Shown: positions 1-64,000 of the stretch, piece after piece
Numbering within the stretch: position 1 is the stretch's first letter
Layout: each line of letters opens with the position of its first letter
Source of the DNA: Nitrosomonas oligotropha
Lineage (GTDB): Bacteria > Pseudomonadota > Gammaproteobacteria > Burkholderiales > Nitrosomonadaceae
Direction of reading: 5' to 3'
DNA length: 64,000 nucleotides
NCBI RefSeq assembly: GCF_009833085.1
Contig: NZ_QRBZ01000003.1
Coordinates: 1 to 64,000, forward strand
Translations under genes and position numbers: made by a program
The notes under the pieces: model-generated
What the model saw: the letters and a program-made list of their open reading frames with translations, nothing else
What the model was told of the DNA's origin: nothing
The model's database searches: none

Positions 1-1
1 T

Positions 2-2892
2 ACCCGTACCATCGCGATTAACGACGCCAGTCAGGTCACTTTTGACGGTTTCAACGGTATCAGCATCAACCCGGCCGCCGATTTGGTACCCGGCACTAAC
101 TACAGCATCCGGATCGACAGCGGTGCTGTCACCGATGTGAATGGCCATGCCTATGCTGGCATTAGCGATGACACTACGCTGAATTTTTCCACCATTGCAA
201 CCGAACCGCAGCTAACCGGAAGCTTTCCTGGGGATGATTTCACCGAGTTCCAAGTGGATCAGAATATCGAACTCTATTTTAATGAGCAGGTTAAGCCCGG
301 CAGTAGCGGTAATATTGTCATCAGCAACGGCTCCGATACCCGTACCATCGCCATTAATGATGCCAGTCAAGTCAACTTCGATTCCTATCGGGTCGTCATT
401 AATCCGGTCGCCAACTTGCTTCCCAATAGCCACTACAGCATCAAGATCGATAGTGGAGCCATCACCGATTTGAACGGTCATGCATACGCCGGTATCGGCG
501 ATGACACCGCATTGGATTTCTCCACCATTACGGGCGAACCTCGTCTCAACGGTAGCGATCCCAGTGACGATTCCGCCGGTTTCCAAGTCGATCAAAATAT
601 CAGACTCTATTTTAATGAGCAGGTTAAGCCGGGCGATAGCGGCAATATCATCATCAGCAATGGTTCCGATACCCGCACCATCGCCATCAACGACGACAGC
701 CAAGTCACTTTCAATGGTAGTAAGATAACTGTTAATCCAACAGACGATCTGGTTCCCAGCACGAATTACAGCATCAAAATCGATAGCACGGCCATTACCG
801 ATCTGGATGGTAATCCGTACACCGGCATCAACGACGATACCACGCTGAATTTCTCCACGATCACCAGCGAGCCGCTCTTGTTCTCGAGTACTCCGTGGGA
901 TGGTTCCACTGACTTTTCGGCTGACAACAACATTACGCTAGCCTTCAATGAAGAGGTTCAAGCGGGCAGCAGCGGTAATATTGTCATCAGCAATGGCTCC
1001 GATACCCGCACCATCGCCATTAACGATGCCAGTCAGGTCACTTTCAACGGCAGTAAGATAACCGTGAATCCAACAGCCGATCTGGTTCCCAATACGAACT
1101 ACAGTATCCGGATCGATAACGGTGCTATTACCGATTTGAGCGGTCATGCCTATGCGGGTATTAACGACGATACCACGCTTAACTTTTCTACGATCAGCGC
1201 TGAACCGCGGCTATACGGGAGCAATCCTTGGGATGGATTCACGGATTTTCAAATTGATCAGGATATCGCTTTAACTTTTAATCAATCGGTTAAACAAGGC
1301 GCTAACGGCAATATCATTATCAGCAATGGCTCCGATACACGTACTATCGCAATCAATGACAGCAGCCAAGTTACATTTGATGGATACACTGGCGTAATTA
1401 TCAATCCAACAGCCGATCTGGTTCCCAATACCCATTACAACATCAAAATCGATAGTGGCGCTATCACCGATCTGGAGGGTAATTCTTTCGCCGGAATCAG
1501 CGATGATACGACGCTTGATTTCTCCACCATCTCGAGCGACCCTCAGCTATTTGGCAGTTATCCTCAGGATGACTTCGCCGGATTCCAAATGGATCGAGAT
1601 ATCGAACTCTATTTTAATGAGCAGGTTAAACCCGGCGGTAGCGGAAATATCGTCATCAGCAATGGCTCCGATACGCGCACCATCGCCATTAACGATGCCA
1701 GTCAAGTCAGCTTTGATAATCCCTATAAAATCGTCATTAATCCGCTAGCCGATTTGATTCCCGACTCTCATTACAATATCAAGATCGATAACGGTGCGAT
1801 CACCGATTTGAACGGTCATGCATATGCCGGTATCAGCGATGACACCGCGCTTGATTTCTCCACCATCACGGGCGACCCTCAGCTATTTGGTAGTTATCCT
1901 TGGGATGATTACCCCGGATTCCAAATCGATCGGAATATCGAACTCTATTTCAATGAACCGGTTAAGTCTGGCGGCAGCGGCAATATCATCATCAGTAACG
2001 GTTCCGACACACGCACCATTTCGATCAATGACAGCAGCCAAGTCACATTTGATGGTTACACGGGTGTAATCATCAATCCAACAGACGATCTGGTCCTCAA
2101 CACTAACTACAGCATTAGAATCGATAGTGGCGCCATTACCGACTTAGCCGGTAATCCTTACGTTGGTATCCATGACGATACGTCGCTCAACTTTCCGACG
2201 GTACCAAGCAATCCTCTGTTGATTGACAGTTCGCCGGTGGATAATGCCAGCGATGTTGCAGTGGGTGACAACATTGCTCTCTACTTCAATGAAGAGATAA
2301 AACCAGCGAGCGGTAACATTGTGATCAGCAATGGCACGGATATACGGACTATTTCGATCAACGATTCCAGTCAAGTCTCATTCAGTGACAGTAAGTTTGG
2401 CGGCAATCAAATCCTCATCAATCCAACAACCGATCTGGTCCCCAACACTGACTACAGCATTAGAATCGACAACGGCGCTATTACCGATTTAACCGGCAAT
2501 TCGTACGCCGGCATCAATGACGATACGACGCTCAACTTTACGACATTATCAAGTGACCCGCTATTGTTCGGCAGTTCGCCGATGGATGATGCCGTCGATG
2601 TTGCAGTGGGTGATAACATTGCTCTCTACTTCAATGAAGAGATAAAACCGGCAAACGGTAACATTGTGATCAGCAATGGCACGGATATACGGACGATTTC
2701 GATCAACGATTCCAGTCAAGTCACGTTCAGTGACAGCAAGTTTGGCGGCAATCAAATCTTCATCGATCCGGCAGCCGATCTGATCCCCAATACGACTTAC
2801 CATATTGAAATCGATGCAAGTGCCATCACCGATACCGCTGGAAATTATTACGCCGGAATCAACGATGACACCACCCTCAATTTCACCACGAC
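2..2892 (+). repeat. Nine-copy tandem DNA repeat (~330 bp unit) encoding Ig-like domains
   Basis: The segment coding for SNGSDTRTIAIND recurs about every 330-345 bases (near 1, 326, 659, 994, 1325, 1663, 1997, 2330 and 2675). Nucleotide identity between copies is high, for example in the phrase for atcagcaatggctccgatac. Copy number may vary by recombination, and the array is likely to continue left of the window. Long antisense reading frames inside it are by-products of the repeat. Confidence 0.9.
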
Positions 2893-2962
2893 CGACACTT
2901 TTGTTACACCGCCAATTGTGGGTGTGGCAGGTATTGGCGATCCGGCTTTTCCAGTTCTATAA
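2..2962 (+). CDS. Giant surface/secreted protein of tandem Ig-like repeats (5'-truncated by window edge)
   Basis: The reading frame is open from the first base, so the true start lies left of the window and only the C-terminal part of about 987 residues is seen. It consists of one partial and eight complete repeats of about 110 residues. Each carries the core NGSDTRTIAIND, an (I/V)NP(A/T)xDL(V/I)P turn, a YSI(R/K)ID strand and a closing DDTTLNFST strand. This is the pattern of SbsA-type bacterial Ig-like domains (Big_5 family). The last two units form a slightly different subfamily, with NGTDIRTISI and DVAVGDN. The protein ends about 20 residues after the last repeat without a visible PEP-CTERM or LPXTG signal. 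It is probably a secreted adhesin or matrix protein. The fold call is by pattern and the function is inferred from the repeat architecture only. Confidence 0.85.
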   Translation, partial: TRTIAINDASQVTFDGFNGISINPAADLVPGTNYSIRIDSGAVTDVNGHAYAGISDDTTLNFSTIATEPQLTGSFPGDDFTEFQVDQNIELYFNEQVKPGSSGNIVISNGSDTRTIAINDASQVNFDSYRVVINPVANLLPNSHYSIKIDSGAITDLNGHAYAGIGDDTALDFSTITGEPRLNGSDPSDDSAGFQVDQNIRLYFNEQVKPGDSGNIIISNGSDTRTIAINDDSQVTFNGSKITVNPTDDLVPSTNYSIKIDSTAITDLDGNPYTGINDDTTLNFSTITSEPLLFSSTPWDGSTDFSADNNITLAFNEEVQAGSSGNIVISNGSDTRTIAINDASQVTFNGSKITVNPTADLVPNTNYSIRIDNGAITDLSGHAYAGINDDTTLNFSTISAEPRLYGSNPWDGFTDFQIDQDIALTFNQSVKQGANGNIIISNGSDTRTIAINDSSQVTFDGYTGVIINPTADLVPNTHYNIKIDSGAITDLEGNSFAGISDDTTLDFSTISSDPQLFGSYPQDDFAGFQMDRDIELYFNEQVKPGGSGNIVISNGSDTRTIAINDASQVSFDNPYKIVINPLADLIPDSHYNIKIDNGAITDLNGHAYAGISDDTALDFSTITGDPQLFGSYPWDDYPGFQIDRNIELYFNEPVKSGGSGNIIISNGSDTRTISINDSSQVTFDGYTGVIINPTDDLVLNTNYSIRIDSGAITDLAGNPYVGIHDDTSLNFPTVPSNPLLIDSSPVDNASDVAVGDNIALYFNEEIKPASGNIVISNGTDIRTISINDSSQVSFSDSKFGGNQILINPTTDLVPNTDYSIRIDNGAITDLTGNSYAGINDDTTLNFTTLSSDPLLFGSSPMDDAVDVAVGDNIALYFNEEIKPANGNIVISNGTDIRTISINDSSQVTFSDSKFGGNQIFIDPAADLIPNTTYHIEIDASAITDTAGNYYAGINDDTTLNFTTTDTFVTPPIVGVAGIGDPAFPVL

Positions 2963-3082
2963 CACGTAAGTTGCACTCTGTCAGCAGCGTCATCGCGGTT
3001 GGATGGCGCTGCTGATACAGTACATGGCAAAGGCAATCGCCTGCAATTTTGCACACATGCCCGATTGACTCCGAATCCACAC

Positions 3083-4354
3083 ATGCGACAAATTTCCGAA
3101 GCTCTGCAACGTGCTGTCCGCCATCAGCAATCCGGGCAACTTTCCGAAGCGGAAGCGGTTTGCCGCCAAATTCTTGCCGCGCTGCCGGATCAACCCGACA
3201 CGCTGCATCTGCTCGCGATTATTTATGCCCAGACCAAGCGTTATTCGCTAGCGAACGATAATTTCCGCAAAGCAATCGCCCTAGCGCCCGCGCGCGCCGA
3301 TTTTGCTGGTAATTATGCCAATGCATTATGGGAGCAAGGTTCGATTGAGGAAGCGATCAGTTATTGCGAACGCTCCCTCGCCATCAATGCCAATCAAGCC
3401 GAAGTGCTCAATGTATTAGGCAATGCGCTGATGGCGCAAAACCGCCATGAGAAAGCGGCGGAGTGTTTCCGCCGGGCACTCCAATTGCGTCCGCGGTATC
3501 CGCATGCACTCAACAACCTCGGCAATGCGCTGCAGAAAATGAACCAAGCCGCCGAAGCGATTCCCTGTTATCAGCAAGCAATCGAATTACAGGGCGATTA
3601 TTCGGAAGCCTGCAATAATCTGGGGCAAGCGTTAAAGAATCTGGGCAGAATCGATGAAGCCAGAGCTCAGTTTCATAAAGCATTACAGCTCGCCCCCAGC
3701 TTCAATCAGGCGCGCAATAATCTTGCCGAAGTCGATTCCTGCTGGCTGGAACCGCTAGAGGGAAAAAAATTATTCCTGCGCCGCTACGAAGCGCAAGACG
3801 CCGCTTATTTGCGATACTGCCACCAAAATAATGATTTCATGACGCTGTACAACCAATATATTCCGCGCCATCAGCCGCTCGACGAATTGGCGGCAAAATT
3901 GCATCAGACGCACGCATTGCATCCGTGCCAGACAAAATCCGTCGACTGGGTCATATTGCGTAAGAATACCGGCCAACCGGCCGGTATCGCCAATCTCGTC
4001 GACCTCAATTTATCGCACCGCCGGGCGGAATTTCTGATCGGATTACCGGATTCTGAAGATCGCACCCGCGGCATCGCACTCGAAGCGACTTTATTGGTTC
4101 TGGACTATGTATTCAACCGGATCAAATTAAATAAACTGGTCGCTCATGTTTACGCGCACAATGCCTTTTCCCAGAAAAACGTTTTAGCACTCGGATTTAC
4201 GCAAGAAAGTTATTTGCGCGAGCATCTGGTGGATCCGCATGGCAATCTTCTGGATGTGTACGGCAACGGCATGACCATGCGCGATTTCCATTTCAATCCA
4301 AAAATTTCCAGACTCTCTCAACGCATACTCGGTCGCGATATTACCGTGGCCTAA
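3083..4354 (+). CDS. TPR-repeat protein with C-terminal GNAT (RimJ/RimL-like) acetyltransferase domain
   Basis: The product has 423 residues. Residues 1 to about 215 form consecutive tetratricopeptide repeats with the usual A-x-Y/N-N-L-G-N-A-L helix pattern (for example AEVLNVLGNALMAQNR and PHALNNLGNALQKM). From about residue 228 (KLFLRRYEAQDAAYL) to about 405 it has a GNAT N-acetyltransferase fold, with the RGIALEATLLVLDYVFN acetyl-CoA loop-helix and AFSQKNVLALGF near the end. The start at 3083 begins the TPR region cleanly; a longer frame opens at 2999 but adds residues that do not look like a TPR protein. No strong ribosome site precedes either. The TPRs probably recognise a protein or glycan partner and the GNAT domain acetylates an amino group. 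The substrate is unknown. Confidence 0.85.
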   Translation: MRQISEALQRAVRHQQSGQLSEAEAVCRQILAALPDQPDTLHLLAIIYAQTKRYSLANDNFRKAIALAPARADFAGNYANALWEQGSIEEAISYCERSLAINANQAEVLNVLGNALMAQNRHEKAAECFRRALQLRPRYPHALNNLGNALQKMNQAAEAIPCYQQAIELQGDYSEACNNLGQALKNLGRIDEARAQFHKALQLAPSFNQARNNLAEVDSCWLEPLEGKKLFLRRYEAQDAAYLRYCHQNNDFMTLYNQYIPRHQPLDELAAKLHQTHALHPCQTKSVDWVILRKNTGQPAGIANLVDLNLSHRRAEFLIGLPDSEDRTRGIALEATLLVLDYVFNRIKLNKLVAHVYAHNAFSQKNVLALGFTQESYLREHLVDPHGNLLDVYGNGMTMRDFHFNPKISRLSQRILGRDITVA

Positions 4355-4432
4355 GTGGTGGTCGTCCGCAATTTCCGGGTGTTTTTTCTAAGCTTCTTCT
4401 TCCTTTCAGTGCATCCGATGTAATCCACAGAA

Positions 4433-4466
4433 CTGTCATTTTTCTGTCATGACAGCTTGCTACACT
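4433..4466 (+). promoter_or_regulatory. Pho box (PhoB operator) with -10 element
   Basis: CTGTCAT at 4433-4439, TTTT, then CTGTCAT at 4444-4450 is two perfect 7-base half sites with the canonical 4-base spacer. A -10-like TACACT begins at 4461, 10 bases after the box, the spacing expected when PhoB replaces a -35 element. The second half site continues as GACAG, making a local palindrome. The next gene starts at 4545. PhoB itself is encoded at 49.6 kb. Confidence 0.85.
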
Positions 4467-4544
4467 CTGCCCGATTTAATCACACCCTAACACATTCGGA
4501 TTTCAAATCACTATCGCAGATATCCATTGAGGAACTGGAGCACC

Positions 4545-5588
4545 ATGAAAATTTTTTACGGCATCCAAGGAACAGGCAATGGCCATATCACGCGTGGCCG
4601 CATCATGGCGCGTGAGTTGCAAGCAGCGGATCTCGAAGTCACATATTTATTCACTGGCAGGCCGCAAGATAAGTTTTTCGCTATGGAAGTTTTTAACGGT
4701 CATCAGTGGCGCGAAGGACTGACATTCGCGACTAATAAAGGCAAAATCAATCACCTGAAAACCGTGTTGCAATCCAAACCGCTCAATTTTCTCAAGGATA
4801 TCCGGCAGCTGGATTTAAGCGCTTACGATCTGGTCATTTGCGATTTTGAACCGGTCACCGCTTGGGCAGCACGCCGGCAAAACAAAAAAACCGTCGGCAT
4901 CTGTCATCAATACGCGTTCCAGCATGACATACCGCGCGCAGGTCATGATCCGGTTTCCGAAGCCGTATTGAAAAACTTCGCGCCGGTTGATGTAAGCATC
5001 GGCTTGCATTGGCACCATTTCGATCAGCCCATTTTACCGCCGGTGATTGAAACGCCTTTTATTCCCGGGCGGATTCAAAAAAACAAAATTGTCGTTTATC
5101 TACCGTTTGAAGATCAACAGCACATCATCAAACTGTTCGCATCCTTCAAAAATTTCGAGTTCTTCATCTATTCCCCGGAAGCCTCGCCTTCTCAGCATGC
5201 GCATATCCATTGCAAACCCTTATCGTTGACCGGATTTCAGCAGGATTTGTCGGATTGCGCGGGCATCATCTGCAATGCCGGTTTTGAGCTGGCCAGCGAA
5301 GCATTGCAACTAGGTAAAAAAATCCTGGTAAAACCGGTGCATGCGCAAATGGAACAAGCTTCCAATGCAGCAGCGCTCAGCCTGCTGGGCTATGGCCAGA
5401 TGATGCAAACCGTCGATGCCAAACGTATTGAACAATGGCTCTACGAAACTAAAGCAATTCGTGTCACCTACCCGAACACTGCCAAACATCTGGTGCAGTG
5501 GATCAAGGACGGCATGCCGCCGGTCGATCGGTCATGGTGCGATCGAGTCTGGTCGGAGGTCAATATCATTCCGGTTGAATTATCGTGA
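4545..5588 (+). CDS. MJ1255/VC2487-family glycosyltransferase (GT28-like)
   Basis: The product has 347 residues. It opens with MKIFYGIQGTGNGHITRGR, the N-terminal glycine-rich loop of GT-B enzymes of the MurG/GT28 type. Near residues 243-275 it has CNAGFELASEALQLGKKIL followed by a PVHAQMEQ(A)SNA stretch, the nucleotide-sugar site of this family. The start at 4545 is preceded by GGAG at 4537-4540; an upstream TTG at 4527 is less likely. The next gene overlaps by four bases, so the two are translationally coupled. A perfect Pho box lies about 95 bases upstream, so expression should rise under phosphate limitation. The likely reaction is glycosyl transfer to a lipid acceptor, inferred from the lipid-kinase partner. 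Donor and acceptor are unknown. Confidence 0.82.
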   Translation: MKIFYGIQGTGNGHITRGRIMARELQAADLEVTYLFTGRPQDKFFAMEVFNGHQWREGLTFATNKGKINHLKTVLQSKPLNFLKDIRQLDLSAYDLVICDFEPVTAWAARRQNKKTVGICHQYAFQHDIPRAGHDPVSEAVLKNFAPVDVSIGLHWHHFDQPILPPVIETPFIPGRIQKNKIVVYLPFEDQQHIIKLFASFKNFEFFIYSPEASPSQHAHIHCKPLSLTGFQQDLSDCAGIICNAGFELASEALQLGKKILVKPVHAQMEQASNAAALSLLGYGQMMQTVDAKRIEQWLYETKAIRVTYPNTAKHLVQWIKDGMPPVDRSWCDRVWSEVNIIPVELS

Positions 5589-6631
5589 ATTTGAACAAAC
5601 ACGCTGGAATTAACCCGCACATTTCATCCATGAACGACAATCACTTGTTTCAACCCAATCCGCTATTGCTCAAAATACCCGCACCGGAAAAAATCCTGAT
5701 CATTTTTAATCCGATATCCAGCGCGGGCAATACCGAAGCGCTCGCGCATCAACTAGCAGCGGCGCTGTCCCGGCAAGGCAAGCATACGGAAATCTGTCCC
5801 TCCGAGAAAAAAATGAAGGGCTATACTCGCATTGTGGATAACATTTCGTCCAGTGAGTTGGTCGTTGTGGTGGGCGGTGACGGCACTATCCGGAAGTTAT
5901 TGGATCTGCTCAACAAAACAACCACGCCGGTGTATGCCATACCGGGTGGAAACGAATCGCTGTTTGCACGTTCCTACGCCATGAGCACCGAGGCGGATGA
6001 TTTGCTCCAGGCTATCGCTTCCGGGGTTTGCTTGCAGCAGTTTTACGGTTTGATCACCGGCAAGGGCATACGCGGCGAGAAACCCTTTTTTCATATGGCT
6101 TCGATGGGACTGGATTCTTTAACGGTTAAGAACATCGGTAAGCGCAAAGGCCCACTCAACGATTCGATCTATCTTTGGCATGGACTGAAAGCGCTGTGTT
6201 CACTGCATCACCCTACCATCTCGGTGAATGTCGATGGCGAACAAGTCATCGACCGTGGCTCCGGCTATGTGATCGTGGCCAACAACTCAGCATATGCGAA
6301 AAACCTGCAACTCGTACCGAGCGCCGATCCGTCCAAAAACGAATTGGTTGTCGGCTTTCTGTCAGGAGCCCGGCCGCAGCATGAATTGGTCAAAGCCATG
6401 CGCATTCTGCAACAAAAACCCGCAAACCTCCCCATGCAGTATTTCAGTGGTAAGCAAATCGCTTGCACGTTGCACGACAAAGCCTATCCACTCCAAGTCG
6501 ATGGTGATTATTTCCGCAATCGCGATATCGAAGCCGAAAGCACTGTTGTATTCAGTGTCAGTCAACGGCCCATCCGGGTATTAATTCCTCCGGCGCTGAA
6601 TACAACCGCATTGCACATCAGTAACAGCTGA
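5585..6631 (+). CDS. Diacylglycerol kinase-family lipid kinase
   Basis: The product has 348 residues. The DAGK catalytic motifs are visible: IIFNPISSAGN near residue 40 and VVVGGDGTIRKLLDLL near residues 93-107, with GGDGT binding ATP. The C-terminal half has the beta-sandwich pattern of the YegS/BmrU/sphingosine-kinase-like family (VNVDGEQV, YPLQVDGDYF). The GTG at 5585 overlaps the stop of the glycosyltransferase gene (GTGA); an ATG at 5630 is an alternative start. It shares the Pho-box promoter of the upstream gene. A lipid kinase paired with a glycosyltransferase under PhoB suggests recycling of diacylglycerol or making glycolipids when phosphate is scarce. This is inference, because the family also contains kinases of unknown substrate. 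Confidence 0.82.
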   Translation: MNLNKHAGINPHISSMNDNHLFQPNPLLLKIPAPEKILIIFNPISSAGNTEALAHQLAAALSRQGKHTEICPSEKKMKGYTRIVDNISSSELVVVVGGDGTIRKLLDLLNKTTTPVYAIPGGNESLFARSYAMSTEADDLLQAIASGVCLQQFYGLITGKGIRGEKPFFHMASMGLDSLTVKNIGKRKGPLNDSIYLWHGLKALCSLHHPTISVNVDGEQVIDRGSGYVIVANNSAYAKNLQLVPSADPSKNELVVGFLSGARPQHELVKAMRILQQKPANLPMQYFSGKQIACTLHDKAYPLQVDGDYFRNRDIEAESTVVFSVSQRPIRVLIPPALNTTALHISNS

Positions 6632-6961
6632 TTGAATTGTTCTCCAAGGAGAATCTCAGATTTTTGGGATTTTCCGCATGCAGTGCAAAGCGATACAAAC
6701 AACACCGCAACCGGATTCAATAACTCCACTCCGCGCTAAAACCTTTGGCATTGCTTGCACGGCTTTGGATGCACGCTAGCGATAAAACAGCTGGAATGGT
6801 TTCTATGTCGCGACAGATATGATATGGTACCGCATTTAAGTATGAAACAATCTAAGATACATAATGTTAGTTGATAGAGTTAATCATACACTCGAAATTA
6901 AATTCAGCCAAACCATTGATCAAGCCAAAACGACACCGGCAACGCAATCCTTCCCATCTGA
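6632..6961. other. 330-base intergenic stretch
   Basis: A 14-base perfect palindrome (ttctccaaggagaa, 6640-6653), followed by T-rich sequence, may end the Pho operon transcript. The rest is AT-rich towards 6961 and shows no gene, tRNA or clear promoter. Confidence 0.4.
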
Positions 6962-8119
6962 ATGATCAGCATGCTTAAATCCATCCCGATAAAGAAATTA
7001 AGCCTTTTCTATACACAGTGTTGCGCTTATATCGTTGTTCTCTGCTGTTGCAGTTTTGTGCATGCCGAACCCATCGCGCTCGGCATGAGCACCTCGCTCA
7101 GCGGCCCCAATCAGTTATTGGGGCGCGCCATGTACCTGGGTATGAATGCTTTGTTCGAGGAAATCAATCAGCAAGGCGGTATTCGCGGCCGCATGATCAA
7201 TCTGACCGTACTTGATGACGGGTATGAGCCGGATAGTGTCAAAGTGAACACGATACAGTTGATTGATCAGCATAAAGTCATCGCCATTGTCGGTAACGCC
7301 GGCACGCCGACAGCCGCGATTGCCGCACCCCTTGCCAATGCACGCGGCGTGGTATTTTATGGCGCTTTCACCGGGGCCGATTTATTGCGCAAGACCCCGC
7401 CCGATCCTTATATATTCAATTTCCGCGCCAGCTACCGGCAGGAAATGGAGTTGATCGTACAAGATATTCTGGATCGCGGCATTTCTCCGTACCGCATTGC
7501 CCTCTTTTTGCAGGATGACACGCTGGGACAAACCGGTTTCGACATCACCAAGGCGGTTTTGGAAAAATCGGGGTTTAAGCATACCGATCGGCTGCTGGTC
7601 ACGCGTTACCCGCGCAATTCTTTAGCGATACAAAGCGCGATCAAAGCGATGATTCAGGCGACACCCAAGCCTGAGGCGATCATCATTGTGGGCGCATATC
7701 AACCCGCCGCTCAGTTTATCCGTTTTTCTCACCGCATTTTCCCCAATGCGCGGTTTTATAATTTATCTTTTTCCGCCGCTTCGCTACTGGCCGATGCGCT
7801 ACCCGGCATCCATGGACGAATCTATATGACCCAAGTGGTGCCGCCCGCAGAAACCGATTCCGAAGAGCAAGACTTCATCTGGCGAGAAGGCTATCTTGCG
7901 GCGCAGGTTCTGGTTAAAGCGCTGCAAAGCATCCCCGGACAAATCACCGGCGACAGCCTGAAACAAGCGTTGGAAGCATTAGGATCGGTTAATTTGGAAG
8001 GTTTTGGCACAGTCACCTTAAATCCCGGCGATCATCAAGCAAGCGATCATGTCTGGCTGACGCTTTTGGATAAGACCCGTCAATGGAATAGCGTGAAAAC
8101 TACCGGAGAAGATAATTGA
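6962..8119 (+). CDS. Orphan periplasmic ligand-binding protein (Peripla_BP_6, branched-chain amino-acid/amide type)
   Basis: The product has 385 residues. It begins with a signal peptide: positive KSIPIKK, then a hydrophobic stretch, with probable cleavage after VHA near residue 36. The mature part is a type-I periplasmic binding fold: IALGMSTSLSGPNQLLGRA, then an INQQGGIRGR motif and VIAIVGNAGTPTAAIAAPLA. These match LivJ/urea-binding ABC substrate-binding proteins. No ABC permease or ATPase gene is nearby. Instead the stop codon overlaps the TTG start of a Cache/channel-like receptor, which suggests that this protein delivers a ligand to a membrane sensor. A second ATG at 6971 is possible. 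The ligand is unknown; an amino acid, amide or short organic acid would be typical of the family. Confidence 0.85.
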   Translation: MISMLKSIPIKKLSLFYTQCCAYIVVLCCCSFVHAEPIALGMSTSLSGPNQLLGRAMYLGMNALFEEINQQGGIRGRMINLTVLDDGYEPDSVKVNTIQLIDQHKVIAIVGNAGTPTAAIAAPLANARGVVFYGAFTGADLLRKTPPDPYIFNFRASYRQEMELIVQDILDRGISPYRIALFLQDDTLGQTGFDITKAVLEKSGFKHTDRLLVTRYPRNSLAIQSAIKAMIQATPKPEAIIIVGAYQPAAQFIRFSHRIFPNARFYNLSFSAASLLADALPGIHGRIYMTQVVPPAETDSEEQDFIWREGYLAAQVLVKALQSIPGQITGDSLKQALEALGSVNLEGFGTVTLNPGDHQASDHVWLTLLDKTRQWNSVKTTGEDN

Positions 8120-10302
8120 AGGTAACCCCGCAACTGGAATCACCGGAACAAGCGAAGTGGACATTTACTTCCTGGATCAAGGGAATTCTCGGTATTTGCA
8201 CGGTCATATTCTTGTGCATTTTTATTGCGTCAACCAACGGCATGGTGCAGAAATACCGCACCACCTTGCAGCTATCGCAACAACATGCGGCCGCCACCAC
8301 GCAAACCATCGCCGATTCGATTAACGATCAATTTACCGCGCTGGCTTCCGCTGCCAATGAGCTTGCGGAAAACTTGCGGAAAATTTCCTGGAGCCAGGAA
8401 GCAATCGATACCGCATTGAACGAGGCGGCACTCAATCATTTTGGCTTCAATGCGCTGGGCGTAGCCTTCGATTTATACCAAGCCGACCCGCAGCTGCGTC
8501 TGTTTGCGCCGTTTATCCGCCAGCAAGGCACGGCCCATCAAATGGACCGGATCGATCAGTATTACGACTATACCGGTCACGCGGCGTATAGCGCGAAAAA
8601 CGGTAACAGCAAGAATAGTGACTGGTATCTGCAAGCCACCGGCGGAAGAAGCGGTTGGCTGGCGCCCTACTTTGATATGGCTTATCAACAGCACACGCTG
8701 AAGTATGTGCTGCCATTGCAAAAAAACGCGGAAAGCAGCAAAGTGCCTGGCGTAGTGTTTTTGGATATCGACCTGGACTGGGTCAGGCAGCAAGTCGAGA
8801 ATCACGATGTAGGCGATAACGGTTACGCGATCGTCGTCAATGAATTCGATCAAATTATCTATCACGGACTCAAGGGTTCCAAGAAAATCGTCAGCGACTT
8901 GAATCAGGCTATTACACCGACTTACTTTGCTGAATTCACGGCGGGGAAATTAGGGACCAACGAACTCACCGGCCGCTCCGCCTGGTTCAACCGCTACCCC
9001 ATCGGCGAAACCGGATGGTATGTGTTAACCGTGATGAATGCGGAAATTGGTAAGAAGCACTTATTTGAGAACGACGATGAAGAAGATACCCGGGTAATTC
9101 ACGAATCCGATTTAATCAGCTGGATCGTCAACGCGGTCGTGCTGTGCCTCCTGATTTATATCTGGATTGCGTTCGTCAAACAGCAGCAATCGGTCGCGCA
9201 GTTGCTGCGCCATGCATTTATCTCGTCATTGCTGTTGACCGTGGGCATCGTGTCGATCTGGATCACGGAATATTACACGCCTTCGGTAACTCACAATCAA
9301 TCGTTGACACTATCGAATCGCGCAATCGTCGAGCAATTTCAGAACGATTATGCCGTCGCTTCATTGCAAGAATCAAAAACACCACCCTTTTTTGTTCCAA
9401 CCGGTTTGTTCATCCAATCGATTGAATTTCAAAATGCCACCAACGTGGCGATAACTGGTTATGTGTGGCAGCGTTTTCCCAAGCACTTTGAAGAAGAGAT
9501 CGAACATGGCGTCATTTTCCCCGAAGCTATAGAAACATCTATAGACGAGGCGTATGAGCACGAAGAAAGCGATGAAATCGTCAAAGGCTGGTATTTTGAA
9601 GCCACATTACGAGAAACCTTCGATTACAAAATATATCCCTTCGACCGGCAACTTCTGTGGGTGCGTCTCTGGCCTACCAGTTTTTCCAAAAATGTCATTC
9701 TCGTGCCGGACTTTAAATCCTTCGATAGTCTGAATCCCAATACGCTACCGGGCGTTGAGCAGGATTTTGTTTTATCCGAATGGAATCCATCGCGAGCTTT
9801 TTTCGGGATCAAAGTGAATAAATACAACAGCAATTTCGGCGATCGCCAGTTCACCAGTCACGACAAGATGCCGGAGCTGTATTTCAATCTGGAAATTTCG
9901 CGCAACATTGTCAATCCATTCATTGCGCATTTATTTCCTCTGGCTGTCGTGCTACTGATGTTATACGGACTGGTTCTCACCATCTCCAAACAGGAAACGA
10001 AACTGACGATCACCGGTTTCAATGTATCGACCATCGTCGCCGCGTGCTCGGCGCTCTTTTTCATCTTATTGATTATGCACGTGCAGCTGAGAGACGAACT
10101 GGCGGTAAATACCATTGTATATTTGGAATATTTCTACCTTGTCTCCTACGTCACCATCCTGATGGTAACCGTCAATGCCGTGCTGATTTCATACGATCCA
10201 CCGCTCGGGATATTGGCATTTAAGGACAATTTCATTCCAAAACTTATTTATTGGCCGGTCTTACTGACTTGGATTTTTATCATTACTGCCATTCTATTTT
10301 AA
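8116..10302 (+). CDS. Cache-domain sensor fused to a pentameric ligand-gated ion channel (pLGIC)-like module
   Basis: The product has 728 residues. A TTG start overlaps the previous stop (TTGA) and is preceded by GGAGA. Predicted order: membrane helix 21-40; periplasmic double-Cache domain about 45-315 (DWYLQATGGRSGWLAPYFD at 169-187, DNGYAIVVNEFDQIIYHG at 234-251); helices about 335-355 and 366-386; an extracytoplasmic beta domain about 425-590; then four closely spaced helices at about 598-622, 632-656, 663-691 and 706-727. The beta domain has VWQRF at 450-454 and YPFDRQLLWVRLWP at 507-520, the Pro-loop signature of pLGICs (F/Y-P-F-D-x-Q). ISRNIVNPFIAHLFP leads into the first of the four helices as in GLIC-type channels, with arginine 596 and the M1 proline. 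Function as a ligand-gated channel is inferred from layout and motifs. Conductance and ligand are unknown. Confidence 0.8.
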   Translation: MKVTPQLESPEQAKWTFTSWIKGILGICTVIFLCIFIASTNGMVQKYRTTLQLSQQHAAATTQTIADSINDQFTALASAANELAENLRKISWSQEAIDTALNEAALNHFGFNALGVAFDLYQADPQLRLFAPFIRQQGTAHQMDRIDQYYDYTGHAAYSAKNGNSKNSDWYLQATGGRSGWLAPYFDMAYQQHTLKYVLPLQKNAESSKVPGVVFLDIDLDWVRQQVENHDVGDNGYAIVVNEFDQIIYHGLKGSKKIVSDLNQAITPTYFAEFTAGKLGTNELTGRSAWFNRYPIGETGWYVLTVMNAEIGKKHLFENDDEEDTRVIHESDLISWIVNAVVLCLLIYIWIAFVKQQQSVAQLLRHAFISSLLLTVGIVSIWITEYYTPSVTHNQSLTLSNRAIVEQFQNDYAVASLQESKTPPFFVPTGLFIQSIEFQNATNVAITGYVWQRFPKHFEEEIEHGVIFPEAIETSIDEAYEHEESDEIVKGWYFEATLRETFDYKIYPFDRQLLWVRLWPTSFSKNVILVPDFKSFDSLNPNTLPGVEQDFVLSEWNPSRAFFGIKVNKYNSNFGDRQFTSHDKMPELYFNLEISRNIVNPFIAHLFPLAVVLLMLYGLVLTISKQETKLTITGFNVSTIVAACSALFFILLIMHVQLRDELAVNTIVYLEYFYLVSYVTILMVTVNAVLISYDPPLGILAFKDNFIPKLIYWPVLLTWIFIITAILF

Positions 10303-10338
10303 CCGCTTGCCTTCAGTGCCACGATACCAGGAGCAATC

Positions 10339-11352
10339 ATGGAAGATAACCAATCGCCCGATCCTTATAAACAAACGAGTCTGAGGTATCAGCTCTACCG
10401 GGAAGCGCGGGCCATGGCCGAATACGCGCTTGCCAACGGCAAAACAGTGCCGGATAAAGTGATACGTACCATCGATACATTTACTGTTCAGAGCAATGCC
10501 GGTTTGAATGACCGGATTCATGTCCGGGCGGATCTGGATATCGGTGAATTGCTTGCCGCGCACTGCGCATTGGCCAGAATAGTGGAACCCGCCAAGCCGA
10601 ATACCATTTTGTTGCTGGACATCGAGCAAGGGGTTACCGGATTCATGAAATTTCTCGGTCCGGTTTCATTGATCCGCCAAATGATGATCGCGGCTATCGT
10701 GTCGCTGATATTATTCATCGGACTGACTTTGACCGAAGAAGTAAGCAACGACAGCGGCAATATTATGTTGCAGGATGGCTTGGAATTGCTCCTCAATCTG
10801 ATGTTCTATCTGGCCGCGGCCGGACTGGGCGCTTCGTTTGCCGCACTGTATAAAGCCAATACGTTTATCGCCAACGGTACTTTTGACCCCACGTATCATG
10901 CTTCCTACTGGATTCGTTTCTTTCTGGGTTTGATTGCCGGCCTGATTCTCGCCATCATGGTTTCCGAGGATTACTTCAGCAGACACTTGAGTGAAACGCC
11001 TTTCCTGGAAAAAGGCATTATCCGGCCGCTACTGGCCATGCTCGGCGGCTTCTCCGCCGATCTCACACACACGGTTTTGAGCCGCTTGGTTGAAACGATC
11101 CGGTCGTTGTTCACCGGCAGCCCGAAAGATCAGCTTGCCAACAAGAGGAAAGCCATGCAGGTGGATTTCGCCGCGCAACAGAACCAGCAACACATCAACA
11201 TGGCTTCCAATCTGATCGATCTTCAGCAGGTGATCAACAGCGGTGCGACACCGGAAGAAATCAATGAGAAAATTGATCGAATATTAAAAGATGCGCTGCC
11301 TAATTCGGATATCCGGTTAAAATCCGCGGAAAAACAGGATGATGAAAGTTAA
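10339..11352 (+). CDS. Unknown four-helix membrane protein, third gene of the channel cluster
   Basis: The product has 337 residues and is not a family I recognise. The ATG is preceded by AGGAG. Residues 1-105 are soluble. Four membrane helices follow at about 111-131, 149-171, 189-208 and 228-245, then LGGFSADLTHTVLSRLVETI and a hydrophilic, Gln/Lys-rich cytoplasmic tail to residue 337. It lies 36 bases after the Cache/pLGIC-like gene on the same strand and is probably cotranscribed. A helper, assembly or scaffolding role for the receptor is possible, but nothing in the sequence proves it. Confidence 0.7.
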   Translation: MEDNQSPDPYKQTSLRYQLYREARAMAEYALANGKTVPDKVIRTIDTFTVQSNAGLNDRIHVRADLDIGELLAAHCALARIVEPAKPNTILLLDIEQGVTGFMKFLGPVSLIRQMMIAAIVSLILFIGLTLTEEVSNDSGNIMLQDGLELLLNLMFYLAAAGLGASFAALYKANTFIANGTFDPTYHASYWIRFFLGLIAGLILAIMVSEDYFSRHLSETPFLEKGIIRPLLAMLGGFSADLTHTVLSRLVETIRSLFTGSPKDQLANKRKAMQVDFAAQQNQQHINMASNLIDLQQVINSGATPEEINEKIDRILKDALPNSDIRLKSAEKQDDES

Positions 11353-11378
11353 ATTCCGCTGTTTTTCCACGCTGGCGC

Positions 11379-13211
11379 TTATGGCCGCTGGTGCGCATAC
11401 GCATGAATCGCCTGCTTTAATTGCATGATCTCCGGTTGATTCAAGGTTTCGGTTTTGAGCAGCGCTTCCGCGGTCTGATCCAGTAATGCACGGTTATTCT
11501 GCAGGATATTGATGGCGCGTTCCAAAGCCTGATCGACCAGCACGCGCACGGCAATATCGATTTTGTTCGCGGTTTCCTCGCTGTAATTGCGGCTTTGCGG
11601 CAATACCATATTGGGTTGTAAGAAAGCGGATTGCTCACGGTCGTACGCCACATTACCCAACGCTTCGCTCATGCCGTAACGCAGCACCATGGCGCGCGCG
11701 ATATCGGTGGCACGCACCAGATCATCCGCAGCACCCGTGGATACTTCATGAAACACCACCTGCTCGGCCGCTCTACCGCCCAGCAGCACCGCCATTTTGT
11801 TCAACAACTCTACTCGTGTCATGAGATAGCGGTCTTCCGTGGGGCGTTGAATGGTATAACCCAAAGCACCGACTCCACGCGGAATAATTGATACCTTATG
11901 CACTTCATCGGTACCGGGTAAAGCGAGCGCCACCAAGGTGTGACCGAGTTCATGAAAAGCCACTACACGCCGCTCGTTGGGATTGAGCAAGCGGTTACGT
12001 TTTTCCAATCCGGCCACGATACGCTCAATGGCGTTGTTGAAATCGTCCATCGTTACCGATACAGCAGCGCGGCGTGTCGCGAGTAACGTTGCTTCGTTGA
12101 TCAGGTTCGCCAGATCCGCACCGGTAAATCCGGGCGTTAGCGCAGCGATTTGCTCAATTTTGACATCGGTATTCAGTTTCACTTTTTTCGCATGCACGGC
12201 AAGAATCTGTTCGCGTCCGGTTTTATCGGGCCGGTCCACCAGCACTTGGCGGTCAAACCGCCCCGCGCGCAGCAGTGCCGGATCGAGGATCTCCGGCCGG
12301 TTGGTTGCGGCCAGCAGCACGATGCCGCTACTGGGGTCAAAACCATCCAATTCCGCCAGGAGTTGATTCAGCGTTTGTTCCTTTTCATCGTGCCCGCCGC
12401 CCATACCGCCATAAGCGCCGCGGGCACGTCCTAACGCATCCAATTCATCGATAAAAATGATCGCTGGCGCCATTTGCCGCGCTTGTTCAAATAAATCGCG
12501 CACCCGGGCTGCGCCGACACCGACAAACATTTCCACGAACTCCGAACCGGAAATGGAAAAGAACGGCACACCCGCCTCACCGGCCACGGCGCGCGCAAGC
12601 AATGTTTTTCCGGTACCCGGCGGTCCCACCAGCAAAATACCTTTCGGTGCGCGCCCGCCCAAACGGCCATAATCCGCCGGATTTTTCAGGAAATTGATAA
12701 TTTCCACTAACTCTTCTTTGGCTTCATCGACGCCGGCCACATCGTCAAAAGTGACTTTGGTTTCTTTTTCGACAAAAACCTTGGCACGGCTTTTACCGAT
12801 CGACATCAATCCACTGCCCATGCCGCTACCCATACGGCGAATCACAAACAGCCAGATGCCGACAAAGATCGCCGTTGGCACGATCCACGATAGCAAATCG
12901 CGCAGCCAAGTGCTTTGCACCACCCCGGTATACACCACATTGTGTTTATCCAGTATTTCCGCCAATTCCGGCTCCACCCGCGTGGTCACAAAATCTTTCA
13001 ATCCATCAGCATTTTTTTCTTTCAGTGTGCCAAAAATCTGATTCTGCGTTATCGCAATCTCAGCTACACTGCCCTGTTCGAGCAGACGATGAAATTGGCT
13101 ATACGGAATGGGTTTTACTTGGGTGTATTGCGAATAGAGATTTTGGATCAGCAGCAAGCTTAACAATGCCACAATGACAAACCAGAAGTTAACATTCGTT
13201 TTTTTGTCCAT
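11379..13211 (-). CDS. ftsH: FtsH-family ATP-dependent zinc metalloprotease
   Basis: The product has 610 residues, close to the usual FtsH length. It has two N-terminal membrane helices (about 8-22 and 103-123) flanking a periplasmic segment. The AAA+ domain has Walker A GPPGTGKT (196-203), Walker [11 protein letters not shown] (251-260) and the second region of homology [19 protein letters not shown]. The M41 protease site is HELGH at 420-424; most FtsH proteins have HEAGH, but the zinc histidines and the glutamate are intact. The enzyme extracts and degrades membrane and short-lived soluble proteins. It is not next to rlmE/ftsJ, the usual partner of the main ftsH in proteobacteria, so this may be a second copy. 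The gene stands alone. Confidence 0.93.
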
Positions 13212-13326
13212 TGTTCAGCCTCGATTTATGAATACGAAGAATGCGTGGTAGCGCCATTACAGATGCCGTCGTAAGATACCTCAAACTGGCATAAGTTTCA
13301 GCAAACAACTGGGAATACCGCGCGAA

Positions 13327-14664
13327 TTAGAAACGCCAATCCATTTGAAGGCCACCGATATTGACTTGCTCGGAATATTGTCCGGCGAGAACATCGGCTG
13401 TTGCACCGCGATGATTAATACCGGCATCGTTCATGAATAAGTGCGCATATGCCGCGTGAATATTGACATTCTTCATGACGGCATAAGTCAATCCCGCTGT
13501 CAGCCAATAGCGGCTTGCATCGGGAATGCGCGGCGAACGGTCCCGGGCATTCGGAACCGGTGTTTGATCGTAGGCGAAGCCCATTCGCACGGTCCATTTA
13601 TTACTCTCGGAAAAATAATTGACGCCGAAAGCATAGCGCCAGGTATCGTTCCATTTCAGGTTTTGCACATCATCCGCTTGTGCCGATGCAAAATTGGTTC
13701 GCAGTTCCCGTATCAAACTCCAGTGCGTCCACAATGCATCCGCGGAAACCGCCCAGCGCGGATTGAAGCGGTGCGAAAAACCGAACAATACCGAATCCGG
13801 CAGCGTAACCGGCGTGCTTGTGCTGGAATCGACAAGAATATTGCCTTGCGTCAACGCGATGGCCTTGTCCGGAACGGAAAAATTGGCATGGCCATGAACA
13901 TCGTGCGAAATTCTGGAGCGGTAACTGACACCCAAGCGCGTATCTTGATTGAGCGCATAAAAAGCGCCGAAGTTATAACCGAATCCGACACTGTCGCCTT
14001 TCAATGATACATGGCCATCGGCGGATTGCGGCAAAATGCCTTGACGGGCGCACGGCGTTGGTCCCAATGTCAGGAAACAAGCGGGCCCAAGATCAATGGC
14101 GTTGGTCAGCCGGGATTGCAAATACTGCACATTGAAGCCCGCGCCCAGTGAGAATTTTTCGGTGACTTTGAAGGATAGCGATGGATTGAAGTTTAAGGTC
14201 AGAATCTCCGAATCGAGCGCTTGATAGCGCCCTTTCCAATCCGGATCATAGCTATTGCGCGTACCAAAAGGGGTATTGAATCCGAAGCCGATGGCCACCC
14301 GGTTTGTCAGTTCCTGCACATAATAAACATTCGGTACAAAAGCCAGACTGGGTGAATCGCCGCCATTCCCGCCTTTCAACGGCGCTCCCCCCAAAAAGGG
14401 GCTGAGATGGGAAGCGTCATTGTGAAAAACTGCGGAAGGTGCAATGACATATCCCGCTGTCGAAACCAACCGGCCGCGCACCTGACTCATTGCAGCCGGG
14501 TTAAAAAACACCATGCTGCCGTCGTCCGTGTTAGTGGGCGCACCGGAAAACGCTTGCCCCAGCTCTTTGACACTTTGTTCCATCACTGCAATACCCGCAC
14601 CGCGTATTGCAGTAGAGACAACCAACAAACCCAAACCGGCAAACCAGGGAATACTTCGTTCCAA
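13327..14664 (-). CDS. OmpP1/FadL/TodX-family outer-membrane transporter
   Basis: The product has 445 residues. The N-terminus is hydrophobic (signal-like), then AGIAVMEQSVKELGQAFSG, the FadL hatch motif, and an NTDDGSMVFFNPAAMSQV segment typical of this family. The rest alternates beta strands and ends in an aromatic residue (GLQMDWRF), as outer-membrane barrels do. FadL-type porins carry long-chain fatty acids or other hydrophobic compounds across the outer membrane. The start is uncertain. The TTG at 14664 has no ribosome site. GGAG (minus strand, 14703-14706) precedes an in-frame ATT codon about 30 bases further upstream, which would add a basic residue before the signal core. Confidence 0.88.
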   Translation of the reverse strand: MERSIPWFAGLGLLVVSTAIRGAGIAVMEQSVKELGQAFSGAPTNTDDGSMVFFNPAAMSQVRGRLVSTAGYVIAPSAVFHNDASHLSPFLGGAPLKGGNGGDSPSLAFVPNVYYVQELTNRVAIGFGFNTPFGTRNSYDPDWKGRYQALDSEILTLNFNPSLSFKVTEKFSLGAGFNVQYLQSRLTNAIDLGPACFLTLGPTPCARQGILPQSADGHVSLKGDSVGFGYNFGAFYALNQDTRLGVSYRSRISHDVHGHANFSVPDKAIALTQGNILVDSSTSTPVTLPDSVLFGFSHRFNPRWAVSADALWTHWSLIRELRTNFASAQADDVQNLKWNDTWRYAFGVNYFSESNKWTVRMGFAYDQTPVPNARDRSPRIPDASRYWLTAGLTYAVMKNVNIHAAYAHLFMNDAGINHRGATADVLAGQYSEQVNIGGLQMDWRF

Positions 14665-14774
14665 GGAACAATCAGTTATAGATAGCGTTTTAATAGATTA
14701 ATCTCCATAATTTTCTTGACGATTGAAAATTCACTGTTTTAATCCGGGTGATCCTTACCGCTGTAAAGGTTTTC

Positions 14775-14830
14775 TTTACTTACATAAAATTCAAAGTATA
14801 ATTTTCTGATTCTCAATAAGAATATTCTTA
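14775..14830 (+). promoter_or_regulatory. Candidate promoter with Fur-like inverted repeat
   Basis: TTTACT (14775-14780), a 16-base spacer and a perfect TATAAT (14797-14802) form a plausible sigma-70 promoter reading towards the GGDEF-EAL gene. Directly downstream, tgattctcaataagaat (about 14808-14824) contains ATTGAGAATC in reverse, a good half of a Fur box; the other half is poor. Apart from this, the 14665-15023 gap is AT-rich and shows no gene. Confidence 0.35.
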
Positions 14831-15023
14831 CGCGTGTAGAAATGAATATTTTTCATTTGCAATTCAGGCAGCAGCATTATGTCATTGAAATAAAATGCTT
14901 ACAAATCCTCGGCGATCTAGTTGTTTGTTTTAAATTATGGTTATCCCCGCAAATCGCAAATAGTTCTAAACTCTTTGGAAAATCATCCGACAAACTGCGT
15001 ACAATTTTCATCATTTGTCCGCA

Positions 15024-17558
15024 ATGAAAAATGATTACCGGGCATCAGAGCTTAATCACCACACTGTAGATTCCTCCTTGCAACAAAGCAATCATTCCAC
15101 GGCGCTATTGGCCGAACAAGTCAAATTGCTTTATCAGCAAGCCCCCAAGGCCCTGGTTGTTACGCTGATCACCTCCGCCGCGCTCGTTTTTATTTTCTGG
15201 AATCATGTCGCCAAGGTTTGGCTACTGGGATGGCTGGTCACAATCTACTTACTGACTTTCGTCAGGTTCCTGCTGATCAGCTCCTATTTTCGTAAAAAAC
15301 CGGCTATTGCCGAATCCGCTCGCTGGGGATGGCAGTTTCTAATCGGCACGTTATTTTCCGGCATACTTTGGGGTTCCGCGGGCAGTATTTTTTTTGTTGA
15401 CGGCAGCGCCACACACCAATTATTTCTTGCGTACTTATTAGGTGGCATGGTTGCCGGTGCAATGGCTACTTTATCGTCTTACCGCGGCGCATTTATGGCT
15501 TTTTCAATTCCGGTTGTCATTCCTTTTACTTATCAGGTGATGACGCACGACGGCGATGTGCAGCTCGCGATCGCCTTCACCTACCTTATTTTTGTCTTTG
15601 CAATGGGCAGTATCTCCCATCGCTTGTATCAAACTGTCGCGGAGTCGCTGAAATTCCGCTTCGATAATTTCGATTTGCTCAAGCGCCTGGTACATGCGAA
15701 AAATCATCAAAAAAACATCAATCAGGAATTACAAGCCGAAATCGCCGAAAAAGACCGTTCGCAGCAAGCATTGAAAAGTGTTAAGGAACAACTGGAGCAA
15801 CGTGTCACGGAACGCACCCAAGCGCTCGCTTTGGCCAACGCCGTATTACATCAGGAAAAAGAACTGTTTCAGGTCACTTTGGCCAGCATCGGCGATGCTG
15901 TCATCACGACCGATGCCGGCGGTAACGTCACCTACCTTAACCCGATCGCCGAGATATTTACCGGCTGGCGCAACCAGGATGCCAATGGCTTACCGTTACA
16001 GCAAGTATTCAACATTCTCGATAGCGTTAACCGGTCGGCTGTCGCCGACCCGCTGGTATGTCATAACGGCACACCCGGAAACGCGCAAAAACACCATGAG
16101 TGTTTGTTAATCCGCAAGGATAAACAAGAATGGATTATCGATTACACCGTGGCGCCGATTCAGAATGAGCAACAACACGTTATTGGAACTGTTCTGACTT
16201 TCCGCGATGTGACGGAGCAACGTAAGCTGACGCAAAAACTTGCCTATCAGGCGGCGCATGATTCATTGACCGGCTTGCTGAACCGTAAGGAATTTGAAAC
16301 CCGCCTCGGTAAAATCCTGGCGGCAACACGCAAAAACGATTCACATGCACTGCTGTATCTCGATCTGGATCAATTCAAAATCATCAACGATACCTGCGGA
16401 CACAGCGCCGGTGATGAGTTACTGCGCCAGGTAACCGCTTTATTGCACGCCAAGCTGCGTACGCGTGATACGCTGGCGCGTCTTGGCGGCGATGAATTCG
16501 GTGTGATCCTGGAGCACTGCCCGCAGAACGAGGCGCTGCAGGTTGCGCAAGCATTGCGCGAATTGGTGCAAAACTTTCGCTTTCAATGGCAGGGTAATAC
16601 ATTCAGCATCGGTGTCAGTATTGGATTATTCCCCATCACGCACGCCAACGAAGGTCTCGCTTATGCATTGAATGCGGCCGATAGTGCTTGTTACGCGGCA
16701 AAAGAACAAGGACGCAATCGCGTGCATGTCTACCAGACCGAGACCGCGCAGCAAAAATCCGGTGAAGTGCAATGGCTGCCACGCATTCAACAAGCCATGA
16801 TCGATCAGCGGTTGTGTTTATATTTTCAGCCGATTCAGTCGATTTCGAGCAGCAATGACAAAGAAAAGCACGGTGAAATTCTGTTGCGCCTGGAAGATGA
16901 ACACGGCCGTCTCGTCACGCCGGGAGCGTTCTTACCTGCCGCTGAACGGCATGATCATATGCTGATCATCGACCGCTGGGTGTTGGAACAGTCGCTTAAA
17001 TTAATCAAGGCACATGCACACCATCAACCCAACGTCATCCACACCATCAATTTATCCGCGCAAGTACTTGAGAGTACGGATTTTCTCGATTTCACCGTGA
17101 ACACCATCAAAGCCAGCAAGCTGAATCCCGCTGATATTTGCTTTGAAATCACCGAGCATATTGCACTGACTGAGATGAACCACGCAGTGCGTTTTGTCAC
17201 CACGTTAAAAGAACTGGGTTGCCGTTTTTCGATGGATAATTTCAGCGGCGGCTTGTCATCGTTCGGGTATCTGAAAAATATTCCGCTCGACTATCTGAAA
17301 ATCGACGGCCGGTTGATCAAGAACATGCTGTCCGACCCGGTCGATCAAGCCATGGTTGAATCGATCAATCATATTGGCCACGTAATGCGGCTTAAAACCA
17401 TCGCCGAATGGGTCGAAGACGATCAGACTTTGCAGCTGCTGGAAAATATGGGCATCGACTATGCACAAGGTTACTGGATTGCTGAGCCTTATCCCATTGA
17501 TTCCAAGGTAGTAAAATTCCCTGTTGATGATAAAATCAATAATAAGCCGGATAGCTAG
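15024..17558 (+). CDS. Membrane PAS-GGDEF-EAL c-di-GMP protein with degenerate EAL motif
   Basis: The product has 844 residues. The N-terminal 210 residues hold about six membrane helices, then a coiled coil (ELQAEIAEKDRSQQALKSV) and a PAS domain at about 285-400. RLGGDEFG lies near residue 485-492, an intact diguanylate cyclase site; the EAL domain runs from about 585 to 840. The EAL core reads EILLRLED instead of EALLR, and the usual DDFGTG loop reads DNFSGG, so one metal-binding aspartate has become asparagine. ITEHIAL, YLKIDG, AEWVE and QGYW are retained. Synthesis of c-di-GMP is likely. Hydrolysis may be weak or lost, with the domain acting as a sensor. The ATG at 15024 is preferred over a TTG at 15015. 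Confidence 0.9.
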   Translation: MKNDYRASELNHHTVDSSLQQSNHSTALLAEQVKLLYQQAPKALVVTLITSAALVFIFWNHVAKVWLLGWLVTIYLLTFVRFLLISSYFRKKPAIAESARWGWQFLIGTLFSGILWGSAGSIFFVDGSATHQLFLAYLLGGMVAGAMATLSSYRGAFMAFSIPVVIPFTYQVMTHDGDVQLAIAFTYLIFVFAMGSISHRLYQTVAESLKFRFDNFDLLKRLVHAKNHQKNINQELQAEIAEKDRSQQALKSVKEQLEQRVTERTQALALANAVLHQEKELFQVTLASIGDAVITTDAGGNVTYLNPIAEIFTGWRNQDANGLPLQQVFNILDSVNRSAVADPLVCHNGTPGNAQKHHECLLIRKDKQEWIIDYTVAPIQNEQQHVIGTVLTFRDVTEQRKLTQKLAYQAAHDSLTGLLNRKEFETRLGKILAATRKNDSHALLYLDLDQFKIINDTCGHSAGDELLRQVTALLHAKLRTRDTLARLGGDEFGVILEHCPQNEALQVAQALRELVQNFRFQWQGNTFSIGVSIGLFPITHANEGLAYALNAADSACYAAKEQGRNRVHVYQTETAQQKSGEVQWLPRIQQAMIDQRLCLYFQPIQSISSSNDKEKHGEILLRLEDEHGRLVTPGAFLPAAERHDHMLIIDRWVLEQSLKLIKAHAHHQPNVIHTINLSAQVLESTDFLDFTVNTIKASKLNPADICFEITEHIALTEMNHAVRFVTTLKELGCRFSMDNFSGGLSSFGYLKNIPLDYLKIDGRLIKNMLSDPVDQAMVESINHIGHVMRLKTIAEWVEDDQTLQLLENMGIDYAQGYWIAEPYPIDSKVVKFPVDDKINNKPDS

Positions 17559-17723
17559 AATCGTTTGTCAGGAAGTTAAGTGCGAAGAGACCGGAAAGCA
17601 GCATGAGGATTCACAGCAAAACGATCGAACTCAGATCGGTATGTGAGAAATCATAAGGCAAATCGTGCATTAACCCGGATTATCAAGTTAAATACACTGA
17701 TTTACCTTAGATTCTTATTTAAA

Positions 17724-18521
17724 TTATTTGGTCGAAGAAATAACCCGCCCATTCAGATTCTGCGGTGATCTCGCATTATCCGTATAGAATCCCTTGAGCT
17801 GTGACAGCTGTGCCGCGGATATCGAAATGCTGTCCAATAAAAGGTACCACTGCACGCCTTCGCTGCAAGGCGGTGTTGTTAAAGAACCAGCGAACGATAC
17901 GTAATCAAACGAATTATGGCCGAGCGGCGGTAATAGCGTTGTAGGATCAATTTGGATGCCGGTGGCATTGGCATTTTGATCCCCTCCCGTAGCGGGCATA
18001 TTGTTTAAAATAGTCTGCAATGTTGCATTTTCTTCCCCTACGGTGACCGCGACACCCAGAACGATGAGCCGCCCATCCGGGCTGACATGAACAAAATGTA
18101 ATTCTGCCGGAAACTTCACGCCACCGACCGCATGTTCACTGGGTTCATGAAAGTGAAATTGAACCAGCGGGTAAGATTCTTCGCCGATTTTCAACTCGCC
18201 TTTATAGTGTGTCGAGGTATTGACCTGAACCGCATGGCCGGTATTGAAGAACACCGGGGTGTCCACATCGTACCAAACCTCCAGATTATTCAGTTTCCGG
18301 GTATTATCAATTCGCGCATCGGCTAAATCGACCGGCGATTGGTGTGAACCGATACTGCATTCCGCATAGGGATAATTCAATGGCACTACGGTTTGTGCCG
18401 GATCCTGAATCGCTCCCCAAGTTGCTTGTTCCTCATGCGTCCAGTGCGGCGCGGAAACTGCCGCTGCGGTATAACATGCAAAAATTGCTGAAGCCAGATT
18501 TCTCAATACTTTTTTGTTCAT
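17724..18521 (-). CDS. Periplasmic alpha-carbonic anhydrase
   Basis: The product has 265 residues with a signal peptide (MNKKVLRNLASAIFACYTAA, cleaved near AVSA). The three zinc ligands are His123 and His125 in QFHFHEPSEH and His142 in AELHFVH. SLTTPPCSEGV carries the active-site threonine. C55 and the cysteine of TPPC are placed to form the usual disulfide. It interconverts carbon dioxide and bicarbonate in the periplasm, useful to an organism that fixes CO2. GGAG (minus strand) precedes the ATG. A small secreted-protein gene lies 32 bases upstream on the same strand and is probably cotranscribed. Confidence 0.95.
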   Translation of the reverse strand: MNKKVLRNLASAIFACYTAAAVSAPHWTHEEQATWGAIQDPAQTVVPLNYPYAECSIGSHQSPVDLADARIDNTRKLNNLEVWYDVDTPVFFNTGHAVQVNTSTHYKGELKIGEESYPLVQFHFHEPSEHAVGGVKFPAELHFVHVSPDGRLIVLGVAVTVGEENATLQTILNNMPATGGDQNANATGIQIDPTTLLPPLGHNSFDYVSFAGSLTTPPCSEGVQWYLLLDSISISAAQLSQLKGFYTDNARSPQNLNGRVISSTK

Positions 18522-18553
18522 TGGTTATCTCCAATTTGCAAATCGTTATTCGA

Positions 18554-18775
18554 TTAACATGTATGTTTTTTGCAGTAATCCACCATCGGCGGTTTCTGAT
18601 CTTTATCGGATTCCTTTGCCGATTGAGAGTTTTTCTTTGTGTTCGATGAACTCGATTGTGAAGTTTGTGTTTGTTGGCTGGAATCAGCAGATGACTTTGA
18701 ATTGTTCGATCCGGATTCAGCAAAACACGAAACACTTAAACTCATTGCGATAGCCAAAAATATTTTTAACAGCAT
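18554..18775 (-). CDS. Small secreted Ser/Gln/Lys-rich protein upstream of carbonic anhydrase
   Basis: The product has 73 residues: a signal peptide (MLLKIFLAIAMSLSVSCFA) followed by a low-complexity hydrophilic stretch rich in S, Q, N and K. It ends DYCKKHTC with two cysteines. Cleavage after CFA is likely; the serine-cysteine in the signal is not a classic lipobox. GAGGA precedes the ATG, which supports a real gene. It sits 32 bases before the carbonic anhydrase start on the same strand. No family is recognised. It could be a periplasmic partner of the anhydrase, but that rests on position only. Confidence 0.6.
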   Translation of the reverse strand: MLLKIFLAIAMSLSVSCFAESGSNNSKSSADSSQQTQTSQSSSSNTKKNSQSAKESDKDQKPPMVDYCKKHTC

Positions 18776-19046
18776 AATTTCCTCGTTTATAAAGAAGTTT
18801 GATTACCCTTTTAATTGCAGGAGCGGGCACGATATCATGATAAATGTAAATAAAATGTCAAGAAAAATTACGTATTTTGTGAAAAATATGTGAATTAAAA
18901 CAACTATTAGTAGTAATGTTATTATAATTTAGATTAAGAATTCCGCAGTGATAAGAGCACAACGGGATTTATACGAGAGGGAAAAAGCGAAAACTGAAGA
19001 TAAAAGTCTGACGATAACTTTTTCTTTAATGACAGAAAAACTTAAT

Positions 19047-19187
19047 GAAACACTGATTAATTCGGCGGACGAGATGAAGCACGAGCCGCACGGAACACAG
19101 CAACCACGGCATATCAATAAGATAGACGAGGGAGCGAGTACCGCGCAACGAAGTGATTCGGTCGTATAGTCAATTAATCAGTGTTTC
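19047..19187. mobile_element. MITE-like element with 16-bp perfect terminal inverted repeats
   Basis: gaaacactgattaatt (19047-19062) is repeated in perfect inverse at 19172-19187, enclosing about 109 bases that are more GC-rich than the AT-rich surroundings. The flanks read cttaat on the left and cttaac on the right, a possible 6-base target duplication with one mismatch. The element has no transposase and ends one base before the stop codon of the minus-strand acetyltransferase gene. The upstream stretch 18776-19046 is AT-rich with no convincing gene. Confidence 0.5.
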
Positions 19188-19188
19188 C

Positions 19189-19710
19189 TTAACAACGCAT
19201 AGCTTTCTTTTCAAGATACTCAACGGTCAGCCCGGCAATTTTAGGTACGCCAAGATAGGCCGGATAAGCTTCAACCCGGCCGGTGCAGTGATAGCCCCTG
19301 CGTTGATAAAATTCAATCAACTCGGTGCGCTGTGATATCACGAACATGACGAATTGATGCACATTCATGACGCTGCGGGCAAAGGTTTCTGCTTGTTCGA
19401 GCATGTATTTTCCGAGCCCCTGTCCTTGCAGATCAGGGTGAACCGAAAAAAAACCGATGTAGGCGTGCTCTTTTTCTGGCGCGATATAAATGCATGACGC
19501 CAGCATGGAAGGCAAGTTAACGACAAAAAAATGCGCGCCGGAATTGCGCATGGCGGCTTCGATTTCCTGCCGGTTGGTTCTATTGCCCTGAATAATCGCG
19601 GCCTCGGTTGTCCAACCGGCGTTTCCGCGATACGTCAAGTTGATCAGATCGCTGATTGCCTGTGCTTGATCGACATTGGCTTTCTCAAAACGAAAAGCGG
19701 AGAAATCCAT
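19189..19710 (-). CDS. GNAT-family N-acetyltransferase
   Basis: The product has 173 residues. The GNAT core is visible: ASCIYIAPEKEHAYIGFFSV, then the acetyl-CoA loop VHPDLQGQGLGKYMLEQAE (Q/R-x-x-G-x-G/A pattern as QGQGLG), and LIEFYQRRGYHCTGRVEAYP near the end. It probably acetylates an amine on a small molecule or protein; the substrate is not deducible. The gene stands alone; its 3' end abuts the MITE-like repeat. Confidence 0.85.
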   Translation of the reverse strand: MDFSAFRFEKANVDQAQAISDLINLTYRGNAGWTTEAAIIQGNRTNRQEIEAAMRNSGAHFFVVNLPSMLASCIYIAPEKEHAYIGFFSVHPDLQGQGLGKYMLEQAETFARSVMNVHQFVMFVISQRTELIEFYQRRGYHCTGRVEAYPAYLGVPKIAGLTVEYLEKKAMRC

Positions 19711-19748
19711 TCGCTGTCAGTGAATTCTAAGGATGGTGCCGCCGGATT

Positions 19749-20138
19749 CTAGCCGAGACCTAATACCGGGCTTTTGGTGACTGCAACCAGCACAATGTAA
19801 ATGAATACACACTGCGCCGCCACCCAGGCAATGATTTTTGTCCGCCGGGTTTTACCGAAGCGAATCGCCACCATACCCAGAGCGATATATAACAGCAAAC
19901 CGGCAACCTTGGCGGTTAACCAGGAATCCTGCAGCGGATTTTGCTGTATGGTCATCGCCAGAAAGACCGCGCTGGTCAGCAGAACGGTATCGACGATATG
20001 CGGCAGAATTTTGACCCAGCGCTGACGTAAATTCGTTGAATCCCGGATCAACCAGACACCACGCAGGAAAAACAATGAATAACTAAGTATCACGCTACTG
20101 ACGTGAATCATTTTCAACAATGCGTAACTCACATTCAA
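19749..20138 (-). CDS. SirB2-family membrane protein
   Basis: The product has 129 residues with four membrane helices. YALLKMIHVSSVILSYSLFFLRG and PHIVDTVLLTSAVFLA match the SirB2 family of small inner-membrane proteins, whose function is unresolved. The start is a TTG overlapping the stop of the upstream CopD-like gene (TTGA), so the two are translationally coupled. Confidence 0.8.
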   Translation of the reverse strand: MNVSYALLKMIHVSSVILSYSLFFLRGVWLIRDSTNLRQRWVKILPHIVDTVLLTSAVFLAMTIQQNPLQDSWLTAKVAGLLLYIALGMVAIRFGKTRRTKIIAWVAAQCVFIYIVLVAVTKSPVLGLG

Positions 20139-20617
20139 CTCCGGGCTATCAACCAGCCATGGCTCCCTGCCACGGCGCCGGCGATAGTAATTAAACTGAG
20201 TATCAATAAGAACAAATGCTTGCGCTGAATTTTGGCAAATGTTTCCGGTGAAACGTCTTGCTGCACCGAGGCCGCGCTTTGGCGGCGTCCGCGCGGTTCC
20301 ATGATGAACAACATCACGCTAAAAAATATCCAGATCAATACCATCATGTGCATCCACCAGTATTGCCACTGCATGAAACGTGGCCAGGCATTGAGCACAT
20401 GAACCATGTAGAAACCGCTCAACCCAACGATCAATGTGGAAAAACGCGCTTGCGCGGCAAACCGCTGCCGGAAACGGGAAAAAAATGCCATTGCATCCGT
20501 GGCCGACTGCATGCGCGCCAAAGTTGGCAGCAACACAAACGTCACCATTCCAACTCCGCCTATCCAAAGCACGATGCCCAATACGTGCAATACCCGGGCT
20601 AAAACCAGATCATCCAT
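20135..20617 (-). CDS. CopD-like small integral membrane protein
   Basis: The product has 160 residues and four membrane helices. LARVLHVLGIVLWIGGVGMV, with histidine and tryptophan near the start, resembles the CopD/YcnJ-type helices of copper-resistance and related heme-binding membrane proteins. WWMHMMVLIWIFFSVMLF and RKHLFLLILSLITIAGAVAG follow. It overlaps and probably works with the SirB2-family gene downstream. Copper binding is not shown, so the name describes a family resemblance only. Confidence 0.7.
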   Translation of the reverse strand: MDDLVLARVLHVLGIVLWIGGVGMVTFVLLPTLARMQSATDAMAFFSRFRQRFAAQARFSTLIVGLSGFYMVHVLNAWPRFMQWQYWWMHMMVLIWIFFSVMLFIMEPRGRRQSAASVQQDVSPETFAKIQRKHLFLLILSLITIAGAVAGSHGWLIARS

Positions 20618-20671
20618 TCGATTTTTCTTACCACTTAAGAATAAATTTGGAAATTATAGTGATACTCTGTC

Positions 20672-20714
20672 GTGTATTACGCATGCACTTTACGTGTAGT
20701 GCGGCGTAATACAC
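20672..20714. repeat. Long intergenic hairpin
   Basis: gtgtattacgc (20672-20682) and gcgtaatacac (20704-20714) are perfect inverse copies. Inside them gcact and agtgc also pair, giving an interrupted stem of 16 pairs. No T-tract follows on either strand, so it is not a standard terminator. It lies between two minus-strand genes. Confidence 0.55.
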
Positions 20715-20757
20715 CCAGCTCGCATTAATTCGTCACAGTCATTCAACCGGGAACCGG

Positions 20758-21108
20758 TTATTCAGTCTCCGAAACCCAAATTTCGGCTTCCTCGTAATCG
20801 TGAAAAACCGTTACATTGGCGTGAATGAATAAATTGAAAACCCATGCGCCCCATGTTTGCCATTCATCGTCGGTCACAACCGCCACCCGATTGAATTCAC
20901 TACCGTGATCGCGCATGAATTTAACTTCTTCCCAAGCCACATCAACGGTGTAATCGAGCATGTCGCGCCAATCAAACAGTAGATTGGCTTTACTGTCAAA
21001 ATGGGATTGATACAGCACTTGTTGTTCAAATTCATTGTAGTCGGCTAATGTAAACTCGCCAATAACCGCAACAATTACGAGATTGTCTTTCTTTTGAATA
21101 GTTATCAT
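20758..21108 (-). CDS. SpoIIAA-like (STAS-fold) protein
   Basis: The product has 116 residues. VIVAVIGEFTLADYNEFEQQ, then LLFDWRDMLDYT and NRVAVVTDDEWQTWGAWV, match the SpoIIAA-like family (PF11964), a STAS-type fold found in many proteobacteria and thought to bind lipids or regulatory partners. A very good ribosome site (GAGGAGGG on the minus strand) precedes the ATG. The gene is monocistronic. Its role is unknown. Confidence 0.8.
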   Translation of the reverse strand: MITIQKKDNLVIVAVIGEFTLADYNEFEQQVLYQSHFDSKANLLFDWRDMLDYTVDVAWEEVKFMRDHGSEFNRVAVVTDDEWQTWGAWVFNLFIHANVTVFHDYEEAEIWVSETE

Positions 21109-21193
21109 GACTCCCTCCTCAACAAATAATTAGCTCATCATAGGGAATTAAACCGGATGGTGCAAATTTTGCCGCTACTCCGTAAAAGCAAAA

Positions 21194-22054
21194 TCACTTG
21201 GGCGTCACAGCGGGAACTTGCTTAATACCGAGGATACCGCTTAATGAACCGCCCAGGACAATCAATCCCATCCCGAGCCAGGCCACGGGAGGCAATATTT
21301 CATTCCACAACAGAATGCCCCAAAGACTGGCAAATAATACCGTGCTATAACCCAGTGAAGTCACAACCATCGTCGCACCTTGATGATAGGCGCGCGTCAT
21401 CGCCAGTTGCGCCAGCGTCGCTGTCACACCGGTACCGAACAGCAGCAATAAACCATCTCCATTAACTGGACTGAATGTTGTAAACAGCAACCACACGCCG
21501 GTGCCTAATGTGCTGATTAATGTGAAGTAAAATACCACTTGCCATTCGGATTCACCCAATTTGCCCAGTTGTTTGACATTGATATAGGCGATCGCGGCGA
21601 AAAACCCGGAGGCCATTCCCAGTAAACCGGCCATCCAGTGATCTTCGGGCAACGAAGGGCGCAGTAACAGAACGACGCCGATAAAACCGAGCAGAACTGT
21701 GCAGATTAACGGCCAGTGAATATGTTCTTTCAAAATCAACGTGGAAAACACTGCCAAGAAAAGCGGCCAGGTATAATTCAGCGAAATGGCGGTCGCCAAG
21801 GGTAATTGCGTAATGCAGTAAAAAAACATCAATAAACTGATCAAGCCGGAAATTCCGCGCCAGCAATGAACCCGCCAATGCGGTGTTGTTACCGGAAGGC
21901 GGTAATAGCGGATGACCAGATAAGTCATCCAAACGCCGAACAGCGAACGGTAAAATACCAGCTCCGTACTGGAAAAATACGCCGCGCCGAGTTTGACCAA
22001 TACGCCCATACAGGCAAACATAAAGCCCGCTACCAGCATCCACAATGAACGCAC
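21194..22054 (-). CDS. DMT-superfamily (EamA) transporter
   Basis: The product has 286 residues with ten hydrophobic helices in two EamA repeats. The first ends with ATAISLNYTWPLFLAVFSTLI and the second with TMVVTSLGYSTVLFASLWGI, the typical proline/glycine pattern of drug/metabolite transporters. The start is a GTG at 22054. It is likely an exporter of a small metabolite; the substrate cannot be read from the sequence. The gene is followed by no partner and lies 42 bases downstream of the Rieske oxygenase, so cotranscription is possible. Confidence 0.85.
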   Translation of the reverse strand: MRSLWMLVAGFMFACMGVLVKLGAAYFSSTELVFYRSLFGVWMTYLVIRYYRLPVTTPHWRVHCWRGISGLISLLMFFYCITQLPLATAISLNYTWPLFLAVFSTLILKEHIHWPLICTVLLGFIGVVLLLRPSLPEDHWMAGLLGMASGFFAAIAYINVKQLGKLGESEWQVVFYFTLISTLGTGVWLLFTTFSPVNGDGLLLLFGTGVTATLAQLAMTRAYHQGATMVVTSLGYSTVLFASLWGILLWNEILPPVAWLGMGLIVLGGSLSGILGIKQVPAVTPK

Positions 22055-22096
22055 TTGTCGGTTTTCCTAAAAAATACAGCCGTTGCGGTTATTGAA

Positions 22097-23206
22097 TCAC
22101 CGGATATGCGGTCCGATTTCTCGTTGCAGGAATTGATGGAAGTGCTTCATTCCCTCTTCCATGGGAATTTGATAAGGCCCGGTTTCATTCAAACCTTGCT
22201 CAAATAATGCACGCCGCCCGGCGGTCATCCGTTTGCAGATTTCATCGTCTTCGAGCGCGGTTTCTTTGTATGCCGCTTGCTCGGCTTCGACGAAATCACG
22301 TTCAAACAGCGCAATCTCTTCCGGATAGTAAAACTCAACCACGTTCATACAGCTCTCCACCCCGGTCGGCAGAATCGTGCTGATGACCAGCGTATGCGGA
22401 TACCACTCCAGCATGATATTGGGGTAGTACAATAACCAGATCGATCCATGCGGCGGCATTTCCCCTTCCGATTGCTGCAATACTTGTTCGTGCCATTTGG
22501 CATACACCGGACTGCCCGGTTTTTGTAAACACCCGCTATCGATGGCCACAGTCTGCACGCTATACCAATCGCCAAAATCCCAATCGAGTTTTCCGGTATC
22601 GACAAAATGACTCAAACCCGGGTGAAACGGATCGACGTGATAATCTTCCAAATACACTTCGATAAATGTTTTCCAGTTACAGTGATAATGATCGATCTGC
22701 ACGCGATCAAAAACGTAGCCGGAAAAATCAAAATCCTGCAACACGCCCAGATTGCCCATATCGCGCGAAACATTACGTTCACCGTTAAACAACAAACCAT
22801 TCCAATTTTGCAATGCGGTTTTGCTTAAATTCAGGCAAGGATTCTGCTCAAAATGCGGCGCGCCCAGCAATTTGCCATTCAATGCATAGGTCCAGCGGTG
22901 TATCGGACACACGATGCTCTTGGCATTACTTCTGCCCGTCAATAAAATCGCCTGACGGTGGCGGCAAACATTCGATAACAATTCGATGCCTTGTTCGTTA
23001 CGCACCAGCACTTTGGCATTATTCATCCATTCCGGCACATAATAATCACCCACATTGGGGACCATTACTTCATGACCTACGTAGCCCGGTCCGCGATCAA
23101 ACAAAATACGTTTTTCAAGCTCAAGAATTTTGGGATCCAAGTACCAGTTGACGGGAAGCTGCACTGACATGTCCGCCAGTTGCGAAATCTCAGCCATGTT
23201 AGACAT
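22097..23206 (-). CDS. Rieske non-heme iron oxygenase, large (alpha) subunit type
   Basis: The product has 369 residues. The Rieske cluster ligands are C81-x-H83 and C100-x-x-H103. The catalytic domain has LEDYHVDPFHPGLSH, with H190 and H195 as iron ligands and D188 as the bridging acid typical of ring-hydroxylating or demethylating oxygenases. No ferredoxin, reductase or beta subunit is nearby, so electrons must come from elsewhere in the genome. The substrate is unknown; members act on aromatics, quaternary amines and sterol-like compounds. GC and codon use do not differ visibly from the surroundings. Confidence 0.88.
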   Translation of the reverse strand: MSNMAEISQLADMSVQLPVNWYLDPKILELEKRILFDRGPGYVGHEVMVPNVGDYYVPEWMNNAKVLVRNEQGIELLSNVCRHRQAILLTGRSNAKSIVCPIHRWTYALNGKLLGAPHFEQNPCLNLSKTALQNWNGLLFNGERNVSRDMGNLGVLQDFDFSGYVFDRVQIDHYHCNWKTFIEVYLEDYHVDPFHPGLSHFVDTGKLDWDFGDWYSVQTVAIDSGCLQKPGSPVYAKWHEQVLQQSEGEMPPHGSIWLLYYPNIMLEWYPHTLVISTILPTGVESCMNVVEFYYPEEIALFERDFVEAEQAAYKETALEDDEICKRMTAGRRALFEQGLNETGPYQIPMEEGMKHFHQFLQREIGPHIR

Positions 23207-23425
23207 ATAAATACCTTATACCCCCCAGATAAAAATAGCGGCGAAAATACACGAAAAGACAAAAATTTAAAACCTATTTAAGCAAGTCAGGAAAGAAAAA
23301 CCGAATGCATGGCTATAATAGCAATCTTGATAGTAAAATATCAGCATCCATCGATACGTTACGCGGACAAAAAAGTAAATTGTACAAGATTGAATTATTT
23401 AATTAATCAAAAAGAGAGCATCTTA

Positions 23426-24844
23426 ATGAAATCTAAACAGCAATTAAGAAAAAAATCATGGATACCCGTATTATCCACAGTATTTGTTGTCGGTCTAGCC
23501 GCCTGCGACAGCGGCGGTGAAAAAGCACTCGATACCTCTTCATCCGCATCATCGTCAGCAACGGCTGCTAAAAGAACCATGCCGACAGGCCCGGCAACCG
23601 GCATTTTAGTTGATTCTCCCGTATCCGGCGTAGCGTTTGCGGCAACTTCTGGAAAATCCGGCACCACCGACGAGAAAGGCAGTTTTAATTTCAATCATGG
23701 CGACAAAATCGAATTCAAACTGGGCGGTTTGACACTGGGCAATATCCCCGGTTCACAGATCGTGACCCCGATTGAACTGGCCGGTGACAACGCTAATAAA
23801 TTACAAAATCTGCTGGTTTTACTGCAATCATTGGATTCCGATAGTAATCTTTCCAATGGAATTTCCATTTCGCGCGAAACGGCTGCTGCTGTTAAAGGGT
23901 CGATTGATCTGGATAGCAGCCCGGAAACATTCGCCGATTCCGCCGGGCTAAAAGACATTATGGAAGCCAGCGGCATTTCTGGTGAAATCAGAACACTCGA
24001 AGCCGCACGCACGCACTTTCTTTCTCAAGGTGTCGCACTGCTCAGCGCGCAAGTCTGGGTCAGTTATACCAATCAAACCGCCAGCGTGTTGCGGGTGGCC
24101 GCCGATAGCAGCGGAGAATACCTGCAAGGCGACGCCAGACCGGACGACTCCTGTGATGAAAACCGGGTATGCGGCGGGAAAACTGTTTTCCAGGCCGGTG
24201 TTGAATACGGCGTAGCTCAAGCGACTGATTTTGACAGCCGCGGCTTCAAGCTGGTGAGCACGCCCAGCGTGGATACCAATCTGAAAGCCGGTTTCTCCAA
24301 CCCAGGACCGACGCGGCGGGTACGCACCGATGGTTCTGAATTGATTAATTCCGATATTGTTACGGTGCAAAGAGCACGCGAACAAGGCAGTGTGTTCGGT
24401 GAACTCTTCCATATTGCCAAACCGATACAGTTAAGCAATGAAAATGAAGTGGCGGAAAAAGAAGTTAAAGAATTCCGTTACGCAAAAATCGATAATGATG
24501 CAAACGGTATTGTCGGTGCTTGGGCCTATGACAGTGAAGCGATCAAAACACAGACTTTGGTTTTCTTCCCCAACGGCAAATATATGATGATCGATCCGAC
24601 CGGTGCAACACAGCGTGAAGATCAAGCAAAATGCGCAAAACCCGGCATCGAATTTTCTTCCTATACCTATAACAAAGGCGGAAATAATTTCAATTTAACC
24701 AGCTTCACCTATAACACCAATGGCTGCGCCGGTTTCTCCGATGTGGAAGGCAGCATCGGCTTCACCCTCAGTTCGGATGGCAATACCGCCAAGCTGGACA
24801 AACCCGGTGAACCATCGGTCACGCTGTACCGTGTTTCCAAATAA
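23426..24844 (+). CDS. Lipoprotein of unknown function with carboxypeptidase-regulatory-like domain
   Basis: The product has 472 residues. MKSKQQLRKKSWIPVLSTVF leads to a lipobox VGLAAC, so the cysteine near residue 26 should be lipidated. A Ser/Ala linker follows. Then GILVDSPVSGVAF, a TTDEKGSFNF turn and EFKLGGLTLGNI resemble the small beta-sandwich (carboxypeptidase regulatory-like) seen in many proteobacterial surface lipoproteins. The C-terminal third has a lipocalin-like NGIVGAWAYDSEAIKTQTLV pattern. The frame is open further upstream (from 23309), but those residues lack a signal peptide and the ATG at 23426 gives a proper lipoprotein. Function unknown. Confidence 0.78.
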   Translation: MKSKQQLRKKSWIPVLSTVFVVGLAACDSGGEKALDTSSSASSSATAAKRTMPTGPATGILVDSPVSGVAFAATSGKSGTTDEKGSFNFNHGDKIEFKLGGLTLGNIPGSQIVTPIELAGDNANKLQNLLVLLQSLDSDSNLSNGISISRETAAAVKGSIDLDSSPETFADSAGLKDIMEASGISGEIRTLEAARTHFLSQGVALLSAQVWVSYTNQTASVLRVAADSSGEYLQGDARPDDSCDENRVCGGKTVFQAGVEYGVAQATDFDSRGFKLVSTPSVDTNLKAGFSNPGPTRRVRTDGSELINSDIVTVQRAREQGSVFGELFHIAKPIQLSNENEVAEKEVKEFRYAKIDNDANGIVGAWAYDSEAIKTQTLVFFPNGKYMMIDPTGATQREDQAKCAKPGIEFSSYTYNKGGNNFNLTSFTYNTNGCAGFSDVEGSIGFTLSSDGNTAKLDKPGEPSVTLYRVSK

Positions 24845-24872
24845 CCGGTTGTCTGCATCTTAAACGCACAAC

Positions 24873-24904
24873 ACTCACCGGAACTTGCTCCAAGCCCGGT
24901 GAGT
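24873..24904 (+). terminator. Hairpin after lipoprotein gene
   Basis: actcaccgg (24873-24881) pairs perfectly with ccggtgagt (24896-24904), loop 14 bases. It lies between the lipoprotein stop and the priA start. There is no clear T-run, so termination would be weak. Confidence 0.45.
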
Positions 24905-24936
24905 CGTGCTTCACCTTTGTCATAAATCCGCTGCTT

Positions 24937-27123
24937 ATGCCCATCATCCGTGTCGCGCTGAATGTTCCAGTCGACACATTGTTTGATTATCAGGCAGAGG
25001 ACGTCAGTAAAGACGATATCGGGCTACGCGCCTGTGTGCCTTTCGGCAAAAAACAAGTCACCGGCATTATCCTCGCGGTAAGCGATGAAACGCAGATCCC
25101 CATTGAGAAACTGAAGTCCGCACACGGCATTTTCCGGGAAATAAAACCCCTGCCCGCTGCATTGCTGGATTTATTTCATTTTTGCAGCCAGTATTATCAT
25201 CACCCGCTGGGTATGGTTATCCTGAATGGTTTGCCCGTTAAACTGCGTAATAACAAGCCGGTTAACTTAAAAAGAAAACCGGCTCAGTATCAATACAGTC
25301 TGACTTCATCCGGTAAAAACGTTGCGGTAACGCAAATTCCGGCACGTAACCGGGTAGCGCGCCGCCTGCTCGGTGAGTTTCAGCAAACCGAGACGCTGAC
25401 CAGCCTGCAAATCAAGCACATTTCACCCCGCGCGGAAAAATTGTTGCAAGATTGGATTCAGCTCGACTGGATCACGGCCAAATTCTGTTCCACCGCTGCT
25501 GTGGCCCGAGTTGCAGAAATTCCCGTATTGACTGCCGAGCAGGAGGTTGCGGTGAATGCCATCACTGCCGACGCAAAGCAGTTCAATACTTGGCTGCTGC
25601 ATGGTGTGACCGGCAGCGGCAAAACCGAGGTGTATCTCAGAATTATCGAATCGGTGCTGGTGCAAGGCCGGCAAGCACTGGTACTGATTCCCGAAATCAG
25701 TCTGACGCCCCAATTGGAAGGTGTTTTTCGCGCCCGCTTTTCTACCGTTCCGCTGGTCAGCCTGCATAGCGGCCTCAACGATACCGAGCGGCTAACCGGT
25801 TGGCTGCAAGCCCAGCGCGGCGAAGCCAAAATTATCCTGGGCACGCGCCTCGCCGTGTTCACACCCATATCCGATCTTGGTGTGATTATCGTCGATGAAG
25901 AACAGGATAGCTCGTTCAAACAACAAGATGGATTGCGCTATTCCGCGCGCGATCTGGCGATTTTCCGCGCCAGGCAAAGCGCTATCCCGGTGATCTTGGG
26001 TTCGGCCACACCGTCATTGGAAAGTTATTACAATGCGCTCACGGGCCGTTACCGGCATGTCCGCCTGCTTTCCCGTGCGGTGCAAAATGCCACCTTACCC
26101 TTGATTCAATGCATTGATACACGGATCAACAAAACCCAGGAAGGTTTGTCCGGTCCACTGATCCAGGCGCTTGATCGGTGTTTACAGAAAAAGCATCAAA
26201 GTCTCATTTTTATCAACCGGCGCGGCTATGCACCCGTGCTGTTGTGCAAATCGTGCGGCTGGACAGCCCCCTGCCAGCGTTGTTCCAGCCGCTTGGTTGT
26301 GCATCTGCGCGACAAAAAACTATGTTGCCATCACTGCGGTCACCAAGAGCTGTTTCCACGCGCTTGCCCGCAGTGCGGTAATCAGGATATCGCCCCTTTC
26401 GGGCAAGGCACGCAACGCGTGGAAGAAACCTTGACTGCCGATTTTCCAACGGCGCGGATTCTGCGCATCGATCGTGACAGCACGCGCCGAAAACATGCGT
26501 GGCAAGAGATTCTGCATGCCGTTCATACGCACCAGGTGGATATTCTGATCGGTACACAATTGCTGGCCAAAGGCCATGATTTTCCCAATCTATCCTTAGT
26601 GGGCATTCTGAATGCCGATGGCGCGCTCTATAGTACCGATTTCCGCGCCAGTGAGCGGTTATTTGCGCAACTGATGCAAGTCGCCGGGCGTGCCGGACGC
26701 GCCAATGTGGCCGGACATGTATTGATTCAAACCGAATTTCCGGATCATCCGTTGTATCAAGCGTTGCAACGGCACGATTACGATGCGCTGGCACAGACTC
26801 TGCTGGCGGAAAGAAAAATGGCCGGATTCCCGCCTTACGTTTATCAAGCCCTATTGCGAGCGGAAGCACATCATATAAAAACCGTGCTGGATTTTCTGGC
26901 GCAAGCGGCACAACTTGCCCACCCGCCGCAAACGGTTGAATTATTTGATCCGGTACCGGCGCACATGACACGGCTAAAAGGCCTGGAACGTGCGCACTTA
27001 CTGGTACAATCCTCCTCGCGCAAACATTTGCACGCTTTTCTGACCGGCTGGTATGCAAAAATCACCACATTACCCAGCCAAAAAGTGCGTTGGGTTCTGG
27101 ATGTCGATCCATTGGAATTTTGA
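24937..27123 (+). CDS. priA: Primosomal protein N' (PriA, replication-restart helicase)
   Basis: The product has 728 residues, normal for PriA. Walker A GVTGSGKTEVYL is near residue 222; the Walker B motif is IIVDEEQDSSFKQQDG near 316-330. Eight zinc-binding cysteines lie in CKSCGWTAPCQRC and LCCHHCGHQELFPRACPQC at about 436-480. LIGTQLLAKGHDFPNLSLV and the AGRAGRA motif VI close the helicase core. PriA recognises stalled forks and loads DnaB. The gene starts 92 bases after the lipoprotein gene. YdcH follows 75 bases later with its own ribosome site. Confidence 0.97.
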   Translation: MPIIRVALNVPVDTLFDYQAEDVSKDDIGLRACVPFGKKQVTGIILAVSDETQIPIEKLKSAHGIFREIKPLPAALLDLFHFCSQYYHHPLGMVILNGLPVKLRNNKPVNLKRKPAQYQYSLTSSGKNVAVTQIPARNRVARRLLGEFQQTETLTSLQIKHISPRAEKLLQDWIQLDWITAKFCSTAAVARVAEIPVLTAEQEVAVNAITADAKQFNTWLLHGVTGSGKTEVYLRIIESVLVQGRQALVLIPEISLTPQLEGVFRARFSTVPLVSLHSGLNDTERLTGWLQAQRGEAKIILGTRLAVFTPISDLGVIIVDEEQDSSFKQQDGLRYSARDLAIFRARQSAIPVILGSATPSLESYYNALTGRYRHVRLLSRAVQNATLPLIQCIDTRINKTQEGLSGPLIQALDRCLQKKHQSLIFINRRGYAPVLLCKSCGWTAPCQRCSSRLVVHLRDKKLCCHHCGHQELFPRACPQCGNQDIAPFGQGTQRVEETLTADFPTARILRIDRDSTRRKHAWQEILHAVHTHQVDILIGTQLLAKGHDFPNLSLVGILNADGALYSTDFRASERLFAQLMQVAGRAGRANVAGHVLIQTEFPDHPLYQALQRHDYDALAQTLLAERKMAGFPPYVYQALLRAEAHHIKTVLDFLAQAAQLAHPPQTVELFDPVPAHMTRLKGLERAHLLVQSSSRKHLHAFLTGWYAKITTLPSQKVRWVLDVDPLEF

Positions 27124-27198
27124 TCTGTATCAGCGTCTATTTTTCGCAGTCAGTCAAGATATGAATATTGAAACGAAAACAATAAGAGGAGTATCCCA

Positions 27199-27435
27199 AT
27201 GATCGACAAACACGATTTACACCATGAATTCCCGGAATATTATGATCGTATTCATGAATTAAAAACCAGTAACAGTCATTTCGCGCGCCTGTTTGAGGAA
27301 TATCACGATCTCAATCGTGAAATCCTGAGAATCGAAGAAGGCGTTGAAAATACCACCGGCGAATACTTGGAAGAATTAAAAAAGAAACGATTGTTATATA
27401 AAGATAAACTTTATGGAATGATTGCCAATCCGTGA
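27199..27435 (+). CDS. YdcH/DUF465-family small protein
   Basis: The product has 78 residues, mainly helical. HDLHHEFPEYYDRIHELKTS and FARLFEEYHDLNREI, with a C-terminal LKKKRLLYKDKLYGMI helix, match DUF465 (YdcH) proteins, a widespread proteobacterial family of unknown function. AAGAGGAG stands before the ATG. Confidence 0.88.
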   Translation: MIDKHDLHHEFPEYYDRIHELKTSNSHFARLFEEYHDLNREILRIEEGVENTTGEYLEELKKKRLLYKDKLYGMIANP

Positions 27436-27524
27436 TAGTCATCCGGTAAAATACCAGATGTGCGGTATTTTCGATCCGTGCAATACCTTGACCAGCAACA
27501 ACAGTAACAATAAGAGCGCAGCCC

Positions 27525-28520
27525 ATGAAAGCAATCTATTTCGATACAGGCGGAACAACGGATGTTCTGCAGTATGGTGATGTTGAATCCCTCAGTCAGT
27601 GCGGTGACAAGCAACTCTTGATCCGGATTAAAGCAGCCGGTATCAATCCGATCGATTGTAAAATCCGCACCGCGCCGCAGCGTTTCCCGGTGACTTTTCC
27701 GGTTATTCCTGGTTGCGATGGCGCCGGTATTGTTGAAAGCGTGGGTACGCAGGTAAAAAATTTCCAGCGCGGCGATGAAGTTTATTTTTCTCAGCCCGGT
27801 TTTAATAACCGCCAGGGGACTTATGCCGAGTACGTGCTGGCCGATGCCAGTCTGCTGGCTTTGAAACCGCGTTCATTATCGTTTGAACAAGCTGCTGTGG
27901 TACCGCTGGTTTTTATCACCGCCTGGGAAGCATTGCATGACCGGGCACGCGTTGCCAGTGGCCAAACGGTTTTAATTCATGCGGGCGCCGGTGGTGTCGG
28001 CCATGCCGCTATTCAATTGGCAAAACTGGCCGGCGCCAAAGTCATCACGACGGTCAGCAGCGAGGAGAAAGCACAATTTGTCCAGCAGCTCGGCGCCGAT
28101 TTCGTCATCAACTACCGGACACACGATGTGGTTGCGGAAGTGTTGCGATGGACAGACGGTAATGGCGTGGATATCGCGTTTGATACGGTCGGGCCGGAGG
28201 TTCTGCAAAGCTGCTTTGGCTGCGTAAAGCCCTACGGCGATGTTGTCACCATCTTGCAACCCTCACCCGATACCGATTGGAGCGAGGCACGAAAGCGCAA
28301 TGTACGATTCAGTCTGGAATTGATGCTGTCACCGGTTTTAATGGAACTGGAAGAGGCGAAACGCCATCAAGGGGAAATACTGCGGCAGTGCGCCGCATTG
28401 TTTGATGAAAATAGGCTGACTGTAAAAATTGCTCGCACTTTTGCACTAGCCGATGCCGCTGCAGCCCAGCAGTTTCTTGAACAAAGTCATCCCGCTGGAA
28501 AGATTGTCTTGGCGCTGTGA
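27525..28520 (+). CDS. Zinc-type/quinone oxidoreductase (medium-chain dehydrogenase family)
   Basis: The product has 331 residues. The nucleotide-binding site is VLIHAGAGGVGHAAIQLAKL. PGCDGAGIVESVGTQV and a GDEVYF motif mark the N-terminal GroES-like domain of the NADPH:quinone reductase (QOR) group. Structural zinc cysteines are absent, as in QOR. It likely reduces quinones or enones with NADPH in the cytoplasm. The physiological substrate is unknown. Confidence 0.9.
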   Translation: MKAIYFDTGGTTDVLQYGDVESLSQCGDKQLLIRIKAAGINPIDCKIRTAPQRFPVTFPVIPGCDGAGIVESVGTQVKNFQRGDEVYFSQPGFNNRQGTYAEYVLADASLLALKPRSLSFEQAAVVPLVFITAWEALHDRARVASGQTVLIHAGAGGVGHAAIQLAKLAGAKVITTVSSEEKAQFVQQLGADFVINYRTHDVVAEVLRWTDGNGVDIAFDTVGPEVLQSCFGCVKPYGDVVTILQPSPDTDWSEARKRNVRFSLELMLSPVLMELEEAKRHQGEILRQCAALFDENRLTVKIARTFALADAAAAQQFLEQSHPAGKIVLAL

Positions 28521-28532
28521 ATTTTCGTTTAA

Positions 28533-28565
28533 CCCGATATCGCCAACAGTACCGGCGGTATCGGG
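28533..28565. terminator. Bidirectional hairpin between convergent genes
   Basis: cccgatatcgcc and ggcggtatcggg pair over 12 bases with one mismatch, with a 9-base loop. It separates the quinone reductase gene from the minus-strand gene ending at 28644. No T-run follows on the plus strand. Confidence 0.5.
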
Positions 28566-28643
28566 CCTTACTCAACCAACACACACTTGGAAAATGGATC
28601 GCGCCAAAATTACTGGCGTGCAAGCGGAAAGATGTGATACCGC

Positions 28644-29093
28644 TTAAAACAACCCCATATATAACCACCGATGACTAAAGGTATCATCGATTTTAATATT
28701 TGAGTCATCGTAATCACCGGAGTAATCAAGCTGTATGTGCGGAAAATCGCTGAGCATAAGCGCGCGCATCGTACTGTGCAGAATAAAACTATAGCTGTTT
28801 AATGAACCTTGATCATTATCACGCACGTGCAATTGACTAGCATCCGTGCCATTCTTCAAGCAGCTGATTGTTTCTTCGTTGACAAGGATATTATCGGAAA
28901 CGGCAGTAATTCTAAGCGAGCTAAGAATACTTTCATCGCCGATATCAAAATATACCCCATACAAATTTCCCATGGCGCTACCGACCTGTTTCACTTTGAA
29001 CAATAGCGCCCCGCCCGCCACTTCTTCAACTGTCACCCACGCTCTAGCATGATTGGCTGCGGTACCGTTAATCAGAAAAGATATTGTCGCCAT
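28644..29093 (-). CDS. Hypothetical protein, 149 aa
   Basis: I do not recognise the family. The protein has no signal peptide and is predicted to be mainly beta: MATISFLINGTAANHARAWV, VEEVAGGALLFKVKQVG, then an IGDESILSSLRITAV segment and an acidic stretch DYSGDYDDSNIKIDDTFSH near the end. The latter could bind calcium, as in RTX-neighbour proteins, but no repeat motif is present. GGGGG precedes the ATG at good distance. It stands alone between a quinone reductase gene and dnaJ. Confidence 0.6.
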   Translation of the reverse strand: MATISFLINGTAANHARAWVTVEEVAGGALLFKVKQVGSAMGNLYGVYFDIGDESILSSLRITAVSDNILVNEETISCLKNGTDASQLHVRDNDQGSLNSYSFILHSTMRALMLSDFPHIQLDYSGDYDDSNIKIDDTFSHRWLYMGLF

Positions 29094-29252
29094 GATTGCC
29101 CCCTGAATTAAATTTGTAATTACTGCCTTATAAAGTGATCGTGTTTCGTGAACTCAGGCGTAACTATAAATCGCGGGAGCAATCCAATTGTGAAGCGAAT
29201 GTAAACTCTTTGTTAAATGTTAGTCAAAATTGCTCAAGTTAACACCGGTTTC

Positions 29253-30362
29253 CTACTCGGAGAAGAATTCCCGCGCTTTGTCCATCCACGACTTAGCACG
29301 CGGGCTGTGGCGAGGACCGTCTTTCAAGCTGATCGCTTCCAATTCTTCCAATAGTTCTTTCTGGCGCGCCGTCAGTTTGACTGGCGTTTCCACCACAACA
29401 TGGCAAAGCAAATCGCCTTTGTCGTGACTGCGCACACCTTTGATTCCCTTGCTGCGCAAGCGGAAAATCTTGCCGGTCTGCGTCTCGGCCGGCACTTTGA
29501 TTTTGGCATGGCCTTCCAGTGTCGGCACTTCAATGTCTCCACCCAGCGCGGCGACGGTAAAACTGATCGGAATTTCACAGTGCAAATTATCGCCATCGCG
29601 GCGGAAAACGGAATGCGCCGATAAATGGATCACCACGTATAAATCGCCCGGCGGGCCGCCGTTTAAGCCAGCTTCACCTTCACCGGAAATACGAATGCGA
29701 TCGCCATCGTCCACACCTTCCGGGATTTTCACGTTCAGTGTCTTTTGCTGCTTAATGCGCCCTACACCATGACAGCTTGCGCAGGGGTGAGTAATAATTT
29801 TGCCGTTGCCTTGACACTTGGGACAGGTTTGCTGGATAGAGAAAAAACCTTGCTGCATTCTGACTTGCCCGTGGCCGTTACAAGTCGGGCAGGTTTTCGG
29901 CGAACTACCCGGCTTGGAACCGCTGCCGTGGCAAGCATCGCATTCTTCTAGGGTGGGAATGCGGATCTTAGTTTCGGTTCCGTGCGCCGCTTGCTCCAGG
30001 GAAATTTCCAGGTTGTAACGTAAATCGGAGCCGCGATGCACATTGGAGCGTCCGCCGCGTCCACCGAAAATATCGCCGAAAATATCGCTAAACGCATCGC
30101 TGAAACCCTGTGCGCCACCGCCACCGCCTGCATTTGCATCAACGCCGGCATGTCCGAATTGATCGTACGCAGCCCGCTTATTCGCATCCGTCAGTACTTC
30201 ATAAGCTTCCTTGGCTTCTTTGAACATCTCCTCCGATTTCACATCGCCTGCGTTGCGATCGGGGTGATACTTCATCGCCAATTTACGATACGCTTTCTTG
30301 ATTGTCGCTTCATCGGCATCGCGGCTGACACCGAGTACATGATAATAATCTCGCTTACTCAT
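29253..30362 (-). CDS. dnaJ: Chaperone protein DnaJ
   Basis: The product has 369 residues. The J domain holds the HPD motif in [10 protein letters not shown] near residue 33. The Gly/Phe linker is Gly-rich ([19 protein letters not shown]). Four CxxCxGxG zinc repeats follow at about 145-205: [24 protein letters not shown] and CASCHGVG. It delivers unfolded proteins to DnaK and stimulates its ATPase. Its gene is the last of the grpE-dnaK-dnaJ cluster, 142 bases after dnaK, with a terminator-like hairpin in between. Confidence 0.98.
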
Positions 30363-30435
30363 CTTGACTTCCTGCTCGCGTGATAAGGGTATGTTGTTCT
30401 GATTGTTGAAATTTATGCTTTATTCAAACACTAAA

Positions 30436-30485
30436 ACGCAGAGCTCACACCAGCATTTTCTGCGCTGCCGTGTGTGCCTCTGCGT
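30436..30485 (-). terminator. Terminator or attenuator between dnaK and dnaJ
   Basis: On the minus strand acgcagag pairs with ctctgcgt, and an inner cacac/gtgtg pair extends the stem. T-rich sequence follows the hairpin. It probably limits dnaK transcripts running into dnaJ. Confidence 0.55.
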
Positions 30486-30504
30486 TCGATTGGTTTAACA
30501 ACAA

Positions 30505-32448
30505 TTACTTTTTGTTTTTAACTTCCTCAAATTCCGCATCCACCACTTCACCTTCCACCGGCTTTTCGCCCCGGCCGGATGATGATGAAGCTCCGGCTTC
30601 AGGTTGTGCTTCCCCGCCGCCTTGCTGATCTTTTTGTTGATACATCTTTTCAGCCAGTTTATGCGCCGCTTCGGTTAACGCCTGCGTTTTGGCATCGATC
30701 TCGTCTTTATTGTCGGTTTTCAGCACATCTTCTGCATCTTTCAATGCAGCTTCGATCTTGGCTTTTTCATCGCTGCTCAATTGATCGCCATGCTCTTTCA
30801 GCGATTTCTTCACCGAATGAATCATCGCATCGCATTGATTGCGGCTGGAAACCAGTTCCAGCGCCTTATGATCTTCCTCGGCGTGTGCTTCGGCGTCTTT
30901 GACCATGCGCTCAATTTCATCATCCGACAACCCTGAGCTTGCCTGGATTTTGATTTTATTTTCCTTGCCGGTCGCTTTGTCTTTCGCGGATACGTGCAAA
31001 ATACCATTGGCATCGATATCGAAGGTCACTTCAATTTGCGGCATACCACGCGGTGCCGGTGGAATATCGCTCAAGTTGAATTGTCCCAGGCTTTTATTTC
31101 CTGAAGCCATCTCACGCTCACCTTGCAGCACGTGAATCGTCACTGCGGTCTGGCTATCGTCCGCGGTGGAGAATACTTGCTGCGCTTTGGTCGGGATCGT
31201 GGTGTTTTTATGGATCAGTTTGGTCATTACGCCGCCCAGTGTCTCGATACCCAGTGACAATGGCGTCACATCCAGCAGCAGAACATCCTTCACGTCGCCT
31301 TTCAGCACGCCGCCCTGAATGGCCGCGCCGACCGCTACCGCTTCATCCGGATTAACGTCTTTGCGTGGTTCTTTACCGAATATTTCCCTGACCTTATCTT
31401 GCACTTTCGGCATACGGGTTTGTCCACCGACCAGGATCACATCGTCGATGTCCGATGCGTTTAAACCGGCATCTTTGATCGCCGTACGGCAAGGTCCGGC
31501 GGTACGTTCGATCAAGTTTTCCACCAGGCTTTCCAGTTTCGCGCGGGTTATTTTCACCGCCAGATGTTTCGGCCCGGAAGCATCCGCCGTGATATACGGT
31601 AAATTCACCTCGGTCTGCTGGCTGGAAGATAACTCGATTTTGGTTTTTTCCGCCGCATCTTTCAAGCGTTGCAGCGCCAGCATATCTTTTTTCAGATCGA
31701 TACCGGTTTCTTTTTTGAATTCATCCACCAGATACTCGATCACGCGCGAGTCAAAATCCTCGCCACCGAGGAACGTATCGCCGTTGGTCGCCAATACTTC
31801 AAATTGATGCTCGCCTTCAACTTCGGCGATCTCGATGATGGAAATATCGAATGTACCGCCACCCAAGTCGTATACCGCGATTTTCCGGTCACCTTCTTTT
31901 TTATCCAGACCGAAAGCCAGCGCCGCAGCGGTCGGTTCGTTGATAATCCGTTTTACTTCGAGACCGGCAATCCGTCCGGCGTCTTTGGTTGCCTGCCGTT
32001 GTGAATCGTTGAAATAAGCCGGTACCGTGATGACCGCTTCAGTTACGGTTTCACCCAGATAATCCTCGGCGGTTTTTTTCATTTTCATCAGTACTTGCGC
32101 GGAGACTTCCGGCGGTGCGATTTTCTTGCCGCGTACTTCCACCCAGGCATCGTTGTTATCCGCTTTAACAATACTATACGGCACCATCTTGATGTCACGC
32201 TGCACCATATCTTCGTCAAAACGCCGTCCGATCAGCCGTTTGACTGCAAACAGGGTATTTTTGGGGTTCGTGATTGCTTGGCGTTTGGCGGAAGCGCCCA
32301 CCAAAACTTCATTATCTTCCGTATAGGCCACGATGGAGGGCGTTGTCCGCGTGCCTTCCGAGTTCTCAATGACTTTCGGTTTGCCGTTTTCCATGACGGC
32401 TACACAAGAGTTCGTGGTACCCAGGTCGATACCGATGATTTTTGCCAT
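30505..32448 (-). CDS. dnaK: Chaperone protein DnaK (Hsp70)
   Basis: The product has 647 residues. [20 protein letters not shown] starts the ATPase domain. The [20 protein letters not shown] and [15 protein letters not shown] signatures and the [14 protein letters not shown] motif complete it. The substrate domain has [18 protein letters not shown], and the C-terminus ends in an acidic tail (EFEEVKNKK). It is an ATP-driven folding chaperone with DnaJ and GrpE. A sigma-32-like promoter overlaps the end of grpE, so dnaK can be transcribed both from the grpE promoter and on its own. Confidence 0.99.
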
Positions 32449-32493
32449 GTTTAGATCCTTTTAAAGATTAATTCTGTCTGTCGATGGGTATAA

Positions 32494-32521
32494 AAATGGA
32501 GATACTTGTAAAAAATTCAAG
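32494..32521 (-). promoter_or_regulatory. Sigma-32-like promoter before dnaK
   Basis: Minus strand: CTTGAAT (32521-32515), 13-base spacer, CTCCATTT (32501-32494). The heat-shock consensus is CTTGAAA and CCCCATNT, so one mismatch in each element. The -35 overlaps the grpE stop codon; the dnaK ATG is about 45 bases downstream. Confidence 0.5.
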
Positions 32522-33110
32522 AGTCTTTCGCTTTTGAAACGGATACAAGCGCCGGGCGGATAATGCGTTCATGCAGTTTGTAACCTTTTTGCATGACTTG
32601 AACAACGGTATTTTGCGGCTGTTCGGAATCAATCATGCACATGGCCTGATGTTGATGCGGATCGAATTTTTCACCTTTAGGATCAATCGCCTTGATGTTG
32701 AATTTATCGAAAACGCTGATGAGTTGTTTTTGTGTAAGCTCCATGCCGCTTTTGAAATTTTCAATCGTCGCGTTCTCGACCGCCAACGCGGCGTCCAAGC
32801 TGTCCATCACCGTCAGCAATTGCGCCGAGAAGTTTTCGATTGCATATTTATGTGCATTGGAAACATCGGTTTGCGCGCGTTTGCGGATATTTTCCGTTTC
32901 CGCTTTGGCGCGGATCCAGGCATCGTGATGCTCGGCCGCTTTAATTTCCGCTTCTTTCAGCAAATGCTCCCAATCGGGTTGCGCGTTGGTGATTTCCCCG
33001 GTTTGAATGGTGGCATCGCTAGTCGCTCCGGGGATTTTAATTTCTTCCTGGGAATCTGCCATTTCTTTTGGACTCGCTTCTGTATTGTGTGAATTTTCTG
33101 GACTTTGCAT
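32517..33110 (-). CDS. grpE: Nucleotide exchange factor GrpE
   Basis: The product has 197 residues. It has an acidic N-terminus and a long coiled coil (HHDAWIRAKAETENIRKRAQ). VVQVMQKGYKLHERIIRPAL is the GrpE signature at the beta domain. It releases ADP from DnaK. It is the first gene of the cluster, 68 bases before dnaK, and has a heat-shock promoter just upstream. Confidence 0.97.
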   Translation of the reverse strand: MQSPENSHNTEASPKEMADSQEEIKIPGATSDATIQTGEITNAQPDWEHLLKEAEIKAAEHHDAWIRAKAETENIRKRAQTDVSNAHKYAIENFSAQLLTVMDSLDAALAVENATIENFKSGMELTQKQLISVFDKFNIKAIDPKGEKFDPHQHQAMCMIDSEQPQNTVVQVMQKGYKLHERIIRPALVSVSKAKDS

Positions 33111-33136
33111 CGTAGCTCCTCATAACTGTGAGGGCG

Positions 33137-33165
33137 ATATTGGGATAGCATTGCCAAATTTCAAG
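33137..33165 (-). promoter_or_regulatory. Sigma-32 heat-shock promoter of grpE
   Basis: Minus strand: CTTGAAA (33165-33159), 14-base spacer, CCCAATAT (33144-33137). The -35 is a perfect match and the -10 differs from CCCCATNT at one position. The grpE ATG is 26 bases downstream. It is very probably read by RpoH. Confidence 0.72.
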
Positions 33166-33248
33166 CCGGAAATGAAAATTTATCTGTGAATCTGGAGAGA
33201 AATGATGAATTAATGATACCAATCAGTATCTTATTCATCGAAATAATT

Positions 33249-34640
<1,392 letters not shown>

Positions 34641-34689
34641 TCAGATGGCCGGATTTTACCATGCTTGCACTGTGCTCAAAGCGGTTAAT

Positions 34690-34775
34690 TTTCCCGGCAA
34701 TTTCCCGGCAATTTCTAGCGCAATGCCGCATTGCTATTGAGGTGTGGCAATTTGCCGCAGCGACAATTTGCCGCA
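34690..34775 (+). repeat. Two pairs of short direct repeats
   Basis: tttcccggcaa occurs twice back to back (34690-34711), and caatttgccgca twice 16 bases apart (34748-34759 and 34764-34775). They lie in the non-coding stretch between purB and the PEP-CTERM gene. They may be remains of slippage or binding sites for an unknown regulator. Confidence 0.6.
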
Positions 34776-34842
34776 TTGTTTTATCAGAATTTTCCCATAA
34801 ACTATAAAAACGTAATTTATTGAGGCAGATATCAGACAAAGC

Positions 34843-34918
34843 CACGCTTGCCGCAAGACAGGCACGGAAAGCCAGCGGATCTCATCAGAATCTCATCAAT
34901 TGAGATGGCCGGGTTGCC
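34843..34918 (+). promoter_or_regulatory. Structured leader resembling a c-di-GMP-I (GEMM) riboswitch
   Basis: The stretch contains, in GEMM order, CACGC, GGAAAGCC (consensus GCAAAGCC), GCGG, a stem ATCTCA...TGAGAT, then GGCCGGGTTGCC, close to the conserved 3' part of RF01051. The 5' half is irregular: the first hairpin of the class is short or missing. It lies about 165 bases before the ATG of a PEP-CTERM gene. Two copies of atctcatca sit in the apical part. Downstream ctgaaac and gtttcag also pair. The assignment rests on motif resemblance and is uncertain. Confidence 0.35.
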
Positions 34919-35084
34919 TCCCATGAGTGTGGGGAGTAGCTGAAACCAATCGTGTGAAATTACTGCACAAGTTTCAGATCATCGCTCAAAAAGAAGCGCC
35001 GCACAGTTGTTGTTTCTTCTCAATTCCACAAACAACCGGCAGCGCCGCATAACCTTTTAAATAGTATCGTTTTGGAGAAAAAAA

Positions 35085-35921
35085 ATGCAATTAAAATCAT
35101 ACCATAAGAAAACAAGCACGCTGGCTTCAGCCGTTATTATTTCGCTGGTGGCATTGGCAAGCAGCAGTGTTCACGCTGCCGATGCCGTATCTTTCAAACC
35201 CTGGGTCGGCAGCGATAATGCCGTGAGTCTGGGCGAAACGATCACGGCCAATGAAAATGGCTTGAAAAGCGCATACACAGGCAATCCGAATCTGAATTTC
35301 TCTGCTTGGGCGCATACCGGAGATTGGTTTGTTTTTCAAAATACCAATTTGGCGGATGTTAGCGTAACCGTTTCCGGCGCTGCTGGATTTGCTCCCGGTT
35401 TGACCGTATGGGCAACCGGCGCTGCGAAATTTGACGGCGGCACCGAAGGCTTCGCCTCAGAAATCAGTGCCGCAGGATTTGGCACGCCACACTCACTCAA
35501 TGCTACCGGTGCAATTGGCGATGCAGGAACGCTGTGGATGGCCAACGGTCAAGGCGGTAACGTCGTTGAAACCCTTGGATATGCAGTCTCAGGTCCGGCA
35601 GCATTCACTGCGGCCGACACTGGTTGGGGCGAAACCGTTTTTACCGGCGCACATGATGTTAGCTTGACCAATACGTTTGAAAACGGCGTAACCGGTAGCA
35701 CGAGTGCAAATTTAGCATCACTGACTTTCAACGACTTAGCAGCGGGCTGGTATACCGTGTATGTCGGTGGAACGAATCACGCATCGGCAGGCGGTGCATT
35801 TGCATTGACGGTTAGCGCAGTACCGGAAGCAGAAACCTGGGCGATGTTGCTCGCAGGTCTGGGTTTGGTTGGCTGGCGTCTGAGAAGATCATCAGCAGAA
35901 TCATGCGAAGCTACAGCTTAA
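35085..35921 (+). CDS. PEP-CTERM sorting-domain protein
   Basis: The product has 278 residues. A signal peptide (about residues 10-30, ending SSVHA) is followed by a beta-rich body with many Gly, Ala, Thr and Asn. The C-terminus has VPEAETWAMLLAGLGLVGWR with a final RLRRSS basic cluster. The sorting motif reads V-P-E-A instead of V-P-E-P. Such proteins are processed by an exosortase and end up in the outer membrane or matrix. GGAG precedes the ATG. A long structured leader and a hairpin downstream frame the gene. No exosortase gene is in the window. Confidence 0.9.
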   Translation: MQLKSYHKKTSTLASAVIISLVALASSSVHAADAVSFKPWVGSDNAVSLGETITANENGLKSAYTGNPNLNFSAWAHTGDWFVFQNTNLADVSVTVSGAAGFAPGLTVWATGAAKFDGGTEGFASEISAAGFGTPHSLNATGAIGDAGTLWMANGQGGNVVETLGYAVSGPAAFTAADTGWGETVFTGAHDVSLTNTFENGVTGSTSANLASLTFNDLAAGWYTVYVGGTNHASAGGAFALTVSAVPEAETWAMLLAGLGLVGWRLRRSSAESCEATA

Positions 35922-35943
35922 TCACCGCATGATGTAGCAGTTA

Positions 35944-35969
35944 CGGAGGGTTTTTTACAGAATCCTCCG
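35944..35969 (+). terminator. Terminator-like hairpin after PEP-CTERM gene
   Basis: cggagggtt (35944-35952) pairs with aatcctccg (35961-35969) allowing one G-T pair, with an 8-base loop. A short GTTT follows. Confidence 0.45.
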
Positions 35970-36133
35970 GTTTCATCAACAGTATCAATCAAGCCATCAT
36001 TGAATTTCATGCAGCTTAACCATGGCTCGTGATGAATAAAATTGTGAGCGCCTCAAACATGTAAATCGTTCTGATGTTCCATAACACACCATAGCGCACA
36101 TACTGAATTACAGGGCGCATGAGGAGTAATATC

Positions 36134-38338
36134 ATGATAATCAATATAAAAAACACCATTATTACCTTAGTCCGGATAGCTTGCCTTACTATTTGTATCG
36201 CTTCAGTGGCGCGGGCTGACGGATTCGGGCCTATTCCCATGTCTCTGAAAGGCGCGCCGGTTCCCGAAGTGCCCGGCTTACTGGACGGCCCTGATCCGAT
36301 CATTATCAACAAAAATAAAGCAATCGCATTGGGCAAAGCTTTATTTTGGGATGTTAATGTGGGAAGTGACGGCATCTCTTGTGCCACCTGCCATTTTCAC
36401 GCAGGCGCGGATCGCCGCACAAAAAACCAGATCGCACCCGCCGGCAGAAATAGCACACTACCCAAGGAATTTTCGCTGGCCAGCGACGGAACACCTCGTG
36501 GACCGAATAGCAAACTGAAGAAGACCGATTTTCCTTTTTTCCAAACCAGCGATCCGATGAGCCCCACCGGTGAACCTATTTATGTCAACGATGACGTGGT
36601 ATCGTCCTCGGGCACTTTTGGTGGCGATTATCGTGATGTCGAATGGTTTCAGGCGAAATACGACGAATGCGAACGCAGCACCGATCCGGTGTTCCATGCC
36701 GGCGCAAAAGGCACGCGTAAGGTTGAACCGCGCAATACGCCGACCATCGTCAATTCAGTTTTCAATTTCCGTAACTTCTGGGATGGCCGCGCCAACAATA
36801 TTTTTAATGGCAGCAGTCCCTGGGGGGATCGCGATCCGGATGCCGGTGTCTGGGTGAAAAACAGCGACGGCTCAGTCACCAAACAGCGGTTAAGACTAAT
36901 CAATTCCTCGCTCGCATCGCAAGCCGTCGCGCCTCCGCTGGATAACTTTGAAATGGGTTGTCATGGCCGCACATTTGCCGATCTGGGCCGTAAATTACTA
37001 AACCGTAAACCGCTGGAACATCAGCGCGTTCACTGGAACGATAGCGTCCTCGGCCCTTTTGCGTACAGTACCAATAATAACTTGCAGAAAGGTTTGAATA
37101 CGCGTTATTACCGCTTGATCATGGATGCATTTAATTCCAAGTACTGGAAGCATAACGAAGTCGGTCTGTTTGGCGCTCCCTCGCCCGCCTCGGCAACGCA
37201 CGATTTGCCTTACCGGCAGATAGAAGCCAATTTTGCCATGTTCTTTGCACTTGCTATTCAAATGTATGAATCGACGCTCATCTCGGACGATTCACCTTTC
37301 GACCAAAGTGAGGTTGATGAACATGGCATGCCGACTCAACTCAGCGAATCGGCAATGCGCGGACTGGATGTTTTCCGTGATTCGCATTGCGCACTTTGCC
37401 ATATCGGCCCTAATTTCACCTCATCCGCTGTCGTGACGAATGGTATTTTGCAAAAAATCAATCCGCATGCTTTCGGCAACTCCTCTTTCCGCATCAGTAC
37501 CACGAATGTGGTTACCTATTTATCGCTGACCGGCGGCATGATGTTTCAGGACACGGGCTTTTCCGGAACCGGCGTTACACCCGTAGTGAACGATATCGGT
37601 TTGGGCGGCACCGATCCATTCGGTAATCCTTTATCGTTTGCCGATCAATATATGCAGCTTTTAGCTGGCAATAAAGCGGGAGTTATTGATCCTTATGTTG
37701 CCGATGTGCGGGCATGCGATTTTGATACCGCCATTGCACTGGATCGCGATAAGCCGCACCCGCTGCTATTTACCCGCGCGGATGGCATACAAAAGCAAAC
37801 GCAGGATAGCGCGGATTGTTTCAATCCGGCAGGCGCATTTATCCCGACAGTTGACTCAGCAGCTGCGGAATTAAAGAAAGCCAAGAGAAAACGTTTTTTA
37901 AGCGCTGCTGCGGGTACATTTAAAATTCCGACATTAAGAAACATAGAATTGACCGGCCCTTACATGCATAACGGCGGTATGGCTACATTGGAAGAGGTGC
38001 TGGAATTTTATATCCGGGGCGGTAATTTTGAAGTGCCACCGAAAGAATTCGGCAAAGTTTTCTCTCTGGTTGACTTGCAATTGTCAGCGGAGAACCGGGA
38101 AGATTTGCTTAATTTTCTAAAAAGCCTGACGGATGATCGCGTACGCTATGAGAAAGCGCCCTTTGACCATCCGGAATTGGTCGTACCACACGGTCATACA
38201 GGAAATAATGTGCTGATCACGACAACTCATGCGTTGAGCGATAACCTCGCGGCGGATGAATATTTCACGGTACCCGCGGTAGGCGCCGAAGGACGGGGAA
38301 TCAACCCGTTGCATTCATTCGAGCGCTATCTGCAGTAA
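36134..38338 (+). CDS. Large di-heme cytochrome c peroxidase/MauG-family protein
   Basis: The product has 734 residues, about twice the usual length of CcpA-type peroxidases. A signal peptide ends near ARA (residue 28). Heme motifs are CATCH at residues 83-87 and CALCH near residue 420. KIPTLRNIELTGPYMHNGGM is the conserved C-terminal CCP/MauG segment. GAGGAG stands 7 bases before the ATG at 36134; an in-frame ATG at 36119 is less well placed. It is predicted to be periplasmic and to oxidise a protein or small substrate with hydrogen peroxide, or to modify a partner as MauG does. The long insert between the hemes is unexplained. The PEP-CTERM gene upstream is a possible partner by position only. 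Confidence 0.87.
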   Translation: MIINIKNTIITLVRIACLTICIASVARADGFGPIPMSLKGAPVPEVPGLLDGPDPIIINKNKAIALGKALFWDVNVGSDGISCATCHFHAGADRRTKNQIAPAGRNSTLPKEFSLASDGTPRGPNSKLKKTDFPFFQTSDPMSPTGEPIYVNDDVVSSSGTFGGDYRDVEWFQAKYDECERSTDPVFHAGAKGTRKVEPRNTPTIVNSVFNFRNFWDGRANNIFNGSSPWGDRDPDAGVWVKNSDGSVTKQRLRLINSSLASQAVAPPLDNFEMGCHGRTFADLGRKLLNRKPLEHQRVHWNDSVLGPFAYSTNNNLQKGLNTRYYRLIMDAFNSKYWKHNEVGLFGAPSPASATHDLPYRQIEANFAMFFALAIQMYESTLISDDSPFDQSEVDEHGMPTQLSESAMRGLDVFRDSHCALCHIGPNFTSSAVVTNGILQKINPHAFGNSSFRISTTNVVTYLSLTGGMMFQDTGFSGTGVTPVVNDIGLGGTDPFGNPLSFADQYMQLLAGNKAGVIDPYVADVRACDFDTAIALDRDKPHPLLFTRADGIQKQTQDSADCFNPAGAFIPTVDSAAAELKKAKRKRFLSAAAGTFKIPTLRNIELTGPYMHNGGMATLEEVLEFYIRGGNFEVPPKEFGKVFSLVDLQLSAENREDLLNFLKSLTDDRVRYEKAPFDHPELVVPHGHTGNNVLITTTHALSDNLAADEYFTVPAVGAEGRGINPLHSFERYLQ

Positions 38339-38367
38339 CATTTGTAGTGTAGTTTGTTCGCAAAAAT

Positions 38368-38404
38368 AGGCTTGAGAATAACCCGCAGAGGTTTTTTCAA
38401 GCCT
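38368..38404. terminator. Bidirectional terminator between peroxidase and DUF3422 genes
   Basis: aggcttga (38368-38375) pairs with tcaagcct (38397-38404). T-rich sequence follows on the plus strand, and the loop contains a T-run. It lies between two convergent genes. Confidence 0.5.
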
Positions 38405-38415
38405 GTTTATTCATT

Positions 38416-39750
38416 TTAATGCAACTTAAAAAACTTATCGTGGATGCGCCGCGTAGCCCGCCATACCGCCCAGAGCACGACCGGAATCATCGCACCGGCA
38501 ACCAGTTCAGGGTGAATCGGCAAACCCGCCGCCTTGCCGGCCTTAGCCATATACAGCAATAAGCTGACGACATAATACGAAATTGCCGCAATCGACAAAC
38601 CTTCCACCGTACTTTGCAGCCGCAGCTGGAGTTCCTGACCGCGCGTCAGTTTTTCCAGCAACTGCTGATTCTGCGTTTCAGTCAAAATATCGACGCGAGT
38701 GCGCAACAAAGCGCTGGCGCGTGAAACGCGCGCGGAAAGATAGCTCATGCGCTGCACGGTCGCTTCAACCGTCGCAATCGCCGGAGACAACCGCCGTTGC
38801 ATGAACTCACCAATCGTCTGAGTGCCCGGTATGGCTTGCTCCCGAAGTTCGGCGATACGTTGCGTGACCAGCTTGTTATACGCTTGTGTCGCGGCAAAAC
38901 GATAGGCATGTTCAACCGTCGCACGTTCAATCCGCGCGGCTAGCGCAATCAACGTATCGAGCAATTCCTGATCGGATGCCGCTTTATTTTCCAATCGCGC
39001 CGTGATATCCGCCAGCTGCTGTTCCGCGCTGGTCAATTCCGGAATCAGCCGTTTGGCAACCGGCAAACCGCGCAACGCCATCAGGCGGTAAGTTTCGATT
39101 TCGAGCAAACGCTGCGACACCCGTCCGGCGCGCGTCTCGGAAGAGCCTGCTGGCATAACCACCAGCATGCGTTCAAAGCCGCTATGCCGCAACATGAAAT
39201 CCGTAACCGCCAGGGAATGCCGTTCCCTGCCGATCAACGAGGCCACCACAGGATTTCCCCCCAGCCATTTGCGGGCCTGCAACAACAATTCTTCGGGTTG
39301 ATTGAGATCGCCGCAGACCATCGCCAGTTTAACCGCAGCAAACGTGCGGCCAGGAATTTCAGCCAGCCAATCGCGCGGTAACGTCACATAGGAAAGTAAT
39401 TCCGGATCGGTCGCACCCAATTGCGCGGTTTCAGGTAAATGCTGCACTACCGAGTAGCGTGTAAATTCGCTGTGACGCTCCCAGCGCACGGCATAGCCCT
39501 GTAAGCGCAAACGCAGAAAATTATTTTGCAACTGTTCGAGCATCAGCGTTTGCTGACCGGGAAGACGGCGCAAATGCGCGCATTCTTGTTCACGCGTGAT
39601 GCCTTCGTTAATGACTACTACATACACCACCAGTGCAGGCAAGCGAATGCGCTGACTGGGACGGGCATGCACCTCGTTGTGCAACAAAATTCGTTGCGGA
39701 TCATTATCGGGCAGTAAGTCGGTTAAACCGGAATCGATATCGGAGTACAT
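38416..39750 (-). CDS. DUF3422-family protein
   Basis: The product has 444 residues from the ATG at 39750. The N-terminal half has LHNEVHARPSQRIRLPALVV and WERHSEFTRYSVV, hallmark segments of DUF3422. The C-terminal half has a coiled-coil helix pair and two hydrophobic helices near the end (AISYYVVSLLLYMAKAGKAA and VAGAMIPVVLWAVWRATRRI). It is probably an inner-membrane protein with a cytoplasmic N-domain. Function unknown. A longer frame to 39837 exists but adds sequence unlike the family. Confidence 0.85.
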   Translation of the reverse strand: MYSDIDSGLTDLLPDNDPQRILLHNEVHARPSQRIRLPALVVYVVVINEGITREQECAHLRRLPGQQTLMLEQLQNNFLRLRLQGYAVRWERHSEFTRYSVVQHLPETAQLGATDPELLSYVTLPRDWLAEIPGRTFAAVKLAMVCGDLNQPEELLLQARKWLGGNPVVASLIGRERHSLAVTDFMLRHSGFERMLVVMPAGSSETRAGRVSQRLLEIETYRLMALRGLPVAKRLIPELTSAEQQLADITARLENKAASDQELLDTLIALAARIERATVEHAYRFAATQAYNKLVTQRIAELREQAIPGTQTIGEFMQRRLSPAIATVEATVQRMSYLSARVSRASALLRTRVDILTETQNQQLLEKLTRGQELQLRLQSTVEGLSIAAISYYVVSLLLYMAKAGKAAGLPIHPELVAGAMIPVVLWAVWRATRRIHDKFFKLH

Positions 39751-39915
39751 GCAGGCAGAATAAGCAAAATGGTTTGAAGGCTTGAATGTACCAAGGATCC
39801 CATGCCAGGTCAAAAACACTGAAAAACTGCACTTCATAGTCTACAATGACCGGTAACTCCAGCAGACAATCTGCGGTTGCATGCATTTTTAGCTGATTTC
39901 CGTATTCATAAAAAC

Positions 39916-41253
39916 ATGGTAAATTCCGATCACACATCCGCTTCACCGGCCTCGCAACTCCAGCACAGAAGCCTTACCGCTGTATGGCACCCCTGCACGC
40001 AAATGAAACAGCACGAAACCTATCCGCTGGTTCCGGTGGTGCGCGGAAAAGGCGTGTGGTTATACGATGCAGACGGTAACCGTTATCTGGATGCGATCAG
40101 TTCCTGGTGGGTCAATTTGTTCGGTCACGCCAATCCGGTCATCAATGCCGCGATCCGCGATCAATTGGAAAAAATCGAGCATGTCATGCTGGCGGGCTTT
40201 ACCCATGAGCCGGTTGTCACGCTATCGGAGCGGCTCAAACGCATCGCGCCCGGTTCGCTCGGACATTGCTTTTATGCCAGCGACGGCGCATCGGCAATTG
40301 AGATCGCGCTAAAAATGAGCTTCCACTACTGGCTTTTGAACGGGCAACCGCAAAAGAACGGTTTTATCAGTCTGCAAAATGATTATCACGGCGAAACGCT
40401 CGGCGCATTATCCGTCACCGATGTAGCCATTTTCCGTGAAACCTATGCGCCACTGCTCAGACCCTGCACCCATGTCCCCACGCCGGATTGGCGCTACGCG
40501 GAAGCGGGCGAATCGGCGGAAAGCTATGCGCTCCGCGCCGCTACTGCATTGGAACACTATCTGGCGGAACATTATGCGCAAACCGCTGCGCTTATTCTTG
40601 AACCGTTGGTTCAAGGCGCAGCGGGTATGGGCATGTATCACCCGGTTTATTTGCAGCGCGCCCGGGAAATTTGCAATCGCTATCAAGTCCACCTGATCGC
40701 CGATGAAATCGCGGTCGGTTTTGGCCGCACCGGAACCCTGTTTGCCTGCAACCAAGCCAGTATCGCGCCGGATTTCCTATGTCTGTCGAAAGGCTTGAGC
40801 GGCGGTTACTTGCCGCTTTCCGTGGTGATGACAACCGATACGGTTTTTCAGGCTTTTTACGACGACAAAACCGCGCGCGCATTTTTGCATTCGCATTCGC
40901 ACACCGGCAATGCGCTGGCGTGCCGCGCCGCTTTAGCGTCTCTGGATATTCTTGAGCAAGACCAGGTTATTGCAACGAACACACTCAAGACCGCGTATCT
41001 GAATCGCATCGCAGCACCGCTAACGGATCATCCCAAAGTCCGGAATTTCCGCAATTGCGGCATGATCTGGGCTTTCGAGGTCGAAACGGACGATGCCGAT
41101 TTTGCCGCGCAATGCTTTCAAGCCGGATTGAAGCAACAGTTAGTGCTGCGCCCTTTGGATAAAACCATCTATTTCATGCCACCTTACATCATTAGCGAGA
41201 AGGAAATGGATTTACTGGTCGACGGCACGTTGCACGTGCTGAATACGCTCTAA
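39916..41253 (+). CDS. bioA: Adenosylmethionine-8-amino-7-oxononanoate aminotransferase
   Basis: The product has 445 residues. LTAVWHPCTQMKQHETYPLV near the start and DAISSWWVNLFGHANPVI are typical of BioA. LIADEIAVGFGRTGTLFACN precedes the PLP lysine in CLSKGLSGGYLPLS near residue 292. It makes 7,8-diaminopelargonic acid in biotin synthesis using S-adenosylmethionine as amino donor. No other bio gene is in the window. A longer frame to 39877 exists. The beta-CASP nuclease follows 23 bases later and may be cotranscribed. Confidence 0.95.
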   Translation: MVNSDHTSASPASQLQHRSLTAVWHPCTQMKQHETYPLVPVVRGKGVWLYDADGNRYLDAISSWWVNLFGHANPVINAAIRDQLEKIEHVMLAGFTHEPVVTLSERLKRIAPGSLGHCFYASDGASAIEIALKMSFHYWLLNGQPQKNGFISLQNDYHGETLGALSVTDVAIFRETYAPLLRPCTHVPTPDWRYAEAGESAESYALRAATALEHYLAEHYAQTAALILEPLVQGAAGMGMYHPVYLQRAREICNRYQVHLIADEIAVGFGRTGTLFACNQASIAPDFLCLSKGLSGGYLPLSVVMTTDTVFQAFYDDKTARAFLHSHSHTGNALACRAALASLDILEQDQVIATNTLKTAYLNRIAAPLTDHPKVRNFRNCGMIWAFEVETDDADFAAQCFQAGLKQQLVLRPLDKTIYFMPPYIISEKEMDLLVDGTLHVLNTL

Positions 41254-41276
41254 CTTGATCACAGGGAGTGAATGCG

Positions 41277-42674
41277 ATGCAACTGACATTTTTGGGTGCA
41301 GCGGGTGAAGTAACCGGTTCCAGTTATCTGATCGAAACCGGATCTGTCCGTTTTTTGGTCGATTGCGGGATGTTTCAAGGCGGACGTGAAGCCGACAAAA
41401 AAAACCGCACGGCATTTCAATACGATCCCAAGACCATCGATTTTGTCTTGCTGACGCATGCGCATATCGATCATTCCGGTTTATTGCCACGGCTAAGCGC
41501 GTGGGGTTTTCGCGGTCCGGTTTATTGCACGGCGGCAACGGCGGATTTATTGCAAGTGATGTTGAAGGACAGCGCTTACATTCAGGAAAAGGAAATTGAA
41601 TGGCGCAATCAATCGCGCCGCCGCGGTCAATCCGCACAGGATCTTGCACCGCTTTACACCGTGACACAGGCGGAAGCGCTGTTAAAGCAATTGCAGCGCG
41701 TCGATTACAATACCGAACTCAATCCACATCCGTCGATACGTTGCTGTTTCCGCGAAGCGGGTCATATTCTCGGTTCCGCCATCATCGAGTTGTGGATCAA
41801 GAAACAGTCCGGAGACAAGAAAATTGTGTTTTCCGGCGATCTGGGAAAACCCGGCCATCCGATTGTGCGCGATCCGGCTTTCATCCGCCAGACCGACATC
41901 CTCCTGATCGAATCCACTTATGGCAACCGCCTGCACCGCAACATGCCTGATACCATCGACGAGCTCGTGTACGCCATTAACAACACGCTCGAGCATAAAG
42001 GCGGCAACGTCATCATCCCGGCTTTTACCGTCGGACGCACGCAGGATCTGCTGTTTCTGCTGATTGACTTGTACCGCCAGGGTAAACTGGGCGAAATGGC
42101 GATTTATGTCGATTCGCCGATGGCGCGAGCGGCGACCGAAATCACACTGAAACATCTGGCACTGCTCGACCCGGAAGCTTCCGATGCGTTGCACTGGATG
42201 AATCAGAACGTGCAAAAACCGCGCATCCATTTTGTGCAGGATATCGAAGAATCCATGCAGCTCAATCACATCAAGCACGGCATTATCATCATTTCAGCCA
42301 GCGGCATGTGCGACGCCGGCCGTATCAAGCATCACCTGAAATACAATCTTGACCGCGCCGAATGCAGTATTCTGATCACCGGATTCCAGGCGGAAAGAAC
42401 ATTGGGCCGACGGCTTGTCGACGGTGCAAAACAAGTCAAAATTTTTGGCCAGGAGATTCACGTCAGAGCCGCCATTTATACCATCGGCGGACTCTCAGCC
42501 CACGCCGATCAGGCCGATCTGCTCGATTGGCTGGGCCACTTCGAAAAAGCGCCGGAAAAGATTTTTGTGGTACACGGCGAACTCAGCAACTCCACCGCCT
42601 TAGCCGCTGCCATTCAGGAAAAACTCCATTGGAATGCGATCATTCCAGACTATTTGTCGGTTGTTACCCTGTAA
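41277..42674 (+). CDS. MBL-fold/beta-CASP RNA-processing metallohydrolase
   Basis: The product has 465 residues. The metallo-beta-lactamase motif THAHIDHSG is near residue 60; other metal ligands are in REAGHILGSAIIEL and FSGDLG. The beta-CASP region contains IPAFTVGRTQDLLFLL, then SASGMCDAGRIKHHL and GGLSAHADQADLL. It belongs to the YSH1/CPSF73-like bacterial family that acts on RNA as endo- or exonuclease. GGGAG precedes the ATG at 41277. The partner bioA overlaps in transcription only. Confidence 0.9.
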   Translation: MQLTFLGAAGEVTGSSYLIETGSVRFLVDCGMFQGGREADKKNRTAFQYDPKTIDFVLLTHAHIDHSGLLPRLSAWGFRGPVYCTAATADLLQVMLKDSAYIQEKEIEWRNQSRRRGQSAQDLAPLYTVTQAEALLKQLQRVDYNTELNPHPSIRCCFREAGHILGSAIIELWIKKQSGDKKIVFSGDLGKPGHPIVRDPAFIRQTDILLIESTYGNRLHRNMPDTIDELVYAINNTLEHKGGNVIIPAFTVGRTQDLLFLLIDLYRQGKLGEMAIYVDSPMARAATEITLKHLALLDPEASDALHWMNQNVQKPRIHFVQDIEESMQLNHIKHGIIIISASGMCDAGRIKHHLKYNLDRAECSILITGFQAERTLGRRLVDGAKQVKIFGQEIHVRAAIYTIGGLSAHADQADLLDWLGHFEKAPEKIFVVHGELSNSTALAAAIQEKLHWNAIIPDYLSVVTL

Positions 42675-42967
42675 ATCCGCTGTGCCGGGTACAACCGCAC
42701 CCTTCGTTCGGAATCAATGGTATAAAAGAACATTGCCGCAACGCGTGGTAAGCGGCACACACGCCCCATCGATCAGCAATTAACTGCCCGGAACGCGAAA
42801 TTGCCCGGCGCTCAGTCCGTGAAACAAGTCATTTTTGTAAATTTCTTGTAATCTTTTGCACGCAATATCAACGCTTAATGACATTTATCCCGGTTAAAGT
42901 ATGGCTTGAAAATCGCGAGGCGTTATAATACCGGCTAATAACTGAGTAAACTACTAAACATTATCCT

Positions 42968-45082
42968 ATGCAACAAACCTTATTCCAAAGAACACCTCTG
43001 CTGGATGGCGACGATATCACCGCAAAACGCGCGGAAATTCGCGCTTATTTTCACACCACACTGGATCGTTACGAGCAGCTTTTTGAAACGTTGCGCAATG
43101 ACGAAGCCTACTATAAAAAACCGATTTCACTGCGCCACCCGCTGATTTTTTATCTGGGACATACGGCGACTTTTTTCGTCAATAAATTGATTCTTGCCGG
43201 ACTCATCCCCGAGCGCATCAATCCCCGGCTGGAATCGATTTTCGCCGTCGGTGTCGATGAAATGAGCTGGGACGATCTCGACAGCACGCACTATGATTGG
43301 CCCAGCGTCGGCGAAGTGCGCGCTTACCGCAAAACCATGCGCACCTTGGTCGACAAACTGATTACGACGATGCCGCTGGTGTTGCCGATCACGTGGGAAA
43401 GCTCTTGGTGGCCGATTGTGATGGGTATTGAGCATGAACGCATTCATCTGGAAACATCGTCAGTTCTGATCCGCCAGCACGCACTGCATTTCGTGCAACC
43501 GCACCCGGACTGGCAGCCCTGCCGCAAATCCGGCGCTGCGCCGCAAAATACATTGGTCGATGTTGCCGCCGGAACGGTCACACTGCATAAAACCAAAACC
43601 AATCATCAGCACTACGGCTGGGATAACGAATACGGCCTGCACAGCGCCGACATTGCCGCCTTCCAAGCCAGCAAATATCTGGTCAGCAACCGGGAATTCC
43701 TGCCCTTTGTCGAAGCCAATGGCTATCGCACCGAAAGTTATTGGCAGGAGGAAGGCCGTTCCTGGCAAAAATTCACGCAAGCGGAATACCCCACTTTTTG
43801 GATTAAAAAAGGCAATGACTGGTGTTTGCGCTTGATGACCGAAGAAGTGCCGATGCCGTGGGATTGGCCGGTTGAAGTCAATTATCACGAAGCCAAAGCA
43901 TTCTGTAATTGGAAAGCCGCCGTAACAAAACAACCGGTCCGGCTGCCGACCGAGGACGAATGGTACCGGTTGTACGATGTTGCGGATCTGTCCGAAGTGC
44001 CGTATGACCGCAAAGCCGCCGGCAATCTTCATTTAGACTATTACGCGTCCTGTTGCCCGGTGACGGAATTTCCGCAAGGTGAGTTTTACGACATCACCGG
44101 CAACGTCTGGCAATGGACCGAAACGCCGACGTATCCGTTTGAAGGCTTCGACGTGCATCCGCTGTACGACGATTTCACCACGCCGACCTTCGATAATCAG
44201 CATAATCTGATCAAAGGCGGTTCGTGGATTGCCTGTGGCAACGAATCGCTGCGCAGTTCGCGCTATGCCTTCCGCCGTCATTTCTTTCAGCATGCGGGAT
44301 TCCGCTACGTGGTATCAAACGCCCCGGCCACCTTGCTCAGCTCCAATTACGAAACCGACAAACTGCTGTCGGAATATGCGGAATTTCATTACGGCGACAC
44401 TTATTTCGATGTACCCAATTTCTCCAAAGCATTGGCGGAAATCGCTATCGCCGCGATGGGCAACCGGCCTAAACGCACCGCGCTGGACTTGGGCTGTGCC
44501 TCTGGTCGCTCGACCTTCGAGCTGGCCACAGCGTTCGATCACGTCACCGGCATCGATTTCTCCGCGCGCTTCATCGGCCAGGGTGTGCAACTGGCGCAGC
44601 AAGGTATTTTGCGCTATACGCTGACCGACGAAGGCGAGCTGGTGTCGTACAAGGAACGTACACTGAGCAACCTGGGTCTCGATCATGTCAAGCACAAGGT
44701 TGAATTCTTCCAGGGCGATGCCTGTAATTTGAAGCCGATATTCACCGGCTACGACCTGATTCTCGCCGCCAATCTGATCGACCGCTTGTACGATCCGGCC
44801 AAATTGCTCACCGGCATCCACACCCGCATCAATCTAGGCGGTTTGCTGATGATCACATCGCCGTATACCTGGCTGACCGAACATACCAAGAAAGAAGCAT
44901 GGATCGGCGGATTTAAGCGCGATGGTGAGAATTTCACCACGCTCGACGGCCTGAAAGAAATGCTCGGCAAGCATTTCCGCCTGATTCAAGGCCCGCAAGC
45001 CGTACCGTTCGTGATCCGCGAAACCAAGCGCAAATTCCAGCACACACTGGCGGAAGTCACGATCTGGGAGCGCATCGCTTGA
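42968..45082 (+). CDS. ovoA: 5-histidylcysteine sulfoxide synthase / mercaptohistidine methyltransferase OvoA
   Basis: The product has 704 residues, normal for OvoA. An N-terminal DinB-like domain carries the iron ligands HERIHLE (His156, His160, with Glu162). The middle formylglycine-enzyme-like domain has RLPTEDEWYRLYDV and IKGGSWIACGNESLRSSRYA. From about residue 505 an AdoMet methyltransferase starts with LDLGCASGRSTFELATAF and ends near 704. The first two domains join cysteine to histidine with oxygen to give 5-histidylcysteine sulfoxide. The last methylates mercaptohistidine to ovothiol A. A TATAAT lies at 42924-42929. The next gene overlaps the stop by four bases. Confidence 0.95.
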   Translation: MQQTLFQRTPLLDGDDITAKRAEIRAYFHTTLDRYEQLFETLRNDEAYYKKPISLRHPLIFYLGHTATFFVNKLILAGLIPERINPRLESIFAVGVDEMSWDDLDSTHYDWPSVGEVRAYRKTMRTLVDKLITTMPLVLPITWESSWWPIVMGIEHERIHLETSSVLIRQHALHFVQPHPDWQPCRKSGAAPQNTLVDVAAGTVTLHKTKTNHQHYGWDNEYGLHSADIAAFQASKYLVSNREFLPFVEANGYRTESYWQEEGRSWQKFTQAEYPTFWIKKGNDWCLRLMTEEVPMPWDWPVEVNYHEAKAFCNWKAAVTKQPVRLPTEDEWYRLYDVADLSEVPYDRKAAGNLHLDYYASCCPVTEFPQGEFYDITGNVWQWTETPTYPFEGFDVHPLYDDFTTPTFDNQHNLIKGGSWIACGNESLRSSRYAFRRHFFQHAGFRYVVSNAPATLLSSNYETDKLLSEYAEFHYGDTYFDVPNFSKALAEIAIAAMGNRPKRTALDLGCASGRSTFELATAFDHVTGIDFSARFIGQGVQLAQQGILRYTLTDEGELVSYKERTLSNLGLDHVKHKVEFFQGDACNLKPIFTGYDLILAANLIDRLYDPAKLLTGIHTRINLGGLLMITSPYTWLTEHTKKEAWIGGFKRDGENFTTLDGLKEMLGKHFRLIQGPQAVPFVIRETKRKFQHTLAEVTIWERIA

Positions 45083-46248
45083 GCGACGCGTTCGATTTCG
45101 ACCGGGAAATCGATCGCACAGGCACACACAGCGTCAAATACGACAGCCGCCTTGCAGTATTCGGCAAGGCCGATGTCATCCCGGCGTGGGTGGCGGACAT
45201 GGATTTCGCCGCCCCGTCCGCCGTCACCCGTGCACTGACCGGACGCGCGCAACACCCGATCTACGGTTACACGCTGTTTCCCGACAACCTTTACGAGGCG
45301 CTGATCGACTGGCTGCAGCGGCGGCACAGCTGGAAAATACAACGTGAATGGATCGTGATGTGTCCCGGCGTGGTGCCGTCGATCAACGCCACCGTAATGG
45401 CGCTGACGCAACCGGGCGAGGCCATCATCGTTCAACCACCGGTGTATTTCCCGTTTTTCTCCGCCGCCACGCAAACCGGCCGCAAGCTGGTGCACAACCC
45501 GCTACGGCTCGACCACGGCCGCTACAGCATCGACTTCAATCATCTGGAACAATGCGCCCGGCAAGCCAAATTCCTACTGCTATGCTCGCCGCACAACCCG
45601 GTCGGCCGCGTGTGGCAACCGGAAGAACTGGAACGATTGCTGCAACTCGCCGCAATGCATAATCTGGTCATTTTTTCCGACGAAATCCACCACGACCTGA
45701 TCTACCCCGGCCAGCAACACCACATCCTCGCCGCGCTAGCATCCAACCAACACTCCGTCATCACCGCCGTCGCACCGAGCAAAACCTTCAACATCCCCGG
45801 CCTGAACCTGTCGGCCTTAATCGTTCCCGACAAAACGATACGCAACGCGATCAATCAAGTCTTCAACAGCCTGCACGTCAGCGCCTCCAACCCGTTCAGC
45901 GTCATCGCCTTTGAAGCCGCCTACCGCGGCGGCGAAGCCTGGCTGGAAGCACTAAAAATCTATCTGCGCGACACACGCGATGCCGTCGAATCGTACCTCG
46001 CCGAGCATTTGCCTGAAATCACAGCCATCCCCGCCGAAGGCACCTACCTGCTATGGCTCGACTGCCGCGCCATGAACCTGACCGATGCCGAACTGAAACA
46101 CTTCTTCATCCACCAAGCCGGTATCGGCCTGAATCCCGGCGTGCAATTCGGCCAGGAAGGCAGCGGATTTATGCGGTTGAATATTGGCGCGCCGAGACAG
46201 ACGGTTTTGCGGGTATTGGAAAAAATCAGATTGGCTATGCGCCGATAG
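45079..46248 (+). CDS. ovoB: PLP-dependent C-S lyase, probable OvoB (histidylcysteine sulfoxide lyase)
   Basis: The product has 389 residues. It is a PatB/MalY-type fold-I enzyme: WVADMDFAAPSAVTRAL, then LLLCSPHNPVGRVW and FSDEIHHDL, with the PLP lysine K235 in VAPSKTFNIPGLN. The TTG start overlaps the ovoA stop (TTGA), so both are coupled. This places it as OvoB, which cleaves 5-histidylcysteine sulfoxide to 5-thiohistidine, pyruvate and ammonia. Without the context it would be called a cystathionine beta-lyase-like enzyme. The gene is clearly more GC-rich than the genes that follow. Confidence 0.85.
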   Translation: MSDAFDFDREIDRTGTHSVKYDSRLAVFGKADVIPAWVADMDFAAPSAVTRALTGRAQHPIYGYTLFPDNLYEALIDWLQRRHSWKIQREWIVMCPGVVPSINATVMALTQPGEAIIVQPPVYFPFFSAATQTGRKLVHNPLRLDHGRYSIDFNHLEQCARQAKFLLLCSPHNPVGRVWQPEELERLLQLAAMHNLVIFSDEIHHDLIYPGQQHHILAALASNQHSVITAVAPSKTFNIPGLNLSALIVPDKTIRNAINQVFNSLHVSASNPFSVIAFEAAYRGGEAWLEALKIYLRDTRDAVESYLAEHLPEITAIPAEGTYLLWLDCRAMNLTDAELKHFFIHQAGIGLNPGVQFGQEGSGFMRLNIGAPRQTVLRVLEKIRLAMRR

Positions 46249-46255
46249 CGTTATG

Positions 46256-46270
46256 CTCCCAAACTGGGAG
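46256..46270 (+). terminator. Short hairpin after ovoB
   Basis: ctccca (46256-46261) and tgggag (46265-46270) pair with a 3-base loop directly after the ovoB stop. There is no T-run. Confidence 0.35.
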
Positions 46271-46435
46271 AACGAAATAAATTGGGTATGCTGACAAAGC
46301 TAAATGGGTCAATCCATTTGAAGTATAAGAAAACGCGGTAAACCACCATATTTTAGATTTCATTTATGACGTATTATATTGCGTCATTTTGAACGTGCGA
46401 TTTTAACCATAGCTTTGGGGCAGAAGGAAAATTCG

Positions 46436-47140
46436 ATGTTTTGTACTCAGTGTGGCAAGGAAATAATAGATGATGCGAAGTTCTGCAAACATTGCGGAGC
46501 ACCTCTGGAAGCCACGGATCAAAAAACGCTGCAAGAACCCCATGAGATTTTACCCACTACTTCGCCCATACCAATACAAGCCACCACTTCTGTTGCCCAA
46601 GTTCGCCCGTGGGTTCGGTACTGGGCGCGTATGTTCGACCTCTACTTGATCTCTATCGTGAGTGGCATCGCCATCAGCATCATCTATCCAGACGCGTTCA
46701 TCGAGCAGAGTAGTGATCAGTTGTTCGGACTTGCTGTAATTTTTGCTTGGGTATTCATCGAATCGTTATTCCTTTCAACAACAGGCACAACGCCTGGCAA
46801 GTGGCTATTCAAGATCCGCCTTATTCCACCGTCAGGAGAGACAGCGGATTACTCAACTGCTTTCTCAAGAAGTTTCAAGGTTTGGTGGCGTGGTTATGGC
46901 ATCGGATTTCCACTTGTCAGCCTCATCACTCTGATAGTGTCGTATAACAAATTGACAAATAACTGCATAACCACCTGGGATAGAGATAGTGGATTCACTG
47001 TTGTGCATGAGCAAATTGGCCTGCTACGGGTAATTCTTGCTATCGCTTTCTTTGTTAGCTTCCTGTTTCTTGTCGCCATCGGAAGCACAACCGATATCGA
47101 ACAAATAATTCCAGTCGACACAAGTTCGTGGCATGTTTGA
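46436..47140 (+). CDS. RDD-family membrane protein with N-terminal zinc ribbon
   Basis: The product has 234 residues. MFCTQCGKEIIDDAKFCKHC is a zinc ribbon with two CxxC pairs. The RDD domain follows from about residue 60: VRPWVRYWARMFDLYLISIV, with the Arg and Asp residues that name the family, and TTGTTPGKWLFKIRLI. Three to four membrane helices are predicted, plus one at the C-terminus. AAGGA precedes the ATG at 46436. RDD proteins are thought to be transporters; substrate unknown. The gene is AT-richer than the ovo genes and looks like accessory DNA. Confidence 0.82.
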   Translation: MFCTQCGKEIIDDAKFCKHCGAPLEATDQKTLQEPHEILPTTSPIPIQATTSVAQVRPWVRYWARMFDLYLISIVSGIAISIIYPDAFIEQSSDQLFGLAVIFAWVFIESLFLSTTGTTPGKWLFKIRLIPPSGETADYSTAFSRSFKVWWRGYGIGFPLVSLITLIVSYNKLTNNCITTWDRDSGFTVVHEQIGLLRVILAIAFFVSFLFLVAIGSTTDIEQIIPVDTSSWHV

Positions 47141-47229
47141 GCTTTGCCGTTAGCCACCTTGTGGAACTAATCAAGTTTGGTATGATGACGAATGAATTAG
47201 ATAATTCGATTGATAAATAAGGAGATAAC

Positions 47230-47781
47230 ATGAGCGATAGCGTGTTAAATTGCATTCGTGATGTAATTATATCGCTTGATCCAGACATCAAAGTCTCCGA
47301 TGTTATTGCATTTTTTGCATTGCTGATTTCCTTTTACTCGGTGATCTACGCACGTGGGCAAAGAATAGCAGCAGAGCAAGCAAATTTAATCGCAATTCAC
47401 GAAAGCCGCCGCCCGTTGCGACTGCAAGTTTTCCAATCAATGCACCACTTCTCGAAGTACTGCTCGGCATATTGGACGCGTTATCACATGGGCGAAGTAA
47501 ACCGAAGCCGAGAACTCATGGAACGCATTGACACTTTCAAATGGGAAATCGAACAGCACGGCCATCTGGATATGCCTAATATAGAGGAGAGGGCCAAGGC
47601 CTTCATAAATAGCGCATGGAAGCTTCAGAGGCTTGTCGACCGCATTGCGAACGGGCAGAACAACGCACATGATCCGGAGTATACAACTGCTAAGGAGAAT
47701 GTAGAGGGGCTCGTAGATTGGTTTGATAAGGAAAATCGTGAACTCAAGGCTCTCTTTCAGCCATACTTGAGCGCGGCATAA
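47230..47781 (+). CDS. Hypothetical single-pass membrane protein, 183 aa
   Basis: No family is recognised. One membrane helix lies near residues 23-40 (VSDVIAFFALLISFYSVIYA), followed by a charged helical cytoplasmic part with an Arg/His-rich stretch (HESRRPLRLQVFQSMHHF). AAGGAGAT stands before the ATG, a good ribosome site. Similar architectures (short helix plus helical domain) are common in accessory islands, but nothing here points to a function. Confidence 0.65.
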   Translation: MSDSVLNCIRDVIISLDPDIKVSDVIAFFALLISFYSVIYARGQRIAAEQANLIAIHESRRPLRLQVFQSMHHFSKYCSAYWTRYHMGEVNRSRELMERIDTFKWEIEQHGHLDMPNIEERAKAFINSAWKLQRLVDRIANGQNNAHDPEYTTAKENVEGLVDWFDKENRELKALFQPYLSAA

Positions 47782-47889
47782 TCATCCCTCAAATTGAGGT
47801 AAGACACGAACCCCAACATAAACGCAATCTTCTACCGTTGGGCTTCATTTCATTCAACCCAACCTACTAGATTCCACCATTCCATATCT

Positions 47890-48084
47890 ATGTTTTCCAC
47901 TTCCCGATTGCTTATCACATTGCTATTCCTGCTGCATTTGACAGGATGCGCTGTTTTGGCGGTTGCCGATGCTGCCGTCACCGCTGCTGCGACGGCAGCC
48001 AAAGTCACGGTTAAAGCTGCTGGCGCGGTTGTCGATGCAGTTATTCCCGACAGCAAGGAAAAAAACTCGGAACCGGATAAATAA
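47890..48084 (+). CDS. Small lipoprotein, Ala/Val-rich
   Basis: The product has 64 residues. LLITLLFLLHLTGC gives a lipobox (LTGC) with the lipidated cysteine near residue 20. A repetitive Ala/Val/Thr helix and a charged tail (DSKEKNSEPDK) follow. It resembles a group of tiny proteobacterial lipoproteins without known function. No clear ribosome site precedes the ATG. It converges with phoR. Confidence 0.6.
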   Translation: MFSTSRLLITLLFLLHLTGCAVLAVADAAVTAAATAAKVTVKAAGAVVDAVIPDSKEKNSEPDK

Positions 48085-48100
48085 GCATCACCTGCAAGCA

Positions 48101-49408
48101 TCACACATCGGCCGATACCAGCCGTTTGGCAGGAAACCAGATCGTGAACCGGCTGCCTTTGCCGACTTGGCTGGTAATTTCGAGGCGCGCCTCGTGCCGG
48201 TTCAATACATGTTTGACAATGGCGAGTCCCAGTCCGGTGCCGCCGGTTTCCCGCGAACGGCTGCTATCGACGCGATAAAAGCGCTCCGTTAAGCGGGGAA
48301 TGTGTTCCGGTTCGATGCCGATGCCGCTATCTTGCACCCAGAATACCCCCTGCCCGTTGCGTTTCTCCCAATTGATCGTAATCTCGCCTCGATCCGGGGT
48401 GTAGCGAATGGCATTGCTGATCAGATTACCAAATGCACTGCGCAGTTCTTCCTCACTGCCCAATAATTGATCTTGCGCGGCGACATTCAATTTGATTTCG
48501 TGACGGCCCGCGCTGAGCGATTCCGCATCCTGCAAAACAACGTGCAGCAAATTCACGACATCCACGGTCTTTTCGCTTACTTTGTTTTGCTCATTTTCCA
48601 GGCGTGACAGAATCAGCAAATCTTCAATCAGCCGTTGCATACGGAATGTTTGTTCCGTCATTAACGCCAGGGCGCGCTTATTGAAACCGGTATTGACCTG
48701 TTCATCGGCTGATAAGGTTTCAAGAAACCCGCCGATGACGGTCAGCGGCGTGCGCAACTCATGAGACACATTGGCAATAAAGTCGCGCCGCATCGTTTCT
48801 ATTTTCTCAAAGCGCGTAATATCGCGGCTGATCAGCAGTTTCTGGTTATATCCATACGGCACTAATTGCAGCGAAACGATAATGCCGTGCTGGCGTGTTT
48901 GTTTCAGAATCAGAGGATTGCTGAACTGGCCCGCGGCAAGATACGTCACAAACGGTATTTGCCTGACCAGATAAGTAATTTGCTGGCCTGCATCCAGTGA
49001 CAGATTAATCCCCAAGTGCTGTTCGGCAACCGGATTACACCATTCAATCCGGTCATTTTGATCCAGGATCACAATGCCGTCAGGCATCGCGGACGTGACA
49101 CTTTGCATGCGCTCTAGCGCTAAACTGAGTAACTCCTGGCTTTGGCTATGCTGGCGCACATAACGCGCCAAATGGGCGAAGACATCGTCCCAGGCGCCGG
49201 AACCCGCCGGAATACTGGCCGGTGTATGATCCGAAAGTTGCAGCCAACGTTCCAGTGCAACGATATGGCGGATATGATGAAACACCATCCATAACATGAC
49301 CAAGCCGAAGAAAAACAAGGCCTTCGCGGCACCGAGGATCATCCAAAGTAACGCGGTAATAAAGATGACAAACAGAATGTTAGAGGAACGCTGCCAGATA
49401 TCGGACAC
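48101..49408 (-). CDS. phoR: Phosphate-regulon sensor histidine kinase PhoR
   Basis: The product has 435 residues. Two N-terminal membrane helices (about 10-45) are followed by a PAS domain (about 95-200). The dimerisation helix has FIANVSHELRTPLTVIGGF with the phosphorylated histidine. The ATPase part has DSGIGIEPEHIPRLTERFYR and GTGLGLAIVKHVLNRH. PhoR phosphorylates PhoB when phosphate is scarce. It lies 158 bases downstream of phoB on the same strand. Confidence 0.92.
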   Translation of the reverse strand: MSDIWQRSSNILFVIFITALLWMILGAAKALFFFGLVMLWMVFHHIRHIVALERWLQLSDHTPASIPAGSGAWDDVFAHLARYVRQHSQSQELLSLALERMQSVTSAMPDGIVILDQNDRIEWCNPVAEQHLGINLSLDAGQQITYLVRQIPFVTYLAAGQFSNPLILKQTRQHGIIVSLQLVPYGYNQKLLISRDITRFEKIETMRRDFIANVSHELRTPLTVIGGFLETLSADEQVNTGFNKRALALMTEQTFRMQRLIEDLLILSRLENEQNKVSEKTVDVVNLLHVVLQDAESLSAGRHEIKLNVAAQDQLLGSEEELRSAFGNLISNAIRYTPDRGEITINWEKRNGQGVFWVQDSGIGIEPEHIPRLTERFYRVDSSRSRETGGTGLGLAIVKHVLNRHEARLEITSQVGKGSRFTIWFPAKRLVSADV

Positions 49409-49566
49409 TTAATAAATCCTGAGAAAAGTCATTAGGTGAAGAAAATTCCAGCTGAGATCGTTTCGAGAATTCGCTGTCGCATCGGGTAGACAATAATAAC
49501 TTTGCATTTTTTCTTTAATCTATCGGCCTGGTATCCATGCGCGCATCTACATGCAGCGATCAAGGT

Positions 49567-50289
49567 TTAAATGCCAGAACCGGAATCCTTGACTGACTGC
49601 CCGGCTGTGGCGGAAAACCGGTAGCCCGCGCCGCGGACAGTTTGTATCCATTCATCCTTACCCGCTAATTGTAGCGCTTTGCGCAACCGGCGGATATGTA
49701 CGTCGACGGTGCGATCTTCAACAAACACATGATCGCCCCACACCCGGTCGAGCAATTGACTGCGTGAATAAACCCGTTCGGTGTGCGTCATCATAAAATG
49801 CAGCAAACGATATTCGGTCGGTCCCAATTCAATTTCCTGGTTCCCGGCCATTACGCGGTGATTGACCGGTTCAAGCCGCAGGCCGTCGATTTCAACCGCT
49901 TCGTCGGAGGCTTCCGGAATGAGCCTGCGCAGTACGGCATTGATGCGCGCCACCAGTTCGCGCGGCGAGAATGGCTTGGTGATGTAATCGTCCGCGCCCA
50001 TTTCCAACCCGGCGACTTTATCGGTTTCCTGCGTGCGCGCGGTGAGCATGATAATCGGAATCAAGCGTGTACGTTCGTTTCGCCGCAATATCCGGGCGAA
50101 TTCAACGCCATTCATTCCCGGCAGCATCCAATCCAGCAGAATCAAATCCGGCAAAGCCGCCGTGATCAGCGTCATGGCTTTCTCGGCATTATCCGCGCAA
50201 ACTGTCTCGTAACCGGCTTGCTGCAGATTATAAGTGATCAACTCCTGTATCGCAGCTTCGTCTTCCACAATCAATATTGTTGCCGTCAT
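49567..50289 (-). CDS. phoB: Phosphate-regulon response regulator PhoB
   Basis: The product has 240 residues. The receiver has [20 protein letters not shown] and [20 protein letters not shown] with the phospho-acceptor aspartate near residue 54. The C-terminal winged helix has [20 protein letters not shown] and the VRGAGYRF end typical of OmpR/PhoB. AGGA precedes the ATG at 50289; an upstream start at 50310 is less likely. It binds Pho boxes such as the one at 4433. Confidence 0.94.
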
Positions 50290-50375
50290 ATAAATTCCTG
50301 TATCGATCAATTTTTTCCGTACAGTTTGCTACAATGCACCCCATCAGCTTTTAATCCCAATGCAGTGAATACGAC

Positions 50376-50786
50376 ATGGCCGGTTTAACCAAAGACACTC
50401 CTTATCCGACTGAAATCAAGTTACACCAGAAATCCAGAATACTGGATATCGCTTTCTCCGATGGCAAAACTTTCCAATTTCCCTGTGAATTTTTGCGCGT
50501 TTATTCGCCTTCCGCCGAAGTCAGCGGACATGGCCCCGGTCAGGAAGTGCTGCAAACCGGGAAAAAGATGGTCAGTATCGTCAAAATCGAACCGGTTGGT
50601 AATTATGCCATACAGCTTAATTTTACTGACGGCCATAATACCGGGCTTTATTCATGGGACTTGCTCTATAACTTCGGTCTTAATCAGGATAAAATGTGGC
50701 AGCGGTATCTGCAACGCATGGAAGAAGCAGGTGCGAGCCGGGAACCCGCAAGCCGGACAAATACCGCACCGCATTCCTGCAAGTAA
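50376..50786 (+). CDS. DUF971 (GBBH-like N-terminal domain) protein
   Basis: The product has 136 residues. ILDIAFSDGKTFQFPCEFLR, GPGQEVLQTGKKMVSIVKIE and GLYSWDLLYNFG match DUF971, the domain found alone or at the N-terminus of gamma-butyrobetaine hydroxylase-like proteins. It is often next to ubiE in betaproteobacteria, as here (52 bases), and may take part in iron-sulfur or quinone metabolism. A -10-like TACAAT lies at 50330-50335. Confidence 0.88.
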   Translation: MAGLTKDTPYPTEIKLHQKSRILDIAFSDGKTFQFPCEFLRVYSPSAEVSGHGPGQEVLQTGKKMVSIVKIEPVGNYAIQLNFTDGHNTGLYSWDLLYNFGLNQDKMWQRYLQRMEEAGASREPASRTNTAPHSCK

Positions 50787-50837
50787 ATTTTTACCGGTCA
50801 TCATTCAGCCATCACACTCTACAATTCAATTCCCGTC

Positions 50838-51572
50838 ATGACAAAAACTACTCATTTTGGCTTTAATACCGTTGCAGAAGAAGAAAAAGCCGGCAAAGTC
50901 GCGGAAGTATTTCATTCCGTAGCGGAACGCTATAACCTGATGAACGATTTGATGTCGGTAGGTATGCACCGCTTGTGGAAGCGCTTCACCATTGAAGTCA
51001 GCGGCGTTAAGAAAGGTGACAAGGTTTTGGATATCGCGGGCGGCACCGGAGATTTAAGCGCGCTGTTTTTGCAAAAAGTCGGCAAGTCGGGTGAAGTTTG
51101 GCTGACCGATATCAACAACTCCATGCTATCCATCGGCCGCGACCGCATGATCGATGAAGGCACGCCCACCCCCGTGGCGCAGTGCGACGCAGAAAAACTA
51201 CCCTTTCCCGACAATTATTTTAACTGCGTGAGCGTCGCATTCGGTTTGAGAAATATGACGCACAAGGATGTCGCACTCAAAGAAATGCTCCGGGTCATCA
51301 AACCAGGCGGAACGGTTATCGTGCTGGAATTTTCCAAAGTCTGGAAACCGCTGCAACCGGCCTATGATACCTATTCGTTCAAGTTACTCCCGGCCATGGG
51401 AAAAGTGATCGCCGACGATGCGGAAAGCTACCGCTATTTGGCCGAATCGATCCGTATGCACCCTTCCCAGATGGAATTAAAGGAATTGATGGAGCAAGCC
51501 GGTTTTGACCGCGTGGAGTATTTCAATTTGACCGCGGGTATCGTGGCGCTCCATCGAGGATACAAGTTCTAA
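50838..51572 (+). CDS. ubiE: Ubiquinone/menaquinone biosynthesis C-methyltransferase
   Basis: The product has 244 residues. [20 protein letters not shown] at the start and [15 protein letters not shown] (AdoMet site) identify Ubi[21 protein letters not shown] and [17 protein letters not shown] complete the family pattern. It methylates the ubiquinone and menaquinone ring precursors. It is probably cotranscribed with the DUF971 gene. Confidence 0.96.
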
Positions 51573-51586
51573 ACATAAAACAGCCA

Positions 51587-52990
51587 TTAAGGAGCGGCGC
51601 TACTCACAATATCCCGCTCCAGCAATTTCAATTTTTCTTTCATCAAATTACCGATAAATAATTGCGGCTCCGATGGCGTAAGATTTTCGTAGAGTTCACG
51701 TTGCCGGATTTTTTCCATCGCCTGAATAAAGTGTTCAACGAACTGATAAGGCTTGTCTTCCAGATTCTTGAACAGCGCTTCGCCAAAATAAGTGTATTCA
51801 TTTTCGTTTGCACAGCCAAATGAAGCCTTATCCGGCGCGGCTGCGGTAAAAATCAGACTGTATTCGTTTTGCAATGCCTTGATAAAACCGCCGGAGTAAC
51901 ACGCCGAAATTAAAATAATACGCCAGCGGATATCGGCGTCATCCAAATAGGCTCTGATATCTTCCGGGCGGATACTATTCAGATCAAGCGGCCACATTTG
52001 CACTGTAAGCTCATGATCCATCGATCCGTGGCTGGTCAGATAGAGCAATACTACGTCTTCGTCAGGATTCATTTTGCTGCCGATATGTTTTAACGCAATT
52101 CTCAGGTTCGTCGAAGATGCCAGCGGTGTTGTATCCAGTGTTTTTAGGTTATTAATCAATGCAACAGAGCGCCCCGATACGCCCAGGCGTTCGTCCATGA
52201 CACGCTGTACATGCCCGACTTCCTTCATGAAAACATCCTGGGAGGAATCAGAACCAAACCCGACAAAGAAAAGATCATTGACGCCTGCAATACCGGGTTT
52301 TATCGGATCCAGCGCGTTGTTCAGCAGCCGGTATTGGCTGTAATAAACATGTTCCTGATTGACTTCAGACATCGCGCCGGCAGAATATGCGACCAATTCA
52401 TGATCATCGTCATACCCTTCGTACCAGAAGCTGAACGATAGATTGACCAATGGATACGAGGCGCCCAGCCACAGCGCGGCGATCAAAGCAGCTTTGAGTT
52501 TGTTCCATTCCAGCAATTGCAGTGCGATATAAAAGCAAACCGCTAAAGCCCATGCGATAAAAGCAACATAACCGGCTACCAGGATCGTCACCGGCAAATA
52601 AGCTAAAAGAGCAAAAGAAATCAAATAAAGTGCTGGCAGAACGCAATAAGTTATAACCAGAATCCTGAGCAAATCGCTTTGGTTCCCGGTCAACTTCGCA
52701 AAAACATATCCCACTATCAGCGCCATCAATAACTTAACGCCAAGATAGCCCAGGCCGGACAGATCGAAAACAGGATTGGGTGTTGCGCCATACGAAACAG
52801 CCAATGCCGTGAGCGTATAAAAACCCAGCAGCAAAATAAACTGATCGTAAGAGACAGTTATCCGGTCGATCGCATTGCGGCGGAAAGTCAGTAATTGAAT
52901 GCCGCAATAAAGATTCAGGAATAGTATCCGGAATTCCTTGATTAACGCCGGTTGCTTTGATTCTTTGGGAATGCTCGTATATACATCCAT
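51587..52990 (-). CDS. Membrane-anchored C13 (legumain/caspase-like) peptidase with Yip1-like domain
   Basis: The product has 467 residues. Residues 45-185 hold about five membrane helices in a Yip1-like arrangement. The C-terminal domain (about 230-460) is a clan CD cysteine peptidase: VVLLYLTSHGSMDHEL with catalytic His321 and RIILISACYSGGFIKALQ with catalytic Cys364, then IFTAAAPDKASFGCANENE. The pattern fits the C13 family (legumain and GPI8 type). The peptidase probably faces one side of the inner membrane and cleaves a protein partner. The substrate is unknown. No immediate partner gene; ubiE converges from the other side with 14 bases between stops. Confidence 0.82.
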   Translation of the reverse strand: MDVYTSIPKESKQPALIKEFRILFLNLYCGIQLLTFRRNAIDRITVSYDQFILLLGFYTLTALAVSYGATPNPVFDLSGLGYLGVKLLMALIVGYVFAKLTGNQSDLLRILVITYCVLPALYLISFALLAYLPVTILVAGYVAFIAWALAVCFYIALQLLEWNKLKAALIAALWLGASYPLVNLSFSFWYEGYDDDHELVAYSAGAMSEVNQEHVYYSQYRLLNNALDPIKPGIAGVNDLFFVGFGSDSSQDVFMKEVGHVQRVMDERLGVSGRSVALINNLKTLDTTPLASSTNLRIALKHIGSKMNPDEDVVLLYLTSHGSMDHELTVQMWPLDLNSIRPEDIRAYLDDADIRWRIILISACYSGGFIKALQNEYSLIFTAAAPDKASFGCANENEYTYFGEALFKNLEDKPYQFVEHFIQAMEKIRQRELYENLTPSEPQLFIGNLMKEKLKLLERDIVSSAAP

Positions 52991-53047
52991 TCTTCTCTCC
53001 GGATAACGATCAATTACTACAGCGTGCTATGAACGGCATTAATCGAT

Positions 53048-53359
53048 GTGAATATAGGTGCCGTGACAGCCGGTTCCGGCAAAATTACCGCTAAGTCTTA
53101 TTGGGCCTACGTTCTATTAAATCATGAAAAAACAAGGAGAATAGGCTTTAATTCAGATAATCCGCTTGAAATAAAGTTCAGCCGCGCAATGACATGCTTC
53201 ATGGACCTTGTAGTAGCGCTTTCAGCCTTACAGCAAAACGGATTTATGTTCAATCGGCAGGAAGTTCATGTGCTTGCTGAAAACGCAAAGAAGCGGGCAT
53301 TTTATAGCGCTACTACCGTTTTTCCATTAAGAATCGATACGATACACTGTGCCCATTGA
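53048..53359 (+). CDS. Doubtful small ORF, 103 aa
   Basis: A GTG-started frame with no ribosome site and no recognised family. KSYWAYVLLNHEKTRRIGFN is followed by one weakly hydrophobic segment. It fills most of the 400-base gap before cheV, and codon use is not convincing. It may be noise. Confidence 0.25.
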   Translation: MNIGAVTAGSGKITAKSYWAYVLLNHEKTRRIGFNSDNPLEIKFSRAMTCFMDLVVALSALQQNGFMFNRQEVHVLAENAKKRAFYSATTVFPLRIDTIHCAH

Positions 53360-53389
53360 TTCAAATTCTTTACTTGCGGAGCGTATTTT

Positions 53390-54340
53390 ATGACCACAGC
53401 ATTGCACGAAATTGACGAACGCACCAACTTGACTACCAATAATAAGTTTGAATTGTTGCTGTTCAGACTGGGCGAAGCCTCCAATAACGGTCAGCGTGAA
53501 TTATTCGGTATCAATGTATTCAAAATTCGTGAAATTCTGGTCATGCCCGCCATCACCGAAATCGCCAATGCACCTCCTAACGTGATGGGCGTAGCCAATG
53601 TTCGCGGTCAAGTGATTACCGTGATCAACCTGCCTAAAGTTGTCGGCTGTACACCGAAAAAAGGACTCCCGATCATGCTGGTGACTGAGTATGCCCGCTC
53701 AACCCAGGCTTTCGCCGTCGAAGAAGTCAGTGAAATTGTGCGCTTGGAGTGGAATCAAGTAATCGCCGCGGAAGGCAAAGGCGGTAAACTGGTCACCAGT
53801 ATAGCCCGTATCGACGGTAACACGGAAAACTCGCGGCTGGCGCAAGTATTGGATGTTGAACAGATACTGCGCGATGTGCTCCCTGCACAGATTGCAGAAA
53901 TCTCACTCGATAAAATCGGCCCCGAGATCAAATTGCCCGATGGAAAAATCATCCTGGCTGCCGACGATTCGCCATTGGCGCGCAGTATGGTTGAGAATGA
54001 ACTCAAAGCGCTCAATATTCCTTATGTCATGACCAAAACCGGACTGGAAGCCTGGAATCGTATTCAATCCATGTCGGAGGCTGCCGCAACCGAAGGTAAG
54101 ACGATTCAGGATAAAGTCGCTCTAGTCCTGACCGATCTGGAAATGCCGGAAATGGATGGCTTCACACTGACCCGCAACATCAAGAGCGATCAACGTTTTA
54201 AATCAATCCCGGTCGTGATTCATTCTTCATTAACGGGCGAAACCAATGAAAAACACGTCAAATCGGTCGGCGCTGATGCTTATATCGCTAAATTTGTCGC
54301 GGAGGAATTAGCGGAAACAATCCGCAAAGCTTTGCAGTAA
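53390..54340 (+). CDS. cheV: Chemotaxis protein CheV (CheW domain plus receiver)
   Basis: The product has 316 residues. The CheW-like domain has FGINVFKIREILVMPAITEI and NVMGVANVRGQVITVINLPK. The receiver domain has IILAADDSPLARSMVENELK and VLTDLEMPEMDGFTLTRNIK with the phospho-acceptor Asp near residue 248. It couples chemoreceptors to CheA and adapts the response. GCGGAG precedes the ATG. No other chemotaxis gene is in the window. Confidence 0.94.
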   Translation: MTTALHEIDERTNLTTNNKFELLLFRLGEASNNGQRELFGINVFKIREILVMPAITEIANAPPNVMGVANVRGQVITVINLPKVVGCTPKKGLPIMLVTEYARSTQAFAVEEVSEIVRLEWNQVIAAEGKGGKLVTSIARIDGNTENSRLAQVLDVEQILRDVLPAQIAEISLDKIGPEIKLPDGKIILAADDSPLARSMVENELKALNIPYVMTKTGLEAWNRIQSMSEAAATEGKTIQDKVALVLTDLEMPEMDGFTLTRNIKSDQRFKSIPVVIHSSLTGETNEKHVKSVGADAYIAKFVAEELAETIRKALQ

Positions 54341-54373
54341 GCAGTATTTCCCGGCGATTTGCTGTTAATTGGA

Positions 54374-54413
54374 AGGGTAAATACACTGAAATCATTATTC
54401 AGCATCTTACCCT
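54374..54413. terminator. Hairpin after cheV (first of two)
   Basis: agggtaa (54374-54380) pairs with ttaccct (54407-54413), and ctgaa/ttcag pair inside. It lies between convergent cheV and the HAF-repeat gene. Confidence 0.45.
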
Positions 54414-54443
54414 CTCATGGCCGTGATAAATCTACAGCAAAGT

Positions 54444-54479
54444 GAACACGATAGAGAATCACCCCTATCTATCGCGTTC
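54444..54479. terminator. Hairpin after cheV (second of two)
   Basis: gaacacgataga (54444-54455) pairs with tctatcgcgttc (54468-54479) over 12 bases with one wobble. It is placed to end transcripts from both sides. Confidence 0.5.
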
Positions 54480-54540
54480 AACTACCCACGATTGTTTTAA
54501 CCATTCAGCACATCAAAGCGCACCGGTAAATACTGGCCGG

Positions 54541-55710
54541 CTAAATGGTTTGTTGCCCGCGGCGCAACATGAAACCCAGTAATCCCAATCCTGCTAACAG
54601 CATGGCGTAAGTTGCGGGTTCTGGCACTGCAACGATGGGAGAAAGCAAGAATGCACGCGAGCCACCGCCGGGTGCGCCTTCCAAATGTCCCCAACCGATG
54701 ATCTGTCCGCGATTGTTGATGCCAACAGCCGAAAGCTCGCTCCATCCAGCCGCAACGACCGGAGCAAGCAGCGAAAGATCGGTTATTGTGCCTTCGCTAT
54801 AGAGGAAAGCGCTGCGAATGCAATAGTCACAGTAACTGTTGATTCCCCCCACGACTTGCCCGATATCATTGACAGCATCCGCACGGCTGTAAATTGACGT
54901 ACCTAGACCGGAGATATTTATGCCGCCCGCATCGGTGATAAATGCTTGAACAGACTGATAACCGATAAAGTCATCATAAAACCCGGAGAATCCAACGACT
55001 TGTCCTAAATTGTTAATCGCTCGCCCAATACTAATATTATCTGTTCCTCCGTTAAGGGTAGTTAAATCGGTCATTCCAACACCGTTTGCACCCGTAATAA
55101 AGGCATGCTGAACGGGTACATCCGAAATGGAAGATATTCCCGTTACTTGCCCTGAATCGTTGATGCTATAGGCCGTGCTGTAATCTCCGCTCAAAGTACC
55201 CAAATCGGTCATTCCCACGCCGTTCGGACCAGTGATAAACGCGTGATATGCGGCATTACCTGCTGTCGAAGACACCCCGACGACTTGCCCAAAATTGTTC
55301 ACACCATAGGCAATACTGTAATCTCCACCCAAGGTACCCAAATCAGACATCCCCGCACCGTTCGGGCCAGTAATGAAAGCATGCAGGTCGCCTGTATCCG
55401 TAAAAGAATAACCGACTACCTGCCCGGCATTATTGATATCCGAAGCAAAGCTTCTGCCTCCGCCAAGGGTATCCAAATAACTCATTCCTACCCCATTGGC
55501 GCCGGTTATAAACGCACGATCCACTCCATTTCCATTACCCACTACTTGACCGGAATCGTTGATCGCTTGGGCAACACTGTATGTTCCGGCAAGAGTGCCC
55601 AGACCCATAATCGACCATTCCGCACTTGCAGTTGCTGGAATTGAAGCTGCCAAGATTCCGGTAAACAAGACTGCAATGTATTTAAGTCTTGAAAGATTAT
55701 TATTGCTCAT
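54541..55710 (-). CDS. HAF-repeat PEP-CTERM protein
   Basis: The product has 389 residues with a signal peptide (ending ATASA). About seven repeats of 45-50 residues carry the pattern LGTLGGDYS(I/T)AY..(I/V)N..GQVVG, the extracellular HAF repeat. The C-terminus is VPEPATYAMLLAGLGLLGFM followed by LRRGQQ, a standard exosortase signal. It is probably an exported surface or matrix protein. GAGGGGA precedes the ATG. Monocistronic. Confidence 0.93.
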   Translation of the reverse strand: MSNNNLSRLKYIAVLFTGILAASIPATASAEWSIMGLGTLAGTYSVAQAINDSGQVVGNGNGVDRAFITGANGVGMSYLDTLGGGRSFASDINNAGQVVGYSFTDTGDLHAFITGPNGAGMSDLGTLGGDYSIAYGVNNFGQVVGVSSTAGNAAYHAFITGPNGVGMTDLGTLSGDYSTAYSINDSGQVTGISSISDVPVQHAFITGANGVGMTDLTTLNGGTDNISIGRAINNLGQVVGFSGFYDDFIGYQSVQAFITDAGGINISGLGTSIYSRADAVNDIGQVVGGINSYCDYCIRSAFLYSEGTITDLSLLAPVVAAGWSELSAVGINNRGQIIGWGHLEGAPGGGSRAFLLSPIVAVPEPATYAMLLAGLGLLGFMLRRGQQTI

Positions 55711-55942
55711 TATTATTCCCCTCGAGTAGATGTATTAACCTGCAGATGGGCCGATCATCAAAGTCAATCGTTAATCTTAGCTGACATAACAAATCTATTT
55801 TCTAAAGACTGTTTGCACTGACTTTGAGTACTATGCCGTTTGGAATAGTAATGTTCACTACTTTGAATAATGAGTCAGAATAGCGCCCAATTCACCCGCT
55901 ATTTCTCAACTTATTAGCCACAATTCAGGCGGCACATAAGAA

Positions 55943-55977
55943 AAATAGCTCATTTATTTATTAAAAATGAGCTATTT
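55943..55977. terminator. Strong orphan hairpin in the 55.7-56.6 kb gap
   Basis: aaatagctcattt (55943-55955) pairs perfectly with aaatgagctattt (55965-55977). T-rich tracts lie on both sides, so it can act in either direction. No gene ends here. The gap 55711-56586 otherwise shows no coding frame. Confidence 0.6.
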
Positions 55978-56146
55978 ATATTCATTTTTTCCTACACCAT
56001 AAATTATCTCAATGACTAGAAAAAATGTAGTAATTTGATTACACCCATGTAAATTTTTATTATCATATTTATTTATTATACTTACATATCAATTATCTGA
56101 AGTTCAATTTTAAAGCATGGCATAGGATTTATCCGATCAAATATTA

Positions 56147-56227
56147 ATTAACTTTCTAAGATCTTTAAATTTTATCGATAGTATTAGATACCTTCTGTGC
56201 GGTATCACACATAATCAGAAAGTTAAT
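56147..56227. repeat. Nested inverted repeat
   Basis: attaactttct (56147-56157) pairs with agaaagttaat (56217-56227). Inside, gatacc (56187-56192) and ggtatc (56201-56206) form a second stem. It may be a small structured RNA or a MITE remnant. No target duplication is clear. Confidence 0.4.
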
Positions 56228-56586
56228 CTAACCACAGAATTTTGGAGAGTTTGATCAGAAATTTGCCGGCAGTATCAAGGCAAATCCAACCCCTGGGGTT
56301 GTCATTGATGCAAGATGATTCGAGGTATCGCGTTTCAATATCCTGCTTTGCACAGCTACATTTAGTAATCAATTCAATGCCAAAACTGACATAGTTCAAT
56401 GAATCAGTCCGGCGCGGATAACGCTATCAATATCACGATCCACTCAAGTGATTAATCTTTAAATCAAATACATAAATATAACATCGATAGAAATTTCCGG
56501 TGATTTTTTCTATAGTCAGTTAAACTTACTAAAACTTAGAATTTGCAGACCACAAAATGATTTTAAAAAGAAAATGCGAAGGATTC

Positions 56587-57114
56587 ATGCATCAAATTAT
56601 TATTGCAATCTTATTTATACTGACGATAGCAACTCCCAGCATGGCGCATCAGCATATCCGCCCGGGGTTATGGGAAATCACCACCCGCTCCGATCTGTTG
56701 GCGCTCGTGCCGCATATTCCTTCGGAGCAGATGCAGCAGCTGCACGACCTCGCTAGCCGCTATGGTTTTAAATTACCAGAAATAGAAAACGGAGCGGCCG
56801 CAGCAAAAATCTGCATCACCCCGGAAATGGCCAAACAAGAAATTCCCGTGTATTTTTATGAAAATCGTTCCGGTTGCACGGTACAAAATGCAACGCGCAA
56901 GGGTAACAATTATCAGCTCGAGCTTGTTTGCTCAAACCAATATTTCCAAGGAAATGGGGTTGCACAAGGCACTTTCATCAATCCGGAAAGCTTTTCAGGA
57001 AATACCGAATTCGACAGTACCGTTGGCGGCACTCCGATGCATGCATCGGCAGAAACGCAGGGGCGCTGGATTGGCGAGCACTGTACTGCCGTCAATCCTT
57101 TAACCGTAAAGTAA
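56587..57114 (+). CDS. DUF3617-family secreted protein
   Basis: The product has 175 residues. A signal peptide ends near MAHQ (SMA cleavage). HIRPGLWEITTRSDLLALVP and AKICITPEMAKQEIPVYF are typical of DUF3617, with cysteines at the ICIT, RSGC, VCSN and EHC positions. The family is periplasmic and of unknown function. AAGGA precedes the ATG at 56587; an ATG at 56557 has no such site. It converges with the next PEP-CTERM gene. Confidence 0.82.
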   Translation: MHQIIIAILFILTIATPSMAHQHIRPGLWEITTRSDLLALVPHIPSEQMQQLHDLASRYGFKLPEIENGAAAAKICITPEMAKQEIPVYFYENRSGCTVQNATRKGNNYQLELVCSNQYFQGNGVAQGTFINPESFSGNTEFDSTVGGTPMHASAETQGRWIGEHCTAVNPLTVK

Positions 57115-57179
57115 AACAGAAAATTCTATTGAGAGATTTGTAATGAAATGGCTACATGCCATTCGCCGGGGGCGTGGAC

Positions 57180-57812
57180 TTACAGTGCGTGCAATGTAAT
57201 GGCTTGTTTTCTACGCCGTGCGATGAAACCGAGCAAAATCAATCCGGACAGCAACATGGCATAGACTTGCGGTTCTGGTACTGGAGAAATAGGCATATTA
57301 AACGCAGCACCGCCAAAAATAGCGACATCGCCCTTGGTTGAATTGGGATTATGCAGGCCAAGTTGCACAATTCTTAACGAATGTACGGCGGAATCCAGTT
57401 CGGTAACCACAAGAATTCTATTTCCCCCGCGGTACATATCATAAGTGCCGACATCAATACCATCCACAAAAAACTGCGCAAAGCCATCGTTATGATCCCC
57501 AGCCATGACGAAACCAACACTATTGCTGACTGCTGAAAATGAAGTTGCCGCTTGACTGGTTCCGGGTATGCCAGCGGCTGAATCATCAAACAACCACAAT
57601 TCCCGTATTCCACGCCCGCCTGTCGGTCCATCGCCGGTGACCGTCCAATCGATCCCGCCTTTTCCGGCATTTCTATATTCAATAACCGGATTTCCATGGA
57701 TACTCAAAGGATTTCCATTACGCTCGGCTGTAGTCAAAGGAATCCACTCCACGGAAAAAGCGGATACGTGCGAACTGAACAACAGCAGCGTGATTACTAA
57801 AATTCGTGTCAT
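57180..57812 (-). CDS. PEP-CTERM sorting-domain protein
   Basis: The product has 210 residues. A signal peptide (MTRILVITLLLFSSHVSAFS) is followed by a beta-rich body with ENGNPLSIHGNPVIEYRN-like strands. The C-terminus is PVPEPQVYAMLLSGLILLGF followed by IARRRKQ, a standard PEP-CTERM signal. TTGGAGAT precedes the ATG. Function unknown; no exosortase nearby. Confidence 0.9.
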   Translation of the reverse strand: MTRILVITLLLFSSHVSAFSVEWIPLTTAERNGNPLSIHGNPVIEYRNAGKGGIDWTVTGDGPTGGRGIRELWLFDDSAAGIPGTSQAATSFSAVSNSVGFVMAGDHNDGFAQFFVDGIDVGTYDMYRGGNRILVVTELDSAVHSLRIVQLGLHNPNSTKGDVAIFGGAAFNMPISPVPEPQVYAMLLSGLILLGFIARRRKQAITLHAL

Positions 57813-58370
57813 TTTCTATCTCCAAAAACAAACAATACAACGCAATCAGTGGTCAGCACATCAAACTTGAAAGAATTATCGCCTTATCTTAAATAAGAGC
57901 TAATAAATTAAATACTTAAAACTTTAACCTTATTCTAACCGCTTAAAAGCACAGTATAGGTTTGTTATTGTATTAAAACCATAAGCAATCATTCCCTTTT
58001 TGCTAGGACATCCATATCGTCTAATCCAGTACATTTGTAATGATGCCATAGCTATAGTAAGGATTATTAACTCGATACTTGAATTCAATTTCAAGAATAA
58101 AGAGGAATTTCCCTGCTATTTCTGGAAATCAAAACTCACTCGAACCAGGAAATCTTACTGAATGAGTGAATTGTACTCATTTCGATGACTGAATACCGGT
58201 CTTGATGCATAAAATGCGCCCCCCCGATTAAGTAAGTGTGAAACCTGAAAATTTGATTGGAACCTTGGGTATACTAATTTGCCCAATGTGGACAATCCAT
58301 TTTATTTGGACGGTGTCGCGGTCCAAGCAAGATACGAATATTCGATAAACCAAACTATCCTCTTTTTTAA

Positions 58371-58472
58371 ATGAAAATTATTTTGGAATTAATTATATTT
58401 ATTGTTGTTTTAAATATTTTCTTCAAAATATTTGCAGAAATACTTGGCGGCATGATTAAAACAGGTATTTAG
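58371..58472 (+). CDS. Possible 33-aa single-helix membrane peptide
   Basis: The frame MKIILELIIFIVVLNIFFKI continues to GMIKTGI and stops at TAG. It would be one hydrophobic helix with a basic end, like small type-I toxin or membrane-stress peptides. There is no convincing ribosome site (a pyrimidine run precedes the ATG), so it may be chance in AT-rich DNA. Confidence 0.2.
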   Translation: MKIILELIIFIVVLNIFFKIFAEILGGMIKTGI

Positions 58473-58537
58473 ATTAACTAATTGCTGATGTATAGTTTCT
58501 AACCATATCAAAATAAAGTAAAAGTGAAAATAAAAAA

Positions 58538-58568
58538 GCCGGTGTTCTCAGCTTTACAGAACACCGGC
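58538..58568 (-). terminator. Intrinsic terminator on the minus strand
   Basis: gccggtgttct (58538-58548) pairs perfectly with agaacaccggc (58558-58568), loop 9. On the minus strand it is followed by TTTTTT (58537-58532). It would end transcripts from the DUF2798 gene side, 325 bases after that gene's stop, or from an unrecognised RNA. Confidence 0.65.
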
Positions 58569-58591
58569 AAAATATAAGGAGTAAAATTATA

Positions 58592-58645
58592 ATGAATACG
58601 ACTGATAGGCTTTATTTCTTTGATCAAGAATGATCAAAGAAATAA
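58592..58645 (+). other. 13-codon ORF overlapping a 15-bp hairpin
   Basis: AAGGAG at 58577-58582 precedes ATG 58592 of a 13-residue frame (MNTTDRLYFFDQE). Its last half forms ttatttctttgatca (58612-58626) pairing perfectly with tgatcaaagaaataa (58631-58645). This looks like a leader peptide or a translated hairpin. Another short hydrophobic frame starts at 58648. The gap 57813-58892 is AT-rich and shows no larger gene. Confidence 0.3.
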
Positions 58646-58892
58646 GTATGACACAGAAATATACTTCTTATTACAGTTTAATAGGTTGTGCTTTAATTCT
58701 AATGTATTTTCAGAAGATTCCACTCTGCACTTGAACCCAGTGGTATATTCATGATCGCAATAATCCTCCAGGCAAATGAGCAAAGGATGCGCATCCTACC
58801 AAGCCAATATAACAATGACTATTGGGAAATCTATTGTTTTTAATCATTAGATCCTGATACGGCAAGATATGATCACATTAATCTGATAAAGA

Positions 58893-59114
58893 TCAATGCA
58901 GTATTGACTCCACTACACGCCGATACACCGGTGAAAGCAGCAACAACAGCGCAAACCCGATTGGAAAAGCAATACCCCATGAATACAGCCATTCTTCGAC
59001 AAACGCCCCGGAAAAACCAAGATTCACTGCGGTGACAGTGGCCGAAACACAACCGGTCATGGTCGCCGACATAATAAAACAATACAGACAATGCGCTAGA
59101 AATTTTTGTTTCAT
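58893..59114 (-). CDS. DUF2798-family small membrane protein
   Basis: The product has 73 residues and two helices: LYCFIMSATMTGCVSATVTA and GIAFPIGFALLLLLSP, with the NLGFSGAFVEEWLYSWG segment between. This matches DUF2798, a small inner-membrane family of unknown function. The gene is monocistronic; no strong ribosome site is seen. Confidence 0.75.
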   Translation of the reverse strand: MKQKFLAHCLYCFIMSATMTGCVSATVTAVNLGFSGAFVEEWLYSWGIAFPIGFALLLLLSPVYRRVVESILH

Positions 59115-59193
59115 GTCAGTTTATCTACTCATACCAAATGTTCAGAGCCGTGCGGTGCGATAAAGCCTGCAAAATCACGTAAAATATCATAAT

Positions 59194-59790
59194 TTAACCG
59201 CCATGGTCCTGCTTGGCGCATAAGTGACTGTTATAAATTTCCCCGTGGTAACTTTGTAACACTCTCATTGCCTCCGGACGCATCACCTCCCGCGTCACGC
59301 GAATGCCATTTTGCTGCAACTCTGCTTCCCAGTTCAACGAGCGTGGCCCTTCGTTAAAACCGATCGCTTGCGCATCTTCGGAATGCGCGCCGCAGACAAG
59401 CGCAGCTACACCGCTCCATAACAACACGCCCAAACACTGGCAACACGGCTCTACGCTGGTTACCAGTTCGAATGAACCGTGACTGGCCAGCTCATAACTA
59501 CCCAGCAATTGCTCGGCTAAAGCGAGTGCCATGACTTCCGCATGTAGCAATGAAGACTTTCCCGGCACAACCCAATTGACGCCGGGTGCAATGAGTTCAT
59601 GTGTGCGCCGATCAAAAACAGCGGCGGCAAACGGTCCTCCGCCGTGCTGCACGTTGGTGCGCGCCAGATCGATAACCAGCGCCATGCGCTGGTTGATTTC
59701 AGGAAAAGTCTGCGGAATACCGGCAGCCCAAGTATTGAGCCAGTCCGGTATTGGCAGTTCGATAGTAGTCCAGTGTTTCACAACGCGCAT
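59194..59790 (-). CDS. Nucleoside deaminase (CDA/guanine-deaminase superfamily)
   Basis: The product has 198 residues. The zinc site is HAEVMALALAEQ with the catalytic Glu, and VEPCCQCLGVLLWSG with the P-C-x-x-C pair. GPFAAAVFDRRTHELI is also typical. It is in the cytidine/guanine/tRNA-adenosine deaminase superfamily, and the length suggests a guanine- or cytosine-type enzyme rather than TadA. The exact base is not clear from the sequence. Confidence 0.85.
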   Translation of the reverse strand: MRVVKHWTTIELPIPDWLNTWAAGIPQTFPEINQRMALVIDLARTNVQHGGGPFAAAVFDRRTHELIAPGVNWVVPGKSSLLHAEVMALALAEQLLGSYELASHGSFELVTSVEPCCQCLGVLLWSGVAALVCGAHSEDAQAIGFNEGPRSLNWEAELQQNGIRVTREVMRPEAMRVLQSYHGEIYNSHLCAKQDHGG

Positions 59791-59900
59791 TGAATAAAAA
59801 TGCCTAGACTAGCAGATACAATTTGTTAGTCCAGAGTTCAGGCAAAATTTAACCGGTTTTGACTGAAAGCGCGAAACTTTTCAGCGCAACGAATCACAAC

Positions 59901-59930
59901 TTGACAGCCCCTGACCGGATCAAGTCTACT
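59901..59930 (+). promoter_or_regulatory. Candidate sigma-70 promoter
   Basis: A perfect TTGACA (59901-59906) is followed after 18 bases by TCTACT (59925-59930), with TACTAT as an alternative. It lies 79 bases before the start of the glycine-zipper protein gene. Confidence 0.45.
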
Positions 59931-60008
59931 ATCAATCAGCTGTTTAAATTTATTGGTCCGCCCTGCTGCGAAGCATTTATCCCCAGTTGTCTATCATGAA
60001 GGAATCAC

Positions 60009-61910
60009 GTGGTGTTCTCTGCACTTAAGAGTTTTAGTTTTGTGAGGTTTATCGGTTATTTGGCTTTTGCCGCAAGCTGGCTGGCATTTGCGTATTTCTT
60101 GGGCCGGTTGATCCCGGACCGGCAGTTGTGGTTCGCTTTATTAGTGACACTGTTATTCGGTTTGCCGATTTACGTTGCGGCAATTTATGCGGTGACGATT
60201 GAAAGAATTTATTTGTCCAGTCAATTCAAAAAATTGGGCATGCTGCACTGGTTTTTTACCCGGCGGATTCTATCGTACATCGGGTGGTTGTTGTGGTCGG
60301 TTGTCTTCGCTTTTTTACTGTTGTTTTATCTCGGTTCCGCTGAGAAACAGGAATGGATTGTATTTTTTGCCGCCATTCCGGTTTTTGCCCTCATTTATGC
60401 GGTTCTTTATCCCATCGCGGCGCGTGAATACAAGCCCTACATCGCTGTGCATAAAACGCTGGCCTGGTCGCGCTGGGCGGCTGCATTAACGATGGCGGTA
60501 TTTTTTGTCCTATTGGTCAACCATAGCGATGTGAACCGCCAGTATGCCTCGTTAACGGAAGCCATTGCGCAGGAAAGCCAGCGGCTGGATGGCACCACAA
60601 ACAGCATCTTGATCCTTGAAACCAACCGGCTGCTGGGTTTCATCGAAGGCATGAAACGTTACGCGCTGGGCAGTCTGCATTCATTCAACGACCTGCTTTA
60701 TCTCGGCGCTGTTTTCTTCGGCAGCTTGCTGTTTTTTTATAATGTAGCGTTGGGAATTTCCAGCTTCATGGTGCCCCTATCGGAATACCGTCGTGTATTT
60801 GCGCCGCTGCAGGATAGCGATGAACCGCCCGTCGTCTCACCATGGGCGTGGGCGATCACTTCGGCATTTGCCACTTTTTTTGTTTTCTTTATCTATGTGC
60901 CGTCGACGGTTTATGTCGATGCCTGGCTGCGCTCCAATCCTGAGACTATCGAAGAGATACGCGCTTCACGGCAGGTTGCCATACAAAAAGTGGAAATGAT
61001 CGGTGATGAATACTATAAGCCCGGAACCGCCGGGCAGATTGAACAAGCTTACCTCGATAGCCTTAGCAAAATGGAAGCATCGCTGGGAAAGCTGCGTGAA
61101 ACCACCGGCACCGGTTTTCAACAAATGACCGATAACGTCGATGCCTATCTCGATTGGTATTACAGCCTGCCGGGCGAATATGAACGGATTGTGGCATTGG
61201 CAACCGGCGTGCTGGAAAATTGGATGGCTGAGAAACTGCAAAATTACCTCATGAAAGGCAATGTGTTCGGTCCGGTACAACAATCCATCGAGGAAGTTTT
61301 GCAAAGTAATCAGCAGTTACGCACCGAGCACATGCAGAAAGTGGAACAGATTCTGGCCGAGAATCGCGTTGAGCGGCTCGATAATTCTCAACTCGAAGTC
61401 GTCCGGCACGCTTCATTAAGCGCACTCAAGGAACCGCCGGCGCATAGCGTGATTGTGAATCTGGAAAACCGTATGCTGATTTCCGGCGGCATTGGCACCG
61501 CCGGTGCGATCACCGGCGCCATCGCCGGGAAAATCACCGCTAAAGTGGCTGGAAAAGGCATTATCAAGCTCGGCGCGCAAGCCCTGATCAAAGTAACTGC
61601 CGGTAAAGCAGTCAGTGCTTTAGGCGGCGCTGCGGCTGGTGCTGCGACGGGAGCTGCATTGGGATCGTTCATTCCCGGCATCGGCACGGCCATCGGCGCG
61701 GCTATCGGTGGTATCATTGGCGGTATTACCATTGGTTTGACCGTAGAGAAACTCCTGCTGATGCTGGAAGAAGCATTTTCACGTGAAGAATTTAAACTTC
61801 AAATTCTGGAAGCGATCGAAGAAGAACGCATCGAATTTGAAAAATTCTTGAACACACCGGCTTTGTCGGATAAAACTCCCGGCAACACCGTTACAATTGA
61901 AGCGCCCTGA
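60009..61910 (+). CDS. Multi-pass membrane protein with C-terminal glycine-zipper region
   Basis: The product has 633 residues, GTG start with AAGGA before it. Five helices lie in residues 8-185 and two more near 225-310. A helical, acidic linker (about 315-475) follows. Residues about 493-580 are rich in Gly/Ala: GTAGAITGAIAGKITAKVAG and GAALGSFIPGIGTAIGAAIG, glycine-zipper type helices that can pack into or form pores in a membrane. The last 45 residues are charged. No known family. It is 35 bases from a CPA2 antiporter on the same strand, so the two are probably cotranscribed. Confidence 0.72.
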   Translation: MVFSALKSFSFVRFIGYLAFAASWLAFAYFLGRLIPDRQLWFALLVTLLFGLPIYVAAIYAVTIERIYLSSQFKKLGMLHWFFTRRILSYIGWLLWSVVFAFLLLFYLGSAEKQEWIVFFAAIPVFALIYAVLYPIAAREYKPYIAVHKTLAWSRWAAALTMAVFFVLLVNHSDVNRQYASLTEAIAQESQRLDGTTNSILILETNRLLGFIEGMKRYALGSLHSFNDLLYLGAVFFGSLLFFYNVALGISSFMVPLSEYRRVFAPLQDSDEPPVVSPWAWAITSAFATFFVFFIYVPSTVYVDAWLRSNPETIEEIRASRQVAIQKVEMIGDEYYKPGTAGQIEQAYLDSLSKMEASLGKLRETTGTGFQQMTDNVDAYLDWYYSLPGEYERIVALATGVLENWMAEKLQNYLMKGNVFGPVQQSIEEVLQSNQQLRTEHMQKVEQILAENRVERLDNSQLEVVRHASLSALKEPPAHSVIVNLENRMLISGGIGTAGAITGAIAGKITAKVAGKGIIKLGAQALIKVTAGKAVSALGGAAAGAATGAALGSFIPGIGTAIGAAIGGIIGGITIGLTVEKLLLMLEEAFSREEFKLQILEAIEEERIEFEKFLNTPALSDKTPGNTVTIEAP

Positions 61911-61945
61911 AGTTCAAGCCAATAAACCATAACCTTGGGATTTGA

Positions 61946-63655
61946 ATGGAACATAACGTTGCCCTGATCACGACGATTGCAGCCGGCTTTGGCTTGGCTT
62001 TGATTTTCGGCTTCATTGCCGAACGGCTTAAAACGCCCGCACTGGTAGGCTATTTACTGGCCGGGATTGCCATCAGCCCAACTACGCCAGGGTTTGTCGC
62101 TGATGTCGGCATTGCTTCGCAATTGTCGGAAATCGGTGTGATGCTGCTGATGTTCGGCGTCGGATTACACTTCTCACTGGATGACTTGCTGTCAGTCAAG
62201 CGCATCGCAGTCCCCGGTGCCATCGTGCAAATGGCCGTTGCAACCGGTCTGGGCATGGCCGTGGCTTCCTGGTGGGGCTGGACTCCCGGCGCCGGATTGG
62301 TGTTGGGTTTGTCACTATCCTGCGCCAGTACCGTCGTGCTGTTGAAAGCATTGGAATCGCGCGGCTTTTTGGAATCGATGAACGGGCGTATTGCCGTCGG
62401 CTGGCTGATTGTCGAAGACCTGGTCACGGTGCTGATCCTGGTGTTATTGCCGTCATTTTCGACCATGCTGGGCGGATCGAATGAAAACGCCGATGCCGGT
62501 GATCCTATATGGAAAACCATTGGAATCACATTGTTGCTGGTTTCCGCGTTTATCGCTTTGATGCTGATCGTGGGCCGCCGCTTCCTGCCTTGGCTGCTGT
62601 GGCAAGTCGCCCGCACCGGTTCGCGTGAAATGTTCACACTGGCGGTTGTCGCAGTCGCCATTTGTATCGCCTATGGCGCCGCCGCGTTGTTCAATGTGTC
62701 GTTTGCATTGGGCGCCTTCTTCGCCGGAATGGTAATGCGCGAATCCAAATTCAGCCAGCGCGCCGCCGAGGAATCATTGCCGTTACGCGATGCGTTTGCG
62801 GTGTTGTTTTTTGTTTCCGTCGGCATGTTGTTCGATCCGGCGGTATTAATCGAAGAACCGATGCGCGTCCTTGCAGTGGTCGCCATTATCATCGTCGGCA
62901 AATCGATGGCCGCCATGCTGCTGGTTCTTATTTTGCGTTACCCGCTCAATACCTCGCTGACGGTTGCCGCCAGCTTGGGGCAAATCGGCGAATTCTCCTT
63001 TATTCTGGCCGGATTGGGCTTATCGCTCGAGTTGATGCCGCCCGAAGGAATGAGCCTGGTGCTTGCTGGCGCATTAATTTCCATCGCTTTCAATCCGATT
63101 GCGTTTGCAGCGATTGATCCGTTTAGAAATTGGATCTTGAAACATTCCGCTTTAGCGCGCAAATATGAAAATCGCGACGATCCTTACGCGGAATTGCCGA
63201 TGAGCACAGAGCGCAAGTTTCTGAAAGGGCAAGTGGTGCTGGTCGGTTACGGACATGTCGGTCAGCGTATTGCTCTGGCATTGAACGAGAAAAATATTCC
63301 GTACATTGTCGCGGAGCAAAATCGCGAGCTGGTGCAGGATTTACGTAAACAAGGCACTACCGCGGTATCCGGCGATGCCACGGAACCCTCCGTGCTGATC
63401 CAAGCACACATTAAGGATGCCGCTATGCTGGTTATCGCCACAGCAGATCCGTTGAATGTGCGGCAAATGATCGATACCGCGCGCACATTGAATCCGGATA
63501 TTGAAATCGTATTACGCAGCCGCAGCGAGGATGAAACAAACCTATTGCGCAAAGATCAGATCGGCACGGTATTTTTTGGCGAGGAAGAACTTGCCAAAAG
63601 TATGTCGTATCACATCCTGAACCGGTTCAACACAAAATCGGAATCGGCATCGTAG
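61946..63655 (+). CDS. CPA2 (KefB/YbaL-type) cation/proton antiporter with RCK-N domain
   Basis: The product has 569 residues. Residues 1-400 hold about twelve helices with LKTPALVGYLLAGIAISPTT and FNVSFALGAFFAGMVMRESK, typical of CPA2 exchangers. The C-terminal RCK-N domain starts with VVLVGYGHVGQRIALALNEK (GxGxxG, NAD-binding) and GDATEPSVLIQAHIKDAAML. No C-terminal RCK-C domain follows, so it is the shorter YbaL form. It probably exports potassium or sodium against protons at the inner membrane. Confidence 0.92.
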   Translation: MEHNVALITTIAAGFGLALIFGFIAERLKTPALVGYLLAGIAISPTTPGFVADVGIASQLSEIGVMLLMFGVGLHFSLDDLLSVKRIAVPGAIVQMAVATGLGMAVASWWGWTPGAGLVLGLSLSCASTVVLLKALESRGFLESMNGRIAVGWLIVEDLVTVLILVLLPSFSTMLGGSNENADAGDPIWKTIGITLLLVSAFIALMLIVGRRFLPWLLWQVARTGSREMFTLAVVAVAICIAYGAAALFNVSFALGAFFAGMVMRESKFSQRAAEESLPLRDAFAVLFFVSVGMLFDPAVLIEEPMRVLAVVAIIIVGKSMAAMLLVLILRYPLNTSLTVAASLGQIGEFSFILAGLGLSLELMPPEGMSLVLAGALISIAFNPIAFAAIDPFRNWILKHSALARKYENRDDPYAELPMSTERKFLKGQVVLVGYGHVGQRIALALNEKNIPYIVAEQNRELVQDLRKQGTTAVSGDATEPSVLIQAHIKDAAMLVIATADPLNVRQMIDTARTLNPDIEIVLRSRSEDETNLLRKDQIGTVFFGEEELAKSMSYHILNRFNTKSESAS

Positions 63656-63721
63656 CATCAGGTCTGATTGTTAAGTTTTAAACAGCTTTCCGTAAATTGA
63701 AATTCTTATGAGATTATTGCA

Positions 63722-64000
63722 ATGACAGAACAACTGTATGCCGGTATCAATCACGATGAAAATGAAGGACTCACGCATTTAGGCCGCATCGTGCGTGACG
63801 CCTGGGTGTTTGGTATTCTGCCGGAAACGGAAACCTGCGAGGGTTGGAGCGGTTCGCAGATGCAGGCATTGTACGAGAAAGTCCACACTGCTTGGGAGCC
63901 CTACGCACACTTACCCAGCCGCTTGCCGGATGAACTGCGCGAGCGTCACGCACAGCTGTATTCCGAAGCGATAACGAAAGCCAAGGCGAAAGGCTGGGAT
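63722..64000 (+). CDS. Conserved hypothetical protein, 3'-truncated by window edge
   Basis: 93 residues are visible and the frame is still open at the edge. MTEQLYAGINHDENEGLTHL, then GRIVRDAWVFGILPETETCE and LPSRLPDELRERHAQLYSEA. It is soluble and helical. I do not recognise the family. No good ribosome site precedes the ATG. It follows the antiporter by 66 bases. Confidence 0.6.
   Translation, partial: MTEQLYAGINHDENEGLTHLGRIVRDAWVFGILPETETCEGWSGSQMQALYEKVHTAWEPYAHLPSRLPDELRERHAQLYSEAITKAKAKGWD

Follow-up and report, generated by a model that had tools for sequence, protein, structure and literature searches.

What bacterial relatives of the neurotransmitter receptors sense, and why, is to our knowledge largely unknown, and the locus described here raises the question of whether such a channel could take its signal from a Cache sensor domain and perhaps also from a periplasmic binding protein (PBP). 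The window, that is the whole stretch of DNA analysed, comprises 64,000 nucleotides of contig NZ_QRBZ01000003.1 of Nitrosomonas oligotropha, and positions 8116-10302 of its forward strand form one ORF with a TTG start that encodes 728 amino acids. Sequence comparison and structure prediction confirmed that this Nitrosomonas protein is a relative of the neurotransmitter-gated channels with a sensor domain joined via additional membrane helices. The features of the locus are as follows:

6962..8119, + strand: type-I PBP (Peripla_BP_6, Leu/Ile/Val type; PF13458), 385 aa, the proposed ligand-presenting partner
8116..8119, + strand: 4-nt stop/start overlap of the PBP and fusion genes, with the TTG start inside ATTGA
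8116..10302, + strand: dCache-pLGIC (pentameric ligand-gated ion channel) fusion protein, 728 aa, 7 predicted membrane helices
8176..8232, + strand: TM1, residues 21-39 (hydropathy)
8260..9030, + strand: dCache_1 sensor domain, residues 49-305 (PF02743; fold match to McpU, 6f9g, Z 21.3)
9121..9177, + strand: TM2, residues 336-354, first helix of the Cache-channel hairpin (hydropathy)
9202..9258, + strand: TM3 or M0, residues 363-381, second hairpin helix, similar to the helix that opens Cache-less relatives (hydropathy)
9376..9903, + strand: pLGIC extracytoplasmic ligand-binding domain, residues 421-596 (GLIC profile match, model fold)
9634..9651, + strand: Pro-loop YPFDRQ, residues 507-512 (motif, aligned rows)
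9922..9978, + strand: M1, residues 603-621 (hydropathy), with P608 12 positions after the pre-M1 R596
10024..10101, + strand: M2, residues 637-662, presumed to line the pore (model), with R659 and H655 conserved
10117..10194, + strand: M3, residues 668-693 (model)
10231..10296, + strand: M4, residues 706-727 (model)
10339..11352, + strand: downstream gene for a membrane protein (337 aa) that belongs to no known family

Hydropathy predicted seven membrane segments (residues 21-39, 336-354, 363-381, 603-621, 640-658, 673-691 and 710-728), and the helices were assigned from these together with an AlphaFold model of the single chain (pLDDT 76.9, pTM 0.62, from 16 sequences). The resulting order, one helix, the Cache domain, two helices, an extracytoplasmic domain and four closing helices, is the one that the initial annotation had read from the sequence. 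The fusion is not a chance event, because the same architecture is found in several other families of the class and because matches to solved pLGICs come from the profile of the channel half as well as from the model.

According to its profile and its predicted fold, which together show this kinship, the C-terminal half is a divergent pLGIC subunit, from which we infer a pentamer and ion conduction. A profile (A2) made from the channel half of the window protein and 12 relatives (13 members, 320 positions) matched GLIC chains in the PDB with a best E of 3.4e-4 over profile positions 83-282, and among the 69 distinct sequences with E <= 10 all 60 in the matches listed were GLIC or GLIC chimeras. 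Residues 421-728 of the model superimposed on GLIC with Z 19.4 (VIA-align 2; 274 residues aligned, rmsd 2.9), and in a Foldseek search of the PDB all 50 among the matches listed were pLGICs, the best being ELIC5 (8twv, E 9.1e-11). The pLGIC-like module proposed initially, which the lack of a structural match of residues 425-727 would have refuted, is thus supported. The same profile also retrieved PBP-fused pLGICs at 19 loci (E 3.5e-16 to 7.2e-7), and three of the four that were scanned matched PF02932 weakly (E 1.6e-4 to 2.6e-4, under the cut-off). Pfam and NCBIfam gave nothing over the cut-off for the channel half, and none of the 13 profile members, the window protein included, matched PF02931 or PF02932; PF02931 found nothing in the genome of the window, was also silent in the 14 control genomes of that search and was positive elsewhere in 8 of 274 genomes. 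The rows for Ceramidase, MASE6, Claudin_2 and other Pfam families that channel halves did produce (best E 0.003, under the cut-off) were rejected as chance similarities among membrane helices in view of the GLIC matches.

Furthermore, the motifs noticed at first, VWQRF and YPFDRQ, proved to be conserved when the window protein was aligned with its relatives (16 rows, itself included): W451 and a Pro-loop of the form [YF]-P-[FL]-[DE], YPFD in the window protein, are kept in every row. So are the pre-M1 R596 and P608 of M1, and the spacing of this proline, 12 positions after the arginine, is the same in all nine Pfam-positive pLGICs compared. The predicted M2, a strongly hydrophobic helix, contains R659 (16/16 rows) and H655 (15/16). 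Its register was examined with ungapped offsets between four relatives lacking the M1-M2 insert and the nine Pfam-positive pLGICs: overall, offset 0 was favoured (mean -4.8, the next being -16.4 and -17.8), which would place F648 at 9', where the pore signature has Leu or Phe, whereas M2-M3 alone fits other registers slightly better (+5 at -2.6 and -1 at -3.4, against -9.0 for offset 0). As the two fits differ, we make no claim about ion selectivity. In the register favoured overall, the stretch from the pre-M1 Arg to M2 is 9 residues longer in the fusion protein than in the Pfam-positive pLGICs.

The double-Cache sensor domain that had been proposed for the N-terminal half is supported by a PF02743 (dCache_1) match over the cut-off at residues 49-305 (E 1e-12, 48.5 bits against 45) as well as by the fold match to 6f9g. 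W170, Y171, Y185 and D217 fall on positions of the dCache_1 amino-acid motif. However, R126 of PctA, which contacts the ligand carboxylate, corresponds to S168, and arginine is found there in only 1 of the 12 rows having a residue (L018), the others carrying S, N, K, Y or T. Because the motif arginine is replaced, the domain is not a dCache_1AA sensor by motif, and the motif does not point to an amino acid as the ligand. For the dCache_1AM motif, the aromatic pair and the final Asp are present, and the R103/D133 insertion of PctD is not confidently alignable.

By sequence, the fusion protein is a member of a divergent pLGIC clade. The Cache and PBP labels of its relatives were given by profiles built partly from those very proteins, and of the proteins then scanned with Pfam, 4/4 PBP forms were confirmed and 4/6 Cache forms had a Cache-type domain that passed some cut-off. 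In these six, dCache_1 passed the cut-off in one (L014) and PF22673, another Cache-type model, in four (L003, L007, L014 and L035); L031 stayed under the cut-offs of both, and the truncated L072 matched neither. The tree of the relatives is a quick, midpoint-rooted one of 51 rows with several long branches, from which the second ORF of L010 and L033, L040, L056, L058, L094-L097 and L104 were left out as fragments and the second ORFs of L022 and L025 as junk.

The two extra helices between Cache and channel, already remarked upon as unusual, are present in all 15 Cache forms that reach the first of them, while none of the 19 PBP-fused pLGICs with a full N-terminus has helices between the PBP and the core. 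Moreover, the Cache-less relatives open with the second hairpin helix (predicted in 7/8). As it is a membrane hairpin that connects the Cache and ligand-binding domains, which are not joined directly, stacking of the two is not implied by the sequence.

The upstream gene, which lay outside the coordinates of the initial annotation, encodes a type-I PBP (PF13458, E 1.8e-40, 140.1 bits against a cut-off of 31.7; best solved relative 4kv7, E 3e-64). It lies directly upstream with the 4-nt overlap in all five loci with full upstream sequence (the window and L016-L019), suggesting translational coupling of the fusion to the PBP gene, and in L020 a PBP tail stands upstream of the channel gene where the contig ends. 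Among 37 Nitrosomonas genomes, the PBP orthologue was found in the five having the channel and elsewhere only as fragments in one (G773). The genome of the window gave no match to the PF02653 permease, and 12 of 14 control genomes were positive. Outside Nitrosomonas, a PBP gene is nearby in only 1 of 11 Cache-form loci (L069), the contig ending upstream in three (L072, L077 and L079), so the PBP would at best be a partner in part of the clade. In L069, which belongs to another family, the PBP gene stands divergently beside the Cache-pLGIC gene and its product is 42% identical to the Nitrosomonas PBP; since other PBPs of the order reach up to 38%, it is only slightly closer.

Downstream, the 337-aa gene is present in the same five loci and was not found in L020. 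Pfam and NCBIfam gave nothing over the cut-off for its product, which has distant matches in the class (E 2.7e-5 to 5.3e-4) and whose model, from one sequence, is too poor to use (pLDDT 53.0). PADLOC matched no defence system to the PBP, the fusion or the 337-aa gene. Three genomes, from two families, have a second pLGIC-like gene immediately downstream of the fusion.

Double Cache domains flanked by helices are found in chemoreceptors and sensor kinases, and here the Cache domain and its flanking helices stand at a place after which one would expect a kinase or a methyl-accepting domain. We think it rather probable that the protein works as a Cache receptor, perhaps fed by the PBP, with an ion channel for its output, so that a sensor in the periplasm is coupled to a channel. 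A short turn, predicted from hydropathy to be cytoplasmic, and the extra channel helix M0 would link the two parts. A small solute would be sensed by the Cache domain directly, or via the neighbouring PBP in the fashion of LuxP on LuxQ; the conformational change would move TM1 and TM2, and through M0 the motion could reach either the bundle of M1-M4 or the ligand-binding domain of the pLGIC, so that the pore is opened or primed. The pLGIC domain may have a second ligand of its own, which would make the protein a coincidence detector, and the output would be an ion flux across the cytoplasmic membrane. More tentatively, the whole might be a three-part device in which the orphan PBP docks on the double Cache as LuxP does on LuxQ and the signal enters a five-helix pLGIC through the membrane hairpin, gating it from the membrane side and not just from the ligand-binding domain that it has itself; as the invariant Arg and the near-invariant His may line the outer pore, this could be an anion- or pH-sensitive channel. 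The Nitrosomonas host excretes nitrite and acid. We found no description of such a PBP/Cache/pLGIC device in the open-access literature.

Other readings have to be considered. It is possible, if rather doubtful, that the Cache and pLGIC domains gate the channel on their own and that the PBP is unrelated or merely co-transcribed. The scarcity of PBP genes at Cache-form loci outside Nitrosomonas (three of them cut upstream) would suggest this, and the co-occurrence in the genus could be due to a single block of DNA having been inherited. However, the overlap is constant in the five loci, the orthologue occurs in the genus only with the channel (apart from the G773 fragments), a copy adjoins the channel in another family and no permease of the matching family was detected in the genome, all of which argue for a PBP tied to the channel.

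The remaining alternatives concern the protein itself. That the pLGIC-like half no longer conducts and serves just to pass on a conformational signal, to a partner protein for instance, seems unlikely: the hydrophobic M2 with its Arg and His is consistent with it and the second pLGIC-like gene could encode the conducting subunit, but the Pro-loop, the pre-M1 Arg and the M1 Pro are kept in 16/16 rows and no region of the protein resembles a cytoplasmic output domain. Still less probable is that TM3 is a cleaved signal peptide, the Cache part and the channel being two separate proteins from one gene. The Cache-less relatives do open with a similar helix, as an ordinary pLGIC does with its signal peptide; however, TM3 has at its outer end a tryptophan, W382, that is conserved in 15/16 rows, three of them Cache-less, unlike in a signal peptide, and by eye there is no obvious small-x-small site after TM3.

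The layout, in which the adjoining nutrient-binding protein may feed signals to a Cache receptor with a channel as its probable output, offers an idea, open to experiment, of what such bacterial channels respond to, and with the PBP in the same operon the signal is directly testable by ligand screening of the soluble proteins. If true, a Cache domain attached by a hairpin, together with the conserved extra helix, would mean modulation of a pLGIC through the plane of the membrane, of which we know no case in the well-studied pLGIC models. Because the members scanned were missed by the Pfam channel models, others are probably hidden in the databases.

GLIC, the proton-gated pLGIC of Gloeobacter, has the beta-sandwich and M1-M4 fold in common with the modelled fusion (274 of 311 residues aligned, about 15% identity in the structural alignment), and its Pro-loop and pre-M1 Arg align with those of the fusion, which differs in being longer by 420 residues at its N-terminus, where it has a Cache domain and three further membrane helices. 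The NTD of another pLGIC, DeCLIC, stacks directly on the ECD. DeCLIC is like the fusion in that its extra periplasmic N-terminal domain apparently affects gating, although this is described as the lobes NTD1 and NTD2 in the text drawn on (PMC12664993) and not as a Cache domain; the word Cache was absent from the DeCLIC papers searched.

Cache and PBP fusions were already reported in 2004, and the layout found here would be a further variant. In the open-access literature, we found Cache combined with a pLGIC only in Tasneem et al. 2004 (PMC549065), which in its relevant passages reports bacterial ART-LGICs fused to Cache/MCP-N and to PBP-I. They have in common with our protein a periplasmic small-molecule sensor, which either precedes a bacterial pLGIC in the same chain or is encoded by an adjacent gene. 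The layout given there is an N-terminal signal peptide, extra domains, and then LBD and 4-TM; those passages mention no helices between sensor and LBD, although the 2004 sequences may have them too. The operon partners they name are PBP-II or a stand-alone Cache, and not a PBP-I beside a Cache fusion.

On the sensor side, the amine and uracil chemoreceptors McpU (6f9g), TlpQ (6fu4), PacA (7psg) and the uracil receptor 9hvj have the double Cache fold in common with the modelled fusion (Z 20-21). The LuxQ domain likewise has a double Cache/tandem PAS fold. In LuxP-LuxQ, as summarised in part of a published account of binding proteins that act on sensor domains (PMC6321045), a PBP partners the domain through which a membrane receptor binds its ligand; the output of LuxQ is a histidine kinase, whereas that of the fusion would be an ion channel, and the analogy is a functional one only.

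The fusion is encoded by a single open frame that lies between a gene for a type-I periplasmic binding protein (PBP) and one for a membrane protein:

6962-8119: type-I PBP gene upstream of the fusion gene (Peripla_BP_6, E 1.8e-40)
8116-10302, + strand: Cache-pLGIC fusion gene, TTG start, 728 residues
10339-11352: 337-aa membrane protein gene with no family match, adjoining the channel gene

As the first internal Met (residue 43) comes after the first helix, a start near the TTG site is needed for this helix. Hydropathy predicts seven membrane segments (21-39, 336-354, 363-381, 603-621, 640-658, 673-691, and 710-728) and, together with a dCache_1 match at residues 49-305, this agrees with the initial annotation, which read one helix, a Cache domain, two helices, an extracytoplasmic domain and four helices. 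The closest named record to the channel half is from Nitrosomonas oligotropha Nm75 (96% identity), on which basis the window is treated as Nitrosomonas DNA.

No Pfam or NCBIfam model matched the channel half over cut-off, and PF02931 found nothing in the window's whole genome or in its 14 control genomes; a separate search with this model over 274 genomes of the class gave matches in 8. A profile of the channel half (A2; 13 sequences, the window protein among them) searched against all PDB chains retrieved 69 distinct sequences at E <= 10 (best E 3.4e-4), and among the matches listed (60 of the 69) all were GLIC or GLIC chimeras, with the Pro-loop and the pre-M1 Arg paired in the alignment to GLIC. 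The AlphaFold model of the window protein (16 sequences; pLDDT 76.9, pTM 0.62) gave only pLGICs among the 50 Foldseek matches listed (best E 9.1e-11), and VIA-align 2 superposed 274 residues of the range 421-728 on GLIC (Z 19.4, rmsd 2.9). A structural match to the pLGIC fold had been set as one test of this assignment, and both methods found it with the predicted model. Furthermore, all 16 alignment rows retain [YF]P[FL][DE], the pre-M1 Arg and the M1 Pro, with an Arg-to-Pro spacing of 12 that is also found in 9/9 Pfam-positive pLGICs compared. All these profile and model data indicate that the C-terminal half is of pLGIC type, as had been claimed.

The sensor half is a double Cache domain, as in the earlier reading, and of chemoreceptor type. 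The dCache_1 match (Pfam, E 1e-12) reaches 48.5 bits for a cut-off of 45, the best solved fold match is McpU in complex with putrescine (6f9g, Z 21.3), with MkcA, TlpQ, the archaeal kinase sensor 3lib, PacA and the uracil sensor 9hvj also among the best, and the best profile matches are 3lic (E 3.5e-25), 3lib, 3li8 and 9hvj. By the dCache motif it is not an amino-acid sensor: at the motif positions given in the portion of PMC10104139 available, W170, Y171, Y185 and D217 are present, but S168 stands where the key Arg belongs. The Cache domain is weaker in other members, PF02743 being over cut-off in one and PF22673 in four of six scanned, and neither in two, one of them truncated.

The two extra helices between the Cache domain and the channel part, already pointed out in the initial annotation, recur in other Cache forms: each of the 15 long enough to include the first helix has one helix ahead of the Cache domain and two behind it (the window protein and its nearest relatives, L016-L020, make up six of them; L031 begins at a contig end). 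One of the loci, L014, has an extra predicted segment within the Cache helix, and two truncated Cache forms have both inner helices. In all 19 PBP-fused pLGICs whose N-terminus is complete, a single hydrophobic segment precedes the core; it lies N-terminally, and no such segment separates PBP and channel core. Eight same-clade relatives without Cache (short forms) begin with a helix like M0, the second of the hairpin, which is predicted in seven (the exception is L034), and W382, at the outer end of M0, is conserved in 15 of the 16 alignment rows, three of the 15 being Cache-less. In a quick, midpoint-rooted tree of 51 rows, Cache and short forms made up one clade (25 rows, support 100) separate from PBP-fused and Pfam-positive pLGICs; the short forms were a single group (support 95) nested among the Cache forms by a branch of support 85. 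It is conceivable, from this topology, that the Cache fusion is ancestral and that Cache was lost once with the M0 helix remaining. Some genera in the phylum sample repeatedly have PBP-I-fused pLGICs, about 710-800 aa long (L037, L042, L048, L055 and other loci), and in 4/4 scanned both pLGIC domains fall under the Pfam cut-offs.

The PBP stop overlaps the fusion gene start by 4 nt in all five loci whose upstream sequence is complete (window, L016-L019), and L020 has a PBP tail upstream of the channel gene and then the contig end. Among 37 genomes of the genus (G000, G323, G747-G781), some of which may be the same genomes as these named-record loci, the Cache form is present in five (G000, G750, G753, G767, G776) and the short form in four (G323, G750, G764, G771). 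A PBP orthologue (57-100% identity; a contig-end piece in G750) is found in the same five genomes as the Cache form, the rest having PBP fragments in G773 only, plus a weak match in G323 (32%, 100 residues, 980-aa frame). In G773 there are two places (L119:4421-4988 and L120:2785-2959) where a PBP fragment is joined straight to part of the downstream 337-aa gene, the channel gene being absent from both: the same operon deletion twice, with flanking synteny split between them. PF02653 (Liv-type permease) matched in 12 of 14 control genomes and gave no match in the window's genome (70 contigs, where a gap is possible); therefore, no transporter of the matching type is evident for this PBP. Outside Nitrosomonas, a PBP gene lies near only one of 11 Cache-form loci (L069, L071-L077, L079, L080 and L082; L072, L077 and L079 have an upstream contig end). 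It is divergently transcribed in L069 and 42% identical, which is modest support because other PBPs of the order already reach 38%, and a universal PBP partner for Cache forms is not supported.

The 337-aa gene adjoins the channel gene in 5/5 loci with full flanks (window, L016-L019), was not found beside it in L020, and is present in 4/37 genus genomes plus the G773 fragment; its product has no family match and its predicted model was unusable. The Cache-pLGIC gene has a second, divergent pLGIC-like gene (212-369 aa; A2 match at E 2e-6 to 1.4e-9) as its direct downstream neighbour in three genomes of the class, and in two genomes of different families an eCIS_core protein gene is immediately upstream of the pLGIC gene:

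L075:6897-8006, - strand: second pLGIC-like gene, A2 match
L071:7694-8794, + strand: second pLGIC-like gene, A2 match; a third (short form) gene is next
L076:6356-6994, - strand: second pLGIC-like gene, A2 match
L076:9218-10852, - strand: eCIS_core protein gene (PF13699)
L078:5681-6871, + strand: eCIS_core protein gene (PF13699)

The tandem pLGIC-like genes could encode heteromeric channels.

Cache domains flanked by two helices usually drive kinases or methyl-accepting domains. In the window protein the helix after Cache is succeeded by M0, and M0 connects to the channel. Because of this arrangement, and because binding proteins acting on such sensor domains are established, LuxP on LuxQ included (PMC6321045; the pair is also named in PMC3831638, both in the portions available), we propose that the signal could pass from the solute to the PBP, Cache, TM1/TM2, M0 and finally the pore, with the PBP docking on the Cache domain of a presumably pentameric, conducting channel. 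What the data show directly is the set of parts, the order in which they stand, how they are conserved and the linkage of the genes. Sensor-fused pLGICs as a kind are known already: the accessible part of Tasneem et al. 2004 (PMC549065) describes pLGICs of bacteria that carry a fused PBP-I, or MCP-N and Cache, as well as operons that pair a pLGIC gene with one for PBP-II or for a stand-alone Cache, and suggests a chemoreceptor role for them. According to the excerpt available of a 2025 paper (PMC12664993), DeCLIC alone among pLGICs has an N-terminal domain that has been characterised in part. Compared with the literature found, as far as its text was accessible, this work adds the hairpin topology, a clade missed by Pfam and the operon with PBP-I.
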